A DNA stretch of 64,000 bases from Micromonospora sp. M71_S20 (GTDB lineage: Bacteria; Actinomycetota; Actinomycetes; Mycobacteriales; Micromonosporaceae). Shown piece after piece: positions 1 through 64,000 of this stretch. Numbering within the stretch: the stretch's first letter is position 1; each line of letters opens with the position of its first letter. The DNA lies in contig NZ_RCCV01000001.1 of NCBI RefSeq assembly GCF_003664255.1, positions 4,761,662 to 4,825,661 on the forward strand, read 5' to 3'. The position numbers were made by a program, and so were the translations under genes. The notes under the pieces are model-generated. The model did not search any database. It had not been told where the DNA came from and saw nothing but the letters and a program-made list of their open reading frames with translations.

Positions 1-212
1 TCGGTCTGGCGTCGCACCTGGCCGCCGACGGCAGCGGGGTCACGCCGGAGGAGAGCGAGGCCTGGTCGGTCTCCGAGCAGGGCCGGCAGTTCGTGACGGC
101 GAGCAGCGAGCGGTGGGGCGAGGCGAGCGTCGCCGACGGCACCGACGCCGAGGCCGCGCGGGGGGCCGTGGAGCGCACCACCGCCTTCTACACCGGCGCG
201 CCGGCAGCCTGA
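1..212 (+). CDS. C-terminal end of a probable SRPBCC (AHSA1-like) domain protein
   Basis: Only the last 69 codons are present; the reading frame is open from base 3 to the TGA at 210-212. The piece is soluble and polar, rich in Glu, Ala and Ser, and ends in a helix-like segment with Phe-Tyr-Thr-Gly near the C terminus. From memory this resembles the C-terminal helix of actinobacterial SRPBCC/AHSA1-like proteins, which bind small hydrophobic ligands, but the diagnostic part lies outside the window. The next gene starts 175 bp downstream and has its own promoter-like box, so they are probably not one operon. The call is tentative; the existence of the coding frame is more certain than the family. 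Confidence 0.5.
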   Translation, partial: GLASHLAADGSGVTPEESEAWSVSEQGRQFVTASSERWGEASVADGTDAEAARGAVERTTAFYTGAPAA

Positions 213-387
213 CAGCCCGCGCACCCGACCGGTCGACGCGACGGCGGCCCCACGCACCCGGCCGGTAGGCGCGGCGGCGGCCCCGCGCACCGGGGCGGTC
301 GGCGCGGCGGCGGTCCCGCCCGCACGCCGGGCGGGCGGGCGGAAAAGCGCGCGCGTTCCGTCGTACCCCTCGGGCAGACTCGCCGCC

Positions 388-948
388 ATGTCGCCACGAT
401 CCGTCGCCGAGCTCGTCGCCGCCGTCCAGGCCGGCGAGAAGATCCGCTACCTGCACTTCTGGGGGCACCGACCGCAGCGTGACGGCAGCGTCGGGCCCGG
501 CTGTCTGAGCCAGTGGTGGCCGGCCTCGTTCACCGACGGCGAGCGGACGTACGCCACCGCCGAGCACTGGATGATGTGGCACAAGGCGATCCTGTTCGGC
601 GACGCGGCGGCCGCCGACAGGATCCTGGCCGCCGGGCATCCCCAACGCGCCAAGTCGATCGGCCGCCAGGTGCGGGGCTTCGACCAGGCGACCTGGGAGG
701 CCCAGCGACACGACATCGTGGTTGCGGGCAGCGTCGCCAAGTTCGGCCAGCACGACGACCTGCGGGCGTTCCTGCTCGGCACCGGTGAACGGGTGCTCGT
801 GGAGGCCAGCCCGCTCGACCGCGTCTGGGGCATCGGCCTGGCCGCCGACGACCCGCGCGCGGACGATCCGGCGCGCTGGCAGGGCGCGAACCTGCTCGGT
901 TTCGCCCTCATGGCGGCCCGCGACGCCCTGCGCGCGGGTGCCCGGTGA
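388..948 (+). CDS. NADAR family protein (YbiA/DUF1768-like N-glycosidase)
   Basis: A 186-residue protein with the NADAR fold signature: an early aromatic segment (LSQWWPASF, about 35-45), the Tyr-x-Thr-Ala-Glu-His-Trp motif at about 53-60, the RAKSIGRQV segment near 90, and the closing WQGANLLG motif near 165. In Known members, YbiA hydrolyses the N-glycosidic bond of early riboflavin intermediates; others remove ADP-ribose from bases. Length is normal for the family. There is no good Shine-Dalgarno; a CAGACT box at 375-380 ends 7 nt before the ATG, so the mRNA may be leaderless. NUDIX and KptA genes lie within 2.5 kb, which fits an NAD/ADP-ribose theme. The substrate cannot be read from sequence. 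Confidence 0.88.
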   Translation: MSPRSVAELVAAVQAGEKIRYLHFWGHRPQRDGSVGPGCLSQWWPASFTDGERTYATAEHWMMWHKAILFGDAAAADRILAAGHPQRAKSIGRQVRGFDQATWEAQRHDIVVAGSVAKFGQHDDLRAFLLGTGERVLVEASPLDRVWGIGLAADDPRADDPARWQGANLLGFALMAARDALRAGAR

Positions 949-1328
949 GGACGGCGGTCTGATCAGGGTCGTGGGCGTGTCGGTGATCGATACGCGGTGA
1001 GGTCTCCGGTAGATGGTTCAGCGACCAAGCAGAACCTGAAACCGGAAACCTCGTGGCCACCATGCCGGTGACGAGGCGGCATGACCTGACCGACGCTCAG
1101 TGGGCGGTGCCCGCGCCGCTGCTGCCACCGCATCGCCGAGACCGTCGCCAGCGTCAACGGCCGGCGACACCTGCTCACAAAAGGCATCGCGGGTTGTCCT
1201 CGTCGCTGGCTGGTCGACGACGTTTGACGGCGCCTTGTGCCCCACCTGTGTCCCGAGCGGTCTACCGCGCCCCAGTCGTCCCCGAGCTGGCGTCGGCGCA
1301 CACGGCTCAGACAAGGGTAGGGCGCGGG
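949..1328. other. Gene-free stretch with transposase debris
   Basis: Between the NADAR gene and the DUF1028 gene I see only one recognisable piece, the transposase N-terminal scrap at 1053-1133. The rest contains short open frames on both strands with no family signature and no ribosome binding site. It reads like eroded insertion-sequence DNA. Confidence 0.6.
1053..1133 (+). pseudogene. 5' fragment of an IS5-type transposase gene
   Basis: Reading from the ATG-like codons at 1053-1062, the frame gives RRHDLTDAQWAVPAPLLPP, which matches the N terminus of actinobacterial IS5-family transposases, normally of the form RHDLTDAQWAVLEPLLP. After about 27 codons the similarity stops, and no DDE catalytic region or second ORF follows. 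It is therefore a remnant. No terminal inverted repeats could be recognised. The fragment suggests the NADAR/DUF1028 boundary was once an insertion site. Confidence 0.7.
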
Positions 1329-2003
1329 CTATCCGAGCGCCTGCCGGGCGGCCTCGCCCATGGGGTCGTCGCGGGTGGGCATCCCCTGGACAGTTGGCAG
1401 CACCTCCTCCTGGAAGACGCCGTGCAGCCGGCGCAGTTCCCGCGCCGGATGCTCCGCGTCGTCGACCCGCACGTCCCAGAGTGGGTACGGCTGATCGCCG
1501 ATCACCGTCACGGTCGCCGACCGGGCGCCGTGCCGGTCACCGCCGGCCTCCTCGCCGGTCTCGATGGCCAGCACCAGCCGCTCCGCCAGGTCGATCTCAC
1601 GGCTGTCCTCGAACACCCGGACGATCTCCGCGAGGGTCTCGGGGCCCACCAGGCGGTTGCCCTGCACCGCGAAACCCGGCCCGGTGTGGTGTCCCGCCCA
1701 GTCCCTCGTACGGGAGCCGGTGAAGGCGTGCGAGCGACCCTGCCGGTCGACCATGCCGACCTGCCGCACCTCCCGACCCGGGTCCCGGGCCAGCAGCTCG
1801 GTCAGGACATCCTGCGGCGAGCGGCCCTCGCCCAGCAGCGGCAGGCCGTCGTAGGCCAGGAACGGATTGGGGGTGGCCTGGGTCGCCACCACACCACCGG
1901 GGTGGACGTGTGCGACAAACTTGCCGACCGCGGGCCTGGCCGTCAGGGCTCCCACCCCAAGCTGGCCGGTGCGCGGACACCGTGCGGCGATCGAGAAGGT
2001 CAC
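1329..2003 (-). CDS. DUF1028 family protein (Ntn-hydrolase-like)
   Basis: About 224 residues. The N terminus reads TFSIAARCPRTGQLGVG, the typical DUF1028 opening, followed by a Gly-Gly-Val-Val-Ala-Thr-Gln segment near 40, DPGREVRQVGMVD at about 83-95, AGHHTGPGFAVQGN at about 115, and a Gly-Gly-Asp-Arg-His-Gly-Ala-Arg-Ser motif near 165. The family is structurally related to N-terminal nucleophile hydrolases, but no activity is firmly established. I chose the GTG at 2003 because family proteins begin within a residue or two of this point; the frame is open further upstream but without homology and there is no clear Shine-Dalgarno, so the exact start is uncertain. It stands alone, pointing away from the NUDIX gene. 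Confidence 0.85.
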   Translation of the reverse strand: MTFSIAARCPRTGQLGVGALTARPAVGKFVAHVHPGGVVATQATPNPFLAYDGLPLLGEGRSPQDVLTELLARDPGREVRQVGMVDRQGRSHAFTGSRTRDWAGHHTGPGFAVQGNRLVGPETLAEIVRVFEDSREIDLAERLVLAIETGEEAGGDRHGARSATVTVIGDQPYPLWDVRVDDAEHPARELRRLHGVFQEEVLPTVQGMPTRDDPMGEAARQALG

Positions 2004-2268
2004 GGTCGGCAGATACCCGGACGAACGCCCGGCATTACCGGATCCGGCGTCGGTTGCTGTCACCGTTGCCGCCGTCAGGACCTCCACGAACGGCACCCGC
2101 CAGCAGACACCGCCCCCTACAACCTCCACAGCCCACCCGTCTGGCTCGGCATCAGCTGCACACCTCTGGGCCGTGTTCACAGTTCGCGTCAGAGCCACTC
2201 GTTGATCGCGACGACGTGACGTGTGGCCTGGTGGCGCGGGAGGTCGCGGCGTCCCCGGGTGCGCCGGG

Positions 2269-2274
2269 TAACGT
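2269..2274 (+). promoter_or_regulatory. -10 box for a leaderless NUDIX transcript
   Basis: TAACGT lies 8 nt before the ATG at 2283, the spacing expected when transcription begins at or next to the start codon. No Shine-Dalgarno is present. Confidence 0.45.
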
Positions 2275-2282
2275 GCTGCGGC

Positions 2283-2795
2283 ATGACCGCCGTGGCGTAC
2301 TCCCACTGCTCCTTCTGCGGCGCCGCCTATCCGGCGGCGGCCGGGTGGCCGCGGGTCTGCGCGGCCTGCGGCGGGACGGTGTGGCGCAACCCGCTGCCGG
2401 TCGCGGTGGCGGTGCTGCCGGTCCGCACGGCCCGGGGCCTCGGGGTGGTCGTCGTGCGCCGCGACATCGAGCCCGCCCGCGGCCAGCTCGCGCTGCCGGG
2501 GGGCTTCATCGAGTACGGCGAGGAGTGGCAGGAGGGGCTGGTCCGGGAGCTGTGGGAGGAGACCGGCCTGCGCGCCGACGCCGCCGACGCCCGGCTCCTC
2601 GCGGTGCACGGCGCCCCGGCCGGCGGCACGATGATGGTCTTCGGCGAGCTGCCCGAGCGCCGGGCCGACGCGCTGCCGCCGTCGGCGCCGACCGAGGAGG
2701 CCACCGAGTGGCTGGTGCTCACCGAGCCGACGGAGCTGGCCTTCTCCACCCACACCCGCGTGCTCGCCGACTTCCTCGCCCGGCGCGCGGGCTGA
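2283..2795 (+). CDS. NUDIX hydrolase with N-terminal zinc ribbon
   Basis: 170 residues. A short zinc ribbon comes first (Cys-x2-Cys near 9-12 and Cys-x2-Cys near 27-30). The NUDIX box begins GGFIEYGEEWQ at about 72 and ends RELWEETGL, carrying all conserved Gly, Glu and Arg positions of GX5EX7REUXEEXGU. Such enzymes hydrolyse nucleoside diphosphates linked to another group; the zinc ribbon is common in the NudC-like and ADP-ribose-pyrophosphatase-like branches. The ATG at 2283 is preferred over the GTG at 2223 because the zinc ribbon begins right after it and the -10-like TAACGT box sits 8 nt upstream. It converges on the KptA gene with only 10 bp between stop codons. The substrate is unknown. 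Confidence 0.92.
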   Translation: MTAVAYSHCSFCGAAYPAAAGWPRVCAACGGTVWRNPLPVAVAVLPVRTARGLGVVVVRRDIEPARGQLALPGGFIEYGEEWQEGLVRELWEETGLRADAADARLLAVHGAPAGGTMMVFGELPERRADALPPSAPTEEATEWLVLTEPTELAFSTHTRVLADFLARRAG

Positions 2796-2805
2796 GCCGG
2801 ACCGC

Positions 2806-3345
2806 TCAGTCGGCCAGGTACCGGGCGGGCACCGCGTCGGTCAGCCAGACGCCGTTGGCGCTGCGATAGAAGGCGTGCCCGTCGCGGGCCATCGCCGCCG
2901 CGTCCACGGTCAGCACCACCAGCTCGCCCGGCCGGCGGGCACCCACCCGCCGGGCGGTCGCCACGTCCGGCGACAGGTGGACGTGGTGCCGGCCGGCCCG
3001 GTGCAGGCCGGTGGCCCGGATCGAGTCGAGCGCGACGCGGCTGGTGCCGTGGTAGAGCCGCGCCGGCGGCGGGCTGGGCGCCAGTTCCAGGTCGACCGGG
3101 ATCGAGTGCCCCTGGTTGGCCCGGACCCGTTCGACGCCGTCGGCACCGCGTTCCACGGCGAAGCGCTGCTTGTCGTTGCCGGCCACCACGGCGTCCAGGT
3201 CGGCCCGGTCGATCCCGAGCGCGGCGAGCAGGTCGTCGACCGACACCCAGCCGGCCCGGTCGGGCACGAGGCCGAACCGGGCGGGCTCGTGCCGCAACGC
3301 CAGGGACATCCGCTTGCTCAGCCGCACCATCGCCCGGTGATCCAT
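2806..3345 (-). CDS. kptA: RNA 2'-phosphotransferase, Tpt1/KptA family
   Basis: 179 residues. The enzyme transfers the internal 2'-phosphate of a splice junction to NAD+, making ADP-ribose 1'',2''-cyclic phosphate; some homologs ADP-ribosylate RNA 5'-phosphate ends. Visible motifs are LSKRMSLALRHEP (Arg18-His19, catalytic region), NQGHS at about 77-81, YHGTS at about 98-102 and HLSPD at about 123-127. Length is typical for bacterial KptA. The ATG at 3345 is supported by GGGGAG 9 nt upstream; the longer frame has no homology. The protein is intact in every conserved position I can check. Bacteria lack the classical tRNA-splicing substrate, so the cellular role is open; a NUDIX gene converges on it, and an RNA ligase lies 9 kb away. 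Confidence 0.95.
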   Translation of the reverse strand: MDHRAMVRLSKRMSLALRHEPARFGLVPDRAGWVSVDDLLAALGIDRADLDAVVAGNDKQRFAVERGADGVERVRANQGHSIPVDLELAPSPPPARLYHGTSRVALDSIRATGLHRAGRHHVHLSPDVATARRVGARRPGELVVLTVDAAAMARDGHAFYRSANGVWLTDAVPARYLAD

Positions 3346-3606
3346 TGGCGGAGTCTCCCCCGCCGGGCACCGCCGGCGCCATCGGATTCGGCCGGATCCG
3401 CCGGGCCTCGGCGAAGGGCGGGACACCGACGGCACCGGCGGTCAGGCGGCGGGGGGTCACGGTAGGGATTCGAGCGCGCTGGAAGTCGACACCGCGACGA
3501 CCGGTGACGGTTGACCGCCCGCCGGGCGGGTAGACGCCCGGCGCCGCGTGGGTGACGGGCACCCGGCCGGGCCGCCGCGGGGACGCCGACACGCCTCGGG
3601 GGGCCG

Positions 3607-5829
3607 ATGTCCGATCCACCGGTGACGCCGTACGACGTCGTGGAGCTGCGGGTGCACGGGGTCTCCGGCGCGGACGCGAGCGCGGTGCTGGGCCGCCCCT
3701 TCGTGCAGCAGGTGGCCGGGGACCGCAACGGCGGCTTCCACCGTCCCCGGCCCGGTTACCCGGACAGCCGCGGGGCGGGCGGGGTGACGATGGAGGCGTA
3801 CCGCTGGAGCGACCTGCCGTCGGGCACCGCGGTGCGGACGTTGTCGCTGGTGTTCCTGCTGCCCTTCATGCTCTGCAACGTCGCGATCTGGATGCGCCCG
3901 CGCAGCCGCGGCTCCGGGGCGGGCGTGAAGGCCCTCTGCCGGATGCTGGCGCTCACGCTGACCGCGCTCTATGTGCTCTCCATCGTCGGGGTGGCGCTGG
4001 ACCTGGTGGCCTGGCGGTGCATGTCCTCGCCGCGCTGCCTCGCCGGCCGGGACTGGCTGTCCTGGCTGGGCGGGCGGCCGACGGGGCTGCGCCTGGCGGT
4101 GCTCGCGCTGGTCCCGGCCGCCGCGATCGGGCTGGTCTGGCGCCTCGGCGCGCGCCCCGGCCGCAACTTCGACGCCTTCCGGGGGCCGGCCGTCGTCTCG
4201 GGGGCGCACCAGCTCAGCGCGGTGGGCCAGTGGGACGCCGCACCGCTGGTCGGGCGGCTGCGGTCGATCCACGTGGCGGCGGCCTTCGCCACCCTGGATC
4301 TCAGCCTGCTCGTGGCCCGGTCCGCCCGGGACGCCTCCGTCGTCGTGCTGGCGCTCACCGCCGCGACCGGCGTGGTCCTGCTGGCCTGCCTGGTCCTGGT
4401 GTGCGCGCACCCGGTGATCGACGGGACCGCCCCGGCGGGCGTGGACCAGGCCACCGGGGCCCTTCAGGCGGCGGCCTGCGCGCTGACGGCGCTGGTCCTG
4501 GTGGTGGTCGCCGCCGATCCCGCCCCCTGGCCCTCGGGCGGCGGGCTGCCCGGGTACGGCCTGATGGTCGCCGGCCTGTTCGCCGTCCAGACGGTCCTGC
4601 TCGCGGCGCTCGGCCTGGTGGCGCTGCGGGGGCCGGACGGACAGCGCGGCGGCACCCCGCTGCGCGGGCTCGGCGGGCCGGTCATCGCCGCCGTCGCGAC
4701 CGGGCTGGCGGTGGCGTTCTCCGCCGAGCTGGTCTACCGGGTGGCGGACATGCTGGACCGCGACGCCCCCACGGCGCAGCGGCTGGCCACCAGTCCGCCG
4801 TTGGCCTACAAGTGGGCGATCTTCGGGTTCATGCTGGCGGTGCTGGCCACGCTGGCCGTCGCCGCCGTGGCGACGGTGCTCACCCGGCCCGGCCGGTTGC
4901 GCGCCGCCGCGTCCACCGTGGCCCGGGACTTCCCCGACGCCCCGCCGGAGGCCGACGGCCGGCTGCGGCAGGTCGAGAAGGCCGTCGCCCGGGCCCGGTT
5001 CACCGAGTGGCTGGAACCGCTGACCGTCGTGTACGCGTGCCTCGCCGCCCTCGGCCTGGCCGCCAGCTCCCTCGGGATGCTGCGGCTCAATCCCGGTGAC
5101 GCGGCCGAGCGGTACGCGGGCGTGCCGGCGGCCCTGGTCGACTTCGGCATCGGCGTCGGCAGCTACCTGATCGCGGCGGTCGTCCTCGCTCTGGTCGTCG
5201 GCGGGATCTTCGCCTACCGGACGGCCGAGTTCCGCCGGTACGTCGGCGTGCTGTGGGATCTCGGCACGTTCTGGCCCCGGGCGGCGCACCCGTTCGCGCC
5301 ACCCTGCTACGCCGAGCGGGCCGTGCCGGAGCTGACCCGGCGGATCTGCTACCTGACCGGGCGCGGCGACACGGTGCTGCTGGCCGGGCACAGCCACGGC
5401 TCGGTGCTGCTCGCGGCGACCGTGCTGCAACTGCCGCCGGGCGTCGGCGAGCGGGTGGCCCTGCTGACGTACGGGTCGCCGCTGCGCCGGCTCTACACCC
5501 GGCTCTTCCCCGCCTACGTCGACGCGGACGTGCTGCGCGAGGTGGGCGAGCGGGTGGGCTGGCGGTGGTTGAACCTGTGGCGCGACACCGACTCGATCGG
5601 CAGCTGGATCTTCTCCCCGCACCGTCCCGGCGAGCCCCCGGCGGTGGCCGGCGCGGCGGGGGCGGTCGACCGGCGGCTGCGCGACCCGTGGGACGTGGTG
5701 GCCCCGCCGAGCGACAGCGTCCCGCCACCGATCCTGGGGCACTGGCCGGGCGAGTCCGACGTGCGCTTCGCCGCGGCGGTGGAGGAGCTGGCCGACCGGT
5801 TGCGCCGCCAGGCGCCGCCGCCCGCCTGA
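3607..5829 (+). CDS. Polytopic membrane protein with split alpha/beta-hydrolase signature
   Basis: 740 residues. Residues 10-20 read [11 protein letters not shown], like the first strand and oxyanion loop of alpha/beta-hydrolases. About ten hydrophobic helices follow (roughly 75-560). The C-terminal 180 residues are soluble and contain GHSHGS (nucleophile elbow, about 595), [14 protein letters not shown] (candidate Asp) and GHWPGESD (candidate His). Ser, Asp and His in this order match a lipase-type triad. The membrane domain thus seems inserted between oxyanion loop and nucleophile. I infer a membrane-embedded lipid or ester hydrolase; no named family is claimed. The ATG at 3607 starts just before the conserved strand. 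It is transcribed toward smpB (46 bp gap) and might drive it, although smpB has its own promoter box. Confidence 0.8.
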
Positions 5830-5862
5830 TCCGCCCGGCCTGCCGCGCCGGCGGGCGGCCGA

Positions 5863-5868
5863 TATCCT
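5863..5868 (+). promoter_or_regulatory. -10 box of smpB, leaderless spacing
   Basis: TATCCT ends 7 nt before the GTG start of smpB and there is no Shine-Dalgarno between, so smpB may be read from a leaderless mRNA in addition to any read-through. Confidence 0.5.
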
Positions 5869-5875
5869 CGACCGG

Positions 5876-6370
5876 GTGAACGCGGCCCGGCAGACCGAGC
5901 GCAGGCTGATCGCCTCCAACAAGAAGGCGCGGCACGACTACACGATCCTCAAGACCTACGAGGCGGGCATCGTGCTCGCCGGCACCGAGGTCAAGTCGCT
6001 GCGCGAGGGCCGGGCGTCGCTGGTCGACGCGTTCGCCCAGGAGCGTGACGGCGAGCTGATGCTCTACGGGTTGCACATCGCCGAGTACGGCTTCGGCAGC
6101 TGGACCAACCACGCGCCCCGGCGCACCCGCAAGCTGCTGCTGCGCCGGGTGGAGATCGCCCGGATCCTGGAACGGACCCGCGAGGGCGGCCTGGCCCTGG
6201 TGCCCCTGTCGATGTACTTCTCCGGCGGCTGGGCGAAGGTCGAGCTGGCCCTGGCGAAGGGCAGGAAGTCGTACGACAAGCGGCAGGCGCTCGCCGAGCG
6301 CGACGCCGAGCGGGAGATCGCCCGGGAGCTGGGCCGCCACCTCAAGGGCCGCTCCACGCGGCGGGGCTGA
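5876..6370 (+). CDS. smpB: SsrA-binding protein SmpB
   Basis: 164 residues, full length. SmpB binds tmRNA and brings it to stalled ribosomes for trans-translation. Family motifs are clear: SNKKARHDY at about 14-22, [10 protein letters not shown] at about 36-45, HIAEY near 66, [12 protein letters not shown] near 77-88, LVPLSMYF near 106 and KGRKSYDKR near 124-132, followed by the basic C-terminal tail that enters the ribosome. The GTG start at 5876 is the only one that keeps the conserved N terminus. No ssrA gene follows within the window; the next gene is on the opposite strand 26 bp away. Confidence 0.98.
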
Positions 6371-6396
6371 CCGCTCCCGCCGCCGTCCGCCGGCCG

Positions 6397-7527
6397 TCAG
6401 CGGGGGCCGGGAGACGGCGGCGCGGACGGGTCGGCGGACGGCGGCGCGGACGGCTCGGCGGGGTCCCCGGCCGGCACCCGGCCCAGGCAGCGCGGGTCCG
6501 CCCGCCCCACCGGCTGCCGGGGGATCATCCAGTCCAGCGCCGTCTCCTCCACGTGCCAGCCGTACACGTCCACGCGGGTGACCGGGATCCGCCCCGGGTC
6601 GGGGCAGAGGAGCTGCCCACGCACCTGGTCGTTGGGCAGGAAGCGCACCGCGCCCCGCTCGTCGAGCACGATCGTCATCCGGTCGGTCACCGTGACCGCC
6701 TGGCCGCGTACCACCTCCCGGACCGGGCCCGCCTCCGGGCCGACCTCGACGGCGACCGCGGGCAGCAACGGCACCCGCAGGAAGACCACGCCCGTCACCA
6801 GTGGCACCACCGCGGCCACCACGTAGGCGAGGACGCGGGTCAGCGCCGGGGCGACCGGGCGCGGCACCGGGCCGGTGAGCACCACGGCTCCCAGCGGCGG
6901 CACGACCAGCAGCAGGGCCGTGGCCAGCTCGCCGTCGCGGATCGCGGTCGGCACGGCGGGCGCCAGCCAGGCGTAGCTCGCGGTCGCCGCCACGACCGGC
7001 AGCACCAGGGTGGCGACCAGGAGCAGGCGGGGCCGGTCCGGATGACGCAGCCGGGTCCGCAGCGCCAGCAGCCAGAGGGCCAGCATCATCAGCAGCGGTA
7101 GGAACCGCAGCTGCCAGGTGAGCGCCGCCAGCCCGGTCGCCGCCACCAGCACCCAACCGGGGGTACGCACGGTGCCGTAGGCGAGCAGCGAGCGTTCCGG
7201 GTCGAACCGGTCAGGCGCGCTCACCTGGAGCAGCCGACCGAGGACGGCCAGCACCAGCACCACCAGCGGGAACGCCCACACCAGCGCGATCAGCAGGGCG
7301 CTGAGCAGCCCGAGCGGGCTGACGTACTGCACCAGCAGCAGCATCGTCGGCATGTCCTGCCGGCTGAGCCGCCAGAGCCGCAGCACCAGCAGCAGCACCG
7401 GGAACGCGGGCAGCAGCGTCAGCAGCCACTGCTGCGCCTGTTGCGCCTGCTTGGTGCCCGGGCGGCGGTCGGCGCGACCGATCGCGGCCGGCTCGGAGAC
7501 GGCAGGGCCCATCTCTCCCACGGCCAC
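6397..7527 (-). CDS. Membrane protein, about eight helices, of unknown function
   Basis: About 376 residues. Roughly eight hydrophobic helices occupy residues 30-260, followed by a soluble C-terminal domain of about 110 residues and a Pro/Ser/Ala-rich tail. I do not recognise a transporter signature. The GTG at 7527 is preferred because GGAGG lies 7 nt upstream; an ATG at 7512 is the alternative. Either start lies inside the end of the upstream binding-protein gene, giving an overlap of about 100 bp, which points to translational coupling and a functional partnership. It may be the membrane partner of the anchored binding protein, for example in amino-acid sensing, but that is inference from context only. 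Confidence 0.7.
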   Translation of the reverse strand: MAVGEMGPAVSEPAAIGRADRRPGTKQAQQAQQWLLTLLPAFPVLLLVLRLWRLSRQDMPTMLLLVQYVSPLGLLSALLIALVWAFPLVVLVLAVLGRLLQVSAPDRFDPERSLLAYGTVRTPGWVLVAATGLAALTWQLRFLPLLMMLALWLLALRTRLRHPDRPRLLLVATLVLPVVAATASYAWLAPAVPTAIRDGELATALLLVVPPLGAVVLTGPVPRPVAPALTRVLAYVVAAVVPLVTGVVFLRVPLLPAVAVEVGPEAGPVREVVRGQAVTVTDRMTIVLDERGAVRFLPNDQVRGQLLCPDPGRIPVTRVDVYGWHVEETALDWMIPRQPVGRADPRCLGRVPAGDPAEPSAPPSADPSAPPSPGPR

Positions 7528-8546
7528 TGCCGCACCTCCACCGTCTCCTCGGGCTCCGGCTGCCGGCCGACCGCCACCTGCTGCGGGTTGCTGTACTGCT
7601 GCTCCGAGGCCAGGTACCGGTCGAACGCCGCCTTCCACCGGTCGCCGTCGGGGCCCTTCGCCGACTGGTAGAGGGAGAGGTTGACCAGGTCGCGCATCGC
7701 CGGATTGGGGCCGGTGTTCACGCCCCACTTCTCCGCCGACTCCGCGCCGATGTCCCAGTGCCGCAGCTCCTTTCGCCGCAGCAGCTTCGTCGCCGGCGGC
7801 AGCTCGCCCGGCGGACGCGGGCCCACGAAGCCGGCCAGGATGGCCGCGTCGGTGGTGACCGCGTCGACCTCGCCGTCGTAGAGCGCCTGGACGCACTGGC
7901 TGATCCGGTTGCGGCCGATCGGGTTCGCGCCCGCCTCGCGCAGGCGCTGCTCGGAGGTGGACGTGCCAAGCGTGCAGACCTTCGCCCGGTCGAGGTCGCG
8001 CAGGCTGGCGACCTGTCGGGGATCGGACGCGAGCGTCAGCACGGACTGCTCGGTCTCCAGGTACGGGAAGGAGAAGACGACGCCCTGGTCCCGGCGCTGC
8101 TCGGTGACGCTGTAGGAGGCGATCACCAGGTCGACCGTGACGAAGCTGCCGTTGGCGTCGCGCGCCTGCCGGCGGGCCCGGTCCTCGCTCTCGATCGACA
8201 GCAGCGTCACCTCCGGGGCGTCGAAGCCCAGGTCCTCGGCGACCATGTACGCGATGTCGATGTCGAAGCCCTCGAACGCGCCGTTCTCCAGCTTCTGCGC
8301 CACGCCCGGCTGGTCGTCCTTCACCCCGATGATCAGCCGGTCCCGGTTGGTCAGCCCGGCCCGCTCACGCAGCTCGTCCCACGTGGGCGGGCCGGTGGCC
8401 ACGACCACCCGTACCGTGGCCGCCACGACCACCACCAGCAGGAGCAGCAGGGCCGCCAGGCGCACCTGCCGGGACCGGGATGCGCGGGCGGGGGCCGCCG
8501 ACGCCGGCGCCGGTGGGGTGCTGCTGGTCTCGTCGTCCCGACCCAA
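7419..8546 (-). CDS. Membrane-anchored glutamate-type solute-binding protein (SBP_bac_3)
   Basis: About 375 residues. After a short cytoplasmic N terminus, a single hydrophobic helix (about 27-50) anchors the protein; there is no lipobox Cys. A type-3 solute-binding domain follows: RLIIGVKDDQPG at about 72, GFDIDIAYMVAEDLG near 95, DLVIASYSVTEQR near 140, SFPYLETEQSV near 155, and GEVDAVTTDAAILAG near 220. This resembles GluB/GlnH-like glutamate-binding proteins. I chose TTG at 8546 because GGGGAGGG stands about 5 nt upstream; ATG at 8587 is in another frame. No ABC permease or ATPase lies next to it, so a sensing role with the overlapping downstream membrane protein is as likely as transport. 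The last 35 residues are low-complexity and basic. Confidence 0.85.
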   Translation of the reverse strand: MGRDDETSSTPPAPASAAPARASRSRQVRLAALLLLLVVVVAATVRVVVATGPPTWDELRERAGLTNRDRLIIGVKDDQPGVAQKLENGAFEGFDIDIAYMVAEDLGFDAPEVTLLSIESEDRARRQARDANGSFVTVDLVIASYSVTEQRRDQGVVFSFPYLETEQSVLTLASDPRQVASLRDLDRAKVCTLGTSTSEQRLREAGANPIGRNRISQCVQALYDGEVDAVTTDAAILAGFVGPRPPGELPPATKLLRRKELRHWDIGAESAEKWGVNTGPNPAMRDLVNLSLYQSAKGPDGDRWKAAFDRYLASEQQYSNPQQVAVGRQPEPEETVEVRQWPWERWALPSPSRPRSVAPTAARAPSRRNRRSSGC

Positions 8547-8732
8547 CTCGGCCCTCCCCGTCGCCGTCCCCCGTGCGAGCCCTTCATTGTGGTCTATCCC
8601 GCCACGCCGCGACAGCATGCGACAGGGCGGTCGTGTCGCCGGCCCCGGCAGCCGCGTACGCCAGGCCCGGTGGCCGCTCGCGGCAGCAGCCACGAGAGCC
8701 ACCCACTGCCCGGCCTCGCATCTGCCGGTCGG

Positions 8733-8738
8733 TAGGGT
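8733..8738 (+). promoter_or_regulatory. -10 box upstream of the mop-mod operon
   Basis: TAGGGT ends 6 nt before the GTG at 8745, the spacing of a leaderless start. No Shine-Dalgarno is present, and no ModE-type palindrome was recognised nearby. Confidence 0.45.
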
Positions 8739-8744
8739 GGGCCG

Positions 8745-9170
8745 GTGACGACGTTCCGCATCGGGGAGGCCGCCGAGCTGCTCGGGGTCAGCGCCGACAC
8801 CGTACGCCGGTGGGTCGACGCCGGGCGGCTCGCCGCCGGCCGCGACGCGCACGGGCACCGGGCGATCGACGGGGTCGACCTGGCGGCGTTCGCGCGCGGT
8901 CAGGCCGCCGACCCGGACGACCGGTCGGACGCCTCCTCGGCCCGCAACCGGCTGCGCGGCATCGTGGTCAACGTCGTCAAGGACACCGTGATGGCGCAGG
9001 TCGACATCCAGGCCGGGCCGTTCCGGATCGTCTCGCTGATGAGCCGCGAGGCGGTCGACGAGCTGGACCTGCGGGTCGGCTCGCTGGCCGTCGCGGTGAT
9101 CAAGTCGACCACGGTGGTGGTGGAACGCGCCTCCCCGCCGGGGGCCTCCCGGGGGAGGCAGGCCTCGTGA
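8745..9170 (+). CDS. HTH-Mop (TOBE) molybdate-binding regulator-like protein
   Basis: 141 residues. Residues 3-50 form a MerR/excisionase-like helix-turn-helix (RIGEAAELLGVSADTVRRW). Residues about 68-131 form one Mop/TOBE domain (ARNRLRGIVVNVVKD at its start, AVAVIKSTTVVVE at its end), which in known proteins binds molybdate or tungstate. It is the first gene of a four-gene operon with modABC; its TGA overlaps the GTG of modA by 4 bp. It probably senses molybdate, either as a regulator or as a storage protein. The architecture is common in actinobacterial mod loci. Confidence 0.9.
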   Translation: MTTFRIGEAAELLGVSADTVRRWVDAGRLAAGRDAHGHRAIDGVDLAAFARGQAADPDDRSDASSARNRLRGIVVNVVKDTVMAQVDIQAGPFRIVSLMSREAVDELDLRVGSLAVAVIKSTTVVVERASPPGASRGRQAS

Positions 9171-9964
9171 GGGCGCAACGGCCGCGCCGCGGGGCGGCGG
9201 GCGTGACGGCGGCGGTGCTGGCCCTCGCCGCCGTGGCCGGCTGCGGCGGGAGCGCCTCCGGCGGCGGGTCGGCGGGTGATCCGGGTGCCGGCGGCACGGT
9301 GAGCGTGTTCGCCGCGGCCTCGCTGACCGAGTCGTTCACCCGGCTGGGCCGGGACTTCGAGGCGGCCCACCCGGGCACCACCGTCGTGCTCAACTTCGCC
9401 GGCAGCGCGGCGCTGGCCGCCCAGATCAACCAGGGCGCGCCCGCCGACGTGTTCGCCTCGGCGGCGACGCGGAACATGGCCACGGTGACCGGGGCGGGCA
9501 ACGCCGACGGCGACCCGGTGGTCTTCGCTCGCAACCAGCTCGTCGTCGCCGTGCCGAAGGGCAACCCGCGGGGCGTCGCCGGACCGGCCGACCTGGCCCG
9601 GCCGGGGGTGAAGGTCGCGCTCTGCGCCGAGCAGGTGCCCTGCGGGGCGGCGGCGCGGACGGCGCTCGACGCAGCCTCGGTCGCCCTCACCCCGGTCACC
9701 CTGGAGCAGGACGTGCGGGGCGCGCTGTCCAAGGTGCGGCTCGGCGAGGTCGACGCGGCCCTCGTCTACCGCACGGACGCCCTGGCCGCCGCGGCCGACG
9801 TGACGGCCGTCGAGTTCCCCGAGTCCGCCCGCGCCGTCAACGACTACCCGATCGTCGCGCTGCGGGACGCGCCGAACCCCGACGGCGCCCGGGCGTTCGT
9901 CGCGTACGTCCGCTCGGAGCGGGGGCGCGAGGTGCTCACCGAGGCCGGGTTCCAGGCCCCGTGA
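9167..9964 (+). CDS. modA: Molybdate ABC transporter, substrate-binding lipoprotein
   Basis: 265 residues. A signal peptide ends in a lipobox (AVAGC, Cys near 25), followed by a Gly/Ser-rich spacer, so the mature protein is a lipoprotein outside the membrane. The ModA core is complete: VFAAASLTESF near 46-56, NFAGSAALAAQI near 75-86, GAPADVFASA near 90-99, LCAEQVPCG near 151-159, and GEVDAALVYRTDA near 195-207. It captures molybdate for ModBC. The GTG start overlaps the previous stop by 4 bp (GTGA), and its own stop overlaps modB in the same way, so translation of the operon is coupled. Confidence 0.96.
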   Translation: MRAQRPRRGAAGVTAAVLALAAVAGCGGSASGGGSAGDPGAGGTVSVFAAASLTESFTRLGRDFEAAHPGTTVVLNFAGSAALAAQINQGAPADVFASAATRNMATVTGAGNADGDPVVFARNQLVVAVPKGNPRGVAGPADLARPGVKVALCAEQVPCGAAARTALDAASVALTPVTLEQDVRGALSKVRLGEVDAALVYRTDALAAAADVTAVEFPESARAVNDYPIVALRDAPNPDGARAFVAYVRSERGREVLTEAGFQAP

Positions 9965-10776
9965 CGCGTACCCACGTCCGGCCGGCCCGGCGGCGGGGCG
10001 CCGGGGTGCCCGTCGCGCTGCTGCTGCCGGCCGTGCTGGGCCTGGTCTTCCTCGTCCTGCCGCTGGTCGGGCTGCTGGCCCGTACGCCGTGGGCCACCCT
10101 GCCGCAGCGGCTCGCCGCGCCGGGCGTGCTCACCGCGCTGCGGCTGTCCCTGCTGACCGCCACCCTGGCCACGCTGCTCTGCCTGCTGCTCGGGGTTCCG
10201 CTGGCCTGGCTGCTGGCCCGCGTCGAGTTCCCCGGCCGCCGCCTGGTACGCGCCCTCGTCACCGTGCCGCTGGTGCTGCCGCCCGTGGTCGGCGGGGTGG
10301 CGCTGCTGCTCGTCTTCGGCCGGCGGGGCCTGCTCGGCGGCTGGCTCGACGCGACCTTCGGGATCACCCTGCCGTTCACCACCGCCGGCGTGGTGCTGGC
10401 GGAGGCGTTCGTGGCGATGCCGTTCCTGGTGATCGCCGTCGAGGGGGCGCTGCGCGGCGCCGACGGCCGGTACGAGGAGGCGGCGGCGACCCTCGGCGCC
10501 GGCCGGTGGACGACGTTCACCCATGTCACCCTGCCCCTGGTGGCTCCCGGCCTGGCGGCCGGGGCGGTGCTGTGCTGGGCCCGGGCGCTCGGCGAGTTCG
10601 GCGCCACCATCACCTTCGCCGGCAACTATCCGGGGCGGACGCAGACCATGCCGCTGGCCGTCTACCTGGCGCTGGAGACGGACGTGCAGGCCGCCGTGGT
10701 GCTCAGCCTCGTGCTGCTCACCGTCTCGGTGGTCATCCTCGCCGGGCTGCGCGACCGCTGGATCACCAGCCCGTGA
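9961..10776 (+). CDS. modB: Molybdate ABC transporter permease
   Basis: 271 residues with about six membrane helices. The cytoplasmic EAA loop that contacts ModC is visible as EEAAATLGAGRWTTFTHVTLP near 179-199. ALGEFGATITFAGNYPG near 213-229 is a hallmark of ModB/CysT-type permeases. The start codon overlaps the modA stop and the stop overlaps the modC start, each as GTGA. Confidence 0.95.
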   Translation: MTRTHVRPARRRGAGVPVALLLPAVLGLVFLVLPLVGLLARTPWATLPQRLAAPGVLTALRLSLLTATLATLLCLLLGVPLAWLLARVEFPGRRLVRALVTVPLVLPPVVGGVALLLVFGRRGLLGGWLDATFGITLPFTTAGVVLAEAFVAMPFLVIAVEGALRGADGRYEEAAATLGAGRWTTFTHVTLPLVAPGLAAGAVLCWARALGEFGATITFAGNYPGRTQTMPLAVYLALETDVQAAVVLSLVLLTVSVVILAGLRDRWITSP

Positions 10777-11837
10777 GCGCGCCCCTGCTCGACGCGCACC
10801 TCGTGGTGGAGCGGGACGGGTTCCGCCTCGACGTCACGCTGCGGGTCGCCGCCGGCGAGGTGGTCGCGCTGCTGGGCCCCAACGGGGCGGGCAAGACCAC
10901 CGCGCTGCGCGCGCTCGCCGGCCTGCTCCCGCTGACCGCCGGGCACCTCACCCTCGACGGCGTCGACCTGGACCGGCCGCAGCGACGCGCCTGGACGCCG
11001 ACCGAGCGCCGCCCGATCGGCGTGGTCTTCCAGGACTACCTGCTCTTCCCGCACCTGAGCGCGCTGGAGAACGTGGCATTCGGGCCCCGGCGGCACGGCG
11101 CCGACCGGCGTACCGCCCGGCGGACCGCCCACGGCTGGCTGGACCGGGTCGGCCTGGCCGAGCACGCCCACCGCCGGCCCCGGCACCTCTCCGGCGGGCA
11201 GGCGCAGCGGGTCGCGCTGGCCCGCGCTCTCGCCGTCGAACCGGCGCTGCTGCTGCTGGACGAGCCGCTCGCCGCGCTCGACGCGCGCACCCGACTGGAC
11301 ACCCGGGCCGAGCTGCACCGGCACCTCGCCGCGCACCCGGGGGCCACCCTGCTGGTCACGCACGATCCGCTGGACGCGCTGGTGCTGGCCGACCGGCTCG
11401 TGGTCGTCGAGGAGGGCCGGGTGGTGCAGGAGGGGGACGCCGCGACCGTCACGGCGCGGCCACGCACCGACTACGTGGCCCGGCTCGTCGGGCTGAACCT
11501 GCACCGGGGCCACGCCGACGGGCACCTGGTCCGGGTCGCCGACGGGCTGACCCTCACCGTCGCCGACCGGCTCGACGGGGAGGTCTTCGTCGCCTTCCGG
11601 CCCTCGGCGGTGGCCCTGCACCCGTCGCGCCCCGAGGGCAGCCCGCGCAACACCTGGGCGGCGACGGTGGCCGGCGTGCAGCGGCACGGCAACGACCTGC
11701 GGGTGCAACTCGACGGGCCGATCGGGGTTTCCGCGGACGTCACGCCGGCCGCCGCCGCGCAGCTGCGACTGGCCCCCGGCCAGCCGGTCTGGGCCGCGGT
11801 GAAGGCGGCGCAGACCCACGCGTACCCCGCCGGCTGA
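10773..11837 (+). CDS. modC: Molybdate ABC transporter ATP-binding protein
   Basis: 354 residues. Walker A GPNGAGKTT at about 34-42, Q-loop VVFQDYLLFPHL at about 84-95, signature LSGGQ at about 136-140, Walker B LLLLDEPLAALD at about 155-166, H-loop VTHD near 194, then a C-terminal TOBE-type domain from about 250 that in this family can bind oxyanion. It energises ModAB. The GTG at 10773 overlaps the modB stop. The operon ends here; the next gene, on the other strand, ends 21 bp beyond, and only a weak 5-bp hairpin separates them. Confidence 0.95.
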   Translation: MSAPLLDAHLVVERDGFRLDVTLRVAAGEVVALLGPNGAGKTTALRALAGLLPLTAGHLTLDGVDLDRPQRRAWTPTERRPIGVVFQDYLLFPHLSALENVAFGPRRHGADRRTARRTAHGWLDRVGLAEHAHRRPRHLSGGQAQRVALARALAVEPALLLLDEPLAALDARTRLDTRAELHRHLAAHPGATLLVTHDPLDALVLADRLVVVEEGRVVQEGDAATVTARPRTDYVARLVGLNLHRGHADGHLVRVADGLTLTVADRLDGEVFVAFRPSAVALHPSRPEGSPRNTWAATVAGVQRHGNDLRVQLDGPIGVSADVTPAAAAQLRLAPGQPVWAAVKAAQTHAYPAG

Positions 11838-11858
11838 CGCCCCCGGCCCGGAGCCGGG

Positions 11859-12284
11859 TCAGGCGGCGGGATCCGCGGCCAGCAGGTCGGCGTGGGCGGC
11901 CCGGAGCCGGGCGAGACCGGGGTCGCTGCCCGGGGTGACCCGGCGGTCGAGTTCGGCCCAGACCTCGGCGAGAGCGGCGGTGACCGCGCGCAGCTCGGCG
12001 GCGTGCCGGTGGCTGCTGCGCCGGTGCGCCTCGTCGAGGCGCCGGGCCCAGCCGGCGGTGACGGCGGCGAGGCGATCGGTGTCGGCACGCGCCTGGGCGG
12101 CGCTGCGGGCGGCGGCCGCCGGGACGATCGCGGCCACCGGGCGGGGATCGCCGTCGCGGGTGACGACGGTGACGGTGTCGGTCAACTCGGCCAGCGCGAC
12201 GAGCTGGGTGAGCCGGGTGCGCGCCTCGCGCAGCGGCACCGAACGCGGCTGGTCGGTGTGCGGGGTGAGAGCGGGGACAGCCAT
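11859..12284 (-). CDS. Phd/YefM-like antitoxin-type protein, no toxin partner visible
   Basis: 141 residues. Residues about 14-60 resemble the N-terminal dimer and DNA-binding domain of Phd/YefM antitoxins (VPLREARTRLTQLVALAE, then VTVVTRDGDPRPVAAIVP). The remaining 80 residues are an Ala/Arg/Glu-rich helical region, longer than in normal antitoxins, where this part neutralises the toxin. No RelE/YoeB/Doc-like gene is adjacent: modC lies on one side and an RNA ligase diverges on the other (167 bp apart). It could be an orphan antitoxin or a stand-alone regulator. ATG at 12284 is the last start that retains the domain; no strong ribosome site was seen. Confidence 0.7.
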   Translation of the reverse strand: MAVPALTPHTDQPRSVPLREARTRLTQLVALAELTDTVTVVTRDGDPRPVAAIVPAAAARSAAQARADTDRLAAVTAGWARRLDEAHRRSSHRHAAELRAVTAALAEVWAELDRRVTPGSDPGLARLRAAHADLLAADPAA

Positions 12285-12451
12285 GGATGGATGGTCGCCG
12301 CCGGGTACGACATTTCCGCACGCCGACGGTCCAGGTTGGACGCGCGGGCCGGAAAACTGGCGCGAGCCGGGGCCCTCGCGGCGGATACGCTGCCCGCCCG
12401 ACGCCGCACCGCGAACCGGCGCGGCGGACCCCGCCACGTGAAGGAGCTGCC

Positions 12452-13237
12452 GTGTCCCGCCTCGACGTCCGGACGGTCGACCTGCGCACGATCAACTCAC
12501 TGACCAAGTACCCGTCCATCCCCACCTACCACGCCCTGGACCCCCGCGACGGCGGCCTGCTGGCGGAGTGCGTGGCGTTCACCGGGCCGGTCACCCTCAC
12601 CGAGAAGATCGACGGGACGAACGCCCGGATCGTCGTGCTGCCCGGCGGCGCGTACCTGATCGGCAGCCGCGAGGAGCTGCTGTACGCGCGGGGCGACCTG
12701 ATCGGCAACCCCGCGCTCGGCATCGTCGACGCCCTGCGCGACGTGGCCGAGCGGCTGGCCGTCGCGGCGGCGGACGACCGGATCACGGTGTTCTACCTGG
12801 AGGTGTACGGCGGCAAGGTCACCGCCGCCTCCCGGCACTACACCGCCGAGCGCCGGGTCGGGCACCGGCTCTTCGACGTGGCCGTGCTGGACGACCCGGC
12901 GCCGATGCTCGACTGGCCGACCCCGCGGATCTCGGCCTGGCGCGACGGCGGCGGCCAGCGCTTCCTCGGCGAGGCCGACCTCGTGGGGCGGGCCGACGCG
13001 CTGGGTCTGCCGACCGTGCCCCGGCTGGCCACCGTCCCCGCCGGGGACCTGCCCCGCGACATCGCCGGGACGCACGCGTTCCTCACCGGTCACCTGCCCC
13101 GGACCCTGGTGGCCCTGGACGGACCGGCCGGCAGGTCCGAGGGGCTGGTGCTCCGCGCGGCGGACCGCTCGGCCATCGCCAAGGCGCGGTTCCAGGACTA
13201 CGAGCGCACCCTGAAGCGCCGCGACGGCCGGCGCTGA
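12452..13237 (+). CDS. RNA ligase of the Rnl2-like nucleotidyltransferase family
   Basis: 261 residues. Ligase motif I is EKIDGTNAR at 51-59 with the adenylated Lys at about 52. Motif Ia GSREELL follows at about 71, FYLEVYGG (motif III-like) near 114-121, EGLVLR (motif IV) near 229, and KARF (motif V) near 243. These are the residues for enzyme-AMP formation and transfer to a 5'-phosphate end; such ligases seal nicks in RNA. The protein has the minimal catalytic core without a long C-terminal domain. GTG at 12452 is fixed by AAGGAG 6 nt upstream. It is monocistronic and diverges from the Phd-like gene. With KptA in the same window, RNA end repair is a plausible theme. Confidence 0.9.
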   Translation: MSRLDVRTVDLRTINSLTKYPSIPTYHALDPRDGGLLAECVAFTGPVTLTEKIDGTNARIVVLPGGAYLIGSREELLYARGDLIGNPALGIVDALRDVAERLAVAAADDRITVFYLEVYGGKVTAASRHYTAERRVGHRLFDVAVLDDPAPMLDWPTPRISAWRDGGGQRFLGEADLVGRADALGLPTVPRLATVPAGDLPRDIAGTHAFLTGHLPRTLVALDGPAGRSEGLVLRAADRSAIAKARFQDYERTLKRRDGRR

Positions 13238-13352
13238 CCACGGTTCGGTGGCGCGCCGGTCAGGCGCGCCACCGGACCGGCCGGCAGGCGGGGCGTCGAC
13301 GGTCGGGCGCGGGCGTCGGGACGCGACGGGAAGTCCGGCCCGAACGCCTGGA

Positions 13353-13380
13353 CAATTACAGTTAACAATCCTAATAATTG
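13353..13380 (+). promoter_or_regulatory. AT-rich inverted repeat upstream of the chitinase gene
   Basis: This 28-bp patch is strikingly AT-rich for the region. CAATTA (13353-13358) and TAATTG (13375-13380) are perfect inverted arms around GTTAACAATCCTAA. It ends 42 bp before the chitinase ATG, a natural place for a promoter or operator answering chitin breakdown products or carbon supply. The regulator is unknown. Confidence 0.55.
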
Positions 13381-13422
13381 TGCATCCGTCGATCCGACGG
13401 CCCTCGTACCCGGGAGGTCCGG

Positions 13423-14982
13423 ATGCGTCGCCCTGCCCGAAACCTGCTGCTGGCCGCCGTGGCGGCCCTCGCCACCGTCACCGCCACCACGCTGACCCTC
13501 GCCGCGCCGGCCCGCGCCGCCGGCCCGACCGCCACCTTCGTCAAGACCGCCGACTGGGGCACCGGATGGGAGGGGCGCTACACCGTCACCAACGGCGGCC
13601 CGAGCACCATCACCGGCTGGCAGGTCGCCTTCACCCTGCCCACGGGCACCACGCTCGGCTCCTACTGGGACGCCACGGTGAGCAGCGCCGGCCAGCGGCA
13701 CACCTTCACCAACCGCTCCTGGAACGGCACCGTGGCCCCCGGCGCCTCGGTGTCGTTCGGCTTCCTGGCCACCGGCTCCGGTTCCCCCACCGACTGCACG
13801 CTCAACGGCGCGCCCTGCTCGGGCGGCACGCCCACCACCCCGCCCACCACGGCACCGCCCACGACCGCCCCGCCCACCACGGCACCGCCGACCACCCCGC
13901 CACCCAGCACGCCGCCGCCGACCACCCCGCCGCCCACCACTCCCCCGCCCGGCGGGCTGCCCCGGCACGCGCTGATCGGCTACCTGCACGCCAGCTTCGC
14001 CAACGGCTCGGGCTACCTGCGGATGGCCGACGTGCCCGCCGACTGGGACATCGTCAACCTCGCCTTCGGCGAGCCCACCACGGTCACCTCCGGCGACATC
14101 CGGTTCCAGCTCTGCCCGGCCAGCGAGTGCCCCGGCGTCGAGACCGAGGCCGAGTTCATCGCGGCGATCCGCGCCAAGCAGGCGCAGGGCAAGAAGGTGC
14201 TGCTCTCCATCGGCGGGCAGAACGGCCAGGTGCAGCTCACCACGACCGCCGCCCGGGACACCTTCGTCCGGTCGGTGTCGGCCATCATCGACCGGTACGG
14301 CCTGAACGGGCTCGACATCGACTTCGAGGGGCACTCGCTCTATCTGGACGCGGGCGACACCGACTTCCGCAACCCGACCACGCCGGTGATCGTCAACCTG
14401 ATCTCCGCGATCCGCACCCTCAAGCAGCGGTACGGGGCGGGCTTCGTGCTCACCATGGCGCCGGAGACGTTCTTCGTCCAGCTCGGCTACCAGTTCTACG
14501 GCTCGGGCCCGTGGGGCGGGCAGGACCCGCGTGCCGGGTCGTACCTGCCCGTGATCCACGCGCTGCGCAACGACCTCACCGTGCTGCACGTGCAGGACTA
14601 CAACTCCGGGCCGATCATGGGGCTCGACAACCAGTACCACACGATGGGCAGCGCGGACTTCCACATCGCGATGACCGACATGCTGCTCGCGGGCTTCCCC
14701 GTCGCCGGCAACCCCGACCGCGTCTTCCCGCCGCTGCGCGAGGACCAGGTGGCCTTCGGCGCGCCCTCCTCCCCCAGCGCCGGCAACGGATACCTCGCCC
14801 CGGCCGGGGTGCAGGCGGCGGTGACCTGCCTGGTGAAGGGGCAGGGCTGCGGCCCGTACACCCCGCGCAGCGGCACCAACCCCGCCTTCCGGGGCCTGAT
14901 GACCTGGTCGATCAACTGGGACCGGTTCTACGCCTGGGAGTTCCGCCTGAGCCACGGCCCGTTCCTGCGGGCGCTGCCCTGA
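13423..14982 (+). CDS. Secreted chitinase: CBM2 - Pro/Thr linker - GH18
   Basis: 519 residues. A signal peptide (about 1-31, ending APARA) precedes a family-2 carbohydrate-binding module (about 33-130) with the expected tryptophans (DWGTGWEG, ITGWQV, SYWD, SWNG) and a terminal Cys pair. A Pro/Thr repeat linker spans about 131-180. The GH18 barrel follows: ALIGYLHASF at about 185, VLLSIGGQNG at about 262, and GLDIDFEG with the catalytic Glu at about 302. The enzyme should cleave chitin by substrate-assisted retention outside the cell. GGGAGG 5 nt before ATG 13423 fixes the start. The first Asp of the usual DxxDxDxE motif is Asn here; the residues needed for catalysis remain. Confidence 0.96.
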   Translation: MRRPARNLLLAAVAALATVTATTLTLAAPARAAGPTATFVKTADWGTGWEGRYTVTNGGPSTITGWQVAFTLPTGTTLGSYWDATVSSAGQRHTFTNRSWNGTVAPGASVSFGFLATGSGSPTDCTLNGAPCSGGTPTTPPTTAPPTTAPPTTAPPTTPPPSTPPPTTPPPTTPPPGGLPRHALIGYLHASFANGSGYLRMADVPADWDIVNLAFGEPTTVTSGDIRFQLCPASECPGVETEAEFIAAIRAKQAQGKKVLLSIGGQNGQVQLTTTAARDTFVRSVSAIIDRYGLNGLDIDFEGHSLYLDAGDTDFRNPTTPVIVNLISAIRTLKQRYGAGFVLTMAPETFFVQLGYQFYGSGPWGGQDPRAGSYLPVIHALRNDLTVLHVQDYNSGPIMGLDNQYHTMGSADFHIAMTDMLLAGFPVAGNPDRVFPPLREDQVAFGAPSSPSAGNGYLAPAGVQAAVTCLVKGQGCGPYTPRSGTNPAFRGLMTWSINWDRFYAWEFRLSHGPFLRALP

Positions 14983-15190
14983 GCAGGTGCCGCCGTCCGG
15001 GCCACCCGGCCCGGACGGCGGCCCGGCCCCGACGACGGACGTGTCCGGCACGCCCGCCCACGCGCCGGAACCCGGTTGCGCCGCCGGGCCGGTCCGGCCC
15101 ACCATCGCGTGGCGGACACGGGACCGGACCGCCCGGAGCGACGCCCGGCCGCGCGGCCGGGCGCGGCGGCGTCCGGGGCGGGAGGCGAAC

Positions 15191-15778
15191 GTGCGCGGCA
15201 TCCGCGAACTGGCGGCCGGCATCGACGCGCGTGCGGTGGTGCTCGTGGAGGGGGCGAGCGACCGGGTCGCCCTGGAGACGCTCGCCGCGCGCCGCGGCCG
15301 GGACCTCGACGCCGACGGCGTACGGGTCGTGGCCATGGGCGGCGCGACGAACATCGGCCACTTCCTCGACCAGCTCGGCCCGGCGGGACGCGGGCTGCGG
15401 CTGGCGGGCCTCTACGACGAGGCCGAGGAGGGCTTCTTCCGGCGCGGTCTGGAACGCTGCGGCCTCGGCGCCGACCTGTCCCGCGCCGGTCTGGCGGCGC
15501 TCGGGTTCCACGTCTGCGTGGCCGACCTGGAGGACGAGCTGATCCGCGCGGTCGGCGTCGCCGGGGTGCGGGCGGTGCTCGCCGCCGAGGGCGAGCTGCG
15601 CTCGTTCGACCTCTTCCAACGGCAGCCGGCCCAGCGGAGGCGCGCCGTCGAGACGCAGCTGCGCCGCTTCCTCGGCACCCGGTCCGGCCGCAAGAGCGCG
15701 TACGCGCGGCTGCTCGTGGCGGCGCTGGAGCCGGACCGGGTGCCCCGCTCACTCGACGCGGTGCTCGCCGACGTCTGA
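15191..15778 (+). CDS. Stand-alone TOPRIM domain protein (OLD-nuclease-like)
   Basis: 195 residues. The opening VVLVEGASDRVALETLA (about 16-32) is the TOPRIM glutamate strand; acidic clusters LYDEAEE near 76 and VADLEDELI near 112 are candidates for the metal-binding Asp/Glu pair. In OLD-family nucleases this domain follows an ABC ATPase; here no ATPase is fused or adjacent. It may act as a nuclease, a nucleotidyl transferase-like enzyme or a partner of an ATPase elsewhere. GTG at 15191 has GGAGG about 6 nt upstream. Its last 30 bases overlap the convergent GNAT gene. Confidence 0.8.
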   Translation: MRGIRELAAGIDARAVVLVEGASDRVALETLAARRGRDLDADGVRVVAMGGATNIGHFLDQLGPAGRGLRLAGLYDEAEEGFFRRGLERCGLGADLSRAGLAALGFHVCVADLEDELIRAVGVAGVRAVLAAEGELRSFDLFQRQPAQRRRAVETQLRRFLGTRSGRKSAYARLLVAALEPDRVPRSLDAVLADV

Positions 15779-16324
15779 GCGCACGCCGCGCCACTCGGGC
15801 GCCAGCACCGACCACACCTCGAGGTCGATCCGCCCGGCCGGCCCCGGGTAGACCTCGCGCAGCGTCCCGTCGAGGCGCATGCCCAGCCGCCGGGCGGTCG
15901 CGATGCTGCGGGCGTTGCGCGCGTTGGTGCGCCATTCGACACGGTGGATGCCGCGCTCCCGCACCGCCCAGTCGACGATCCGGCCGACCGCCCGGGTGAC
16001 CAGCCCGTGGCCCTCCCCGGCCGGCTCCAGCCAGCAGCCCGCCTCGCAGACGCCCCGGGCGACGTCGAACGAGACGAACATGACCCCGCCGACCAGGTCG
16101 CCCCGCCGCCAGATGCCCCAGATGCCGCCGGCGTCGCGCGCCCACCGGTCCGCGTAGCTCTGGAGCACGGCCCGGGCGGAGTCGAGGTCGCCGACGACGA
16201 ACGAGGGCGACACCCAGGGCGCGATGTGCGCGCGGGCCCGGTCGAGGTGGGCGAGGAACTCCCCGGCCCGCCAGGGCTCCAGGGGACGCAGCTCGGCGTC
16301 CTCGGTCAGGGACAGGGCGAACAC
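15749..16324 (-). CDS. GNAT acetyltransferase, RimJ/RimL-like
   Basis: 191 residues of the Acetyltransf_3 type: LRPLEPWRAGEFLAHLDRAR near 11-30, GGVMFVSFD near 78, EAGCWLEPAGEGHGLVTRAV (acetyl-CoA loop) near 93-112, and VEWRTNARNARSIATARRLG near 130-149. Such enzymes acetylate N-terminal amines of ribosomal proteins or small amines; the substrate is not evident. GTG at 16324 has GGGAGG 5 nt upstream. It diverges from the PadR gene, sharing its 79-bp intergenic region, so the PadR operator may also affect it. Confidence 0.88.
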   Translation of the reverse strand: MFALSLTEDAELRPLEPWRAGEFLAHLDRARAHIAPWVSPSFVVGDLDSARAVLQSYADRWARDAGGIWGIWRRGDLVGGVMFVSFDVARGVCEAGCWLEPAGEGHGLVTRAVGRIVDWAVRERGIHRVEWRTNARNARSIATARRLGMRLDGTLREVYPGPAGRIDLEVWSVLAPEWRGVRSDVGEHRVE

Positions 16325-16363
16325 GTGACCTCCCGATGCAGACGGTGAGCGGGCAATGTACCG

Positions 16364-16396
16364 GTATACACGCGAGGTATACGCGGTGTGTATAGT
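16364..16396 (+). promoter_or_regulatory. PadR operator and leaderless promoter
   Basis: TATACAC (16365-16371) and GTGTGTATA (16386-16394) form an inverted repeat with a further GTATAC (16378-16383) between the arms, the form typical of PadR-family operators. The right arm contains TATAGT (16391-16396), a -10 box ending 7 nt before the padR ATG. Bound repressor would cover the promoter, so autorepression of the three-gene operon is likely. Confidence 0.75.
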
Positions 16397-16403
16397 CTCC
16401 GGC

Positions 16404-16928
16404 ATGTCGATCGGACAGACCTTCCTCGGCCTCCTGGAGGCCACCCCCCGCCACGGCTACGACATCAAACGCCTCTACGACGAGCGCTTCGGTCACGCCC
16501 GCCCGCTCGCGTACGGGCAGGTCTACGCCACCCTGTCCCGGCTGCTGCGCGGCGGCCTGGTCGAGGTGGAGTCGGTGGAGCCCGGCGAGGGCCCGGAGCG
16601 CAAGCGGTACGCGATCACCGAGGCCGGCGTCACCGACGTCACACAGTGGCTGGCCCGGGCCGAGAAGCCCGAGCCGTACCTGCAGAGCACCCTCTACACC
16701 AAGGTGGTGCTGGCCCTGCTGACCGGCCGCCCCGCCGCCGACGTGCTCGACGTGCAGCGCTCCGAGCACCTGCGGATGATGCGCGAGCTGACCCGGCGCA
16801 AGCGCGACGGCGACCTCGCCGAGCAGTTGGTCTGCGACCACGCGCTGTTCCACCTGGAGGCCGACCTGCGCTGGCTGGAGCTGACCGCCGCCCGCCTCGA
16901 CGAACTCGCCGCGGCGGTCCGGTCGTGA
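16404..16928 (+). CDS. PadR family transcriptional regulator
   Basis: 174 residues. The winged helix occupies about 1-80 (FLGLLEATPRHGYDIKRLYDE with the PadR HGYDI hallmark; AYGQVYATLSRLLRGGLVEVE; RKRYAITEAG). The helical C-terminal dimer domain follows. It heads an operon with an ABC ATPase and an FtsX-type permease, joined by GTGA overlaps, so it most likely represses the exporter until an inducer binds. The ATG lies 7 nt after a TATAGT box, without a Shine-Dalgarno. Confidence 0.95.
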   Translation: MSIGQTFLGLLEATPRHGYDIKRLYDERFGHARPLAYGQVYATLSRLLRGGLVEVESVEPGEGPERKRYAITEAGVTDVTQWLARAEKPEPYLQSTLYTKVVLALLTGRPAADVLDVQRSEHLRMMRELTRRKRDGDLAEQLVCDHALFHLEADLRWLELTAARLDELAAAVRS

Positions 16929-17605
16929 GCGCGCCGCTGCTGCTCGCCGAGGACCTGCACCGCTCGTTCGGGCCGACCCGGGCGCTCGCCGGGGCGAGCA
17001 TGCGCGTGCACCCGGGCGAGGTGCTGGCCGTCATGGGCTCGTCGGGCTCCGGCAAGTCCACGCTGCTGCACTGCCTCGCCGGCATCACCCGGCCCGACTC
17101 CGGCCGGGTGTACTACGCGGGCCGCGACCTGACGGCGCTGAGCGACGCCGAGCGCAGCGCGCTGCGCCGGGAGGAGTTCGGCTTCGTCTTCCAGTTCGGT
17201 CAGCTCGTGCCGGAGCTGACCTGCCTGGAGAACGTCGCGCTGCCGCTGCGGCTGGCCCGGGTCGGCCGCCGCGAGGCGGAGCGGCGGGCCGCCGAGTGGC
17301 TGGACCGCCTGGAGGTCACCGAGGTGGCCGGCAAGCGGCCCGGCGAGGTCTCCGGTGGGCAGGGGCAGCGGGTGGCGGTCGCCCGGGCGCTGGTCACCCG
17401 GCCACGGGTGGTCTTCGCCGACGAGCCGACCGGCGCGCTCGACTCGCTCAACGGCGAGCGGGTCATGCGGCTGCTGACCGCCGCCGCCCGGGACACCGGG
17501 GCGGCCGTGGTGCTGGTGACCCACGAGGCGCGGGTGGCCGCGTACTCCGATCGGGAGGTCGTGGTCCGCGACGGCCGCACCCGGGACCTGGAGGTCGCGG
17601 CGTGA
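16925..17605 (+). CDS. ABC transporter ATP-binding protein (MacB/LolD type)
   Basis: 226 residues. Walker A GSSGSGKST at about 39-47, Q-loop FVFQFGQLVPELT near 87-99, signature VSGGQGQRVAVARAL near 139-153, Walker B VVFADEPTGALDS near 158-170, H-loop VTHE near 194. Partner is the FtsX-like permease encoded next. Each junction of the padR-ATPase-permease operon is a GTGA overlap, implying coupled translation. It probably exports a toxic compound or a peptide; no substrate can be named. Confidence 0.93.
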   Translation: MSAPLLLAEDLHRSFGPTRALAGASMRVHPGEVLAVMGSSGSGKSTLLHCLAGITRPDSGRVYYAGRDLTALSDAERSALRREEFGFVFQFGQLVPELTCLENVALPLRLARVGRREAERRAAEWLDRLEVTEVAGKRPGEVSGGQGQRVAVARALVTRPRVVFADEPTGALDSLNGERVMRLLTAAARDTGAAVVLVTHEARVAAYSDREVVVRDGRTRDLEVAA

Positions 17606-19875
17606 CGCGGCTGCGCGACCGCGCGGCCGATCTGGTCATGGGCGCCCGGATGGCGTTCACGGGCGGCCGGGACGGCTGGCTGCGGGCCGTGCTCACCGCG
17701 GTCGGCGTCGGCGTGGGGGTGGCGATGCTGCTGCTCGCCGCCGCGGTGCCCGGCGCGCTGGACGCCCGGCAGGCGCGCGGCGACGCCCGCGACGACCTGC
17801 GGATGGGCGAGAAGATCCCGGCCGCCGCGAACACCCTGCTGATCCGCCAGACCGACACCGAGTTCCGGGGGCAGCCGGTGCGCGGCCGGGTGCTGCGGCC
17901 CGAGGGACCGGCCGCACCGGCGCCGCCGGGGGTGGCCGCGCTGCCCCGCGCCGGCGAGGTGCTGGTCTCCCCCGCCCTGCGCGACCTGCTCGGCTCCGCC
18001 GACGGCGCGCTGTTCGCCCCCCGCCTCGGCGGCGCCACGGTCACCGGCGTCATCGCCGACGAGGGGCTGGCCGGTCCCCGCGAGCTGGCCTACTACCTGG
18101 GCAGCGGCACCCTCGCCCCCGACGACGCGACCCGGCTGGACGCGTTCGGTGGCGGACTGCCCGGCGAGGCCTTCGACCCGGTGCTGATGGTGCTGGTGGT
18201 CGTCATCTTCGTGGTCCTGCTGCTGCCCATCGCGGTGTTCCTCGGCGCGGCGGTGCGCTTCGGCGGGGAGCGGCGCGACCGGCGGCTGGCCGCGCTGCGG
18301 CTGGTCGGCGCCGACGCCGCGATGGTCCGCCGGATCGCCGCCGGGGAGGCCGCCGCCGGCGCGCTGCTCGGCGTCGCGGCCGGCGGCGTGCTCTTCGCGC
18401 TCGGCCGGCAGGTGGTCCCGCTGGTCACCCTCATGGACCTCAGCGTGTACGCCGCCGACGTGCGCCCGCCGCTGCCGCTGGTGGCCGCCGTCGTGCTGGC
18501 GGTGCCGGCGCTCGCCGTCGTGGTGACGCTGGTGTCGATGCGCGCCGTGCTGGTCGAGCCGCTCGGGGTGACCCGGCGCGCCACGCCGGTGCGCCGCCGG
18601 CTGGTGTGGCGGCTGCTGCTGCCGGCCGCCGGGCTCGGGCTGCTGCTGGCCGGCGCCGCCGGAATCGCGCCGCTGGGCAGCGAGCGGCAGACCGCAGCCG
18701 GCGCCGTGCTGCTGCTGGTCGGCGTGGTCACCCTGCTGCCCTGGCTCACCGACCTGCTCGTACGCCGGCTGCGCGGTGGTCCCGTCGCGTGGCAGCTCGC
18801 GGTGCGCCGCCTCCAGCTCGACAGCGCCGCCTCGGCGCGGCTGGTCAACGGCATCGCGGTCGCCGTGGCGGGCACCATCGGGTTGCAGATGCTCTTCGCC
18901 GGCGTCGCCGGCCGGTTCACCTTCGACACCGGGCAGGACACCGCCCGCGCCCAGGTGCAGGTGCAGTTCCCGGCACGGCCGGACGCCCCGGCGGCCCTGG
19001 ACCGACTGTCCGACGTCCCCGGGGTGACCGCCAGCACCGCCACCCTGACCACCTCGATCACGGCAGACGACGCGTACGGCATGCTGCGCATCGGCGACTG
19101 CGCGGCGCTGGCCGAGTTCGCCCGGCTCGGCCGGTGCGCCGACGGCGACGTGTTCCTGGTGCGCGATCCCGAGGGTCAGCCGGCCGGCGTCGGGCCGGGC
19201 GCCCCGGTGGTGGTCGCAGCCGCCGAGGGGGTGACCTGGCCGGTGCCGTCCACCGCCCGGGAGGTGCCGGTGCGCAGCGACCCGTCCGGCTACCGGCAGG
19301 GCGGGGTGCTGGTCACTCCCGGCGCGGTCGACGCCGCCCGGCTGGGGCCGCTGCGCGCGGAGGCGTACCTGCGCTTGGCCGCCGACCAGCCGGACGCGGT
19401 GGAGCACGTGCGCAACGCCGCCATCGGGGCCGACCCGTACGCCTCGGTGCTGACGCTGACCGAGAACCGCCAGGCCAGCCAGTTCGTCAACGTCCAGCGG
19501 GGTCTCTACATCGGCGCGGTGGTCACCCTGCTGCTGATCGGGGCCAGCATGCTGGTCGGCGTGCTGGAGCAGCTGCGGGAGCGCCGCCGGTTGCTGGCGA
19601 TGCTGGTCGCGGTGGGCACCCGGCGCTCCACGCTGAGCTGGTCTGTGCTGTGGCAGAGCGCCGTGCCGGTGGTGATCGGGCTCGCCCTGGCGGTCGTGTT
19701 CGGGCTCGGCCTCGGCGCGGTGCTGCTGCGCATGGTGCAGACGCCGGTGACGGTCGCCTGGCCGGCGCTGGGCATCTCCACCGGCCTCGGGGCGGCCGTG
19801 GTGCTGCTGGTCACCGGGCTCAGCCTGCCGGCGCTGTGGCGGCTGACCCGACCCGACGGCATCCGCACCGAGTGA
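17602..19875 (+). CDS. FtsX/MacB-type ABC transporter permease
   Basis: 757 residues. One helix near 27-48 is followed by an extracellular domain (about 50-190), then three helices (about 195-315), a second set of helices with a second extracellular domain (about 430-625), and three final helices (about 630-740) with the FtsX segment LVGVLEQLRERRRLLAMLVA. The doubled FtsX layout matches large actinobacterial permeases. The GTG at 17602 overlaps the ATPase stop. A small GC hairpin (19881-19895) follows the stop and may end transcription. Confidence 0.92.
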   Translation: MTRLRDRAADLVMGARMAFTGGRDGWLRAVLTAVGVGVGVAMLLLAAAVPGALDARQARGDARDDLRMGEKIPAAANTLLIRQTDTEFRGQPVRGRVLRPEGPAAPAPPGVAALPRAGEVLVSPALRDLLGSADGALFAPRLGGATVTGVIADEGLAGPRELAYYLGSGTLAPDDATRLDAFGGGLPGEAFDPVLMVLVVVIFVVLLLPIAVFLGAAVRFGGERRDRRLAALRLVGADAAMVRRIAAGEAAAGALLGVAAGGVLFALGRQVVPLVTLMDLSVYAADVRPPLPLVAAVVLAVPALAVVVTLVSMRAVLVEPLGVTRRATPVRRRLVWRLLLPAAGLGLLLAGAAGIAPLGSERQTAAGAVLLLVGVVTLLPWLTDLLVRRLRGGPVAWQLAVRRLQLDSAASARLVNGIAVAVAGTIGLQMLFAGVAGRFTFDTGQDTARAQVQVQFPARPDAPAALDRLSDVPGVTASTATLTTSITADDAYGMLRIGDCAALAEFARLGRCADGDVFLVRDPEGQPAGVGPGAPVVVAAAEGVTWPVPSTAREVPVRSDPSGYRQGGVLVTPGAVDAARLGPLRAEAYLRLAADQPDAVEHVRNAAIGADPYASVLTLTENRQASQFVNVQRGLYIGAVVTLLLIGASMLVGVLEQLRERRRLLAMLVAVGTRRSTLSWSVLWQSAVPVVIGLALAVVFGLGLGAVLLRMVQTPVTVAWPALGISTGLGAAVVLLVTGLSLPALWRLTRPDGIRTE

Positions 19876-19999
19876 GGCGGCGCCCGCCCCGGGCGGTGTG
19901 GCTTCCGGCCGGGGCGGCGTCAGGCGCGGTCCCGGGCGGTGCACGCCGGCCGGGGCCGTGTCAGGCGCGGGCCGCCGGTCGCGGGCGGGCGCCGCGCCG

Positions 20000-20143
20000 T
20001 AAACTGGTGGGCCTGTAGCGGACGCCGACAGGGGCGTCGCGAACGCGCGTCAAGCAGCGGCGCCGGTCCCGGATCCGAACGTGGATCCGGTACAGCGGTC
20101 CGTGCCCTCGGACCGCCACCACGCGCTGTCCGGCTCCGCCGGA
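20000..20143 (+). ncRNA. Hairpin-rich 5' leader of the GAF-ANTAR gene
   Basis: TAAACT (20000-20005) is a candidate -10 box, placing the transcript start near 20012 and leaving a leader of about 168 nt. In it lie GACGCC/GGCGTC (20021-20026 and 20033-20038, six-base loop GACAGG), CCGGATCC/GGATCCGG (20069-20076 and 20083-20090, six-base loop GAACGT), GCGGTCCG/CGGACCGC (20095-20102 and 20109-20116, six-base loop TGCCCT) and TCCGGC/GCCGGA (20129-20143 region, three-base loop). ANTAR proteins are known to bind tandem hexaloop hairpins and act as antiterminators. The first two loops keep an A and a G three bases apart as in the published ANTAR loop, although shifted by one position. Autoregulation is inferred. 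Confidence 0.55.
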
Positions 20144-20179
20144 GTACCACCGCGCCGTTCGCCGAGGACGAGTGACGCC

Positions 20180-20890
20180 ATGCCGCAGCCACCGCTGGAT
20201 CTCACCGACGCCGTCATCCGGCTCGGGGCGATCCGTCACGACGAGTCCGATCTGGACACCGTCCTGGCCCGGATCGCCGCGGTCGCCAAGGAGAGCATCC
20301 CGGGCACCCGGGAGGTGTCGGTGACACTGGTGCACGGCACCGAGGCGCACACCGCCGCGTTCACCGGCGAGCTGGCGCTGCGTCTCGACGAGTGGCAGTA
20401 CGAGCAGGGCCGGGGACCCTGCCTGGACGCCGCCACCACCGGCACGACCATGGTCGTGCACGACATGGCCAGCGAGAGCCGCTGGCCGGAGTGGGCCCGG
20501 GCCGCGCACGCGGCGGGCGCCGGCAGCTCGATGTCCATCGGCCTGCCGATCCAGGAGGCCGTGGTGGGAGCGCTGAACGTCTACGGCGCCGAACCCGGCG
20601 CGTTCGACGACGTCACGGCGGCGGCCCAGACGTTCGCCGGCTACGCCGCGATCGCCCTGGCCAACGCCCACCTCTACGAGAGCACGGCGACGCTGGCGCA
20701 GCAGATGCGGGTGGCCATGGAGAGCCGCGCCGTCATCGAGCAGGCCAAGGGGATCATCATGGGTCAGCGACGGTGCACGGCGGAGGAGGCGTTCAGCATC
20801 CTCGCGAAGATCTCGCAGAACTCCAACCGGAAGCTACGCGACGTCGCGGAGGCCCTGGTTCGCAGCGCCGCCGCGGGACGGCACCGCTAG
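20180..20890 (+). CDS. GAF-ANTAR RNA-binding regulator (copy 1)
   Basis: 236 residues. A GAF domain (about 20-165) with QYEQGRGPCLDA and GLPIQEAVVGALNVYG precedes an ANTAR domain (about 175-230) whose core is ESRAVIEQAKGIIMG followed by a conserved CTAEEAF helix. ANTAR domains bind RNA hairpins to block termination, usually under control of a sensory domain; here GAF would sense a small ligand or redox signal. The ATG at 20180 begins just before the domain. The gene follows a leader with three hexaloop hairpins, which may be its own target. A paralog of identical length converges on it with 7 bp between stops. Confidence 0.93.
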   Translation: MPQPPLDLTDAVIRLGAIRHDESDLDTVLARIAAVAKESIPGTREVSVTLVHGTEAHTAAFTGELALRLDEWQYEQGRGPCLDAATTGTTMVVHDMASESRWPEWARAAHAAGAGSSMSIGLPIQEAVVGALNVYGAEPGAFDDVTAAAQTFAGYAAIALANAHLYESTATLAQQMRVAMESRAVIEQAKGIIMGQRRCTAEEAFSILAKISQNSNRKLRDVAEALVRSAAAGRHR

Positions 20891-20897
20891 GGCGGCG

Positions 20898-21608
20898 TCA
20901 CGGTTGCCGGCCGATGGCCCGGTCGACGAGTGCCGCGGCCACGTCCCGGACCTTGCGGTTGCTGTCTTGGGAGACCTTGGACAGCAGCGCGAACGCCTCC
21001 TCGGGCGTGCACCGCCGCTCGCCCATGATGATCCCCTTGGCCTGCTCGATGACCGCGCGGCTCTCCATCGCGGTGCGCATCTGCCGGGCCAGGGTGGTGG
21101 TGCTCTCGTAGAGGTGGGCGTTGGCCAAGGCGACGGCCGCGTACGCCGCGAAGGTCTTCGCCAGCTCGATCCCCTCCGGGTCGAAGGCGTGCGGCCGGGT
21201 GCCGTAGACGTTGAGCGTGCCGACCACGGCCTCCTGGATCGGCAGTCCCATGGAGAGCGAACTGTGCACCCCCCGGTCGCGGGCCTCGGCGGCCCATGCC
21301 GGCCACCGGTTCTCGGTGGCCATGTCCGGCAGGCTCAGCACGCCCCCGCTGACCGACGCGTCGAGGCAAGGGCCCCCGCCGTGCGCGTACTGCCACTCGT
21401 CGAGTTCCCGCGCCATCGCGCTGGTGTACGCGAGACTCTGCGGGGCCTCGCCCCGCAGCAGCGTCACGGAGACGTCCTCGGCGCCGGGGACGCCCCGCCG
21501 GGCCAGCGCCGCGATCTGCGACATGACCGCTTCCAGGCTGGCTTCCCCGAGCCGGATCCGGCCGAGCTCGGCGAGCGCCTCCCGGGGGTCCAGCGGGCTC
21601 TGCTCCAT
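20898..21608 (-). CDS. GAF-ANTAR RNA-binding regulator (copy 2)
   Basis: 236 residues, exactly as long as the convergent copy and clearly similar along its length: both share DEWQYxxGxGPCLDA, SMGLPIQEAVVGxLNVYG and the ANTAR core ESRAVIEQAKGIIMG. They look like products of an inverted duplication that has since diverged. The ATG at 21608 has a G-rich stretch (GGGGG) about 8 nt before it. TAGGTT on the minus strand (21674-21679) is a candidate -10 box, and a hairpin with 7-bp arms (21626-21632 and 21637-21643) sits in the predicted leader. Confidence 0.92.
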   Translation of the reverse strand: MEQSPLDPREALAELGRIRLGEASLEAVMSQIAALARRGVPGAEDVSVTLLRGEAPQSLAYTSAMARELDEWQYAHGGGPCLDASVSGGVLSLPDMATENRWPAWAAEARDRGVHSSLSMGLPIQEAVVGTLNVYGTRPHAFDPEGIELAKTFAAYAAVALANAHLYESTTTLARQMRTAMESRAVIEQAKGIIMGERRCTPEEAFALLSKVSQDSNRKVRDVAAALVDRAIGRQP

Positions 21609-21859
21609 CGGGTGGGCCCCCTTCACGGTCGGAGCGCCGACCGCCCGTGCCGGGATCGGCTGTGCACGGCCCCAACCTACCGGCCGGCCGGTCCCGCGCG
21701 CAGAAGCGCCGGCCCCCCGCGTGCCCGGATGTGTGCGGGCCCCGGAGCGCGGGTAGCGTCTGACCCGGGTCAAGACATGCGCCCCCAGGGCACGGTGCCC
21801 CACCGCCAGCGCGGTGGACCGCCGGCCCGCCACCCCGTCGTCCATTGCCGGGAGGCGTC

Positions 21860-22309
21860 ATGTCGACCGCACGACCGTCACCCGATGCGACGGTGCACGC
21901 GACCGGAACGGGTCGTGTCCGCCGCGCGGCCCCGCCCGTCGTCTCCCTCTCCGTGACCGTGCAGCGCACGACCCGGGTCGTCGAGGTCCGTGGTGAGCTC
22001 GACATGAGCAGCGCCCACCTGCTGGTCGAGTTCGTGGAGCTGTTCTGCGGTGGGCACGCGGGCGAGGTCCGGCTCGACCTGTCCGGGGTCACCTTCTTCA
22101 GCGCCCACGGCATCACCGCGCTGCTGCGGGTGCGGCAGGCGGTGGGCCTCGCCGGTGGCCACCTCGCGTTGCCCGACCCCGCCCCCTGCGTACGCCGCCT
22201 GCTGGACCTGAGCGGGGCCGCTCGGGAACTCCCTCCCGACGGCGGGTCGCGCACCGCCGCGCGGCCCACGCCCCGGCGGTCGCCGTCGGCGTACCTCGTG
22301 TCGGACTGA
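21860..22309 (+). CDS. STAS-domain protein without the phospho-acceptor serine
   Basis: 149 residues. The STAS fold spans about 30-125 (VVEVRGELDMSSAHLLVEFV, EVRLDLSGVTFFSAHGI, ALLRVRQAVGLAGG). Anti-sigma-factor antagonists normally have Asp-Ser-Ser/Thr-Gly at the loop that the anti-sigma kinase phosphorylates; here it reads Ser-Ala-His-Gly, so the usual phosphorylation site is missing. It may act constitutively or bind a ligand. GGGAGG 6 nt before the ATG sets the start. It lies next to the two GAF-ANTAR genes, making a local group of signalling proteins. Confidence 0.88.
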   Translation: MSTARPSPDATVHATGTGRVRRAAPPVVSLSVTVQRTTRVVEVRGELDMSSAHLLVEFVELFCGGHAGEVRLDLSGVTFFSAHGITALLRVRQAVGLAGGHLALPDPAPCVRRLLDLSGAARELPPDGGSRTAARPTPRRSPSAYLVSD

Positions 22310-22355
22310 TCGGCCGGGACTGCCCGCGCGCTCGCGCGGGGCCGGCGGCGCGACG

Positions 22356-22391
22356 CCGCCGTGGCGATCCGCGTCACCGCCGCCACGGCGG
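22356..22391. terminator. Bidirectional terminator hairpin
   Basis: CCGCCGTGGCG (22356-22366) pairs perfectly with CGCCACGGCGG (22381-22391) over 11 bp. It lies between the convergent STAS and glcF genes, so it can serve both strands. No U-run follows, as is common in GC-rich actinomycetes. Confidence 0.65.
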
Positions 22392-22420
22392 TCCCGTGAC
22401 CGGCGACCCGGGGGATCCGC

Positions 22421-23560
22421 TCAGGCCGGTCGCGGCGGCGGCTCGACGCGGGTGAGCAGCTCGGCGAGGTGCACGGCCCGCACGGGCGACCGACGCCGAC
22501 GCAGGCCCGTGCGCAACTGCCGCAGGCAGCCCGGGTTGACCGCCACCACCAGGTCCACCCCCGCGGCCTCGATCTCGTCGAGCTTCGCGTCCAGGATCCG
22601 CCGCGACTCCTTCGGCCGCAGCAGCGAGTACGTGCCGGCGGCGCCGCAGCAGGCGGCCGCCGACGGCAGCTCGACGTAGTCGGCGACCTGGCGCAGCAGC
22701 GTCCGGGGCTCGGCGAAGACGCCGAGGCCGTTGCGCAGATGGCAGGAGTCCTGGAGGGCGACCCGGGCGCGCCGCCCGCCCACCCGCAGCTCGGCCCCGG
22801 CGGGCCGGTCGGCGAGCCAGGTGGACAGCTCGCGCACCCGGTCCCGGCCGAGCACGGCGGCGAGGTGCGCGGCGCAGCCGCCGGAGGTGGTGACGATGGT
22901 GCCCGGCAGGTCCGCGCCGAGCCGCTCGGCCAGCCGCTCGCCGCCGGCCAGGTCGCCGTTGTGTGCGTGCAGCGCGCCGCAGCAGCCCTGAGCGGTGGGC
23001 ACGGCCAGCTCGGGGGCGAGCGCGTGCGCCCCCCGGCTGACCGCCGGGAAGAGCCCTCGCTCGACGCAGCCCAGCATGAGCTGCGCGCCCGGCCCGCCGG
23101 CGGCGGCGGCCCCGGGGGCGGCCGCCGGAGCGGGTGCCGCGGCCCGGGTCGGCCCGGCCTGTGGGGTGACGGCCCGGCCGCGGGCGGCGCGGCGGACGAG
23201 GCCGGACAGCCGCAGCAGCCACCGCTGCTCGACCAGCAGCATCAGCGCCCGGGCCACCAGCGGTCGCCGCCAGCCCCGCCACTGGTGCACCCGCCACTGC
23301 TCCAGCAGGCTGCCGTACTCCACCCCGGCCGGGCAGACCGGTTCGCAGGCCCGGCAGCCCAGGCAGAACGAGGACTGCTCGGCGAGGGTGCCGTCGTCGG
23401 GGGGCAGGGTGCCGTCCTGCAACGCCCGCATCAACGTGATCCGCCCGCGCGGCGAGGACGCCTCGTCGCCGGTCATCGCGTACGTGGGGCAGGCCGGCAG
23501 GCAGAACCCGCAGGAGATGCAGCGGGACAGCTGCTCGGGGTCGAACACGTCGCCGGTCAC
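22421..23560 (-). CDS. glcF: Glycolate/lactate oxidase iron-sulfur subunit (GlcF-like)
   Basis: 379 residues. Two ferredoxin-type clusters are visible: CISCGFCLPACPTY near 14-27 and CLGCRACEPVCPAG near 66-79. Two Cys-rich CCG domains follow (GCCGALH near 192 and CCGAAG near 305) with HLRNG near 271. It passes electrons from the flavoprotein GlcD to the respiratory chain. The GTG at 23560 overlaps the glcD stop by 4 bp. A Pro/Ala linker near 135-155 separates the ferredoxin part from the CCG part. The substrate could be glycolate or another 2-hydroxy acid; no glcE is present, so the unit has two subunits. Confidence 0.9.
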   Translation of the reverse strand: MTGDVFDPEQLSRCISCGFCLPACPTYAMTGDEASSPRGRITLMRALQDGTLPPDDGTLAEQSSFCLGCRACEPVCPAGVEYGSLLEQWRVHQWRGWRRPLVARALMLLVEQRWLLRLSGLVRRAARGRAVTPQAGPTRAAAPAPAAAPGAAAAGGPGAQLMLGCVERGLFPAVSRGAHALAPELAVPTAQGCCGALHAHNGDLAGGERLAERLGADLPGTIVTTSGGCAAHLAAVLGRDRVRELSTWLADRPAGAELRVGGRRARVALQDSCHLRNGLGVFAEPRTLLRQVADYVELPSAAACCGAAGTYSLLRPKESRRILDAKLDEIEAAGVDLVVAVNPGCLRQLRTGLRRRRSPVRAVHLAELLTRVEPPPRPA

Positions 23561-24942
23561 GATCCCAGCTTTCCGGGGTTGAGGACGCCCGCCGGGTCGA
23601 AGGCACTCTTGATCCGGCGCAGCAGGGCGAGCTGGTCCTCGCCGAGGCGGGCGGCGAGGAACGGCAGTTTCGCCGCCCCCACCCCGTGCTCGCCGGTGAT
23701 CGTGCCGCCGAGGTCGATGGCGGCGGCGAAGATGTCGGCGAAGGCCGCCTCGGCCCGGCGTACCGCCTCGTGGTCCTCGGCCGAGTCGAGCACGCAGGTG
23801 GGGTGCAGGTTGCCGTCACCGGCGTGGCCGAAGGTGGCGATGGCGACGTCGTGCCGGGCCGCGACGGCGTCGATCCGGTCGACCATCTCGGCGATGCGCG
23901 GCCGGGGCACGGTCGCGTCCTCCAGGATGGTCACCCCGCCCCGGCGGGACAGCGCCGGCAGCGCACAGCGCCGGGCGGCCAGCAGCGCCTCGGCCTGGGC
24001 GACCTCGCGGGCCGTGGTGACCTCCACCGCGCCGGCCTCGACGCAGGCCGTGCCGATCCGGTCCAGGTGGGCGGCGACCAGGTCCGGCGGGCCGTCGTCG
24101 CCGAAGAGCAGCAGGGCACCGGCGTCGGCGCGCAGCCCCAGGTGGGCGAAGTCCTCCACGGCCCCGATGCAGGCCCGGTCGAGGAACTCCAGCGTCGCCG
24201 GCACCACGCCGGCCCGGATCACCCGGGCGACGGCCTCCCCCGCGTCGGCCAGCGTCGGGAAGTACGCGACCCCGGTGTTCGCCGACGCCGGGGCGGGCAG
24301 CAGCGCCACGGTCGCCTCGGTGATCACGGCGAGGGTGCCCTCGGAGCCGGTGAGCAGCCGGGTCAGGTCGTAGCCGGCGACGTCCTTCCACAGCCGCCCG
24401 CCGGTGCGGATCACCTCGCCGGTGGGCAGCACCGCCTCCAGGCCCAGCACGTAGTTGCGGGTCACGCCGTACTTCAGCCCGCGCAGCCCGCCCGCGCAGG
24501 TGGCGATGGTGCCGCCGACGGTGGCGACGGTCCGGCTGCCGGGGTCGGGCGCCCAGAGCAGGCCCCGGGCGGCGGCCGCGTCGGCCAGGGCGGCGCTGGT
24601 CACGCCCGGTTGCGTCCGGGCGAGCAGCTCGTCCGCGCTGACCTCCAGGATGGCGTTGAGCCGGGTCAGCACCAGCACGATCCCGCCGCGCAGCGGCACG
24701 GTCGCGGCGCACAGGTTGGAGCCGGCGCCGCGGGGCACCACGGGCACCCGGTGCCGGGTGGCGAGTGCCAGCACCGCGGCGACCTCGGCGGTGTCGGCCG
24801 GGAAGACCACCGCGTCGGGCCGGTGCGAGAACAGCGGCGTCGCGTCCCGGGCGTACGCCACGAGATCGCCGGCCGCGTCGTGCACGTGGGACGGGCCGAC
24901 GATGCCGCGCAGTTCGGCGAGGACGGTCGCGGACAGCGCCAT
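23557..24942 (-). CDS. glcD: FAD-linked glycolate/lactate oxidase subunit (GlcD-like)
   Basis: 461 residues. The N-terminal PCMH FAD-binding domain (about 35-215) shows VVPRGAGSNLC near 66-76, PGSRTVATVGGTIATCAGG near 131-149 and GYDLTRLLTGSEGTL near 188-202. The C-terminal FAD-oxidase domain has ATFGHAGDGNLHP near 373 and TGEHGVGAAK near 418, both family hallmarks. It oxidises a 2-hydroxy acid and hands electrons to GlcF. ATG at 24942 is preferred over GTG 24948 because GGAAGG is 6 nt upstream of the ATG. A short palindrome sits 56 bp upstream of the start. Confidence 0.93.
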   Translation of the reverse strand: MALSATVLAELRGIVGPSHVHDAAGDLVAYARDATPLFSHRPDAVVFPADTAEVAAVLALATRHRVPVVPRGAGSNLCAATVPLRGGIVLVLTRLNAILEVSADELLARTQPGVTSAALADAAAARGLLWAPDPGSRTVATVGGTIATCAGGLRGLKYGVTRNYVLGLEAVLPTGEVIRTGGRLWKDVAGYDLTRLLTGSEGTLAVITEATVALLPAPASANTGVAYFPTLADAGEAVARVIRAGVVPATLEFLDRACIGAVEDFAHLGLRADAGALLLFGDDGPPDLVAAHLDRIGTACVEAGAVEVTTAREVAQAEALLAARRCALPALSRRGGVTILEDATVPRPRIAEMVDRIDAVAARHDVAIATFGHAGDGNLHPTCVLDSAEDHEAVRRAEAAFADIFAAAIDLGGTITGEHGVGAAKLPFLAARLGEDQLALLRRIKSAFDPAGVLNPGKLGS

Positions 24943-24997
24943 GCCCACCCTTCCCGGCGCCGGTCGCGCCTGTAGCTTTTTGCCGGCCTATGACCGG

Positions 24998-25011
24998 CTG
25001 TCTGGCGACAG
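24998..25011. promoter_or_regulatory. Small palindrome upstream of glcDF
   Basis: CTGTC (24998-25002) and GACAG (25007-25011) form a perfect inverted repeat with a 4-bp spacer in a locally AT-richer stretch upstream of glcD. It may be an operator for a local regulator, but no regulator gene is adjacent. Confidence 0.4.
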
Positions 25012-25069
25012 TTTTCACCGATCATAGAGAGCCGGGCAGCTCGGGTGAAGACGACGGCCCGTCCTGCCG

Positions 25070-25513
25070 TCAGCGCGGCGGCAGGTGCTCGCGCAGCGCG
25101 GCGAACTCGGCCACCGTGAGGAAGGACGGATTGGCCCCCTGCGGCTGCCGCAGCACCTCCGCGCCGCCCAGCCGCGCGTCGCCCCGGAGGCACGCACGGG
25201 GCACCCGGTGCGCCTCGTCGAGGACCGTCAGGTCCAACGGCACCGTCCAGGCCGCGCCCGGCTCACCCGGCACCGCGGCGGCGGCCACCAGCCCCACACC
25301 CCAGACGCCGTACGCGAGCCGCCCGCGGCTGCCACTGGCCCAGAGGACCACCGGCTGACCGGCGCGCATCAGCCGGGCCCGGTAGCCGGGGCGTACGCAC
25401 CAGCCCGTCACCCGCGGATCGCGGGCGAAGCGGCCGGCCAGGTCGACCCGGTCCGCGTTGCCCTTGATCAGCCACGCGCCGAGGTCGTCGAGGTGCACCC
25501 GTCGGTCGGTCAC
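25070..25513 (-). CDS. EVE-like (PUA-fold) domain protein
   Basis: 147 residues. AWLIKGNAD near 13-21, GWCVRPGYRARLMRAGQPVVLWASG near 37-61, AYGVWGVGLV near 67 and the closing NPSFLTVAEFAALREHL near 128-144 are arranged like an EVE domain, a PUA-related fold that recognises modified bases in RNA or DNA. The full canonical motif set is not present, so this is a fold-level guess. The GTG at 25513 has GAGGGG almost touching it, which is too close; a GTG five codons later is possible. It is monocistronic. Confidence 0.6.
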   Translation of the reverse strand: MTDRRVHLDDLGAWLIKGNADRVDLAGRFARDPRVTGWCVRPGYRARLMRAGQPVVLWASGSRGRLAYGVWGVGLVAAAAVPGEPGAAWTVPLDLTVLDEAHRVPRACLRGDARLGGAEVLRQPQGANPSFLTVAEFAALREHLPPR

Positions 25514-25567
25514 CCCCTCATCCTCGCCCGGATCCCGGCCGGCCGCCCGACCGGCCGGGACCCGTCG

Positions 25568-26374
25568 TCAGGCGACGTGGCGCAGGTAGCCCGCGACCGA
25601 CGCGTCCAGGACCTCCCGGCCGGGCCGGGCCCACACCTCGGCCGAGAAGACCTCCACCTCGACCAGCCCGGTGTAGCCGGCCTCGTCCACGGCCTCCCGC
25701 AGCCGGCGCAGCTCGATGCAGCCGTCCCCGGGCAGGGCCCGGCCGAGCAGCACCCCCTCGGGCAGCGGGGTGACCCAGTCGCACACCTGGAACGCGGCGA
25801 TCCGCGCCCCCGCCCGGGCGATTTGCGCGTACACCGTGTCGTCCCACCACACGTGGTAGGCGTCGACGACGACCCCGACCACGCCCGGGTCGAACCGCTC
25901 GGCGATGTCGAGCGCCTGGCCGAGGGTCGACACCACGCAGCGGTCGGCGCAGAACATCGGGTGCAGCGGCTCGATCGCCAGCCTCACCCCCGCCGCGGCG
26001 GCGTGCGGGGCCAGCTCGGCGATCGCGTCGGCCACCCGGTGGCGGGCGCCGTCGACGTCCCGGCTGCCCGCCGGCAGACCACCGGAGACCAGCACGAGGA
26101 CCGAGGTGCCGAGGGTGGCGGCCTCCTCGATGGCCCGCAGGTTCTCCTCCCGCCAGCCGTCGGCGGTGAAGAAGCCGCCCCGGCAGAGCGACGTCACCTC
26201 AAGGCCGGCGTCGCGGACCAGCTTCGCGGCGCGGGCCAGCCCGTGTTCGGCGACCGGCTCCCGCCACAACCCGATCCCCGGCACACCGGCGGCGACGCAA
26301 CCGGCGACCACCTCGGGCAGCGGCCAGTGCTGCGACGTGGCCTGGTTGAACGAGAACCGTTCCAGCCCACTCAC
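25568..26374 (-). CDS. Sugar phosphate isomerase/epimerase (xylose-isomerase-like TIM barrel)
   Basis: 268 residues. The AP-endonuclease-2/xylose-isomerase-like barrel is shown by GIGLWREPV near 34, EVTSLCRGGFF near 60, VLVLVSGG near 94, LAIEPLHP near 132-139 (metal-ligand Glu), VVVDAYHVWWDD near 168-179 (metal-ligand Asp/His), and GLVEVEVFS near 237. It probably isomerises or epimerises a keto-sugar made by the upstream dehydrogenase. GTG at 26374 overlaps the stop of the DUF993 gene (GTGA). It is the last gene of the three-gene catabolic chain. Confidence 0.9.
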   Translation of the reverse strand: MSGLERFSFNQATSQHWPLPEVVAGCVAAGVPGIGLWREPVAEHGLARAAKLVRDAGLEVTSLCRGGFFTADGWREENLRAIEEAATLGTSVLVLVSGGLPAGSRDVDGARHRVADAIAELAPHAAAAGVRLAIEPLHPMFCADRCVVSTLGQALDIAERFDPGVVGVVVDAYHVWWDDTVYAQIARAGARIAAFQVCDWVTPLPEGVLLGRALPGDGCIELRRLREAVDEAGYTGLVEVEVFSAEVWARPGREVLDASVAGYLRHVA

Positions 26375-27525
26375 TGGGGCACCCCCGCGACGGTGAACAG
26401 CGCCCGGGCGCGGGCGGCGGCCAGGTCCGCGTCGGGCAGCAGCCCGGCGGCGTCGGCGAGGGTGAGCAGGGTGGCCAGGTGCGCCGGCGAGCGGCCGGTC
26501 TGCGCACCGCCGACCATCGTGAAGTGGTCCTGGTGCCCGGCCAGCCAGGCCAGGAAGACGATGCCCGTCTTGTAGTGCCAGGTGGGGGCCGCGAAGATGT
26601 GCCGGGCCAGGGGCACGGTCGGCGCGAAGATCGCGTCGTACGCCTCAAGCTCCCCCCGGTCCAGCGCGGCGAGCGCGGCGGCGGCGGCCGGCGCGATCGC
26701 GGCGAACACCCCGAGCAGCGCGTCGGAGTGGCCGCTCGCGTCGCCCCGGATCAGCTCCGGGTAGTGGAAGTCGTCGCCGGTGTAGAGGCGCACCCCGGCC
26801 GGCAGCCGGCGGCGCAGCGCCACCTCCCGGTCGGCATCCAGCAGGGAGACCTTGATCCCGTCCACCCGGGTGTCGTGGGCCTTGATCAGCCCGATGACGG
26901 CGTCGGCGGCCTCGTCGAGGTCCGTCGACCCCCAGTAGCCCGCGAGCGCCGGGTCGAACATCGGGCCGAGCCAGTGCAGCACCACCGGCTCGTCGGCGGC
27001 GCTCAGCAGTTCGTCGTACACCCGCAGGTAGTCCTCCGGGCTGCGGGCGGCGGCGGCCAGGTGGCGGCTGCACATCAGCACCGGGCGGGCCCCGGCGGCC
27101 CGCACGTCGTCGAGCTGCTCGCGGTAGGCGCGGGTGACCTCGGCCAGGGTCGCCGGGCCGGGCGGGAGCTGGTCCGTGCCGACGCCGGCGACGATCCGCC
27201 CGCCGACCGCGCGGGCCTCGGCGGCGCTGCGCCGGATCAGCTCGCGGGTGGCCGGGTAGTCCAGGCCCATGCCGCGCTGCGCGGTGTCCATCGCCTCGGC
27301 CACCCCGAAGCCGTACGACCACAGGTGGTGCCGGAACGCCAGGGTGCGGTCCCAGTCCAGCACGGCCGCGGCGCCGGGGACGTTCTCGGCCGTCGGATCG
27401 GCCACCACGTGCGCGGCGGCGTACGCGATGCGGCTCGTCGGCGGCCCGGCGGGGCGCGGGAAGCCGGCGCCCCCGGTCAGCCGGTACCGCCGCCCACCGG
27501 GCAGCACCACCTCGGCAGCGCTCAC
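26371..27525 (-). CDS. DUF993 / dihydrodipicolinate-synthase-superfamily protein
   Basis: 384 residues. The family is annotated as DUF993 and predicted to be a class-I aldolase-like TIM barrel. Recognisable stretches are IAYAAAHVVADP near 33, DWDRTLAFRHHLWSYGFGVAEAMDTAQRG near 58-86 (a DUF993 hallmark), VDGIKVSLLD near 222-231 with a Lys where Schiff-base lysines often stand, and YTGDDFHYPELI near 248. Neighbours (dehydrogenase, isomerase, LacI) suggest a carbon-chain cleavage step on a sugar or cyclitol; the reaction is unproven. Its GTG start overlaps the stop of the repeat-encoded mini-ORF, with GGAGGTGG upstream. Confidence 0.88.
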   Translation of the reverse strand: MSAAEVVLPGGRRYRLTGGAGFPRPAGPPTSRIAYAAAHVVADPTAENVPGAAAVLDWDRTLAFRHHLWSYGFGVAEAMDTAQRGMGLDYPATRELIRRSAAEARAVGGRIVAGVGTDQLPPGPATLAEVTRAYREQLDDVRAAGARPVLMCSRHLAAAARSPEDYLRVYDELLSAADEPVVLHWLGPMFDPALAGYWGSTDLDEAADAVIGLIKAHDTRVDGIKVSLLDADREVALRRRLPAGVRLYTGDDFHYPELIRGDASGHSDALLGVFAAIAPAAAAALAALDRGELEAYDAIFAPTVPLARHIFAAPTWHYKTGIVFLAWLAGHQDHFTMVGGAQTGRSPAHLATLLTLADAAGLLPDADLAAARARALFTVAGVPQ

Positions 27526-27657
27526 AGCTCCACCTCCGTTCGCGACTGCGGGGCTCGCAACCCCGGCTCACTCCTCGCGCTCACAGGTCCACCTTCCGTT
27601 CGCGACTGCGGGGCTCGCAGACCCGGCTCACTCCTCGCGCTCACAGCTCCAGCTCCG
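27521..27657 (-). repeat. About 60-bp tandem repeat, two copies plus a partial third
   Basis: Copy A is 27521-27579 (59 bp) and copy B is 27580-27639 (60 bp); bases 27640-27657 repeat the first part again. Each copy contains the stretch GCGACTGCGGGGCTCGCA and CTCACTCCTCGCG. From memory, similar sequences recur in Micromonospora intergenic regions, so this may be a dispersed element. The repeat edges CTCACAG stand exactly at the stop of the oxidoreductase gene and the start of the DUF993 gene. Confidence 0.85.
27522..27644 (-). CDS. Repeat-encoded 40-codon mini-ORF linking two genes
   Basis: The repeat is open in one frame from GTG 27644 to TGA 27522-27524. The GTG overlaps the oxidoreductase stop (GTGA) and the TGA overlaps the DUF993 start (GTGA). 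The peptide is two near-identical 20-residue halves, each containing SARSEPGLRAPQSRTE. A GAAGG/GGAGG-like site precedes each following GTG. Whether the peptide has a function is unknown; the frame may simply preserve translational coupling after insertion of the repeat. Confidence 0.45.
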   Translation of the reverse strand: MSARSEPGLRAPQSRTEGGPVSARSEPGLRAPQSRTEVEL

Positions 27658-28792
27658 GGATGTCCAGGCGGGCGCCCTCGCGCGCCGACCGCAGGCCCAG
27701 CTCGGCGAGCTGCACGCCGCGCGCGCCGGCCAGGAAGTCCCACGGGAACGGCTCGTTGGCGACGACGTGCCGCAGGAACGCCTCCCACTGCACCTTGAAG
27801 CCGTTGTCGAACTCCTCGTTGTCCGGCACCTCCGTCCACTGTGACCGGAAGGGCTCGGTGACCGGCAGGTCGGGGTTCCACACCGGCTTCGGGGTGACCG
27901 CCCGGTGCTGCACCCGGCAGCTGCGCAGGCCGGCCACGGCGCTGCCCTCGGTGCCGTCGACCTGGAACTCGACCAGTTCGTCGCGGTGCACCCGGACGCA
28001 CCACGAGGAGTTGAGCTGCGCGACCACGCCGCCGTCGAGCTCGAAGATGCCGTACGCGGCGTCGTCGGCCGTCGCCGGGTACGTGCGGCCCGCCTCGTCG
28101 ACCCGCTGCGGCACGTGCGTGGCGGTGAGGCAGGAGACCGTACGCACCCGGCCGAAGAGCTCCTCCAGCACGTACTGCCAGTGCGGGAACATGTCCACGA
28201 CGATGCCGCCGCCGTCCTCGCTGCGGTAGTTCCAGGACGGGCGCTGCGCCGGCTGCCAGTCGCCCTCGAACACCCAGTAGCCGAACTCCCCGCGCACCGA
28301 CAGGATCCGGCCGAAGAAGCCGCCGTCGATGAGCCGCTTGAGCTTGCGCAGCCCGGGCAGGAAGAGCTTGTCCTGCACCACCCCGGTACGCACGCCGGCG
28401 GCGCGCGCCGCCCGGGCCAGGTCGAGGGCGCCCTCGGTGTCCTCGGCCAGCGGCTTCTCGGTGTAGATGTGCTTGCCGGCGTCCAGCGCCCGGCGGATCG
28501 CCTTCTCCCGCTGCTGGGTGACCTGGGCGTCGAAGTAGATCTCGACGTCGTCGCGGGCCAGCGCGGCGCTGAGGTCGGTGGTCCAGTCGGTCAGCCCGTG
28601 CCGCTCGGCGATCTCGCGGAGCTTGGTCTCGCTGCGCCCGACCAGGACGGGCTCGGGCCAGATCGACGTGCCGTCGGCCAGGGGCACGCCGCCCTGCTCG
28701 CGGATGGCGAGCAGGGAGCGCACCAGGTGCTGCCGGTAGCCCATCCGGCCGGTGACGCCGTTGACGATGATGCCTATCGACCTGCGGGTCAT
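27641..28792 (-). CDS. Gfo/Idh/MocA family oxidoreductase
   Basis: 383 residues. The N-terminal Rossmann fold begins IGIIVNGVTGRMGYRQHLV near 6-24, then IYFDAQVTQQREKAIRRALDAGKHIYTEKPLA near 100-131, in which EKPLA is the family hallmark. GGGIVVDMFPHWQYVLEELFG near 203-223 carries the conserved His of the C-terminal domain. It should oxidise a hydroxyl of a sugar, cyclitol or derivative with NAD(P). ATG at 28792 begins just before the Rossmann strand. It is the first gene of the chain; its stop touches the 60-bp repeat. LacI-type operators lie 100-230 bp upstream. Confidence 0.93.
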   Translation of the reverse strand: MTRRSIGIIVNGVTGRMGYRQHLVRSLLAIREQGGVPLADGTSIWPEPVLVGRSETKLREIAERHGLTDWTTDLSAALARDDVEIYFDAQVTQQREKAIRRALDAGKHIYTEKPLAEDTEGALDLARAARAAGVRTGVVQDKLFLPGLRKLKRLIDGGFFGRILSVRGEFGYWVFEGDWQPAQRPSWNYRSEDGGGIVVDMFPHWQYVLEELFGRVRTVSCLTATHVPQRVDEAGRTYPATADDAAYGIFELDGGVVAQLNSSWCVRVHRDELVEFQVDGTEGSAVAGLRSCRVQHRAVTPKPVWNPDLPVTEPFRSQWTEVPDNEEFDNGFKVQWEAFLRHVVANEPFPWDFLAGARGVQLAELGLRSAREGARLDIPELEL

Positions 28793-28890
28793 GGTGTTCC
28801 TTCCCTCCGCGGGCGCCTCCGACCGGGACGGCGGCGGGCGGCGACCTGTTCCACGCCTGCGCCGCCGCCGGGAGGCCCCCGGCGGCGGAT

Positions 28891-29020
28891 CCAGGCAAGC
28901 GCTTTCCTGGGCAGCGTAGGGAACGCCTCCCTCCTCAGGCAAGGGGCTGTCCGCCCCGTCACGCGACCGTCGTCGCCCGCCGGGCCGCGCGGGCGGGCGC
29001 CGGAGCGGGGAAGCGCTCTC
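28891..29020. promoter_or_regulatory. Two LacI-type operators in the divergent region
   Basis: Site 1 at 28891-28910 is CCAGG-N10-CCTGG around the palindromic core AAGCGCTT (28897-28904). Site 2 at 29011-29020 reads AAGCGCTCTC. AAGCGCTT cores are typical of actinobacterial LacI-family operators. One site faces the oxidoreductase gene and the other faces the LacI gene, so repression of the catabolic genes and autoregulation are likely. Confidence 0.75.
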
Positions 29021-29087
29021 GCTGCGGTACGGTGACGGATGGCCGGCACCGGGGCGCGGCCGTCGAGAAACGACCGAGGGGGCGGCA

Positions 29088-30134
29088 GTGGCGACCCTGT
29101 CCGACGTGGCCCGGCGGGCGGGGGTCTCGCCCGCGACGGCCTCCCGGGTGATCAACGGCAGCAGCAAGCCCGTCACCGAGGAACTCCGCGAGCGCGTGCT
29201 CCGCGCCGTCGCCGAACTGCAGTACGTGCCGAACGCGCACGCCCAGCTGCTGGCCCGCTCGCACCGCGTGGCGGTGGGCGTCATCGTGCACGACGTCTCC
29301 GACCCCTACTTCGCCGAGATCACCCGGGGCCTGCAACGGGTCGCCACCGACCAGGGCCGGCTGCTGATGATCTGCAACAGCTACCGCGACCCGGACCGCG
29401 AGCTGGAGTACGTCGAGCTGCTGCGCGGCCAGCAGGTCGCCGCGATCATCCTGGCCGGCTCGGGCTACCACGACGCCACCTTCACCCGCCTGCTCAACGA
29501 GAAGCTCGCCGCGTACGAGGCGACCGGCGGACGGGTCGCGGTCATCGGCCGGCACGAGCACTCCGGCGACGCGGTGATGCCGGACAACCGCGCCGGCGGC
29601 CGGTTGATCGGCGCGGAACTGTACGAGCTGGGGCACCGCGCGATCGGGGTGGTGGCCGGGCCGGCGGTGCTCACCACCACCACCGACCGGCTCACCGGGC
29701 TCCGGGAGTCCCTCGCCGCGCACGGGCTGAGCCTGCCCGAGCACCGGGTGCGGCACGCCGAGTTCGACCGCGACGGCGGCGTCGCCGCCACCGCCGCGCT
29801 GCTCGACGCCGACCCCGAACTGACCGCCGTCGTGGCGCTCAACGACTCGATGGCGATCGGCGCGCTGGCGCTGCTGCGTTCCCGGTCGGTGGCGGTGCCC
29901 CGGCAGATGTCGGTCATCGGCTTCGACGACATGCCGATCGCCCGGGACGTCACCCCGGCGCTGACCACCGTCCGGCTGCCCCTGGTCGAGATGGGGGCCC
30001 GCGCGATGTCGCTGGCGCTCGACCCGGGGGCCGCGGCGCCCCGCGTCGAGGTGCTGCCCGCCGAGGTGGTGCGCCGGGACAGCACCGGGCCGGCCCCCGA
30101 GGTCACCCCGGTCCGCCCCCGGGAGGTCAGATGA
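29088..30134 (+). CDS. LacI family transcriptional regulator
   Basis: 348 residues. The helix-turn-helix is at 2-25 (ATLSDVARRAGVSPATASRVING), with the hinge helix near 48-56 (HAQLLARS, a variant of the usual AxxLxxxR hinge). The periplasmic-binding-like effector domain starts at about 61 (VAVGVIVHDVSDPYFAEI) and ends with VIGFDDMPIARDVTPALTTVRLP near 280-302. It likely represses the divergent oxidoreductase chain until a sugar ligand binds. GTG at 29088 has GAGGGGG about 8 nt upstream. It overlaps the convergent mannosyltransferase gene by 8 bp. Confidence 0.95.
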   Translation: MATLSDVARRAGVSPATASRVINGSSKPVTEELRERVLRAVAELQYVPNAHAQLLARSHRVAVGVIVHDVSDPYFAEITRGLQRVATDQGRLLMICNSYRDPDRELEYVELLRGQQVAAIILAGSGYHDATFTRLLNEKLAAYEATGGRVAVIGRHEHSGDAVMPDNRAGGRLIGAELYELGHRAIGVVAGPAVLTTTTDRLTGLRESLAAHGLSLPEHRVRHAEFDRDGGVAATAALLDADPELTAVVALNDSMAIGALALLRSRSVAVPRQMSVIGFDDMPIARDVTPALTTVRLPLVEMGARAMSLALDPGAAAPRVEVLPAEVVRRDSTGPAPEVTPVRPREVR

Positions 30135-31380
30135 TGAAGTGGGTCCAGTAGGCGAGCCAGGTCACGAAGAGCGCGCCCTGGAGCAGGGCCAGGGCGGCGG
30201 TCAGCCAGGCGTCGGCGCCCGCCTGCCGGGCCCAGCGGGCCAGCACGAGGGCGACCGGGAAGACGGCTAGCAGATAGCGCAGCAGGCTCTTGTACACCGG
30301 CGGGCCCATCGACAGCGGCACCAGGACCATGATCAGCCCGTACACGAGATACGGCAGCCCGAGCCGGCGGGCGCCCGCGAGCAGGACCGCCAGCACCAGC
30401 ACGGCGACCCACACCCGCAGGGCGTCGCGGGGCGGGGTGTCGGTCAGACCGTGCCACAGCACCGCCAGCGGGTTCTGCACCCGGATGCCCCAGCCCTTCT
30501 CCTGGGCGTGCTTGTAGGCGAACCAGTCGCCGCTCTGCCACCGGCAGAACGCCATGAAGACCAGCCAGCCGGCGGGCACCAACGCCAGCGGCCAGCCGAC
30601 GCGGACGTACGCCCACCACGCGCGCGGACCCAGCCGATAGCCGTGCTGCCGCAGCAGCACCAGGGCCAGCGGGAGCACCACGACGAACCCGACCGAGCGG
30701 CTCATCGCCAGGAAGAAGCCGACGACGCCCACGAGCAGCCAGCGCCGCCGCTCCGCGTGGTGGAAGGCGGCGAGCGCGAGGCAGAGGAACAGCGACTCCG
30801 TCAGCGCCGCCTGGAACAGGAACCCGGCCGGCAGCAGCACGAGGTAGCGGACGAACCGGCGGGCGGAGGCGTCGTCGCCGAGCAGCCGCTCGCCCAGCCG
30901 GTGGGCGTAGAAGAGCATCAGCAGGAACGCGACGTTGGCGACGAGCAGCAACGCCAGCGCGGTGTCCCCGCCCAGCAGCGGGGCCAGCGGCCGGGCCAGG
31001 AACGGATAGAGCAGGGGAAAGCCGAAGTCGCGCCACGGCTCGTCGAGCGGGAGCTGCGCCAGGCGGTCGTAGAGGAAGGAGTCCCAGGCGAACCAGAGCG
31101 CGACCGCGCGGTGCCCGGAGACCGCCCGCTGCTGCTCGCGCATCATCGTCTCGTCCGGCGGCGGGGCCCAGGGCACGTCGTCGAACGCGCTCAGCGCGAG
31201 CACCCCGAGGGCGCTGAGCACGATCTTCGTACCGAAGAAGACGGCGAGGACGAACAGCCACGGCGTCGGTATCCGGCCTGCGGCCCGCGACGCCGCCCGC
31301 CGCAGGTCGTGCCCGCGCCCGGCCAGCCGGGCGGGCAGGCCACGCCACCGCCGGTCCGAGACGGCCCGCCCACTGTCCAT
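30127..31380 (-). CDS. PIG-V-like mannosyltransferase family membrane protein
   Basis: 417 residues with roughly ten membrane helices. [14 protein letters not shown] near 99-112 has the acidic motif after the first helix that marks polyprenol-phosphate-mannose-dependent (GT-C) enzymes, and [27 protein letters not shown] near 186-212 is the PIG-V type TESLF segment. In actinobacteria such enzymes decorate lipoglycans or proteins with mannose. ATG at 31380 has GGGAGA 6 nt upstream. It diverges from a UDP-galactopyranose-mutase-like oxidoreductase, suggesting a shared envelope glycan context. Confidence 0.85.
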
Positions 31381-31609
31381 CACGCGTCTCCCGATCCGGC
31401 CGCCCGAACGGTGCCACATCCCCGTTCCCGGGCCGTTGACACGTCCGCGCGACCGCGGGTGCGGAACCGGGAGCCGGGCGCGTCGGCGGCCCTCCCGGGC
31501 GGTCCGTCCCGTCGGGGTGTCCCGGGAGCGGACGGCAATCCGGGGTGAGTTCGGGCCGGTGCCGGGTAAGCGGGCCGCCTCCGGGAGGCGGAAGCAGGGG
31601 GCGACGGGC

Positions 31610-33163
31610 ATGGGCGAAGAGCGCGGCACGGTGGTCATCGGCGCGGGGCCGGCGGGCCTGACCACGGCGTACGAGTTGCTCCGGCAGGACAGCCCGGTCC
31701 GGGTGTTCGAGGCCGACGAGGTGGTGGGCGGCATCAGCCGCACCGTCGAGCGGGACGGGTGGCGCTTCGACATCGGCGGGCACCGGTTCTTCACGAAGGT
31801 GGCCCGGGTCGAGGAGTTCTGGCACGAGATCCTGCCCGACGAGGACTTCCTGCTACGGCCCCGGATGAGCCGCATCTACTACCGGGGCGCCCTGTTCGAC
31901 TACCCGCTGAGCGCGACGAACGCCCTGCGCAACCTCGGCGTGCGGGAGGCCGTGCTGTGCATGGGCTCGTACGCGCGGGCCCGGCTGCGCCCGCCGAAGG
32001 ACCAGTCGCACTTCGAGGGTTGGGTCTCGGCCCGGTTCGGCTGGCGCCTCTACTCGATGTTCTTCAAGACGTACACCGAGAAGGTCTGGGGCATGCCGGC
32101 CGACCGGTTGCAGGCCGACTGGGCCGCGCAGCGGATCAAGAACCTGTCGTTGGCCAAGGCGGTCCGCAACGCGGTGCTGCCCAAACGCAACCGCAAGGAC
32201 GTGACCAGCCTGATCGAGGAGTTCCAGTACCCGAAGCTCGGCCCGGGCATGATGTGGGAACGCTGCGCCGAGGAGGTGCGCCGGCGCGGGGGCCGGGTGG
32301 ACACCGGCACCTGGGTGACCGCCGTGCACCGGGACCCGGAGCGCCGCCGGGCCGTCGCCGTGACCGTCAACGGGGCCGGCGGGCAGCGTACCGAGCCGGC
32401 GGAGCACGTCGTCTCCTCGATGCCGATCTCCGAGCTGGTCGCCGCGCTGCGCCCGGCGGCCCCGCCGGAGGTGCTGGCCGCCGCGGCCGACCTGCGGTAC
32501 CGGGACTTCCTCACCGTCGCGCTCGTGGTGCCGGAGGAGTTCTCGTTCCCGGACAACTGGATCTACGTGCACGACCCGGCGGTGAAGGTGGGCCGGATCC
32601 AGAACTTCGGCTCCTGGTCGCCGCACCTGGTCAAGGACGGCCGCACCTGCCTCGGCCTGGAGTACTTCGTGTTCGAGGACGACGAGACCTGGCGTACGCC
32701 GGACGCCGAGCTGATCGCCGCCGCGACCGCCGAACTGGAGCGGCTCGGCCTGGTCCGGCCGGGGGTGGTGGAGGCCGGGTACGTGGTGCGGATGCCGAAG
32801 GCGTACCCGGTCTACGACGAGCGCTACCAGCACAACGTCGACGTGATCCGGGACTGGCTGGCGCGCGAGGTGCCCAACGTGCACCCGGTGGGCCGCAACG
32901 GCATGCACCGCTACAACAACCAGGACCACTCGATGCTGACGGCGATGCTCACCGCCGAGAACATCGCCTGCGGCACCCGGCACGACGTGTGGTCGGTCAA
33001 CGTGGAGCAGGACTACCACGAGGAGTCGAGCCACGACGGGGACGGTCACCGGGGCACCGGCCGGGACGCGCCCGTCGTACCGGCCCGGCCCGCCGGCCCG
33101 GTCGGCACGACGCTCGACGGTGCCGCCCGGCCCGAACGGCCGGCCCAGGTACGCCTCGGCTGA
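31610..33163 (+). CDS. FAD-dependent oxidoreductase, UDP-galactopyranose-mutase-like
   Basis: 517 residues. The dinucleotide-binding start is [17 protein letters not shown] near 8-24, followed by [12 protein letters not shown] near 35-46 and DIGGHRFF near 55-62, a signature shared with UGM and related amine-oxidase-fold proteins. [23 protein letters not shown] near 430-452 is the C-terminal FAD contact. The final 55 residues are Pro/Arg/Gly-rich and probably disordered. It may interconvert or oxidise nucleotide sugars or a polyprenyl-linked sugar. The 229-bp upstream region contains several GC hairpins; CGGGAGGCGG stands about 20 nt before the ATG, so translation may use a more distant site or the ATG region itself. 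Confidence 0.88.
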
Positions 33164-33186
33164 GCAGACGGCGCGTGCCGATGGCC

Positions 33187-33230
33187 GAGCCCGGGGTCTT
33201 CGCAGCCCGGCGGCGGACCGGCCCGGGCTC
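33187..33230. terminator. Inverted repeat between convergent genes
   Basis: GAGCCCGGG (33187-33195) pairs with CCCGGGCTC (33222-33230), 9 bp with a 26-nt interior that is itself GC-rich. The right arm covers the stop codon of the methyltransferase gene. It can end transcription from both sides. Confidence 0.5.
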
Positions 33231-33927
33231 AGTGCGCTTCGAGGACGAAGAAGATGAAGCAGATGAACGACGTGCGGCCCACGAGATGCGGGGGCAGAAT
33301 CTCGCGCGGAGTCTCGGGAGACATGGGGGGTTCGCTGACGACCGAGATGCGGAAGCCCGCGTCGGTGAACGCATCCGTCATCGCGTGCAACGGCCGGTGC
33401 CAGTAGGTCAGCTCCGTGCTGTGCCCGTCGAACGTGTAGTCCTCCGACCACCGTGCGAGGGCGAAGTAGTCGGCGTCCGGGTGCACCGCCGTGTAGACCA
33501 TCGGGTGGTTCACGGACAGGATGAGGCGCCCCCCTGGTCTCAGGACTCGTCGCAGCTCGGCCAGGGGCGCAGTCCAGTCCTTCAGGTAGTGCAGGACCAG
33601 GGACACGACGACGTCGTCGAACGCACCGTCGGCGAAGGGAAGCGGCTCGCTGAGGTCGGCGACCAGCAGCGTGGCGTCCTCGCCCAGTCGCCGTTCGGCC
33701 AGCTGGACCATCGCGGGGCTGGAGTCGAAGCCGGTCACGATGGCCCCTCGCTCGCGGAGCGCCGCGGACAGGGGACCCGAACCGCAGCCGGCGTCGAGGA
33801 CCCGTCGGCCGTCCACGTCCCCGGCGAGTCCGATCATCGCGGGCCGCTCGTAGTAGCCGTTGATGAGGTTGGCTTCGTTGTCCGCGGAGTAGCGCTCGGC
33901 GAAACTGTCGTAGTGGTCGGCCTTCAC
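33229..33927 (-). CDS. Class I SAM-dependent methyltransferase
   Basis: 232 residues. Motif I VLDAGCGSGPLS near 47-58, an acidic strand end GFDSSPAMV near 70-78 (motif II), FDDVVVSLVLHYLKDW near 110-125, and LRRVLRPGGRLILSVNHP near 132-149 (motif post-III). This matches Methyltransf_11/25 proteins acting on small molecules. The substrate is unknown. GTG at 33927 has GGGAGA 7 nt upstream. It diverges from an AraC-type regulator (132-bp gap), which may control it. Confidence 0.92.
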   Translation of the reverse strand: MKADHYDSFAERYSADNEANLINGYYERPAMIGLAGDVDGRRVLDAGCGSGPLSAALRERGAIVTGFDSSPAMVQLAERRLGEDATLLVADLSEPLPFADGAFDDVVVSLVLHYLKDWTAPLAELRRVLRPGGRLILSVNHPMVYTAVHPDADYFALARWSEDYTFDGHSTELTYWHRPLHAMTDAFTDAGFRISVVSEPPMSPETPREILPPHLVGRTSFICFIFFVLEAH

Positions 33928-34059
33928 CAGGTCGTCTCCCAAACAGGTGCTCCGGGGTCGAATGCACGATCCTGCCATGGAGGCGGAGACACCACGTGCC
34001 CCTGCCGCGCGCGGGATCAACCGGATGGGCTCGCTCGTGTCGGTCACTATGGTTGGTCG

Positions 34060-35040
34060 ATGGACGTTGTCAGCACTGCCGACGTCTCGCCGGGCGACCG
34101 GTTCGCCTTCTGGCGCGAGGTCAGCGCGAAGCTCTGGGTACCGTACGACCTGGCCCGGGAACGGCAGGCGGAGGCCGGATTCGAGGCGCGGGTCGGCATC
34201 AGCGAGTTCGGCCCGGTGCAGGCGACCCTGATGACGACGATGGCGCACTCGGTGCGCCGTACGCCCCGGCTGATCCGGCAGGCCGATCCGGAAGTGTTCA
34301 AGGTGAGCTGCATGGTCAGTGGCAGCGGCACGCTGACGCAGGACGGCAGGCGCGCGGAGTTCGGCGCCGGGGATCTCGTGCTCTACGACACCTCGCGTCC
34401 GTACGTGGCCGAACTCCGCCCGGACGATTCGACGAGCCGGATGCTGCTCCTGCGTTTCCCCCGGGCCCTGCTGCCGTTTCCTCCCCGGGAACTGCGCGAA
34501 CTGAGCGCCGTCCGCATTCCCGGTGCCCGCGGCGTCGGCGCGTTGTCGTCGCGTTTCCTGCTGCAACTCGCCGACCAGATGGACGAACTGACCCCGGCCG
34601 AGACCGCGCGTCTGGCCACCCTGACGCTCGACGTGCTGATCACGGCGTTGGCCGACGCGCTGGACACCCGGAACGTCGTCCCCGCGGACACGCGCCGGCG
34701 GGCGCTGACCGCCCGCATCCACGCCTTCATCCGCGACCACCTCGGTGACCCGGGCCTGACCCCGAACGTGATCGCCGCGGCGCACCACATCTCCGTGCGT
34801 TACCTCCACAGGCTGTTTCAGCGGGAGGGGCACACCGTCGCAGGCTGGATCCGCGAACAGCGCCTCGACCGGTGCCGACGCGACCTCGCCGAAACCCGGC
34901 TCGCCGCCCGCCCGGTCAACGCGATCGCCGCCCGGTGGGGATTCACCAGCGCCGCGCACTTCAGCCAGGCGTTCCGCGCCCGTTACGGCCAGTCGCCCTC
35001 CGAGTTTCGCCAGCAGTTCCCGACCTTGCACGGAGACTGA
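34060..35040 (+). CDS. AraC family regulator (AraC-binding-like N-terminal domain)
   Basis: 326 residues. The N-terminal cupin-like domain of the AraC_binding_2 type covers about 10-190 (RFAFWREVSAKLW near 14-26, FGAGDLVLYDTSRPY near 102-116). The C-terminal HTH_18 domain covers about 225-322 (LTPNVIAAAHHISVRYLHRLF and RWGFTSAAHFSQAFRARYGQSPSEFR-type ending). The ligand is unknown. TATGGT at 34048-34053 ends 6 nt before the ATG, so the message may be leaderless. It diverges from the methyltransferase gene. Confidence 0.93.
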   Translation: MDVVSTADVSPGDRFAFWREVSAKLWVPYDLARERQAEAGFEARVGISEFGPVQATLMTTMAHSVRRTPRLIRQADPEVFKVSCMVSGSGTLTQDGRRAEFGAGDLVLYDTSRPYVAELRPDDSTSRMLLLRFPRALLPFPPRELRELSAVRIPGARGVGALSSRFLLQLADQMDELTPAETARLATLTLDVLITALADALDTRNVVPADTRRRALTARIHAFIRDHLGDPGLTPNVIAAAHHISVRYLHRLFQREGHTVAGWIREQRLDRCRRDLAETRLAARPVNAIAARWGFTSAAHFSQAFRARYGQSPSEFRQQFPTLHGD

Positions 35041-35304
35041 ACACCTGTGCACCCCGCCACAACGACAGGTGTGGATGCGGCGGGCAGTCTCGTCCCAGGG
35101 CCTTGCCGACTCCTCGTGTCCGACGGCCCGGCCGACCGCCGCACACTGGTTCCACGAACGGCCACGCCTCGATACGACACCGTCTGCGGAGGTCCAGACT
35201 ACGGCACGAGGGGTGGGACGAGCACGGTCGTTTTCGAAGCCGTTCGCGTTACCCGGCAGTTGTGGTGGCGCGAACGGGCACGGTCCGGGATAGCCTTGCC
35301 GCAT
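35041..35304. other. Gene-free stretch, nothing recognised
   Basis: Between the AraC-type gene and the 95-residue gene I see short frames on both strands but none with family features. The only useful element is the -10 like TAGCCT at 35291-35296. Confidence 0.5.
35291..35296 (+). promoter_or_regulatory. -10 box, leaderless spacing
   Basis: TAGCCT ends 8 nt before the ATG at 35305 with no Shine-Dalgarno in between. Confidence 0.45.
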
Positions 35305-35592
35305 ATGGCTACCTATCGCAGCGCCTCAGTGCTCCTATCCTCCGACGGCACCCGGACCCCCGGCACCGCCGCGCTCTTCGCCGAGCCCGCCCGCAAGGGT
35401 GGGACCCCGCCGTGGGCGGGCGACTTCCGACCCGCCAACAGCGCCGGCAACGGCCCCAAGAACGCGGTCGGGAAGACCTTCACGTTGGAGTTGCCCGACG
35501 GCAGCACCGGCAAGGTCGTGGTCCAGGGCCTCAAGAGCGGGAAGGGAGGCGTCGTGCTGGCGTTGATGGGCGAGGACGCACCCCCCTTCTGA
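35305..35592 (+). CDS. Small conserved-looking protein of unknown function
   Basis: 95 residues, soluble, no signal peptide or membrane helix. It has a Gly/Lys/Pro-rich middle (PARKGGTPPWAGDFRPANSA near 29-48) and a beta-like C-terminal half (FTLELPDGSTGKVVVQGL near 59-76). I do not recognise the family. The -10 box and clean start suggest it is a real gene. It stands alone between an AraC-type gene and an HNH-like gene. Confidence 0.65.
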   Translation: MATYRSASVLLSSDGTRTPGTAALFAEPARKGGTPPWAGDFRPANSAGNGPKNAVGKTFTLELPDGSTGKVVVQGLKSGKGGVVLALMGEDAPPF

Positions 35593-35722
35593 TCGCCCAC
35601 TGACGTCACCGGCTGGAGACGGCCGATACGCGCGGTGCAGCGGCGGTGGCGGCTCGGGTCCCGGGCTGCCGGACGCTCACGGATCGGACCCTGGTCGGCG
35701 GCCCGCCGACCAGGGCCACCGG

Positions 35723-36163
35723 TCAGCGGCGGCCGGCGGCCAGGGCGACGAGGTACTGTCCGCCGCCCGCGTCGACGCTCGCGGTCACCGGCAGTCCGGG
35801 CACCAGGCGGGAGAACCGGTCGACCAGCCAGTCCGCCGCCTCCTGGGCGTCCTTCTCGCTCGGGCAGCGGGCGACCAGCTCGCGGCCACCCTTGCGTGCG
35901 AGTCGCTCGGCGACGGTGATCAGTGGCGCGGGCTCCACCACGTGCAGGTGCTCCGGCCAGGCGATGACCACCTTGACCGCGCCCTTGCGGGTGTTGCAGG
36001 CACGGTGCGCGAGTCGCTCGGCGACCTTGGCCTTCTTGTCGGCGGTGCGGCTGTCGACGCTGGGACCACGCGGGTCGTTCACCGACATGCCGGCGTCGAC
36101 CGGCTCGTCGCACACCCAGCATCGCCAACCGTCGCGCCTCGCGACGTCATCGAGGGAACTCAT
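35723..36163 (-). CDS. HNH-like zinc-finger protein
   Basis: 146 residues. WRCWVCDEPVD near 13-23 gives a Cys-x2-Cys pair; DSRTADKKAKVAERLAHRACNTRKG near 37-61 contains His and Cys-Asn as in HNH endonucleases and related zinc proteins. The C-terminal half (about 75-146) is a separate alpha/beta region with CPSEKDAQEAADWLVDRFSRLVPGLP near 100-125. The first His of a canonical HNH triad is not obvious, so nuclease activity is uncertain. From memory, similar proteins are widespread in Streptomyces and relatives. Confidence 0.7.
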   Translation of the reverse strand: MSSLDDVARRDGWRCWVCDEPVDAGMSVNDPRGPSVDSRTADKKAKVAERLAHRACNTRKGAVKVVIAWPEHLHVVEPAPLITVAERLARKGGRELVARCPSEKDAQEAADWLVDRFSRLVPGLPVTASVDAGGGQYLVALAAGRR

Positions 36164-36264
36164 CCGAGCAAACTAGCCCGTGCCAGCCGAACCGCCCGCA
36201 CTCGGCCTGGGCCACCGCCGATGTCCGACACTGCTCCCGGGCGACGGTCTGGAATGCTTCTCCC

Positions 36265-36762
36265 ATGCCCTCCTACCCGCCCACCTTCGCCGACCAGGTC
36301 GTCACCCAGCCAGCCCGCGCCCAGTTCGAGGCGTTCCTCGACGAGCACCGTCGTGCCCTCAACGGCTGCCTGGACGGGCTGACAGAGGAACAGGCGCGCC
36401 GGTCGTTGGTGGCCTCCCGGACCACGCTGCTGGGTCTTGTGAAGCACGCGACCTTCGTCGAGAAGGTCTGGTTCGACGAAGCCGTCACGTGCCGGTCGCG
36501 CGCGGAGATCGGCATCCCCGCGACGCCGGACGAGTCGTTCATCCTCGATGCCGACGACACGATCGCCACCGTCCAGCACGCACACCGCGAAGCCTGCGAG
36601 GCAGCACGCCGTGCGACGTCGTCCCTGGGTCTGGACGACATCCTGCACGGCAACCGGCGGGGCCCGCTTCCGCTGCGATGGGTGTATCTCCACATGCTGC
36701 GCGAGCTCGCCCAGCACTGTGGGCACGCGGACATTCTCCGGGAGCAGCTCGTCGACGGGTAG
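36265..36762 (+). CDS. DinB/DUF664 family protein
   Basis: 165 residues. The four-helix DinB fold is indicated by ARAQFEAFLDEHRRALNGCLDGLTEEQARRS-type first helices, then LGLVKHATFVEKVWF near 53-67 with the metal-binding His, and YLHMLRELAQHCGHADILREQL near 140-161 with two further His residues. The three His pattern of DinB-like metalloproteins is complete. Some relatives are mycothiol- or bacillithiol-dependent transferases; the activity here is not known. Confidence 0.9.
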   Translation: MPSYPPTFADQVVTQPARAQFEAFLDEHRRALNGCLDGLTEEQARRSLVASRTTLLGLVKHATFVEKVWFDEAVTCRSRAEIGIPATPDESFILDADDTIATVQHAHREACEAARRATSSLGLDDILHGNRRGPLPLRWVYLHMLRELAQHCGHADILREQLVDG

Positions 36763-36820
36763 CGCGGACGTCCGCTCATGCCGCGGCGGTCCGACGAGGG
36801 GTGCGCCGATGTCCGGCGGC

Positions 36821-37285
36821 CTACGGCCGGGTGGACGAAGGCACCTTCCCCAGCGTGCGCACCGCGGTCGAGGACACCGCGGCCAGTTCGGGCTGCGCGG
36901 GCAGGAACACCGTGGGGACGCCCAGCGACTGGTTCATCGCGGCGAGCCGGTACTCGCTCTGGAGGTCGGTGGTGTTACGCACGCCGCGGACGATCACTCC
37001 TACGTCGTGGCGACGGCAGTAGGCGGAGGTCAATCCGCTCCAGGCCGCAACGGTGACGGAGGTCCACCCGACCGGGAGGATGGCCCGGACAGCGGCCGCT
37101 CGCTCCTCCTCGTCGGCGCTCGGCTGCTTGGTGCTGTTGACCGCGACGAGCACGACCACTTCGTCGAAGAGGCCGCGTGCCCGGTTCACCACGTCCAGAT
37201 GCCCGGGAGTGAAGGGATCGAAGCTGCCGGGGTAGACGGCTCGCACGCGTACGCGACCGGGGGTGCGTGCTGTCGAAGTGCTCAT
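36821..37285 (-). CDS. Divergent phosphopantetheine adenylyltransferase-like protein
   Basis: 154 residues. YPGSFDPFTPGHLDVVNRA near 18-36 is the nucleotidyltransferase TxGH-type motif of CoaD, with GVRNTTDLQSEYRLAAMNQ near 99-117 and AVSSTAVR near 136-143 as in CoaD (usual form FLSSSxVK). CoaD makes dephospho-CoA from ATP and phosphopantetheine. The middle part (NSTKQPSADEEERAAAVRAI) and the context differ from housekeeping coaD genes, so it may be a second, specialised copy. TACAGT (37292-37297) stands 6 nt before the ATG on the minus strand, suggesting a leaderless message. Confidence 0.82.
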   Translation of the reverse strand: MSTSTARTPGRVRVRAVYPGSFDPFTPGHLDVVNRARGLFDEVVVLVAVNSTKQPSADEEERAAAVRAILPVGWTSVTVAAWSGLTSAYCRRHDVGVIVRGVRNTTDLQSEYRLAAMNQSLGVPTVFLPAQPELAAVSSTAVRTLGKVPSSTRP

Positions 37286-37291
37286 GGCCCG

Positions 37292-37297
37292 ACTGTA
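37292..37297 (-). promoter_or_regulatory. -10 box of the CoaD-like gene
   Basis: Read on the minus strand the box is TACAGT, ending 6 nt before the ATG at 37285; no Shine-Dalgarno is present. Confidence 0.45.
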
Positions 37298-37395
37298 GGT
37301 AGGTCGGCAGACCCCGCCACCCTCAACCCGAGCCCGCGACGGCGCGCCGGTGCCGCGGCCGGGCAAAACGCTTTGCCGCCGCGCCGGGCCGCCCA

Positions 37396-37401
37396 TAGCA
37401 T
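37396..37401 (+). promoter_or_regulatory. -10 box of the GNAT gene
   Basis: TAGCAT ends 7 nt before the ATG at 37409; no Shine-Dalgarno is present, so a leaderless start is likely. Confidence 0.45.
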
Positions 37402-37408
37402 CCGTCGG

Positions 37409-37894
37409 ATGCGGATCCGCGAGTTCCACGAGTCCGACTGGGCCCAGGTGTGGCCGATCGTCCAGGAGGTGGTCCGGGCGCGGGAGACCTTCCCCTACGA
37501 CCCGGAGCTGACCGCCGAGCAGGCGTACGACATGTGGGTGGAGGCCGCGCCCGGCCGGACGGTGGTCGCGGTCGACGGCGACGCGGTGCTGGGCACCGCG
37601 AAGATGGGCACCAACCGCCCCGGGCCGGGCTCGCACGTCGCCACCGCGAGCTTCATGGTGGCCCGCGCGGCGCGCGGGCGAGGCCTGGGCACCGCGCTGT
37701 GCCGGCACGCCGTCGACTGGGCCCGGGAGCGGGGGTACGCCGGGATGCAGTTCAACGCCGTGGTGGCGAGCAACGCCACCGCCGTGGAGCTGTACCGGCG
37801 GGAGGGGTTCGCCGTGGTGGGCACGGTGCCCGGCGCGTTCCGCCATCCCACCCTCGGCCGGGTGGGCCTGCACGTCATGTACCGGGAATTCTGA
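37409..37894 (+). CDS. GNAT family N-acetyltransferase
   Basis: 161 residues. IREFHESDWAQVWPIVQEVV near 3-22 opens the fold; ASFMVARAARGRGLGTALCRHAVDWAR near 81-107 contains the acetyl-CoA loop (RGRGLGTAL); NAVVASNATAVELYRREGF near 115-133 is the classical GNAT closing region. Substrate unknown. It stands alone, diverging from the CoaD-like gene. Confidence 0.92.
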   Translation: MRIREFHESDWAQVWPIVQEVVRARETFPYDPELTAEQAYDMWVEAAPGRTVVAVDGDAVLGTAKMGTNRPGPGSHVATASFMVARAARGRGLGTALCRHAVDWARERGYAGMQFNAVVASNATAVELYRREGFAVVGTVPGAFRHPTLGRVGLHVMYREF

Positions 37895-37969
37895 CCGGCA
37901 CGACGGACGCCGCCGCGCGCCGGGACGCCCACCCCCGGCGGGTGGGATCCGGCGCGACGGCGGCGTCGC

Positions 37970-38815
37970 TCAGACGGCGGCCTTCGCGACGACCTCGGCG
38001 CGCAGGTCCTCCTCGGAGGCGCCCCGGCGCCAGTAGCCGGAGAAGGTGACGTGGCGGCGGTCCAGGCCGCGCTCGCCGACGAGGTGCCGGCGCACCGAGC
38101 GCACCATCGAGGACTCGCCGGCGATCCAGGCGTACGGGGTGCCGGCCGGCAGCCGGGCGGCGCGCACCGCGTCCGCCAGCAGCGTGCTGCCGGGGGCGGT
38201 GCCGCCGCGCACGATCCAGCGCACCTCGGCCCGCGCCTCGGTGGGCAGCTCCTGGATGTCCCCCGCGTCGGGGACCTCGATCCAGGCCCGCACCGGGGTG
38301 CCGGGCGGCAGCCAGGCCAGGATCCCGGCGGCGGCCGGCAGCCCGGTCTCGTCGGCCACCAGCAGGACGGAGTCCGTGCCGACCGGGGGGCGGAAGCAGA
38401 CGCTGCGGTTGTCGTGCACGGCCGGGCCGAGCAGCACCACCCGGTCGCCCGGCAGGGCGTGCCGGGCCCAGCGGGAGGCGGGGCCGGTGTCGCCGTGGCT
38501 GACGAAGTCGATGTCCACCTCGGCCACCTCGGTGCGCTGCTCCCGGATGGTGTACGAGCGCATCACCGCGCGCACGTCGGGGTCCATGGCCCGGTAGGCG
38601 CCGAACCAGTCCTCCCCCGCCTCGACGGGGAGCACCGGCTCGGGCTGGCCGGGGTGCGGCAGGAACAGCGAGACGCTCTGGTCCCGGCCGCCACCGGCGA
38701 AGTCGGCCAGCTCCGGCCCGCCGAAGGTGACCCGGACCAGGGAAGCGCCGACGCGGCGGGCGCCGACGACCTGCGCGGCGAAGAGGCGGTACTGGACGGC
38801 GACGGCGGTGGTCAC
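37970..38815 (-). CDS. Siderophore-interacting ferric reductase-like protein (SIP)
   Basis: 281 residues. FAD-binding domain about 20-135 with MRSYTIREQ near 85-93 (SIP hallmark RxYTxR) and DIDFVSHGDTGPASRWA near 101-117 (the HGxxGPASxWA signature). The SIP-type NAD(P) domain follows with LLVADETGLPAAAGIL near 149-164 and a C-terminal HVTFSGYWRRGASE near 257-270. It should reduce ferric siderophore in the cytoplasm to free iron. GTG at 38815 overlaps the binding-protein stop, so both are one operon under the iron box. Confidence 0.95.
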   Translation of the reverse strand: MTTAVAVQYRLFAAQVVGARRVGASLVRVTFGGPELADFAGGGRDQSVSLFLPHPGQPEPVLPVEAGEDWFGAYRAMDPDVRAVMRSYTIREQRTEVAEVDIDFVSHGDTGPASRWARHALPGDRVVLLGPAVHDNRSVCFRPPVGTDSVLLVADETGLPAAAGILAWLPPGTPVRAWIEVPDAGDIQELPTEARAEVRWIVRGGTAPGSTLLADAVRAARLPAGTPYAWIAGESSMVRSVRRHLVGERGLDRRHVTFSGYWRRGASEEDLRAEVVAKAAV

Positions 38816-39849
38816 GGGGTGACCTTCTTCGCGCCCTTGATGGCGGTGGCCAGGTTCTCCAGCAGCGGCGCGGCGCCAGCGTACGAGAAGCGGGGCACCG
38901 CGTCCCACGCGGCGATCTGGTTGGCCTTGACGGCCGGCAGCTGCTGCCACGTCGGCTTGGCGGCCAGGTCCTTGGGCTGAAGGGCGGTGTTGCGGTTGTC
39001 GAGCAGGAGCAGGTCGGCCGGGAACTTGCCCGCGTTCTCCCAGCTCAGGGCCTCGAAGTAGTCGCCGGCCTCGAGCTTGGTGGGCACGACGATGTCGACG
39101 CCCAGCTCGGCGAAGTACATCAGGTCGGTGCTGACCTTGGGGTTGGAGGCGTAGAACAGGTCGGGGCTGCCGGAGCAGGCGAGCACCTTGATGCCCGGAT
39201 TCGCCTTGACCGCCTGGCGGACCGACTCGGCGGCGGCCTCGAAGCGGGCCTTGGCGTCGGTGACCTTCTTGGCGGACAGGTCGGCGCCGAGGGACTCGGC
39301 GAGCTGCGCGTACCGCTCGATCGGCTTGGTCATCGGCACCCGGGCGGTGGTCACGGTGACGGCGGGGGCGAGCGGGAGGATCTTGCCCTTGCTCTCGTCC
39401 GGCACGTACCAGAAGGCGCCCGGGTCGTACATGTGGGTGACGAGCAGCTCGGGCCGCAGGGCGGCGTACTTCTCCAGGTTGAACTCGCCCCAGACGTTGC
39501 CGAGGATCTCCACGGACTCGACGTCGAGGTCGCCGGCCTGCGGGTCCTTGGTGCCGTCGGAGCGCTTCGTCTCGCCGAACACGCCGACGATCTGCTTGTC
39601 GAGCCCGAAGTCGACAAGCGCGGCCGCGACCCCCGTGAAGGCGACCACCCGGGTCGGCCGGGCGGGGGCGCTCACCTTCTCGTTGCGGTCGTCCGTGAAC
39701 GACCACGGCCCGCCGGAATCCTTGGCGGCGGGGGTGGCGGAGTCCTCGTCCCCGCCGCAGCCGGCGAGCAGGGCCGCCAGGGTGGCGGCGCCACCGGCGG
39801 CGAGCAGGCCCCGGCGGGAGAGGCGGCGGGCGGACACGGGATGCGGCAT
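38812..39849 (-). CDS. Iron-siderophore ABC transporter substrate-binding lipoprotein
   Basis: 345 residues. The signal contains twin arginines (RRLSRRG near 8-14) and a lipobox (LLAGC near 27-31), so it is probably Tat-exported and lipid-anchored. The FecB/FepB-type domain spans about 65-330 (RVVAFTGVAAALVDFGLDKQIVGVFG near 67-92; PELLVTHMYDP near 133-143; DLLLLDNRN near 280-288). It captures a ferric siderophore for the permeases encoded divergently. Its start is 49 bp from the iron box, which should repress it when iron is plentiful. Confidence 0.94.
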   Translation of the reverse strand: MPHPVSARRLSRRGLLAAGGAATLAALLAGCGGDEDSATPAAKDSGGPWSFTDDRNEKVSAPARPTRVVAFTGVAAALVDFGLDKQIVGVFGETKRSDGTKDPQAGDLDVESVEILGNVWGEFNLEKYAALRPELLVTHMYDPGAFWYVPDESKGKILPLAPAVTVTTARVPMTKPIERYAQLAESLGADLSAKKVTDAKARFEAAAESVRQAVKANPGIKVLACSGSPDLFYASNPKVSTDLMYFAELGVDIVVPTKLEAGDYFEALSWENAGKFPADLLLLDNRNTALQPKDLAAKPTWQQLPAVKANQIAAWDAVPRFSYAGAAPLLENLATAIKGAKKVTP

Positions 39850-39897
39850 GGCGGTGTCTTTCGATCAGGGTCGGACGAATGACCATGGACAGCGGGG

Positions 39898-39916
39898 TTA
39901 GGTTAACCTAACCTAA
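39898..39916. promoter_or_regulatory. DmdR/IdeR-type iron box
   Basis: TTAGGTTAACCTAACCTAA is a 19-bp site that agrees with the known IdeR/DmdR consensus TTAGGTTAG(C/G)CTAACCTAA except at the centre. It lies between the divergent binding-protein and permease genes, so one site can repress both operons in high iron. Confidence 0.93.
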
Positions 39917-39964
39917 ACGGCTGTCAAGTCCCGTTCGGAATTCCGCACCACATCGGAGCCCACA

Positions 39965-41017
39965 CTGTCCGCCACCCTCTCCCCCCGCGTCGGCGCGCCG
40001 CCGGCACCGCCGGCCGTACGCCGGCCCGGCCGGACCGCGCTGCGGGCCGCCGGGCTCGCGGCGTCGGTGCTGCTGCTCGCGGCCGTCGCGGTGCTCAGCA
40101 TCGCCGTGGGCGCCAAACAGCTCCCCCTCACCGACGTGTGGCAGGGCCTGCTGGACCGCGACGCCGCCGAGTACGCCGTCGTGCACCGCATGCGGCTGCC
40201 GCGTACGCTGCTCGGCCTGCTCGCCGGGGCGGCGCTCGGCGTCGCCGGCGCGGTGATGCAGGCGCTGACCCGCAACCCGCTCGCCGACCCCGGCCTGCTC
40301 GGCATCAACGCCGGCGCCTCGGCGGCGGTGGCCACCGGGGCGCTGCTGTTCGGCATCGGCGGCGTCGGCGGGCAGGTGTGGTTCGCCCTGCTCGGCGCGG
40401 CGGCCGTCACCGCCGCCGTGTACGCCGTCGGCGGCGGGCGCGGGGCCACCCCCGCGCGGCTGGCGCTGGCCGGCGCGGCGCTCAACGCCACCCTCTACTC
40501 GTACGTCAGCGCGGTGATGCTGGTGGACACGGCCTCGCTGGAACGGCTGCGGTTCTGGACGGTCGGCTCGCTGGCCAGCGCCGAACCGTCGACCGTCCGC
40601 ACGGTCGCGCCGTTCATGGCGGCGGGCCTGCTGGTCGCCCTGGCCGTCGCCCGCCCGCTCAACGCGCTGGCGCTCGGCGACGACGCGGCGCGCGCGCTCG
40701 GCGCCCGCCCGGCCCTGGTCCGGGGCGCGGTCATCCTGGCGATCACGCTGCTCTGCGGCGCCGCCACCGCCGCCTGCGGGCCGATCGTCTTCGTCGGGCT
40801 GCTGGTGCCGCACCTGGTGCGCGCGCTCACCGGGCCGGACCTGCGCTGGCTGCTGCCGTACTGCATGGTGCTGGCGCCGGTGCTGCTGCTCGGCGCCGAC
40901 GTGCTCGGGCGGGTGCTGAGCCGCCCCGGCGAGCTCCAGGTCGGGCTCGTGACCGCCGTGGCCGGCGGGCCGCTCTTCCTCTGGCTGGTGCAGCGCGGGC
41001 GGGTGGCCCACCCGTGA
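39965..41017 (+). CDS. Iron-siderophore ABC permease 1 (FecCD family), possible CTG start
   Basis: About 350 residues, nine to ten helices. MRLPRTLLGLLAGAALGVAGAVMQALTRNPLADPGLLGINAGAS-type sequence is the FecCD signature (here about residues 76-118), and GPIVFVGLLVPHLVRALTG near 276-294 is the ATPase-contact region. In this frame no ATG, GTG or TTG exists before GTG 40067, which would cut into the first helix and give only 316 residues. CTG at 39965 has CGGAG about 7 nt upstream and gives the usual family length, so I prefer it. It is 48 bp downstream of the iron box. The stop overlaps the next gene as GTGA. Confidence 0.85.
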   Translation: MSATLSPRVGAPPAPPAVRRPGRTALRAAGLAASVLLLAAVAVLSIAVGAKQLPLTDVWQGLLDRDAAEYAVVHRMRLPRTLLGLLAGAALGVAGAVMQALTRNPLADPGLLGINAGASAAVATGALLFGIGGVGGQVWFALLGAAAVTAAVYAVGGGRGATPARLALAGAALNATLYSYVSAVMLVDTASLERLRFWTVGSLASAEPSTVRTVAPFMAAGLLVALAVARPLNALALGDDAARALGARPALVRGAVILAITLLCGAATAACGPIVFVGLLVPHLVRALTGPDLRWLLPYCMVLAPVLLLGADVLGRVLSRPGELQVGLVTAVAGGPLFLWLVQRGRVAHP

Positions 41018-42039
41018 TCACCCTCCGTACCCGCAGCCTGTCCCTGCGGCTGCGTCCCCGCGCCGTCGCCGTCGGCGTCGCCTGCGTGCTGCTGGCCCTG
41101 GCGCTGAGCGTGCTCGCCATCGGCAGCGGCGACTACCCGATGAGCCCCGCCGACGTGCTGCGCGCCCTCACCGGCCGGGGCACCCCGGCCGAGGAGTTCA
41201 TCGTCACCGAGCTACGGCTGCCCCGGGTGGTCACCGCGCTCTGCGTCGGCGCCGCGCTGGCGTTGGCCGGCGCGGTCTTCCAGTCACTGGTACGCAACCC
41301 GCTGGGCAGCCCCGACATGCTCGGCTTCACCCAGGGCGCGGCCACCGGGGCGCTCGTCGTGGTGGTGCTCGGCGGCAGCAGCCTGGCGCTGGCCTCGTCG
41401 GCGGTGGTCGGCGGGCTGGTCACCGGCGCGCTCGTCTACGCGCTGTCCTGGCGGCGCGGCGTGCACGGATACCGGCTGATCCTGGTCGGCATCGGCACCA
41501 TGGCGATCCTCACCGGGGTCAACGGCTGGCTGCTCACCCGGGCCCCGCTGATGGACGCCGCCCGCGCCGTGCTCTGGCTCACCGGCAGCCTCGACGGCCG
41601 CGGCTGGTCGAACGCGCTGCCGCTGCTGATCGCACTGGGGGTGCTGGTGCCCCTCATGCTGGCCGGCTACGGGCCGGCGATGCGGCTGGTCGAGATGGGC
41701 GACGACACCGCCGCCGCCCTCGGCGTACGCGTGGAGCGGCTGCGCCTGGTCGTGCTCGCGACGGCGGTGCTGCTGGTCTCCCTCGCGGCGGCCGCCGCCG
41801 GGCCGGTGAACTTCGTGGCCCTCACCGCGCCACACCTCGCGCGGCGGCTGACCCGGGCCCCGGGGCCGAACCTGCTGCCCTCGGCGGCCGTCGGCGCGGT
41901 CCTCCTGGTCGCCGCCGACCAGCTCGCGCTGCGGGCCTTCCCCGGGCACCAGCTGCCGGTCGGCGTGGTGACCGGCGTGCTCGGCGGCGCCTACCTGGTC
42001 TGGCTGCTGGCCACCGAGCGCCGGGCCGGCCGGCTGTGA
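41014..42039 (+). CDS. Iron-siderophore ABC permease 2 (FecCD family)
   Basis: 341 residues with about nine helices. LRLPRVVTALCVGAALALAGAVFQSLVRNPLGSPDMLGFTQGA-type sequence (about 67-109) and AGPVNFVALTAPHLARRLTR near 256-275 are the FecCD hallmarks. It forms the second half of the channel. GTG start overlaps the preceding stop; the following ATPase gene starts at or 48 bp after its own stop. Confidence 0.94.
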   Translation: MITLRTRSLSLRLRPRAVAVGVACVLLALALSVLAIGSGDYPMSPADVLRALTGRGTPAEEFIVTELRLPRVVTALCVGAALALAGAVFQSLVRNPLGSPDMLGFTQGAATGALVVVVLGGSSLALASSAVVGGLVTGALVYALSWRRGVHGYRLILVGIGTMAILTGVNGWLLTRAPLMDAARAVLWLTGSLDGRGWSNALPLLIALGVLVPLMLAGYGPAMRLVEMGDDTAAALGVRVERLRLVVLATAVLLVSLAAAAAGPVNFVALTAPHLARRLTRAPGPNLLPSAAVGAVLLVAADQLALRAFPGHQLPVGVVTGVLGGAYLVWLLATERRAGRL

Positions 42040-42086
42040 CCGGGCCCGGCCGGCGGGCCACCCACGACGAGAACGGAGCACCGAGC

Positions 42087-42914
42087 ATGCAGTCCCGGCT
42101 GAGCGGCACCGCGATGACCCTCGCCTACGAGCGGCGGACCATCGCCCAGGACCTGAGCGTCGCCGTGCCCGACCGGTCCTTCACGGTCATCATCGGCCCC
42201 AACGCCTGCGGCAAGTCCACCCTGCTGCGGGCCCTGTCCCGGCTGCTGAAGCCGGCCGCCGGGGCGGTGCTGCTCGACGGCGAGGACATCCACCGGCAGC
42301 CCGCCCGCAGCGTGGCCCGCACCCTCGGCCTGCTGCCGCAGACGTCCGTCGCGCCGGACGGCATCGGCGTCGCCGAACTCGTCGCCCGCGGCCGCTACCC
42401 GCACCAGGGGCTGCTGCGGCAGTGGTCGCGCGAGGACGAGCGGGTGGTCACCGAGTCGATGGCCGCCACCGGGGTCGCCGACCTGGCCGACCGGGCCGTC
42501 GACGAGCTCTCCGGCGGGCAGCGGCAGCGGGTGTGGATCGCGATGGCGCTGGCCCAGCAGACCCCCCTGCTGCTGCTCGACGAACCGACCACCTACCTGG
42601 ACATCGCCCACCAGATCGAGATCCTCGACCTCTGCGCCCGGCTGCACGAGGAGCAGGGCCGCACGCTGGTGGCGGTGCTGCACGACCTCAACCACGCCGC
42701 CCGCTACGCGACGCACCTGATCGCGATGCGCGAGGGGCGGGTGGTCGCCGCCGGCGCCCCCCGGGAGGTGGTCACCGCCGAGCTGGTCGAGGAGGTCTTC
42801 GGCCTGCCCTGCCGCGTGATCGACGACCCGGAGAGCGGCACCCCGCTGGTGGTCCCCGCCGCCCGCCGCCGGGCCCCCGCGAGCGCCCCGACGGTCGCCG
42901 CCGCCGGCGGGTGA
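42087..42914 (+). CDS. Iron-siderophore ABC transporter ATP-binding protein (FecE type)
   Basis: 275 residues. Walker A GPNACGKST at about 37-45, Q-loop LLPQTSVAPDGI near 84-95, signature LSGGQRQRVWIAMALAQ near 142-158, Walker B LLLLDEPTTYLDI near 161-173, H-loop VLHDLNHAARYA near 194-205. It powers siderophore uptake. The ATG at 42087 has ACGGAG 9 nt upstream; a GTG at 42036 that overlaps the permease stop is an alternative adding 17 residues. Family proteins begin close to the ATG. Confidence 0.94.
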   Translation: MQSRLSGTAMTLAYERRTIAQDLSVAVPDRSFTVIIGPNACGKSTLLRALSRLLKPAAGAVLLDGEDIHRQPARSVARTLGLLPQTSVAPDGIGVAELVARGRYPHQGLLRQWSREDERVVTESMAATGVADLADRAVDELSGGQRQRVWIAMALAQQTPLLLLDEPTTYLDIAHQIEILDLCARLHEEQGRTLVAVLHDLNHAARYATHLIAMREGRVVAAGAPREVVTAELVEEVFGLPCRVIDDPESGTPLVVPAARRRAPASAPTVAAAGG

Positions 42915-43034
42915 TAGCTGTGGGCGGGTGACGGGCGCGGGCGGGTGAGGGGCGTTCGCGCCGCCGGCCGGGGCCGCCGGACCGCCCGCGCCGCGCCGGG
43001 GGTCGACCTACTCGCGCATCGACCGGAATCATCG

Positions 43035-43040
43035 TACGGT
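43035..43040 (+). promoter_or_regulatory. -10 box, leaderless spacing
   Basis: TACGGT ends 8 nt before the ATG at 43049, so the acetyltransferase gene may have its own leaderless promoter despite lying downstream of the transport genes. Confidence 0.4.
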
Positions 43041-43048
43041 GGCACACG

Positions 43049-43621
43049 ATGCGTGATCTCGCCAGCACCTACCGCCAGGATGTCGACGGCTTCGGCCGGG
43101 TGACCATCCGCCCCGTCGACCCCGACACCGACACCGACATCGACCTGATCCACGCCTGGGTCAGCCAGGAACGCGCCCGCTTCTGGGGCATGCGCGACGC
43201 CGGCCGGGACCGGGTCGGGGAGATCTACCGCTACCTGGACTCCTTGCCCACCCACCACGCCTGGCTGACACACCGCGACGGCACGCCGGTGGCGCTGTTC
43301 CAGACCTACGAGCCGGCCGCCGACCCGGTCGGCGAGTGCTACCCGGTCCAGCCCGGCGACCACGGGGCCCACCTGCTGATCGGCCCGCCCGACACGGCCG
43401 AGCGGGGCTTCACCGGCACCCTGTTGCGCGTGTTCCTCGACTTCGTCTTCGCCGACCCGCGACACCGGCGCGTCGTGATGGAGCCGGACGCGCGCAACGA
43501 CAAGGCGGTGGAGCGGCTCCTGCGCACCGGCTTCGTCGCCGGCCCGCTGATCGACGTGAACGGCAAGCGGGCCCGGCTGCTCTTCCTCGACCGCGAGACG
43601 TTCGAGGCCGGCCGGCCCTGA
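43049..43621 (+). CDS. Siderophore-type acetyltransferase (Acetyltransf_8, IucB/MbtK-like)
   Basis: 190 residues. VTIRPVDPDTDTDIDLIHAWVSQERARFWGM near 19-49 and PVALFQTYEPAADPVGECYPVQPGDHGAHLLIGPP near 80-115 match the siderophore acyltransferase subgroup of GNAT enzymes, which acylate N-hydroxylysine or a similar hydroxylamine; RRVVMEPDARNDKAVERLLRTGF near 143-165 is the closing motif. Next to ferric-siderophore uptake, it probably modifies a hydroxamate siderophore precursor, but no hydroxylase or synthetase gene is in the window. Confidence 0.87.
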   Translation: MRDLASTYRQDVDGFGRVTIRPVDPDTDTDIDLIHAWVSQERARFWGMRDAGRDRVGEIYRYLDSLPTHHAWLTHRDGTPVALFQTYEPAADPVGECYPVQPGDHGAHLLIGPPDTAERGFTGTLLRVFLDFVFADPRHRRVVMEPDARNDKAVERLLRTGFVAGPLIDVNGKRARLLFLDRETFEAGRP

Positions 43622-43673
43622 GCGCGGGGACGGCCGGCGGGTCCCGCACGCAACGGCCGGCGTCGTGGCCGGT

Positions 43674-43703
43674 GCTCCCCGGGCGGTCGCCCGCCCGGGG
43701 AGC
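43674..43703. terminator. Strong terminator hairpin
   Basis: GCTCCCCGGGCGG and its complement CCGCCCGGGGAGC are separated by the short loop around 43687-43690, forming a near-perfect stem of about 13 bp. It follows the acetyltransferase gene and also lies beyond the stop of the convergent poly-HAMP kinase, so it can stop transcription from both sides. Confidence 0.75.
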
Positions 43704-43834
43704 GTCAGCGGCTCAACCGCCCGGTCGCAGCACCCGGCCCGGGCCGGCGGCGTTGTCCGCCGCGGCCCGGCTGCGCTGGACGCCGGTGACGCAGACGTAG
43801 TCGGACTGGTCGGCGGCGGGAGCGGCGCGACGGG

Positions 43835-46800
43835 TCAGCCGTGCAGCCAGCGGTGGATGCACTGCAACAGGTCGGCGGCGTCGACCGGCTTCGTGACGTA
43901 GTCGCTGGCGCCGGAGGAGATGCTCTTCTCCCGGTCGCCGTGCATCGCCTTCGCGGTCACCGCGATGATCGGCAGGTCGGCGTAGCGGGGCATGGCGCGG
44001 ATCGCCGCCGTCGCGGCGTAGCCGTCCATCTCCGGCATCATGACGTCCATCAGCACGAGGTCGATGTCGTCGTGGCGCATCAGCGTCTCGATGCCCTGCC
44101 GGCCGTTCTCCGCGTAGACCACGTCGAGCCCGTGCAGCTCCAGGATGTTGGTCAGCGCGAAGACGTTGCGCGCGTCGTCGTCCACCACCAGCACCTTGCG
44201 GCCGGCCAGGTCGGCGGGCAGGGCGTCGACGGCGGGACGGACGTCGGGCACCACCGCGGCGAACGGCAGCACCCGCTCCGGGGTCACCGCCGTCAGGTGC
44301 AGGGCGATCCGCTCGCGCAGGTCGTCCAGGCTGCGCAGGACCTCCAGCGGCCGCTCGTGGGCCAGCGCCTGCAACAGGGCCTGCGAGCCGGGCGGCAGCG
44401 GGTGGCCGTGGTACGCCAGCACGGGCACCCCGCGCAGCACCGGATCGTCGTGCAGCGCCTTCAGCAGGTTCGTACCGCCGTCGTCGGGCAGGTCGAGCTG
44501 GAGCACCATGACGTGGTGCCGCCCGCCGGCGAGCGACTCGAGCGCCGAGGCCACGTCCACCGCGGTGGAGATCTCCACCGGCGGGTGCGCGTCGCCCAGG
44601 TCCGCCGCGACGCCCTGGGCGAGCAGCGTCAGCAGCCCCTTGTCGTGGCGCTCCAGCACGAGCATCCGGCGGACCTCGCCGGGCTGCAGCGTCACGGCCG
44701 GCGGCAGGGTGGCCGGGGCCGCCCAGGGCAAGCTGGCCGGCGGCGTCCAGGGCAGCGCGCCGGCACGGCCCGTTGCCGGCGACGGGCCGGTCGGGCGGTC
44801 GTCCGCAGCCGCGTCGCCGGTCCCGGCGGGCACCGGCCCGACGGGCAGGTAGAGGGTGAACGTGCTGCCCCGGCCGAGCACGCTGTGCGCCTGGATCCGG
44901 CCGCCGAGCAGGTGGGCGATCTCCCGGCTGATGGACAGCCCGAGGCCCGTGCCCCCGTACCGCCGGCTGGTCGTGCCGTCGGCCTGCTGGAACGCGTCGA
45001 AGATGGCGGTCAGGTGCTGTTCGGCGATGCCGATCCCGGTGTCGATCACCCGGAACGCGAGGACGGTGTCCGTCGGGGCGAGCCCCTCGGGCAGCTCGCC
45101 CGGCGCGGCCCGCTCGATGCGCAGCCGCACCCGCCCCTTCTCGGTGAACTTGACCGCGTTGGAGACCAGGTTGCGCAGCACCTGCCGCAGCCGCTGCTCG
45201 TCGGTGTGCAGCTCGGTCGGCACGCCCGGGCCGGTGCTGATCTCCAGCTCCAGGCCCCGGGGCGTGGTCAGCGGCCGGAAGGTGGCGTCGACGTAGTCGC
45301 GCAGCGCGGCCAGCTCGAAGGTCTCCGGGTTGATGTCCATCTTGCCGGCCTCCACCTTGGACAGGTCGAGGATGTCGTTGATGAGCTGGAGCAGGTCGGT
45401 GCCGGCCGAGTGGATGACCGTGGCGTACTCGACCTGCTTGGCGGTCAGGTTGCGGTTCGGGTTCTGCGCGAGCAGCTGGGCGAGGATGAGCAGCGAGTTC
45501 AGCGGCGTACGCAGCTCGTGGCTCATGTTGGCGAGGAACTCCGACTTGTACTTGGAGGCGAGGGCGAGCTGCTGGGCGCGGGCCTCCAGCTCCTGCCGGG
45601 CCTGCTCGATCTCGGAGTTCTTCGTCTCGATGTCGTGGTTCTGCCGGGCCAGCAGGGCCGCCTTGTCCTCCAGCTCGGCGTTGGAGCGCTGGAGTTCCTC
45701 GGAGCGTGCCTGCAACTCCTCCGAGCGGGCCTGCAACTCCGCGGCGAGGCGCTGCGACTCGGTGAGCAGCACGTCGGTGCGGGCGTTGGCGACGATGGTG
45801 TTGACGTTGACGCCGATGGTCTCGGTCAGCTGGTCGAGGAAGTCGCGTTGCACCTCGGTGAAGCGGCTCATGCTGGCCAGCTCGATGACGCCGAGCACCT
45901 GGTCCTCGAAGAGGATCGGCAGCACCACCAGGTGCAGCGGGGCGGCGGCGCCGAGGCTGGAGGAGACGGTGACGTAGTCGGCCGGCACGGTGTCCACCAC
46001 GATGGCCCGCTTGCTCACCGCGGCCTGCCCGACGAGGGAGTCGCCGAGGGCGTACCGGCGGCCGGTGGTGTCGTGCCCGTACCCGCCGACGACCCGCAGG
46101 CCGGTCCCGCCGGGGCCGTCGTCCACCAGCAGGAACGTGCCGAGCTGCGCGGAGACCAGCGGGGCCAGCTCGTTCATCACCAGACCGGCGACCACGTCCA
46201 GGTCGCGGTGGCCCTGCATCAGGCCGGCGATGCGGGCCAGGTTGGTCTTGAGCCAGTCCTGTTCCTGGTTGGTGCGGGTGGTCTCGCGCAGCGACTCCAC
46301 CATCGAGTTGATGTTGTCCTTCAGCTCGCCGACCTCGCCGGGGGCGTCCACGGTGATGGAGCGGGTCAGGTCGCCGGTGGCCACGGCGCTGGTCACCTCG
46401 GCGATGGCGCGCACCTGGCGGGTGAGGTTTCCGGCCAGCTCGTTGACGTTCTCGGTGAGCCGCTTCCAGGTGCCGGAGACGCCCTCGACCTCGGCCTGCC
46501 CGCCGAGGCGGCCCTCGCTGCCGACCTCCCGGGCCACCCGCGTCACCTCGGCCGCGAACGACGACAGCTGGTCCACCATCGTGTTGATGGTGGTCTTCAG
46601 CTCCAGGATCTCGCCGCGCGCGTCGACGTCGATCTTCTTGGTCAGGTCGCCCTGGGCCACCGCGGTGGTGACCTGGGCGATGTTGCGGACCTGGCCGGTG
46701 AGGTTGTTCGCCATCGAGTTGACGTTGTCGGTGAGGTCCTTCCAGGTGCCGGCCACGTTCGGCACCCGCGCCTGGCCGCCGAGGCGGCCCTCGGTGCCCA

Positions 46801-48418
46801 CCTCGCGGGCCACCCGCGTCACCTCGTCGGCGAACGCGCCGAGCGTGCCGACCATCGTGTTGATGGTCTGGGCGAGCACGGCCACCTCGCCCTTGGCCTC
46901 CACGGTGATCTGCCGGCTCAGGTCGCCCTGGGCGACGGCGGTGGCGACCAGCGCGATCGAGCGCACCTGGTTGGTGAGGTTGTTGGCCATCTCGTTGACG
47001 TTGTCGGTGAGGTCCTTCCAGGTCCCGCCGACATTGGACACCCGGGCCTGGCCGCCGAGGCGGCCCTCGGTGCCCACCTCCCGGGCCACCCGCGTCACCT
47101 CGTCGGCGAACGCGGAGAGCTGGTCGACCATCGTGTTGATGGTCTCCTTCAGCGCCAGGATCTCGCCGCGCGCGTCGACCCGGATCTTCTGGGTCAGGTC
47201 GCCCTTCGCCACGGCGGTGGTCACCTCGGCGATGCTGCGCACCTGGGCGGTGAGGTTGTCCGCCATGACGTTGACCGACTCGGTGAGGTCCTTCCAGGTG
47301 CCGGAGACGCCCTTGACGTCCGCCTGGCCGCCGAGGCGGCCCTCGGTGCCGACCTCGCGGGCCACCCGGGTCACCTCGTCGGCGAACGACGACAGCTGGT
47401 CCACCATCGTGTTGTTGGTGTTCTTCAGCTCCAGGATCTCGCCGTGCGCGGTGACGGTGATCTTCTGCGACAGGTCGCCCCGGGCCACCGCCGTGGCCAC
47501 CTGCGCGATGCTGCGCACCTGGTCGGTGAGGTTGACCGCCATGGAGTTCACCGAGTCGGTGAGGTCGCGCCAGGTGCCCGCGACGCCGCTGACCTGGGCC
47601 TGACCGCCGAGCCGCCCGTCGGTGCCGACCTCGCGGGCCACCCGGGTCACCTCGTCGGCGAACGACGACAGCTGGTCCACCATCGTGTTGATGGTGCTCT
47701 TGAGCTCCAGGATCTCGCCCCGGGCGTCGACGGTGATCTTCTGCGACAGGTCGCCCCGGGCCACGGCGGTGGTGACCTGGGCGATGTTGCGGACCTGGCT
47801 GGTCAGGTTGCCGGCCATGAAGTTCACCGAGTCGGTGAGGTCGCGCCAGGTGCCGGCCACGCCGGGCACCTCGGCCTGTCCGCCGAGGCGGCCCTCGCTG
47901 CCGACCTCCCGGGCCACCCGCGTCACCTCGTCGGCGAACGACGACAGCTGGTCCACCATCGTGTTGATGGTGATCTTCAACTCCAGGATCTCGCCGCGCA
48001 CGTCCACGGTGATCTTCTGCGACAGGTCGCCCCGGGCCACCGCCGTGGCCACCTCGGCGATGTCGCGGACCTGGTCGGTCAGGTTGCCCGCCATGGCGTT
48101 GACCGAGTCGGTGAGGTCCTTCCAGGTGCCCGACACCCCGGGCACCTCGGCCTGGCCGCCCAGTTGCCCCTCCGTGCCCACCTCCCGGGCCACCCGGGTC
48201 ACCTCGGAGGTGAACAGCGACAGCTGGTCGACCATGCCGTTGAAGACGGTGGCGATCTCCCCGAGCAGTCCGTCGGCGTCCTCGGGCAGCCGGGTGCCGA
48301 AGTCACCGTCCCGCACCGCCGTCAGGCCGGCCAACAGCTGCCGGAGCCCCGGGTCGGCCATCGCCGCGGCCCCACCGGTCGCCGGATTGCGCCGCGCCGC
48401 CGTCTTCTCGACCACCAC
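43835..48418 (-). CDS. Soluble poly-HAMP hybrid histidine kinase with GAF and receiver domains
   Basis: About 1527 residues, no membrane helix. Residues about 25-70 are a HAMP-like start. Seven 92-residue HAMP-type repeats follow (about 72-715), each beginning [10 protein letters not shown] and containing a GTWKxLT motif and a T(I/T)NTMV-like helix. A GAF domain is at about 735-880, a long coiled coil at 885-955, HisKA at about 957-1025 (SHELRTPLN, His near 968), HATPase at about 1070-1190, a degenerate receiver at about 1250-1375, and a true receiver at about 1405-1520 ([12 protein letters not shown], Asp near 1456). The arrangement recalls fungal group III osmosensing kinases. GTG at 48418 has GAGG 5 nt upstream; other GTGs and ATG 48462 are possible. 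No partner regulator is adjacent. Confidence 0.93.
46274..48205 (-). repeat. Seven tandem 276-bp coding repeats (HAMP units)
   Basis: The kinase gene contains seven in-frame copies of a 276-bp unit, each encoding 92 residues. Short strings such as GGCCACCCGCGTCACCTCG recur exactly every 276 bp (for example near 46,535, 46,811 and 47,087). High DNA similarity between units suggests recent duplication or gene conversion. Confidence 0.92.
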
Positions 48419-48727
48419 AACCACCTCGCGGAACGGCCGGGGGCCCGCCCGCCGGCACAACATCGACCGCGCAAGTATGCACAGCCCGGTCGTCGCACGC
48501 GCGCCGGCCGGCGCCCCGCGACGCCCGCCGTCCGGCGGCTGCGCCGCGGCACGGTGACCAGCACGGTTACCGGGGGCACGGCGCGGGTAGAGGCGACGCT
48601 CGAACCGGTCCGACCGGAACGGGGGACTCGCCGGGGCGGTCCTCGACGCCGGCCCGGCGCACGGGTCCGGTGTGGAGCGCGCCCCACCGGAGAAGGGGTA
48701 CGGACGGTGCGACAGTGATGGCGGGGC
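48419..48727. other. Divergent intergenic region, promoter area
   Basis: This 309-bp stretch separates the poly-HAMP kinase from the frameshifted FUSC-type gene. On the minus strand CATACT (near 48,474-48,479) is a possible -10 for the kinase. I see no further gene or clear operator; the sequence is GC-rich with small imperfect hairpins. Confidence 0.4.
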
Positions 48728-49877
48728 GTGGGCGGGCGGATCCGGCGCAACGGCACGACGGTGGTCGAGTTGGTCCTCGCCGCGACGGTGGCCTGGGTCC
48801 TCGCCGCCCGGGTGATCGGTCATCCGGACCCGTTCTTCGCCCCCACGGCGGCGCTGGTCGTCCTGGGCGAGGCGCGGGGGCGGCGGGTCCGGCAGACGGG
48901 TGGAGATCCTGTTCGGGGTCGCGGCCGGCGTGCTCGTCGCCGAGCTGCTGGTGTACGCGCTCGGTCCCGGCACCGGCACCGTCCTCCTGGTGCTGCTGCT
49001 GACCACCGGCCTGATGGTGGCGATCGGGGCGCGCACCACCCTCGTGGTGCAGGCGGCGGTCTCCGCGATGTACCTGGTGGCAGTGGCCGCGCCCAGCGGC
49101 ACGCTGATGCCCTTCCGGTTCGTCGACGCGCTGATCGGCGGCGCGGTCGCGCTGGCCGCGAGCCAGCTCCTGGCGGCCCGCGACCCGCTCGCCCCGCTGA
49201 TCAGGGAGGCCCGGCAGAGCTTCGCCGACCTGGCCGAGGTGCTCGACGCGCTCGACGACGCGCTCGCCCGCTGCGACGAGACCGCCGCCCGGGCGGCGCT
49301 GGACCGGGCCCGGGAGCTGGACGACTGCGTGGACCGGCTGTGCACGGCGGTCCGGGCCACCGGGGAGACGCTGCGGTTCCACGTCCGCCGGCGGCGGCAC
49401 GTCGGGCAGGTGCGGGACGTGGAGGCGACCACCCGGCAGCTGGACTACGCCGTGCGCAACGTCCGGGTGCTGGCCCGCGCCGGGGTGACGCTGACCCGGC
49501 TGTGCACGGGGACGCCGCCGGAGCTGGGCGACGCGCTGCCCGCCCTGGCCGCCGCCGTACGCGCCGCGGGCGAGGCGGTGGCGACCGACCTCACCGGCGA
49601 GGACGCCGACCGCCACGCGGCGCGGGCCGACGAGGCGGCCATGACGGCGGTACGGGTCGCCGGCCGGCTGCTCGCGTCCGACCCGGCGCTGCCTGTCACG
49701 ATGATCGTCGGCCAGATCCGGGCGACCGCCATCGACCTGCTGCGCGGCGTCGGCCGCGACGACGTGGCCGTGCTGGTGCGGGTGGACGAGGCGCTCGGGG
49801 TGATGCCCGGACCGCGCGCGCCGGTCTGGCCGATGGACGCCTTCCCCGACCGGTTCCTCGCCGCCCTCAGCGGCTGA
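48728..49877 (+). pseudogene. FUSC-type aromatic-acid exporter-like gene with a +1 frameshift
   Basis: The frame from GTG 48728 encodes two membrane helices (VVELVLAATVAWVLAARVIG; FFAPTAALVVLGEARG) and reaches RGRRVRQT. The next helix, VEILFGVAAGVLVAELLVYALG, continues in a different frame from GTG 48900. Removing one G from the GGG at 48898-48900 joins both into a normal FUSC-like protein of about 382 residues, in which residues 1-150 form the membrane half and the rest is a helical soluble domain. Either the gene is broken or the sequence has an extra base. FUSC proteins export aromatic acids or similar compounds in other bacteria. Confidence 0.82.
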
Positions 49878-49986
49878 CCCCGCCGACGCGACGCCCCGGG
49901 GCGGGCCGCCATCGGGAGTGTCCGGCGGGCGGCGTCGGGCACCGGGCGGGTCGCCGTCGGGGCGCCGGCGGCGCGGGCCGGTCCCG

Positions 49987-50649
49987 TCAGCGGGGTGCCA
50001 CGAGGCCGGCGTAGTCGTCGGCGGCCAGGGGCCGCCGGGACAGCGACCCGTCGGCACGCGGGACCCCCAGCGGGGCCCCACCCCGGAAGAAGGCCACGGT
50101 GTCGACGTCGGAGCGGGCGGTCAGGGTGCAGACGATCTGCCCGAAGGCGAGGACCTCGTCGCTGCGGCCCGTCTCGTCGCCGGCCCCGCCGAGCTCCACG
50201 TCGACCTCGTTGCCCCGGGGCCGGGCGGCGGCGACCGGCACGGCCCCGGGCAGCGCCGTGGTGAGGCCGTCGTCGCGCTCGGCGGTGCTCGGGCCGGCCA
50301 GCAGGTGCTGGAGCTGGGCGTCGACGGTGGGCGTGCCGTCGACCCGACGCTCGACGCGGACCAGCCGGTCGTCGCGTACGAAGCAGAGAACCTCCGTCGT
50401 CCGCCCGGCCGTCAGGGTGGGGGTCGGCGTCGCCACGACCGCCCCCGGCGAGGGGAACGGCCCGGGTGGGGGCGCCACGGCGCGCGGGGCGCTCTCGGTC
50501 GGGACGCCGCAGCCGCCCAGCAGTCCCAGGACGACGAGCGCGCCACCGACGCCGCGCCACCGGCTCCGGCGGCGGGACGCGGGCGCAGGGCTCGCGGGCG
50601 CGCGGCTGGTCCCGGCGGGCGGCGGACGCCCGGGCGCGCGGCGGATCAC
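49987..50649 (-). CDS. GerMN-domain lipoprotein of a two-component operon
   Basis: 220 residues. An Arg-rich N terminus, hydrophobic helix and lipobox (LLGGC, Cys about 47) mark a lipoprotein. The GerMN domain spans about 85-200 (VLCFVRDDRLVRVERRVDGTPTVDAQLQHLLAGP-type start near 87, LAFGQIVCTLTA near 167-178, VAFFRGGAPLGVP near 184-196). GerMN proteins include sporulation GerM and the LpqB lipoprotein of MtrAB-LpqB. GTG at 50649 overlaps the kinase stop. It probably modulates the sensor kinase from outside the membrane. Confidence 0.88.
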   Translation of the reverse strand: MIRRAPGRPPPAGTSRAPASPAPASRRRSRWRGVGGALVVLGLLGGCGVPTESAPRAVAPPPGPFPSPGAVVATPTPTLTAGRTTEVLCFVRDDRLVRVERRVDGTPTVDAQLQHLLAGPSTAERDDGLTTALPGAVPVAAARPRGNEVDVELGGAGDETGRSDEVLAFGQIVCTLTARSDVDTVAFFRGGAPLGVPRADGSLSRRPLAADDYAGLVAPR

Positions 50650-52001
50650 GGCAGTACCCCGGGCAGCTCGACCCGGAAGCGGGCGCCCCCGCCGGGGCGG
50701 TCGCCCGCGCCGGCCCGCCCCCGGTGCGCGGCGGCGTGCTGCGCGACGATGGCCAGCCCGAGCCCGGTGCCGTCGCCGTCGCCACGCGAGTGCGCGGCCC
50801 GGCCACGGACGAAGCGGTCGAAGATGGGGTCGCGGTCCTCCGGCGGCACGCCCGGCCCCTCGTCGTCGACCTCGACGATCCCCGTGCCGTCCCGCTGCGA
50901 CAGCCGCACGGCCACCGGGCCGCCACCGTGGCGCAGCGCGTTGTCGACCAGGTTGGCCAGGATCTGCTCGACCCGACGCTCGTCGACCAGCCAGGTGGGG
51001 GCGACACCCGCGTCGACCCGGACGAGCGTGTCCGGCAGCCCGCGGACCTGACAGGCGCGGCGGGCCAGCGCCGCCACGTCGACCGGCGCCCGGTCGACCG
51101 GCTGGTCACTGCGGGCGAGCTGGATGAGGTCGTTGACGAGCTGCTGGAACCGGGTGATCTCGTCGGCCACCAGGCCGGCGGCGGTGGCCGTGCGCTCGTC
51201 GAGGTGGGCCCGACGACGGGCCAGGACGCTGGCCGCGGCCGAGAGGGTCTGCAACGGCGAGCGCAGCTCGTGGCTGACGTCGGCGGCGAAGCGACGGTCC
51301 CGCTCGATGCGCCGGGAGAGCTGGTCGACCATGTGGTTGAAGGACGTGGAGAGCCGGGTCAGGTCGGGGTCGGTGGTCGCGGCGAGCCGGGCGGAGAAGT
51401 TGCCCGCCGCGATCTCCTGCGCGGCGTCGGCCACCGCCGTCAGCGGCCGCAGGCTGTGCCGGGTGGCGTACCAGCCGAGGGCGGCGCCGGACCCGGCGAC
51501 CACGATGGCCACGGCGGTCAGCGCCAGCGCCAGGACCCGCAGGGTCTGGTCCAGCTCCCGCAGCGACGTCAGCTCGTAGTAGCTGGTGGACGGGGCCAGC
51601 GGCAGGCCGACGAGCAGGGTGGGCTGGCCGTTGACCCGGACCCGCTGCACGGCCGGTTCCCCGGCGTGGACGAGCTGTTGCAGGTCGACCGGGATGGCGG
51701 CGGTCAGGCCGGCGTCGGCCGTGCGGGCGTACCAGTCGTCGCCGCGGTGCAGCAGCGGCCGGCGGTTGCCGCCGGTGTCGAGCGACCGCAGCACCTCCAC
51801 CACGTCGGGGGCGTCCGTATCCAGGCCGGTACGCACCACCGCCGCGTCGAAGTACGCCGCCCGCACGGCGGTGCGCTCCCGCTCGTCGAGCAGGGATCGC
51901 CTGGTCAGCTCGTACGAGACCAGCGCCATCGAGGCGGACAGCAGCAACGCGCCGACCGCGAAACCGGCGGACACCCGGGCCCGCAGTCCGAGGCGCCTCA
52001 C
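50646..52001 (-). CDS. Membrane sensor histidine kinase
   Basis: 451 residues. Helix 1 about 9-30, an extracellular sensor of about 115 residues, helix 2 about 155-177, HAMP about 178-230, HisKA with DVSHELRSPL (His about 244), and a HATPase domain with NLVDNALRHGG near 345, DDEGPGVPPEDRDPIFDRFVRG near 378-399 and GTGLGLAIV near 411-419. It should phosphorylate the response regulator encoded just before it. GTG at 52001 overlaps the regulator stop, and its own stop overlaps the lipoprotein start, so all three are translationally coupled. The order regulator-kinase-lipoprotein resembles mtrAB-lpqB. Confidence 0.95.
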   Translation of the reverse strand: MRRLGLRARVSAGFAVGALLLSASMALVSYELTRRSLLDERERTAVRAAYFDAAVVRTGLDTDAPDVVEVLRSLDTGGNRRPLLHRGDDWYARTADAGLTAAIPVDLQQLVHAGEPAVQRVRVNGQPTLLVGLPLAPSTSYYELTSLRELDQTLRVLALALTAVAIVVAGSGAALGWYATRHSLRPLTAVADAAQEIAAGNFSARLAATTDPDLTRLSTSFNHMVDQLSRRIERDRRFAADVSHELRSPLQTLSAAASVLARRRAHLDERTATAAGLVADEITRFQQLVNDLIQLARSDQPVDRAPVDVAALARRACQVRGLPDTLVRVDAGVAPTWLVDERRVEQILANLVDNALRHGGGPVAVRLSQRDGTGIVEVDDEGPGVPPEDRDPIFDRFVRGRAAHSRGDGDGTGLGLAIVAQHAAAHRGRAGAGDRPGGGARFRVELPGVLP

Positions 52002-52672
52002 CGGGTCAGCTTGTAGCCGAGGCCGCGCAGGGTGACCAGGTGCCGGGGGTTGCCCGGATCGTCCTCGATCTTCTGCCGCAGCCGGCCCACGTGCACGTCG
52101 ACGAGCCGCTCGTCACCGGTGTCGTAGCCCCAGACCCGTTGCAGCAACTGGTGGCGCGACAGCACCCGACCGGCGTGCTCGGCCAGCTCGCACAGCAGCC
52201 GGAACTCGGTGCGGGTGACCGGCACCGGCCGCCCGCCCAGGCGCACCTCCCCGGCGTCCGGGCTGATCTCCAATTGCCCGAAGGTGAGCACCGGTACGGG
52301 GTCGGGCGCCGCCCGGGCCCGGCGCCGCAGGGCGCGCAGCCGCGCCGACAGTTCCTTGATCGCCACCGGCTTGACCACGTAGTCGTCGGCCCCCGCCTCC
52401 AGTGCCGCGACGATGTCGTGGGTGTCGTCGCGGGCGCTGACCACCACGATCGGCACGTCGTCGTCGCGGCGCAGCCGCCGGATGCACTCGAAGCCGTCGA
52501 GGCCCGGCAGCATCAGGTCGACCAGTACGGTGTCGGCCGGCTCCCGGCGCTGCCGCAGCAGGCCCTCCTCGGCGGTGGCCACGCCCCGGACGCGGTAGCC
52601 CTCGTCCTCGAGCGCGAGCAGCAACGCCAGACGGATCCGGTCGTCGTCCTCGATCACCAGCACGTCCGTCAT
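51998..52672 (-). CDS. OmpR/PhoB family response regulator
   Basis: 224 residues. Receiver domain 1-120 with EDD near 8-10, phospho-acceptor Asp52 in VDLMLPGLDG, and Lys near 102 in DDYVVKPVA. The OmpR-type winged helix covers about 128-222 (TRTEFRLLCELAEHAGRVLSR, VWGYD, VDVHVGRLRQKIEDDPGNPR). ATG at 52672 begins the fold. It diverges from the GlsB-STAS-BON operon by 173 bp and may control it. Confidence 0.95.
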   Translation of the reverse strand: MTDVLVIEDDDRIRLALLLALEDEGYRVRGVATAEEGLLRQRREPADTVLVDLMLPGLDGFECIRRLRRDDDVPIVVVSARDDTHDIVAALEAGADDYVVKPVAIKELSARLRALRRRARAAPDPVPVLTFGQLEISPDAGEVRLGGRPVPVTRTEFRLLCELAEHAGRVLSRHQLLQRVWGYDTGDERLVDVHVGRLRQKIEDDPGNPRHLVTLRGLGYKLTR

Positions 52673-52845
52673 ACCGGCATCATCCCCAAGGCGGCGGCGG
52701 GTGCCCAACCGTGTCCGGCGTCCGGCGGTTTTGTCACGCAACTGTCATACAACCGCGTGACCGGCGCCACGGGCGGCACCGAGGGTGGTGGGGAACATCC
52801 GTGGGCCGGCTGCCGTCGGCCGGCCGGCTCCGCAGGAGGGATCAG

Positions 52846-53217
52846 ATGACCGTCGCCGGTCTGGTCACCGCGCTCGCCGTCGGTCTCCTCGTCGCCGGGG
52901 CGGGCTGGCGGGTGAACCCGCGCCGGCGGGAGGTGCCGGTCTGGCTGGCCCTGGTGGCGGGGATCGTCACCGCGCTGTTCGGCGTCATCCTGGCCCGCAT
53001 CGTCGGCCTCGACACCGACGGGTCGGCCGCGTGGCGCGTCGGCGTGCCGGCCGGCTCGGCCGTCGTCGGCGTCGCCCTCGTGGCGGCCACGGCCGGTCCC
53101 CGGCGCGCCGCCGCTCCGCCGGGCGGGACGGAGCCGGACCTCGACACCGCCCAGACGCCGCCGGTCGCGGGCCGGCGCGTGGCACGGCCCGACCTCCCGT
53201 GGAGGAAGACACGATGA
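52846..53217 (+). CDS. GlsB/YeaQ/YmgE-like stress-response membrane protein
   Basis: 123 residues with three membrane helices: about 2-22, 31-52 (WLALVAGIVTALFGVILARIVG) and 64-85. This Gly-rich three-helix pattern matches the transglycosylase-associated/GlsB family of small stress proteins. A charged 35-residue tail follows, longer than usual. AGGAGGG 5 nt upstream of the ATG fixes the start. It is the first gene of an operon with a zinc-ribbon STAS protein and a BON protein. Confidence 0.82.
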   Translation: MTVAGLVTALAVGLLVAGAGWRVNPRRREVPVWLALVAGIVTALFGVILARIVGLDTDGSAAWRVGVPAGSAVVGVALVAATAGPRRAAAPPGGTEPDLDTAQTPPVAGRRVARPDLPWRKTR

Positions 53218-53879
53218 CCGTCGTACCGGACGAGCACCTGATGACGTTGATCTGCGACAACTGCGGGGACACGACCACTGGCACCGCCTGCGTCCTGCCC
53301 GACGCCGAGGTCGTCTGGACCCTGGTGGCCGAACACGGCTGGAGCGGCTCGCCGTTCGCCACGGGCCCGCACCGCTGTCCCCGGTGCAGCCTGCCGGGTC
53401 TCGGGGCCGGGGGCGACGCCGCCGCCCAGGGCGGCCAGTCGGGCGGCGGGGTGCTGGACGTCGACCACCTCGACGACGTCGCGGTGGTGACGGCCACCGG
53501 GAACATCGACGTCGACACCGCCGACGAGCTGCGGGCCGCCCTGCGGCAGGCGGTGGACGTCCACGGGCACGTGGTGGTCGACCTGACCCGGGTGCACCTC
53601 ATCGACGCCGGTGGGCTCGGGCTGCTCGTCCGGGCCCACCGCGACGCCCGGGAGCGGGGCGCCGTGCTCTGCCTGGCCGCTCCGTCCCGCTTCATCCGCA
53701 CCGTGCTGCACACCATGCGGCTCGACGGGCTGTTCCCGGTCTTCGCGAGCCCGCAGGAGGCGGTCCGCCGGCTCTCCCCCGGCGGGGCCGGTGACACCGC
53801 CGGGCTGGCGGCCGTCACCGCCGGGCCGGATCCGCGCGGCCTTTCCGCGGCGGCGGTGGCCGAGGCGTCGTCCCGCTGA
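53214..53879 (+). CDS. Zinc-ribbon plus STAS domain protein lacking the phospho-serine
   Basis: 221 residues. Residues 12-60 hold CDNC (Cys14, Cys17) and CPRC (Cys55, Cys58), a zinc-ribbon-like unit. The STAS domain follows at about 78-185 (VAVVTATGNIDVDTADELRAAL, VVVDLTRVHLIDAGGLGLLVRAHR). The usual Asp-Ser-Ser-Gly of anti-sigma antagonists is Asp-Ala-Gly-Gly, so it cannot be phosphorylated at the normal site. The start overlaps the GlsB-like stop as ATGA, with GGAGGA upstream. A redox- or metal-sensing input through the ribbon is possible but inferred. Confidence 0.85.
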   Translation: MTVVPDEHLMTLICDNCGDTTTGTACVLPDAEVVWTLVAEHGWSGSPFATGPHRCPRCSLPGLGAGGDAAAQGGQSGGGVLDVDHLDDVAVVTATGNIDVDTADELRAALRQAVDVHGHVVVDLTRVHLIDAGGLGLLVRAHRDARERGAVLCLAAPSRFIRTVLHTMRLDGLFPVFASPQEAVRRLSPGGAGDTAGLAAVTAGPDPRGLSAAAVAEASSR

Positions 53880-53937
53880 CCCGGTGGCCGGGCCCGGATG
53901 GCCCCGAACCGGCAGAACCATCGAGAGGAAGCACGCC

Positions 53938-54237
53938 ATGCTCATCCCCTGGCCGTACCCGGACGAGGGCGGGTTCCCTGCCGAGCCGCCGGGCCCCTCG
54001 CCGGACGACGAGGACGGCCGGCTGGCGGCACTGGTCGCCCAGCGGTTGAGCAGCGACTGGACCACCCGCCGCCAGCAGATCGTGGTGACCGTGCAGAACC
54101 GCGTCGTCATCCTCGCGGGCATCGTGGCCGGCCCGGACACCCGGCGGGTGGCCGGCGAGATCGCCTGGGACGTCCAGGGCGTCGTCGACGTCTGCAACGC
54201 CCTGCGGCTCGCCGGTCCCCGCCGGTCCCGCCGCTGA
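53938..54237 (+). CDS. BON-domain protein
   Basis: 99 residues. The BON domain covers about 28-90 (LAALVAQRLSSDWTTRR, IVVTVQNRVVILAGIVAGPDTRRVAGEIAWDVQGVVDVCNAL-type sequence). There is no signal peptide; the N-terminal 25 residues are acidic and Pro-rich. BON domains bind phospholipid or peptidoglycan-associated partners. GAGAGGAAG about 8 nt before the ATG sets the start. It is the third gene after GlsB-like and STAS genes, 58 bp downstream. Confidence 0.85.
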   Translation: MLIPWPYPDEGGFPAEPPGPSPDDEDGRLAALVAQRLSSDWTTRRQQIVVTVQNRVVILAGIVAGPDTRRVAGEIAWDVQGVVDVCNALRLAGPRRSRR

Positions 54238-54322
54238 GCGCCGGCCCCGACGAACGGCGGCGGCGTCCGGGCCAGGTGGGTCCTCCCGGTCGAAGGAGAG
54301 CCCGGCGTCCCGCGGGGACCGG

Positions 54323-55072
54323 TCAGGCCGCGGGCTGGTCGACCGGGCAGGCGTACGCCGTGCGACCGCCCAGCTGCCAGGTGCGCACCCGGGCGCCGCA
54401 GCGCCGGCAGGTCGGCCGCTTGTAGACCCACCGCTCGTCGGGTGCCGCCGGGTCGCTGACCACCTGGCCAACGTCGCGGCCCAGCGCCAGGTACCCGACG
54501 GCGAGCTCCCACAGCCGGCGGGCCGGCGCCGGCCCGACCGCCCGGGCGTCCGGATCGAGGCCGGCGAGGAAGAGCAGCTCCGCCCGCCAGGCGTTGCCGA
54601 GACCCGCCCACACCGCCTGGTCGAGCAGCGCCGCGCCGACCGCGCCCCTGGCGGCGCCGAGCCGGCGTACGGCGTCCTCTCCGTCGGCGTCGGCGCGCAG
54701 CGGGTCCGGGCCCAGCGAGGCCCGCAGCGCCCGCTCGCCGTCGCCCGGGAGCGGTTCGCAGCGGATGGGCGCGATCAGGTCGTACGCGACGCCGGCACCG
54801 GCCAGGCGCAGCCGGACGCCCCCACGGGGCGGGACGGCCGGGTCGTCGTGGCGCAGGAACAGCCCACGCATGCCGAGGTGCACGTGCAGGGCCGGCGCGT
54901 CGTCGACGTGGTAGAGCAGGTGCTTGCCGTACGCCTCCACCGCGCGCAGCCGCCGCCCGTCGTACGGGCCGGTGTCCAGGCGACCCTGCGGGCTGGAGGC
55001 GGCGAGGACCTGCCCGGCGAGCGCGGCGTGCTGGTCGCGCGCGTACCGGTGGACGAGGTGGCCCTCGGGCAT
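54323..55072 (-). CDS. Fpg/Nei family DNA glycosylase (endonuclease VIII-like)
   Basis: 249 residues. MPEGHLVHR at the N terminus carries the catalytic Pro2-Glu3; KHLLYHVDD near 50 has the conserved Lys; QAVWAGLGNAWRAELLFLAGLDP near 150-172 is the helix-two-turn-helix part. The C-terminal zinc finger has CRRC near 222-225, but the second pair reads Cys-Pro-Val-Asp instead of Cys-x2-Cys, so the fourth metal ligand appears changed. It should excise oxidised bases. ATG at 55072 is fixed by the need for Pro2. It diverges from a spore-photoproduct-lyase-like gene 86 bp away. Confidence 0.93.
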   Translation of the reverse strand: MPEGHLVHRYARDQHAALAGQVLAASSPQGRLDTGPYDGRRLRAVEAYGKHLLYHVDDAPALHVHLGMRGLFLRHDDPAVPPRGGVRLRLAGAGVAYDLIAPIRCEPLPGDGERALRASLGPDPLRADADGEDAVRRLGAARGAVGAALLDQAVWAGLGNAWRAELLFLAGLDPDARAVGPAPARRLWELAVGYLALGRDVGQVVSDPAAPDERWVYKRPTCRRCGARVRTWQLGGRTAYACPVDQPAA

Positions 55073-55158
55073 GCGCCCGGGTACCCGCGGCACGGGCGCG
55101 AAAACGGCGCGCCCGGGGCACGGGAACAACGGCGATCGGTCCGCAGTTGTCCCCTTTC

Positions 55159-56235
55159 GTGACCGACGCTGTCCCGCACTCCCGGCTGTTCGACATCCGG
55201 CGGATCTACGTGGAGCCGGAGGCCGCCGCGCTGCCCCGTGGGCGGGCCGTGCTGGAGCGCTTTCCCGACGCGGAGCGCGTCGAGGTCGAGAGCCACTCCC
55301 GCATCCCGGAGCTGTACGGGGACGAGACCAACGTGGCCCGGTGGGTGCGGATCAAGACGGAGGCCCTGGTGCTGGGGGTCAAGAAGTCCCTCACCGCCCG
55401 CCCGAACGGCCGCTCGGCCGACTTCATCGCCCCGTCCACGGCGAACGGCTGCGCGATGGCGTGCGCCTACTGCTACGTGCCGCGCCGCAAGGGCTACAGC
55501 AACCCGGTGACGGTCTTCGCCAACATCGACCGAATCACCGGCTACCTGGGGCGGCACGTGGGTCGGCAGGGCGTCAAGGGTGAGCCGAACCAGTGCGACC
55601 CCGCCGCCTGGGTCTACGACATCGGCGAGAACTCCGACTGCTCGCTGGACGCCCGCGTCTCCGACAACGTCCGGGACCTGGTCACGCTGTTCCGGGACCT
55701 GCCGACGGCGAAGGCCACGTTCGCCACGAAGCACGTCAACCGCGACCTGCTCGACTGGGATCCCCGGGGCCGGACCCGCGTCCGGTTCTCGCTGATGCCG
55801 GCCCGGGACGCCAAGCTGCTCGACATCCGGACCTCTCCGGTCGCGGAGCGGCTGGCCGCCGTCGACGACTTCGTCGCGGCCGGCTACGAGGTGCACGTCA
55901 ACCTCAGCCCGGTGGTGGTCCGCGACGGGTGGCTGGACGACTGGGCGGAGCTGCTCGACCAGCTCGACGACGCGCTCGGCCCCCGCGCGAAGGCGCAGCT
56001 CGCCGCCGAGGTCATCTTCCTGACCCACAACGACCGGCTGCACGAGGTGAACCTCGGCTGGCATCCGAAGGCCGAGGAGGTCCTCTGGCGGCCGGATCTC
56101 CAGCAGCCGAAGCGGTCGCAGACCGGCGGCTGGAACGTGCGGTACCGCACCGGCAGCAAGGGCGCCTACGTGGCGGCGTTGACGGACCTGATCGCCGCGA
56201 AGGCGCCGTACTGCCGCGTCCGCTACGCGTTCTGA
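55159..56235 (+). CDS. Radical SAM protein of the spore photoproduct lyase-like family
   Basis: 358 residues. Cys98, Cys102 and Cys105 (CAMACAYC) form the CX3CX2C iron-sulfur motif. The surrounding sequence (RSADFIAPSTANGCAMAC region, then YVPRRKGYSNPVTVF) matches actinobacterial proteins annotated as spore photoproduct lyase family. Later parts include TKHVNRDLLDWD near 193-204 and VRFSLMPARD near 211-220. It may repair DNA photoproducts or another lesion. I chose GTG 55159; a TTG at 55147 adds four residues. Its neighbour is a DNA glycosylase gene on the other strand, so a DNA-repair pair is likely. Confidence 0.88.
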   Translation: MTDAVPHSRLFDIRRIYVEPEAAALPRGRAVLERFPDAERVEVESHSRIPELYGDETNVARWVRIKTEALVLGVKKSLTARPNGRSADFIAPSTANGCAMACAYCYVPRRKGYSNPVTVFANIDRITGYLGRHVGRQGVKGEPNQCDPAAWVYDIGENSDCSLDARVSDNVRDLVTLFRDLPTAKATFATKHVNRDLLDWDPRGRTRVRFSLMPARDAKLLDIRTSPVAERLAAVDDFVAAGYEVHVNLSPVVVRDGWLDDWAELLDQLDDALGPRAKAQLAAEVIFLTHNDRLHEVNLGWHPKAEEVLWRPDLQQPKRSQTGGWNVRYRTGSKGAYVAALTDLIAAKAPYCRVRYAF

Positions 56236-56258
56236 CCGCCATCTTCCACCACGGAAAG

Positions 56259-56294
56259 CAGTTCAGGGCCACCCCGAAGGGTGGCCCTGAACTG
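56259..56294. terminator. Terminator of the rRNA operon and of the radical SAM gene
   Basis: CAGTTCAGGGCCACCC (56259-56274) pairs perfectly with GGGTGGCCCTGAACTG (56279-56294) around loop CGAA. A stem of 16 bp with a four-base loop is a very strong terminator and stands beyond the 5S gene on the minus strand. Confidence 0.93.
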
Positions 56295-56300
56295 AAAGAT

Positions 56301-56420
56301 TGTCCGGCGGTGTCCTACTCTCCCACACCCTCCCGAGTGCAGTACCATCGGCGCTGGAGGGCTTAGCTTCCGGGTTCGGAATGTAACCGGGCGTTTCCCC
56401 TCCGCCATGACCGCCGTAAC
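56301..56420 (-). rRNA. rrf: 5S ribosomal RNA
   Basis: On the minus strand the gene begins GTTACGGCGGTCATGGCG and ends ACACCGCCGGACA, pairing with its own 5' end as 5S rRNA does; internal TTCCGAACCCGGAAGCTAAG is typical. It is the last gene of the rrn operon. Ends are accurate to a few bases. Confidence 0.95.
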
Positions 56421-56509
56421 TCTATCGACATGTCAAACAACACCACAACACGAGTGGTCTGTTGTTCGTTCATCGAGAGTTGCACAGTGGACGCGTAGCA
56501 GCTTAGTAG

Positions 56510-61507
<4,998 letters not shown>

Positions 61508-61742
61508 TTGTTGAAACAGTCATCCCGGCAACAAAAAGTGTTGCCAAAGGAATCCAAGACCAACAAACCACGAATGGCTTGCCAGTCCGGGGTATAAATC
61601 AATTTGGCACTGGCTTATCAAGCACCCTGTTGAGTTCTCAAAGAACAACCACACACCGCCCGGAAACCCCACACCGTGGAGCCCCCGACCCGGGGCATTT
61701 CGTTCACCGCACCCGCCGCTTCCCGCGCCGGGCACTTTTACT

Positions 61743-61771
61743 ACGTTACCCGCTGGTTTCCGCCGTGTCAA
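61743..61771 (-). promoter_or_regulatory. rrn promoter, proximal
   Basis: Minus strand TTGACA (61766-61771), 17-bp spacer, TAACGT (61743-61748). A perfect -35 box and canonical spacing make this a strong sigma-70-type promoter for the rRNA operon. Confidence 0.85.
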
Positions 61772-62081
61772 ACCGCTTCGCAGCGGTCCGCACCACTTCG
61801 ATCCCATTTCCGGGCACCACGCGACATCGGCTTCCGCCGTTGTCGATCGTGACTTCCGGCAGGCCGGCCGCTCTGCGGTCTCCCGCGAGCTCGCCCGGTT
61901 CCCTACCGGCGATGAACCATACCCGGTCGGTTCCGCCTCGCCAAATCCGCCTCTCGGCGGATCCGGGGGCACCGCCCGGTCCGGGTACCGGTGAGTGCAA
62001 CACACCGGACCCGAAGCTCATTCCCGCGCCCGGCCTCCGGTGGCTTCGCCCCGGTTCGTCCGTTCCGCGCTGGCAGAGAGA

Positions 62082-62111
62082 AAGTTACGCCCCCGGCGGA
62101 TCGATCGTCAA
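62082..62111 (-). promoter_or_regulatory. rrn promoter, distal
   Basis: Minus strand TTGACG (62106-62111), 18-bp spacer, TAACTT (62082-62087). It lies only 42 bp after the tyrS stop codon and gives a longer leader. Confidence 0.7.
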
Positions 62112-62152
62112 ATCCACCGAGGGCGTCCCGCGTCACGTCGGGCGACGTACGG

Positions 62153-63445
62153 CTAACCGCGCAGCTCGACCCCGGCGAACGACCGCTTGCCGCGGCGCAG
62201 CACCAGGTACCGGCCGTGCAGCAGGTCGCCGGGGTCCACCGTGGCGTCGGTCTCGGTGACCCGGGTGTTGTTCACGTAGGCGCCGCCCTCGGCGATCACC
62301 CGGCGCGCCTCCTTGAGGCTCGGGACCAGCCCGGAGTCGCGCAGCAACCCGGCGACATCAGGCAGCTCGTCGACGTGGACCAGGCCGGCCTCGGTCAGCG
62401 CGGCCCGCAGCGTCGCCGGCGCCAGCTCGTCCAGCGAACCGCGGCCGAAGAGCGCCTGGCTCGCGGCCACCACCTGCGCCATCTCCCGCTCGCCGTGCAC
62501 CAGCGTGGTCAGCTCCTCGGCCAGCGCCCGCTGCGCCGCCCGGGCCGCCGGCCGCTCGGCGGTCTCCTTCTCCAGCGCCTCCAGCTCCTCGCGGGAGCGG
62601 AAGCTGAAGTACCGCAGGTAGCGACTCACGTCCCGGTCGTCGACGTTGACCCAGAACTGGTAGAACGCGTACGGGCTGGTCATCTCGGGATCGAGCCAGA
62701 TCGCGCCGCCCTCGGTCTTGCCGAACTTCGTGCCGTCGGACTTCGTCACCAGCGGCGTGGTGAACGCCTGCACCGGCCCGGCGCCGCGCCGGCGGATGTA
62801 GTCGACGCCGGCGGTGATGTTGCCCCACTGGTCCGAGCCGCCGAACTGGAGCTGGCAGCCGTGCCGGCGGTGCAGCTCGAAGAAGTCGTTCGCCTGGAGC
62901 AGCTGGTAGCTGAACTCGGTGAAGCTGATGCCGCTCTCCAGCCGCGCCCTGACCACCTCCCGGGCCAGCATCTTGTTGACCGGGAAGTGCTTGCCGACGT
63001 CGCGGAGGAACTCGACCACCGACATCTCACCGGTCCAGTCCAGGTTGTTGACCAGTTGCGCGGCGTTCTCCCCCTCGTACGAGACGAAGGGGGCGAGCTG
63101 GTCGCGGATCCGGGCCACCCAGCCGGCGACCACCTCGGGCGGGTTGAGGCTCCGCTCGGCGCTCTCCTTCGGGTCGCCGATCTGGCCGGTGGCGCCACCG
63201 ACGAGCAGCAGCGGCCGGTGCCCGGCGAGTTGGAGCCGACGTGCCGTGGCGACCTGCATGAGATGGCCGACGTGCAGGCTCGGCGCGGTCGGGTCGAAGC
63301 CCACGTAGTAGGCGGCGGAGCCGCTGTCGAGCAGCGCACGCAGCTCGTCGAGGCCGGTGGAGTCCTGGATCAGGCCCCGCCACCGCAGGTCGTCGGTCAG
63401 GGAGTCCCGCCCGGGCGGCGGGGGGCTGCTGTCGGTCACGGTCAC
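62153..63445 (-). CDS. tyrS: Tyrosyl-tRNA synthetase
   Basis: 430 residues. The class I HIGH motif is HVGH at about 58-61; the KMSKS equivalent is KFGKT near 241-245; GGSDQWGNITAG near 200-211 binds tyrosine and ATP. The S4-type RNA-binding domain occupies about 360-425 (SLKEARRVIAEGGAYVNN). It charges tRNA-Tyr. GTG at 63445 has GGGGAG 5 nt upstream; the longer frame is not supported. It is transcribed toward the rRNA operon, whose distal promoter starts 42 bp beyond, so read-through may occur. Confidence 0.97.
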   Translation of the reverse strand: MTVTDSSPPPPGRDSLTDDLRWRGLIQDSTGLDELRALLDSGSAAYYVGFDPTAPSLHVGHLMQVATARRLQLAGHRPLLLVGGATGQIGDPKESAERSLNPPEVVAGWVARIRDQLAPFVSYEGENAAQLVNNLDWTGEMSVVEFLRDVGKHFPVNKMLAREVVRARLESGISFTEFSYQLLQANDFFELHRRHGCQLQFGGSDQWGNITAGVDYIRRRGAGPVQAFTTPLVTKSDGTKFGKTEGGAIWLDPEMTSPYAFYQFWVNVDDRDVSRYLRYFSFRSREELEALEKETAERPAARAAQRALAEELTTLVHGEREMAQVVAASQALFGRGSLDELAPATLRAALTEAGLVHVDELPDVAGLLRDSGLVPSLKEARRVIAEGGAYVNNTRVTETDATVDPGDLLHGRYLVLRRGKRSFAGVELRG

Positions 63446-63539
63446 CGATTCTCCCCCATGAGCGGGGACGGAACGTACCGGGTTTGCCGGGCGGACGTCG
63501 GCGTAGGCTGGCGGCGCCGTGATCGAGGGAGGGAACGCC

Positions 63540-63929
63540 GTGGACATGCCGGATCTGACGGGCGGCTTCGTCGCCCTGCTCGGCCTCAAGCTCGACGAGG
63601 TCGACGGCGACCGGGTGGTGATCCGGTGGCAGGTCCGCCCGGAGCTGCACCAACCGTTCGGCATCCAGCACGGCGGCGTGTACTGCTCGGTGGTCGAGAC
63701 GGCCGCCAGCATCGGCGGGTCGCTGTGGCTGGGCGAGCGCGGACGCGTCGTGGGCGTGTCGAACCAGACCGACTTCCTGCGCGCGGTGCGCGACGGCGAG
63801 CTGACCGCGGTGGGCACGCCCGTGCACCGGGGGCGCAGCCAGCAGCTCTGGCAGGTGGAGATCACCGACGCCGACGCCCGGCTCGTGGCCCGCGGCCAGG
63901 TCCGGCTGCAGAACCTCTACCCGGCCTGA
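63540..63929 (+). CDS. PaaI-like hotdog thioesterase
   Basis: 129 residues. The hotdog fold of the PaaI group is shown by HQPFGIQHGGVYCSVVETAAS near 39-59 (HGG with catalytic Glu/Asp region) and GVSNQTDFLRAVRDGELTAVG near 73-93. It should hydrolyse acyl- or aryl-CoA thioesters; the substrate is unknown. GTG at 63540 has GGAGGG 7 nt upstream. A TAGGCT box (63504-63509) stands 9 nt before another GTG at 63519, so a leaderless start from there is possible. It diverges from tyrS. Confidence 0.9.
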   Translation: MDMPDLTGGFVALLGLKLDEVDGDRVVIRWQVRPELHQPFGIQHGGVYCSVVETAASIGGSLWLGERGRVVGVSNQTDFLRAVRDGELTAVGTPVHRGRSQQLWQVEITDADARLVARGQVRLQNLYPA

Positions 63930-63933
63930 CCGG

Positions 63934-64000
63934 TCAGCTCCGGGCCTCGTCCAGCACGGCCTCGGCCTCGTCGGACGCCGGCTCGGCCCGCCGGCGCAGT
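63934..64000 (-). CDS. C-terminal end of an unidentified gene
   Basis: On the minus strand an open frame runs from the window edge to a TGA at 63934-63936, giving LRRRAEPASDEAEAVLDEARS. The acidic, Ala-rich tail is normal for an actinobacterial protein, but too short to identify. Its stop is 4 bp from that of the thioesterase gene. Confidence 0.4.
   Translation of the reverse strand, partial: LRRRAEPASDEAEAVLDEARS

Follow-up and report, generated by a model that had tools for sequence, protein, structure and literature searches.

REP, BIME and MITE-type bacterial repeats occur as many short copies that carry no internal transposase gene. Rickettsia palindromic elements are located within genes, where they add protein and are tolerated through open reading frames. 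Mycobacterial interspersed repetitive units (MIRUs) insert at DTGA stop/start overlaps, and are reportedly the subject of Supply et al. 1997, Mol Microbiol 26:991. A 2025 review (PMC12548453), which cites that paper, presents MIRUs as apparently mobile elements that insert at start codons, carry an ORF coupled at -4 nt and likely have a minimal effect on expression. Two further papers (PMC4213456, PMC2453075) give MIRU unit lengths of 77 and 53 bp, both of which are 2 mod 3 by our own arithmetic and so match the rule reported below for the Micromonosporaceae. MIRU loci are also in widespread use as typing markers. The idea of an operon-bridging repeat is not new: mycobacterial MIRUs are described in these terms in the same review (PMC12548453).

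Here, we follow up an insert in Micromonospora sp. M71_S20, found in a stretch of 64,000 nucleotides (contig NZ_RCCV01000001.1, positions 4,761,662 to 4,825,661) that we call the window. A sequence-only reading had noticed that an oxidoreductase gene and a DUF993 gene are separated by two repeats of 59/60 bp with the string CTGTGAG at both edges, and that the insert encodes a mini-ORF of 40 codons with a doubled 20-residue peptide. All of these are present in the sequence: the coordinates given in that reading are correct, the units run from 27644 to 27585 and from 27584 to 27526, and the mini-ORF (27644..27522) overlaps both neighbours through GTGA. The reading had further described the repeat as open in frame, with a GTG at its start and a TGA at its end. 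The open frame and the edges stand, while the TGA overlap comes only from the 59-bp last unit; the 60-bp first unit reads on without a stop. The features are as follows.

27641..28822, minus strand: Gfo/Idh/MocA-family oxidoreductase, the upstream gene (Pfam PF22725, PF02894, PF01408), with its stop TGA at 27643..27641; the start within this span is our choice, the listed ORF being longer.
27645..27648, minus strand: AGCT, target bases, left copy of an apparent duplication (from the sequence and the excess of flank/tail identity at -1 to -4).
27641..27644, minus strand: left GTGA, in which the oxidoreductase stop and the GTG start of the mini-ORF overlap.
27585..27644, minus strand: repeat unit 1, 60 bp, continuing in frame into unit 2 (sequence, Tandem Repeats Finder).
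27526..27584, minus strand: repeat unit 2, 59 bp, with its TGA within the next GTGA (sequence, Tandem Repeats Finder).
27522..27644, minus strand: mini-ORF, 40 codons plus TGA, with a 4-nt overlap with each neighbour.
27530..27537, minus strand: Shine-Dalgarno-like GGAGGTGG, part of the unit, 4 nt upstream of the DUF993 start.
27526..27529, minus strand: AGCT, target bases, right copy of an apparent duplication (from the sequence).
27522..27525, minus strand: right GTGA, in which the mini-ORF stop and the DUF993 start overlap.
26371..27525, minus strand: DUF993 protein gene, downstream, 384 aa (PF06187, E 5.8e-178).
25568..26374, minus strand: xylose isomerase-like TIM-barrel protein gene, next in line (ORF list, Pfam).

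Tandem Repeats Finder places the array at 27518-27657 (period 60, score 243). Read by hand, the two 20-residue units of the peptide differ in their last three residues. The next junction of the operon, between the DUF993 and isomerase-like genes, is a GTGA overlap (26371-26374) that has no element in the window. A separate tandem array lies elsewhere in the window, at 46296-48235: seven copies of a 276-bp unit with 81% matches.

We consider it very likely that the insert is a tandemly doubled copy of a short mobile repeat family of the Micromonosporaceae that is MIRU-like in its working. The insert belongs to a dispersed repeat family. An exact family pattern (30 set positions, gap of 5-25) has 34 copies in the own genome and none in the reversed-pattern control, and the window repeat is therefore not a product of chance; blastn lists 50 matches in the same genome. 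The unit has a period of 56, 59 or 62 bp and consists of GTGAGCGCGAGGA...CCCGCAGTCGCGAAC followed by a Shine-Dalgarno (SD)-like tail. The sequence-only reading had supposed an element able to enter operons, and the pattern is found, beyond the own genome's 34 exact copies, among relatives: 30 of 101 sampled genomes of the bacterial family, from 15 of 44 genera (own genome included), carry it, with controls at 0 among the rows listed. Among the matches listed, the carriers are nearly all Micromonospora, together with Plantactinospora, Verrucosispora and other Micromonosporaceae. A sample of the class yields 3 matching genomes out of 394, all three of the window's genus. Outside the Micromonosporaceae, which are represented in this sample by three same-genus genomes only, the exact pattern is absent, and the 38 genomes of the same order but other families likewise give no exact match. 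As the genome patterns (34 copies, 30/101, 3/394) are exact, diverged copies are missed in these counts. No description of the repeat in Micromonosporaceae came up among the best-ranked literature matches, including term searches of PMC4182475 and PMC10969869.

For the positions and lengths of the copies, we rely on a strict unit finder, which returns 163 arrays with 257 units in 149 of 150 sequences. An earlier finder had lost 28 of 169 arrays with a fuzzily matched core of more than 50 nt; the stricter one repeats the main counts and the two sets of results agree, whereas the site clustering and the core/tail Fisher test refer to the first finder's array set only. At least one of the 163 arrays, located in the window far from the DUF993 insert, looks like a chance match. 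The element is also present on a plasmid, pLB1 of M. terminaliae (NZ_CP045310.1), between two annotated genes 55 bp apart; in the coordinates of locus L196, which covers this site, the CDS on one side has its end at 2504 and its neighbour begins at 2560, with no annotated gene in between. The adjoining acyltransferase CDS on pLB1 is annotated on both strands, that is, twice, and the search gives two places of the element in this record. In the own genome, locus L032 has a decayed copy (about 3036-3076), in which 13 bp close to the start are missing; the deletion apparently took place between two TGAGC strings within the unit.

The left edge of an array is GTGA in 141 and ATGA in 8 of the 163 cases (149/163 together), and CTGA in one. 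In 106 of the 144 testable arrays, the TGA of this edge closes an open, coding-like frame that is 100 codons or longer, compared to 3.7% of 12121 DTGA sites in the same loci, a control counted with the elements still included. On the other side, a coding-like start follows within 30 nt of the array in 122 of 150 cases (9 more are untestable), and this start opens with GTGA in 95 and with ATGA in 20 of the 122 arrays. The own genome alone gives a similar picture, with an ORF closed in 21/26, a start present in 22/26 and a span of 2 mod 3 in 20/22. By similarity, the genes downstream of 106 arrays form 68 clusters. In the remaining 38 of 144 arrays the left edge closes no coding ORF, so that the target would be the start codon and not only the overlap.

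This enrichment at overlaps is no proof of targeting, because insertions within genes would be purged. An element without any target specificity could insert anywhere, with selection leaving only the copies that landed in a usable frame at a stop/start overlap where they are tolerated, and the contrast of 106/144 with 3.7% alone cannot show otherwise. In addition, the left GTGA may derive from the element itself and is then not independent evidence of a target. The right-hand start is where untargeted insertion fits poorly: of the arrays whose left edge closes no coding ORF, 26 have an identified start, which even here reads GTGA or ATGA in 25 of them, and across sites the right-hand start is GTGA in 58 of 68, against 95 of 179 native overlaps. 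We regard untargeted insertion as unlikely, and insertion at DTGA start codons as the more probable reading.

The bases next to the insert add to this picture. With one array taken per site (68 sites), positions -1 to -4 before the DTGA are the only ones at which left flank and tail are identical more often than under permutation (z of 5.1, 1.8, 3.0 and 4.1, respectively, -2 being weak). From -5 to -8 these sites have no excess of identity, and the same -1 to -4 pattern is obtained in all 122 arrays. The duplication is partial: all four bases agree at 7 of the 68 sites (1.15 expected). At position 0 there is no significant excess (z of -0.4 and 0.7 in the 68 sites, 1.7 in the 122 arrays), and the base before TGA is G at 67/68 sites on the left, 58/68 on the right and in 95/179 native overlaps. 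These proportions leave two readings: either the element brings its own GTGA and the duplication covers 4 bp, or the duplication covers N4GTGA (8 bp) and the right start drifts afterwards. A duplication of more than four upstream bases was considered and rejected, since single sites match over at least 9 bases, yet mean identity ends at -4. Where flank matches are longer, they mostly seem to reflect the presence of SD-like bases in flank and tail alike; an SD-like string occurs in 91/106 array tails and 76/129 left flanks, compared to 12.9% of random windows. One site, L121, does not fit. Its ten bases upstream of GTGA are identical in left flank and tail, perhaps because the insertion is recent and duplicated a longer stretch.

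Orthologous loci allow the same junction to be compared with and without the insert. DUF993 orthologs are present in 53 of 61 genomes of the genus, and 30 of these loci were read. The oxidoreductase gene ends in GTGA or ATGA at all 30 junctions with DUF993. At 23 of them the junction is empty, with a direct overlap (13 GTGA and 10 ATGA, by our count), and the proposal that the two genes once shared a GTGA overlap is borne out by these relatives without the repeat. The junction is filled in four genomes: two copies in the window genome and in G143, one in G124 and in G116. The other three hold a different sequence, namely a different short repeat (G156, G129) or an unusual longer start (G133). 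The following junction, between the DUF993 and isomerase genes, is filled at five of the 30 loci, with two copies in G104 and G137, one in G154 and G128 and three in G133; G124 has a remnant, and the remaining ones have a GTGA or ATGA overlap without an element.

Several individual loci deserve a description. At the DUF993/isomerase junction of G133, three complete tandem units are followed by a truncated fourth. At the same junction of G124, the isomerase-like gene seems to be joined to what is left of the element's 5' part, possibly as a new N-terminus. The different short insert of G156 and G129 (GTGAGCGAGCGAA...CCAGCAGGCTCGGTAG...) is located right after the oxidoreductase stop, at the GTGA of the oxidoreductase/DUF993 junction; its core occurs in one copy each in G156 and G129 and in one two-mismatch copy in G045, whereas the own genome and G003 have no copy.

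On a DUF993 gene tree with 30 labelled rows, the states of the junctions require at least three changes at oxidoreductase/DUF993 and at least five at DUF993/isomerase; counted against filled rows only, the numbers are 3 and 3, and well supported branches force at least two changes at each junction. With multiple changes on the tree, the element has been inserted, or lost, more than once. That is, there is repeated gain or loss, and the tree does not tell the two apart.

These empty and filled sites also bear on the idea that the repeat is a conserved cis-acting RNA or regulatory element, such as a translation enhancer, attenuator or promoter, and not mobile. Strong nucleotide conservation, the SD-like tail and one covarying pair of columns (G-C in 80 and A-T in 12 of 100 distinct units) would be expected of such an element, and, according to PMC4213456, the MIRU region of senX3-regX3 reportedly has promoter activity and drives expression. 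Yet a fixed regulatory element is difficult to reconcile with a junction that is empty in 23 of 30 orthologs while the other junction of the same operon is filled elsewhere, with the 68 clusters of downstream genes or with the tendency of the four flanking bases towards duplication. An RNA family was considered and rejected, there being no Rfam match. A stable RNA structure was rejected for the window copy, since 173 of its 200 shuffled versions fold as well or better, and the family-wide consensus fold is a weak outer stem only (-5.2 kcal/mol). A purely regulatory, immobile element thus appears improbable. As for the covarying columns, GGA[G/A] and AG[C/T]CCC, they are a hint of hairpin formation, be it in RNA or in single-stranded DNA.

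The lengths of the units follow a frame rule. Spans of single-copy arrays, measured from start codon to next start codon, are 59 (42 arrays), 56 (10) and 62 (9) in 61 of 70 cases; the other nine are 60 (6), 57, 58 and 69. Since 59, 56 and 62 are all 2 mod 3, the TGA of the mini-ORF falls within the next DTGA. When single and multiple arrays are taken together, the last unit has a length of 2 mod 3, and with it the exact 4-nt overlap, in 106 of 122 cases; 13 are 0 and 3 are 1 mod 3. The 93 inner unit spacings are more mixed: 54 are 2 mod 3, 36 are 0 mod 3, among which the window's unit 1 also belongs by its length, and 3 are 1 mod 3. Altogether, 147 of 195 steps end in an overlapping TGA and 35 read on in frame, so that 182/195 are unbroken, and the failing ones comprise 6 early stops, 4 overruns in another frame and 3 without a start. 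An unbroken chain of overlaps and in-frame steps leads to the next gene in 111 of 122 arrays (66/70 single, 45/52 multiple) and is broken in 11. The suggestion that the repeat would lie at stop/start overlaps and in frame elsewhere as well therefore holds for most copies, be it by closure of a coding ORF (106/144), by last-unit length (106/122) or by the chain (111/122).

The frame rule extends to differences within the family. A 43-nt core goes with a tail of 14 or 17 nt in 55 arrays and of 15 nt in 8, whereas a 41- or 38-nt core mostly has a 16-nt tail (44 arrays). In other words, a change of length in the middle of the unit is balanced at its end. The core/tail counts and the Fisher test on them concern copies, not events, and the P value overstates independence because only about four length classes exist. 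The decayed copy at L032, having lost 13 bp, has a tail shorter by 2, and its span of 41 (counted by hand) is still 2 mod 3.

It could be argued that the mini-ORF is maintained for its product, a functional small peptide, as the frame is open in most copies and the peptides examined begin with VSAR or MSAR. The 3' half of the unit speaks against this. Its nearly identical bases are read as RAPQSRTE in the 43-nt core and as SPAVANE in the 41- and 38-nt cores, in different frames, which argues that the bases and the relay are kept and the peptide is not. Pfam and NCBIfam give no match for the two mini-ORF peptides tried, and we consider a functional peptide very improbable. From sequence comparison, it is the predicted relay, rather than the peptide, that is conserved.

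Based on these observations, we propose the following scheme for a mobile, relay-keeping repeat. The element would insert at DTGA start codons, mostly those that overlap the stop of the preceding gene, and would tend to duplicate the four bases directly upstream. The left GTGA would then serve as the stop of the upstream gene, in its old frame and at the same place, and as the start of the mini-ORF. The mini-ORF may be initiated at the left GTG with the help of the native SD that lies in the last part of gene A, and the downstream gene B could be restarted by the SD-like tail and the retained DTGA. A span of 2 mod 3 would close the mini-ORF in the TGA of the next DTGA, whereas a span of 0 mod 3 would lead to in-frame read-through. 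Translation would pass from A to the mini-ORF and on to B via successive 4-nt overlaps or in-frame reading, and units could be stacked with the chain kept at any copy number. We infer that ribosomes use this relay and that insertions are tolerated through it. The element itself would be moved in trans by some enzyme.

Regarding that enzyme, no mobile partner of the element was found. A longer autonomous relative split into halves was considered for the own genome and rejected: by eye, 39/39 matches of the left half and 45/46 of the right half lie at blastn-listed sites (the exception, C3:555075, has one mismatch), and no split, longer relative was seen there. Mobilisation as a REP-like element by an IS200/IS605 or RAYT (Y1) transposase, a group that a short, hairpin-capable element with oriented insertion at a tetranucleotide would resemble, is highly doubtful: of the 6 same-genus genomes in the sample, 5 lack any match to Y1_Tnp (PF01797), the window's own being among these six, with 8 to 39 exact copies each, and flanking duplication is not generally expected for this group. 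A more far-reaching version of the trans-mobilised repeat is possible, and we offer it tentatively. It holds that the family is a distinct lineage of mobile DNA in the Micromonosporaceae, with length, ends and tail shaped to preserve the ribosome relay (internal changes balanced at the other end, the peptide being free to vary) and moved by an enzyme reading N4^DTGA. Its origin would be independent of the MIRUs, and operon-tolerant repeats would form a convergent class.

How does the family compare to the known systems? Like REP, BIME and MITE-type repeats, it comprises many short copies with no transposase gene inside. Unlike them, it is oriented at DTGA and has an open, frame-keeping mini-ORF, and the Y1 transposase is absent in 5 of 6 same-genus carriers. 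Of the features of a classical MITE, there is the excess of identity in the four flanking bases and, judged by eye, no clear terminal inverted repeat. With Rickettsia palindromic elements it shares tolerance via open frames; the Micromonosporaceae repeat, however, is intergenic and could relay translation.

The closest architecture is that of the MIRUs, for which the best-ranked literature matches contained no account of how the units move or of any importance of their mini-ORFs. Both points can be put to the test in the second, abundant system of Micromonospora and its relatives, where orthologous sites occur in empty and filled form and the frame rule can be measured. There is also a warning for annotation, as such inserts may pass for small genes or N-terminal extensions. 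The two families differ in host and size. The listed carriers are Micromonosporaceae rather than mycobacteria, 38 same-order genomes of other families have no exact match, and the units measure 56, 59 or 62 bp as opposed to 53 or 77. Frame compensation between subfamilies, differing peptide frames and a 4-base duplication are found in the Micromonosporaceae repeat, the comparison with MIRUs being one of architecture only. In that architecture the likeness is close: both are short, dispersed and tandem repeats between the genes of operons (here 163 arrays with 257 units), both sit at start codons or DTGA overlaps (149/163 left edges, 106/144 closures, empty sites of GTGA or ATGA), and both have a small, co-oriented internal ORF with a 4-nt overlap with the downstream gene (106/122). 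By these architectural tests, the repeat may be called a MIRU-like element of the Micromonosporaceae.
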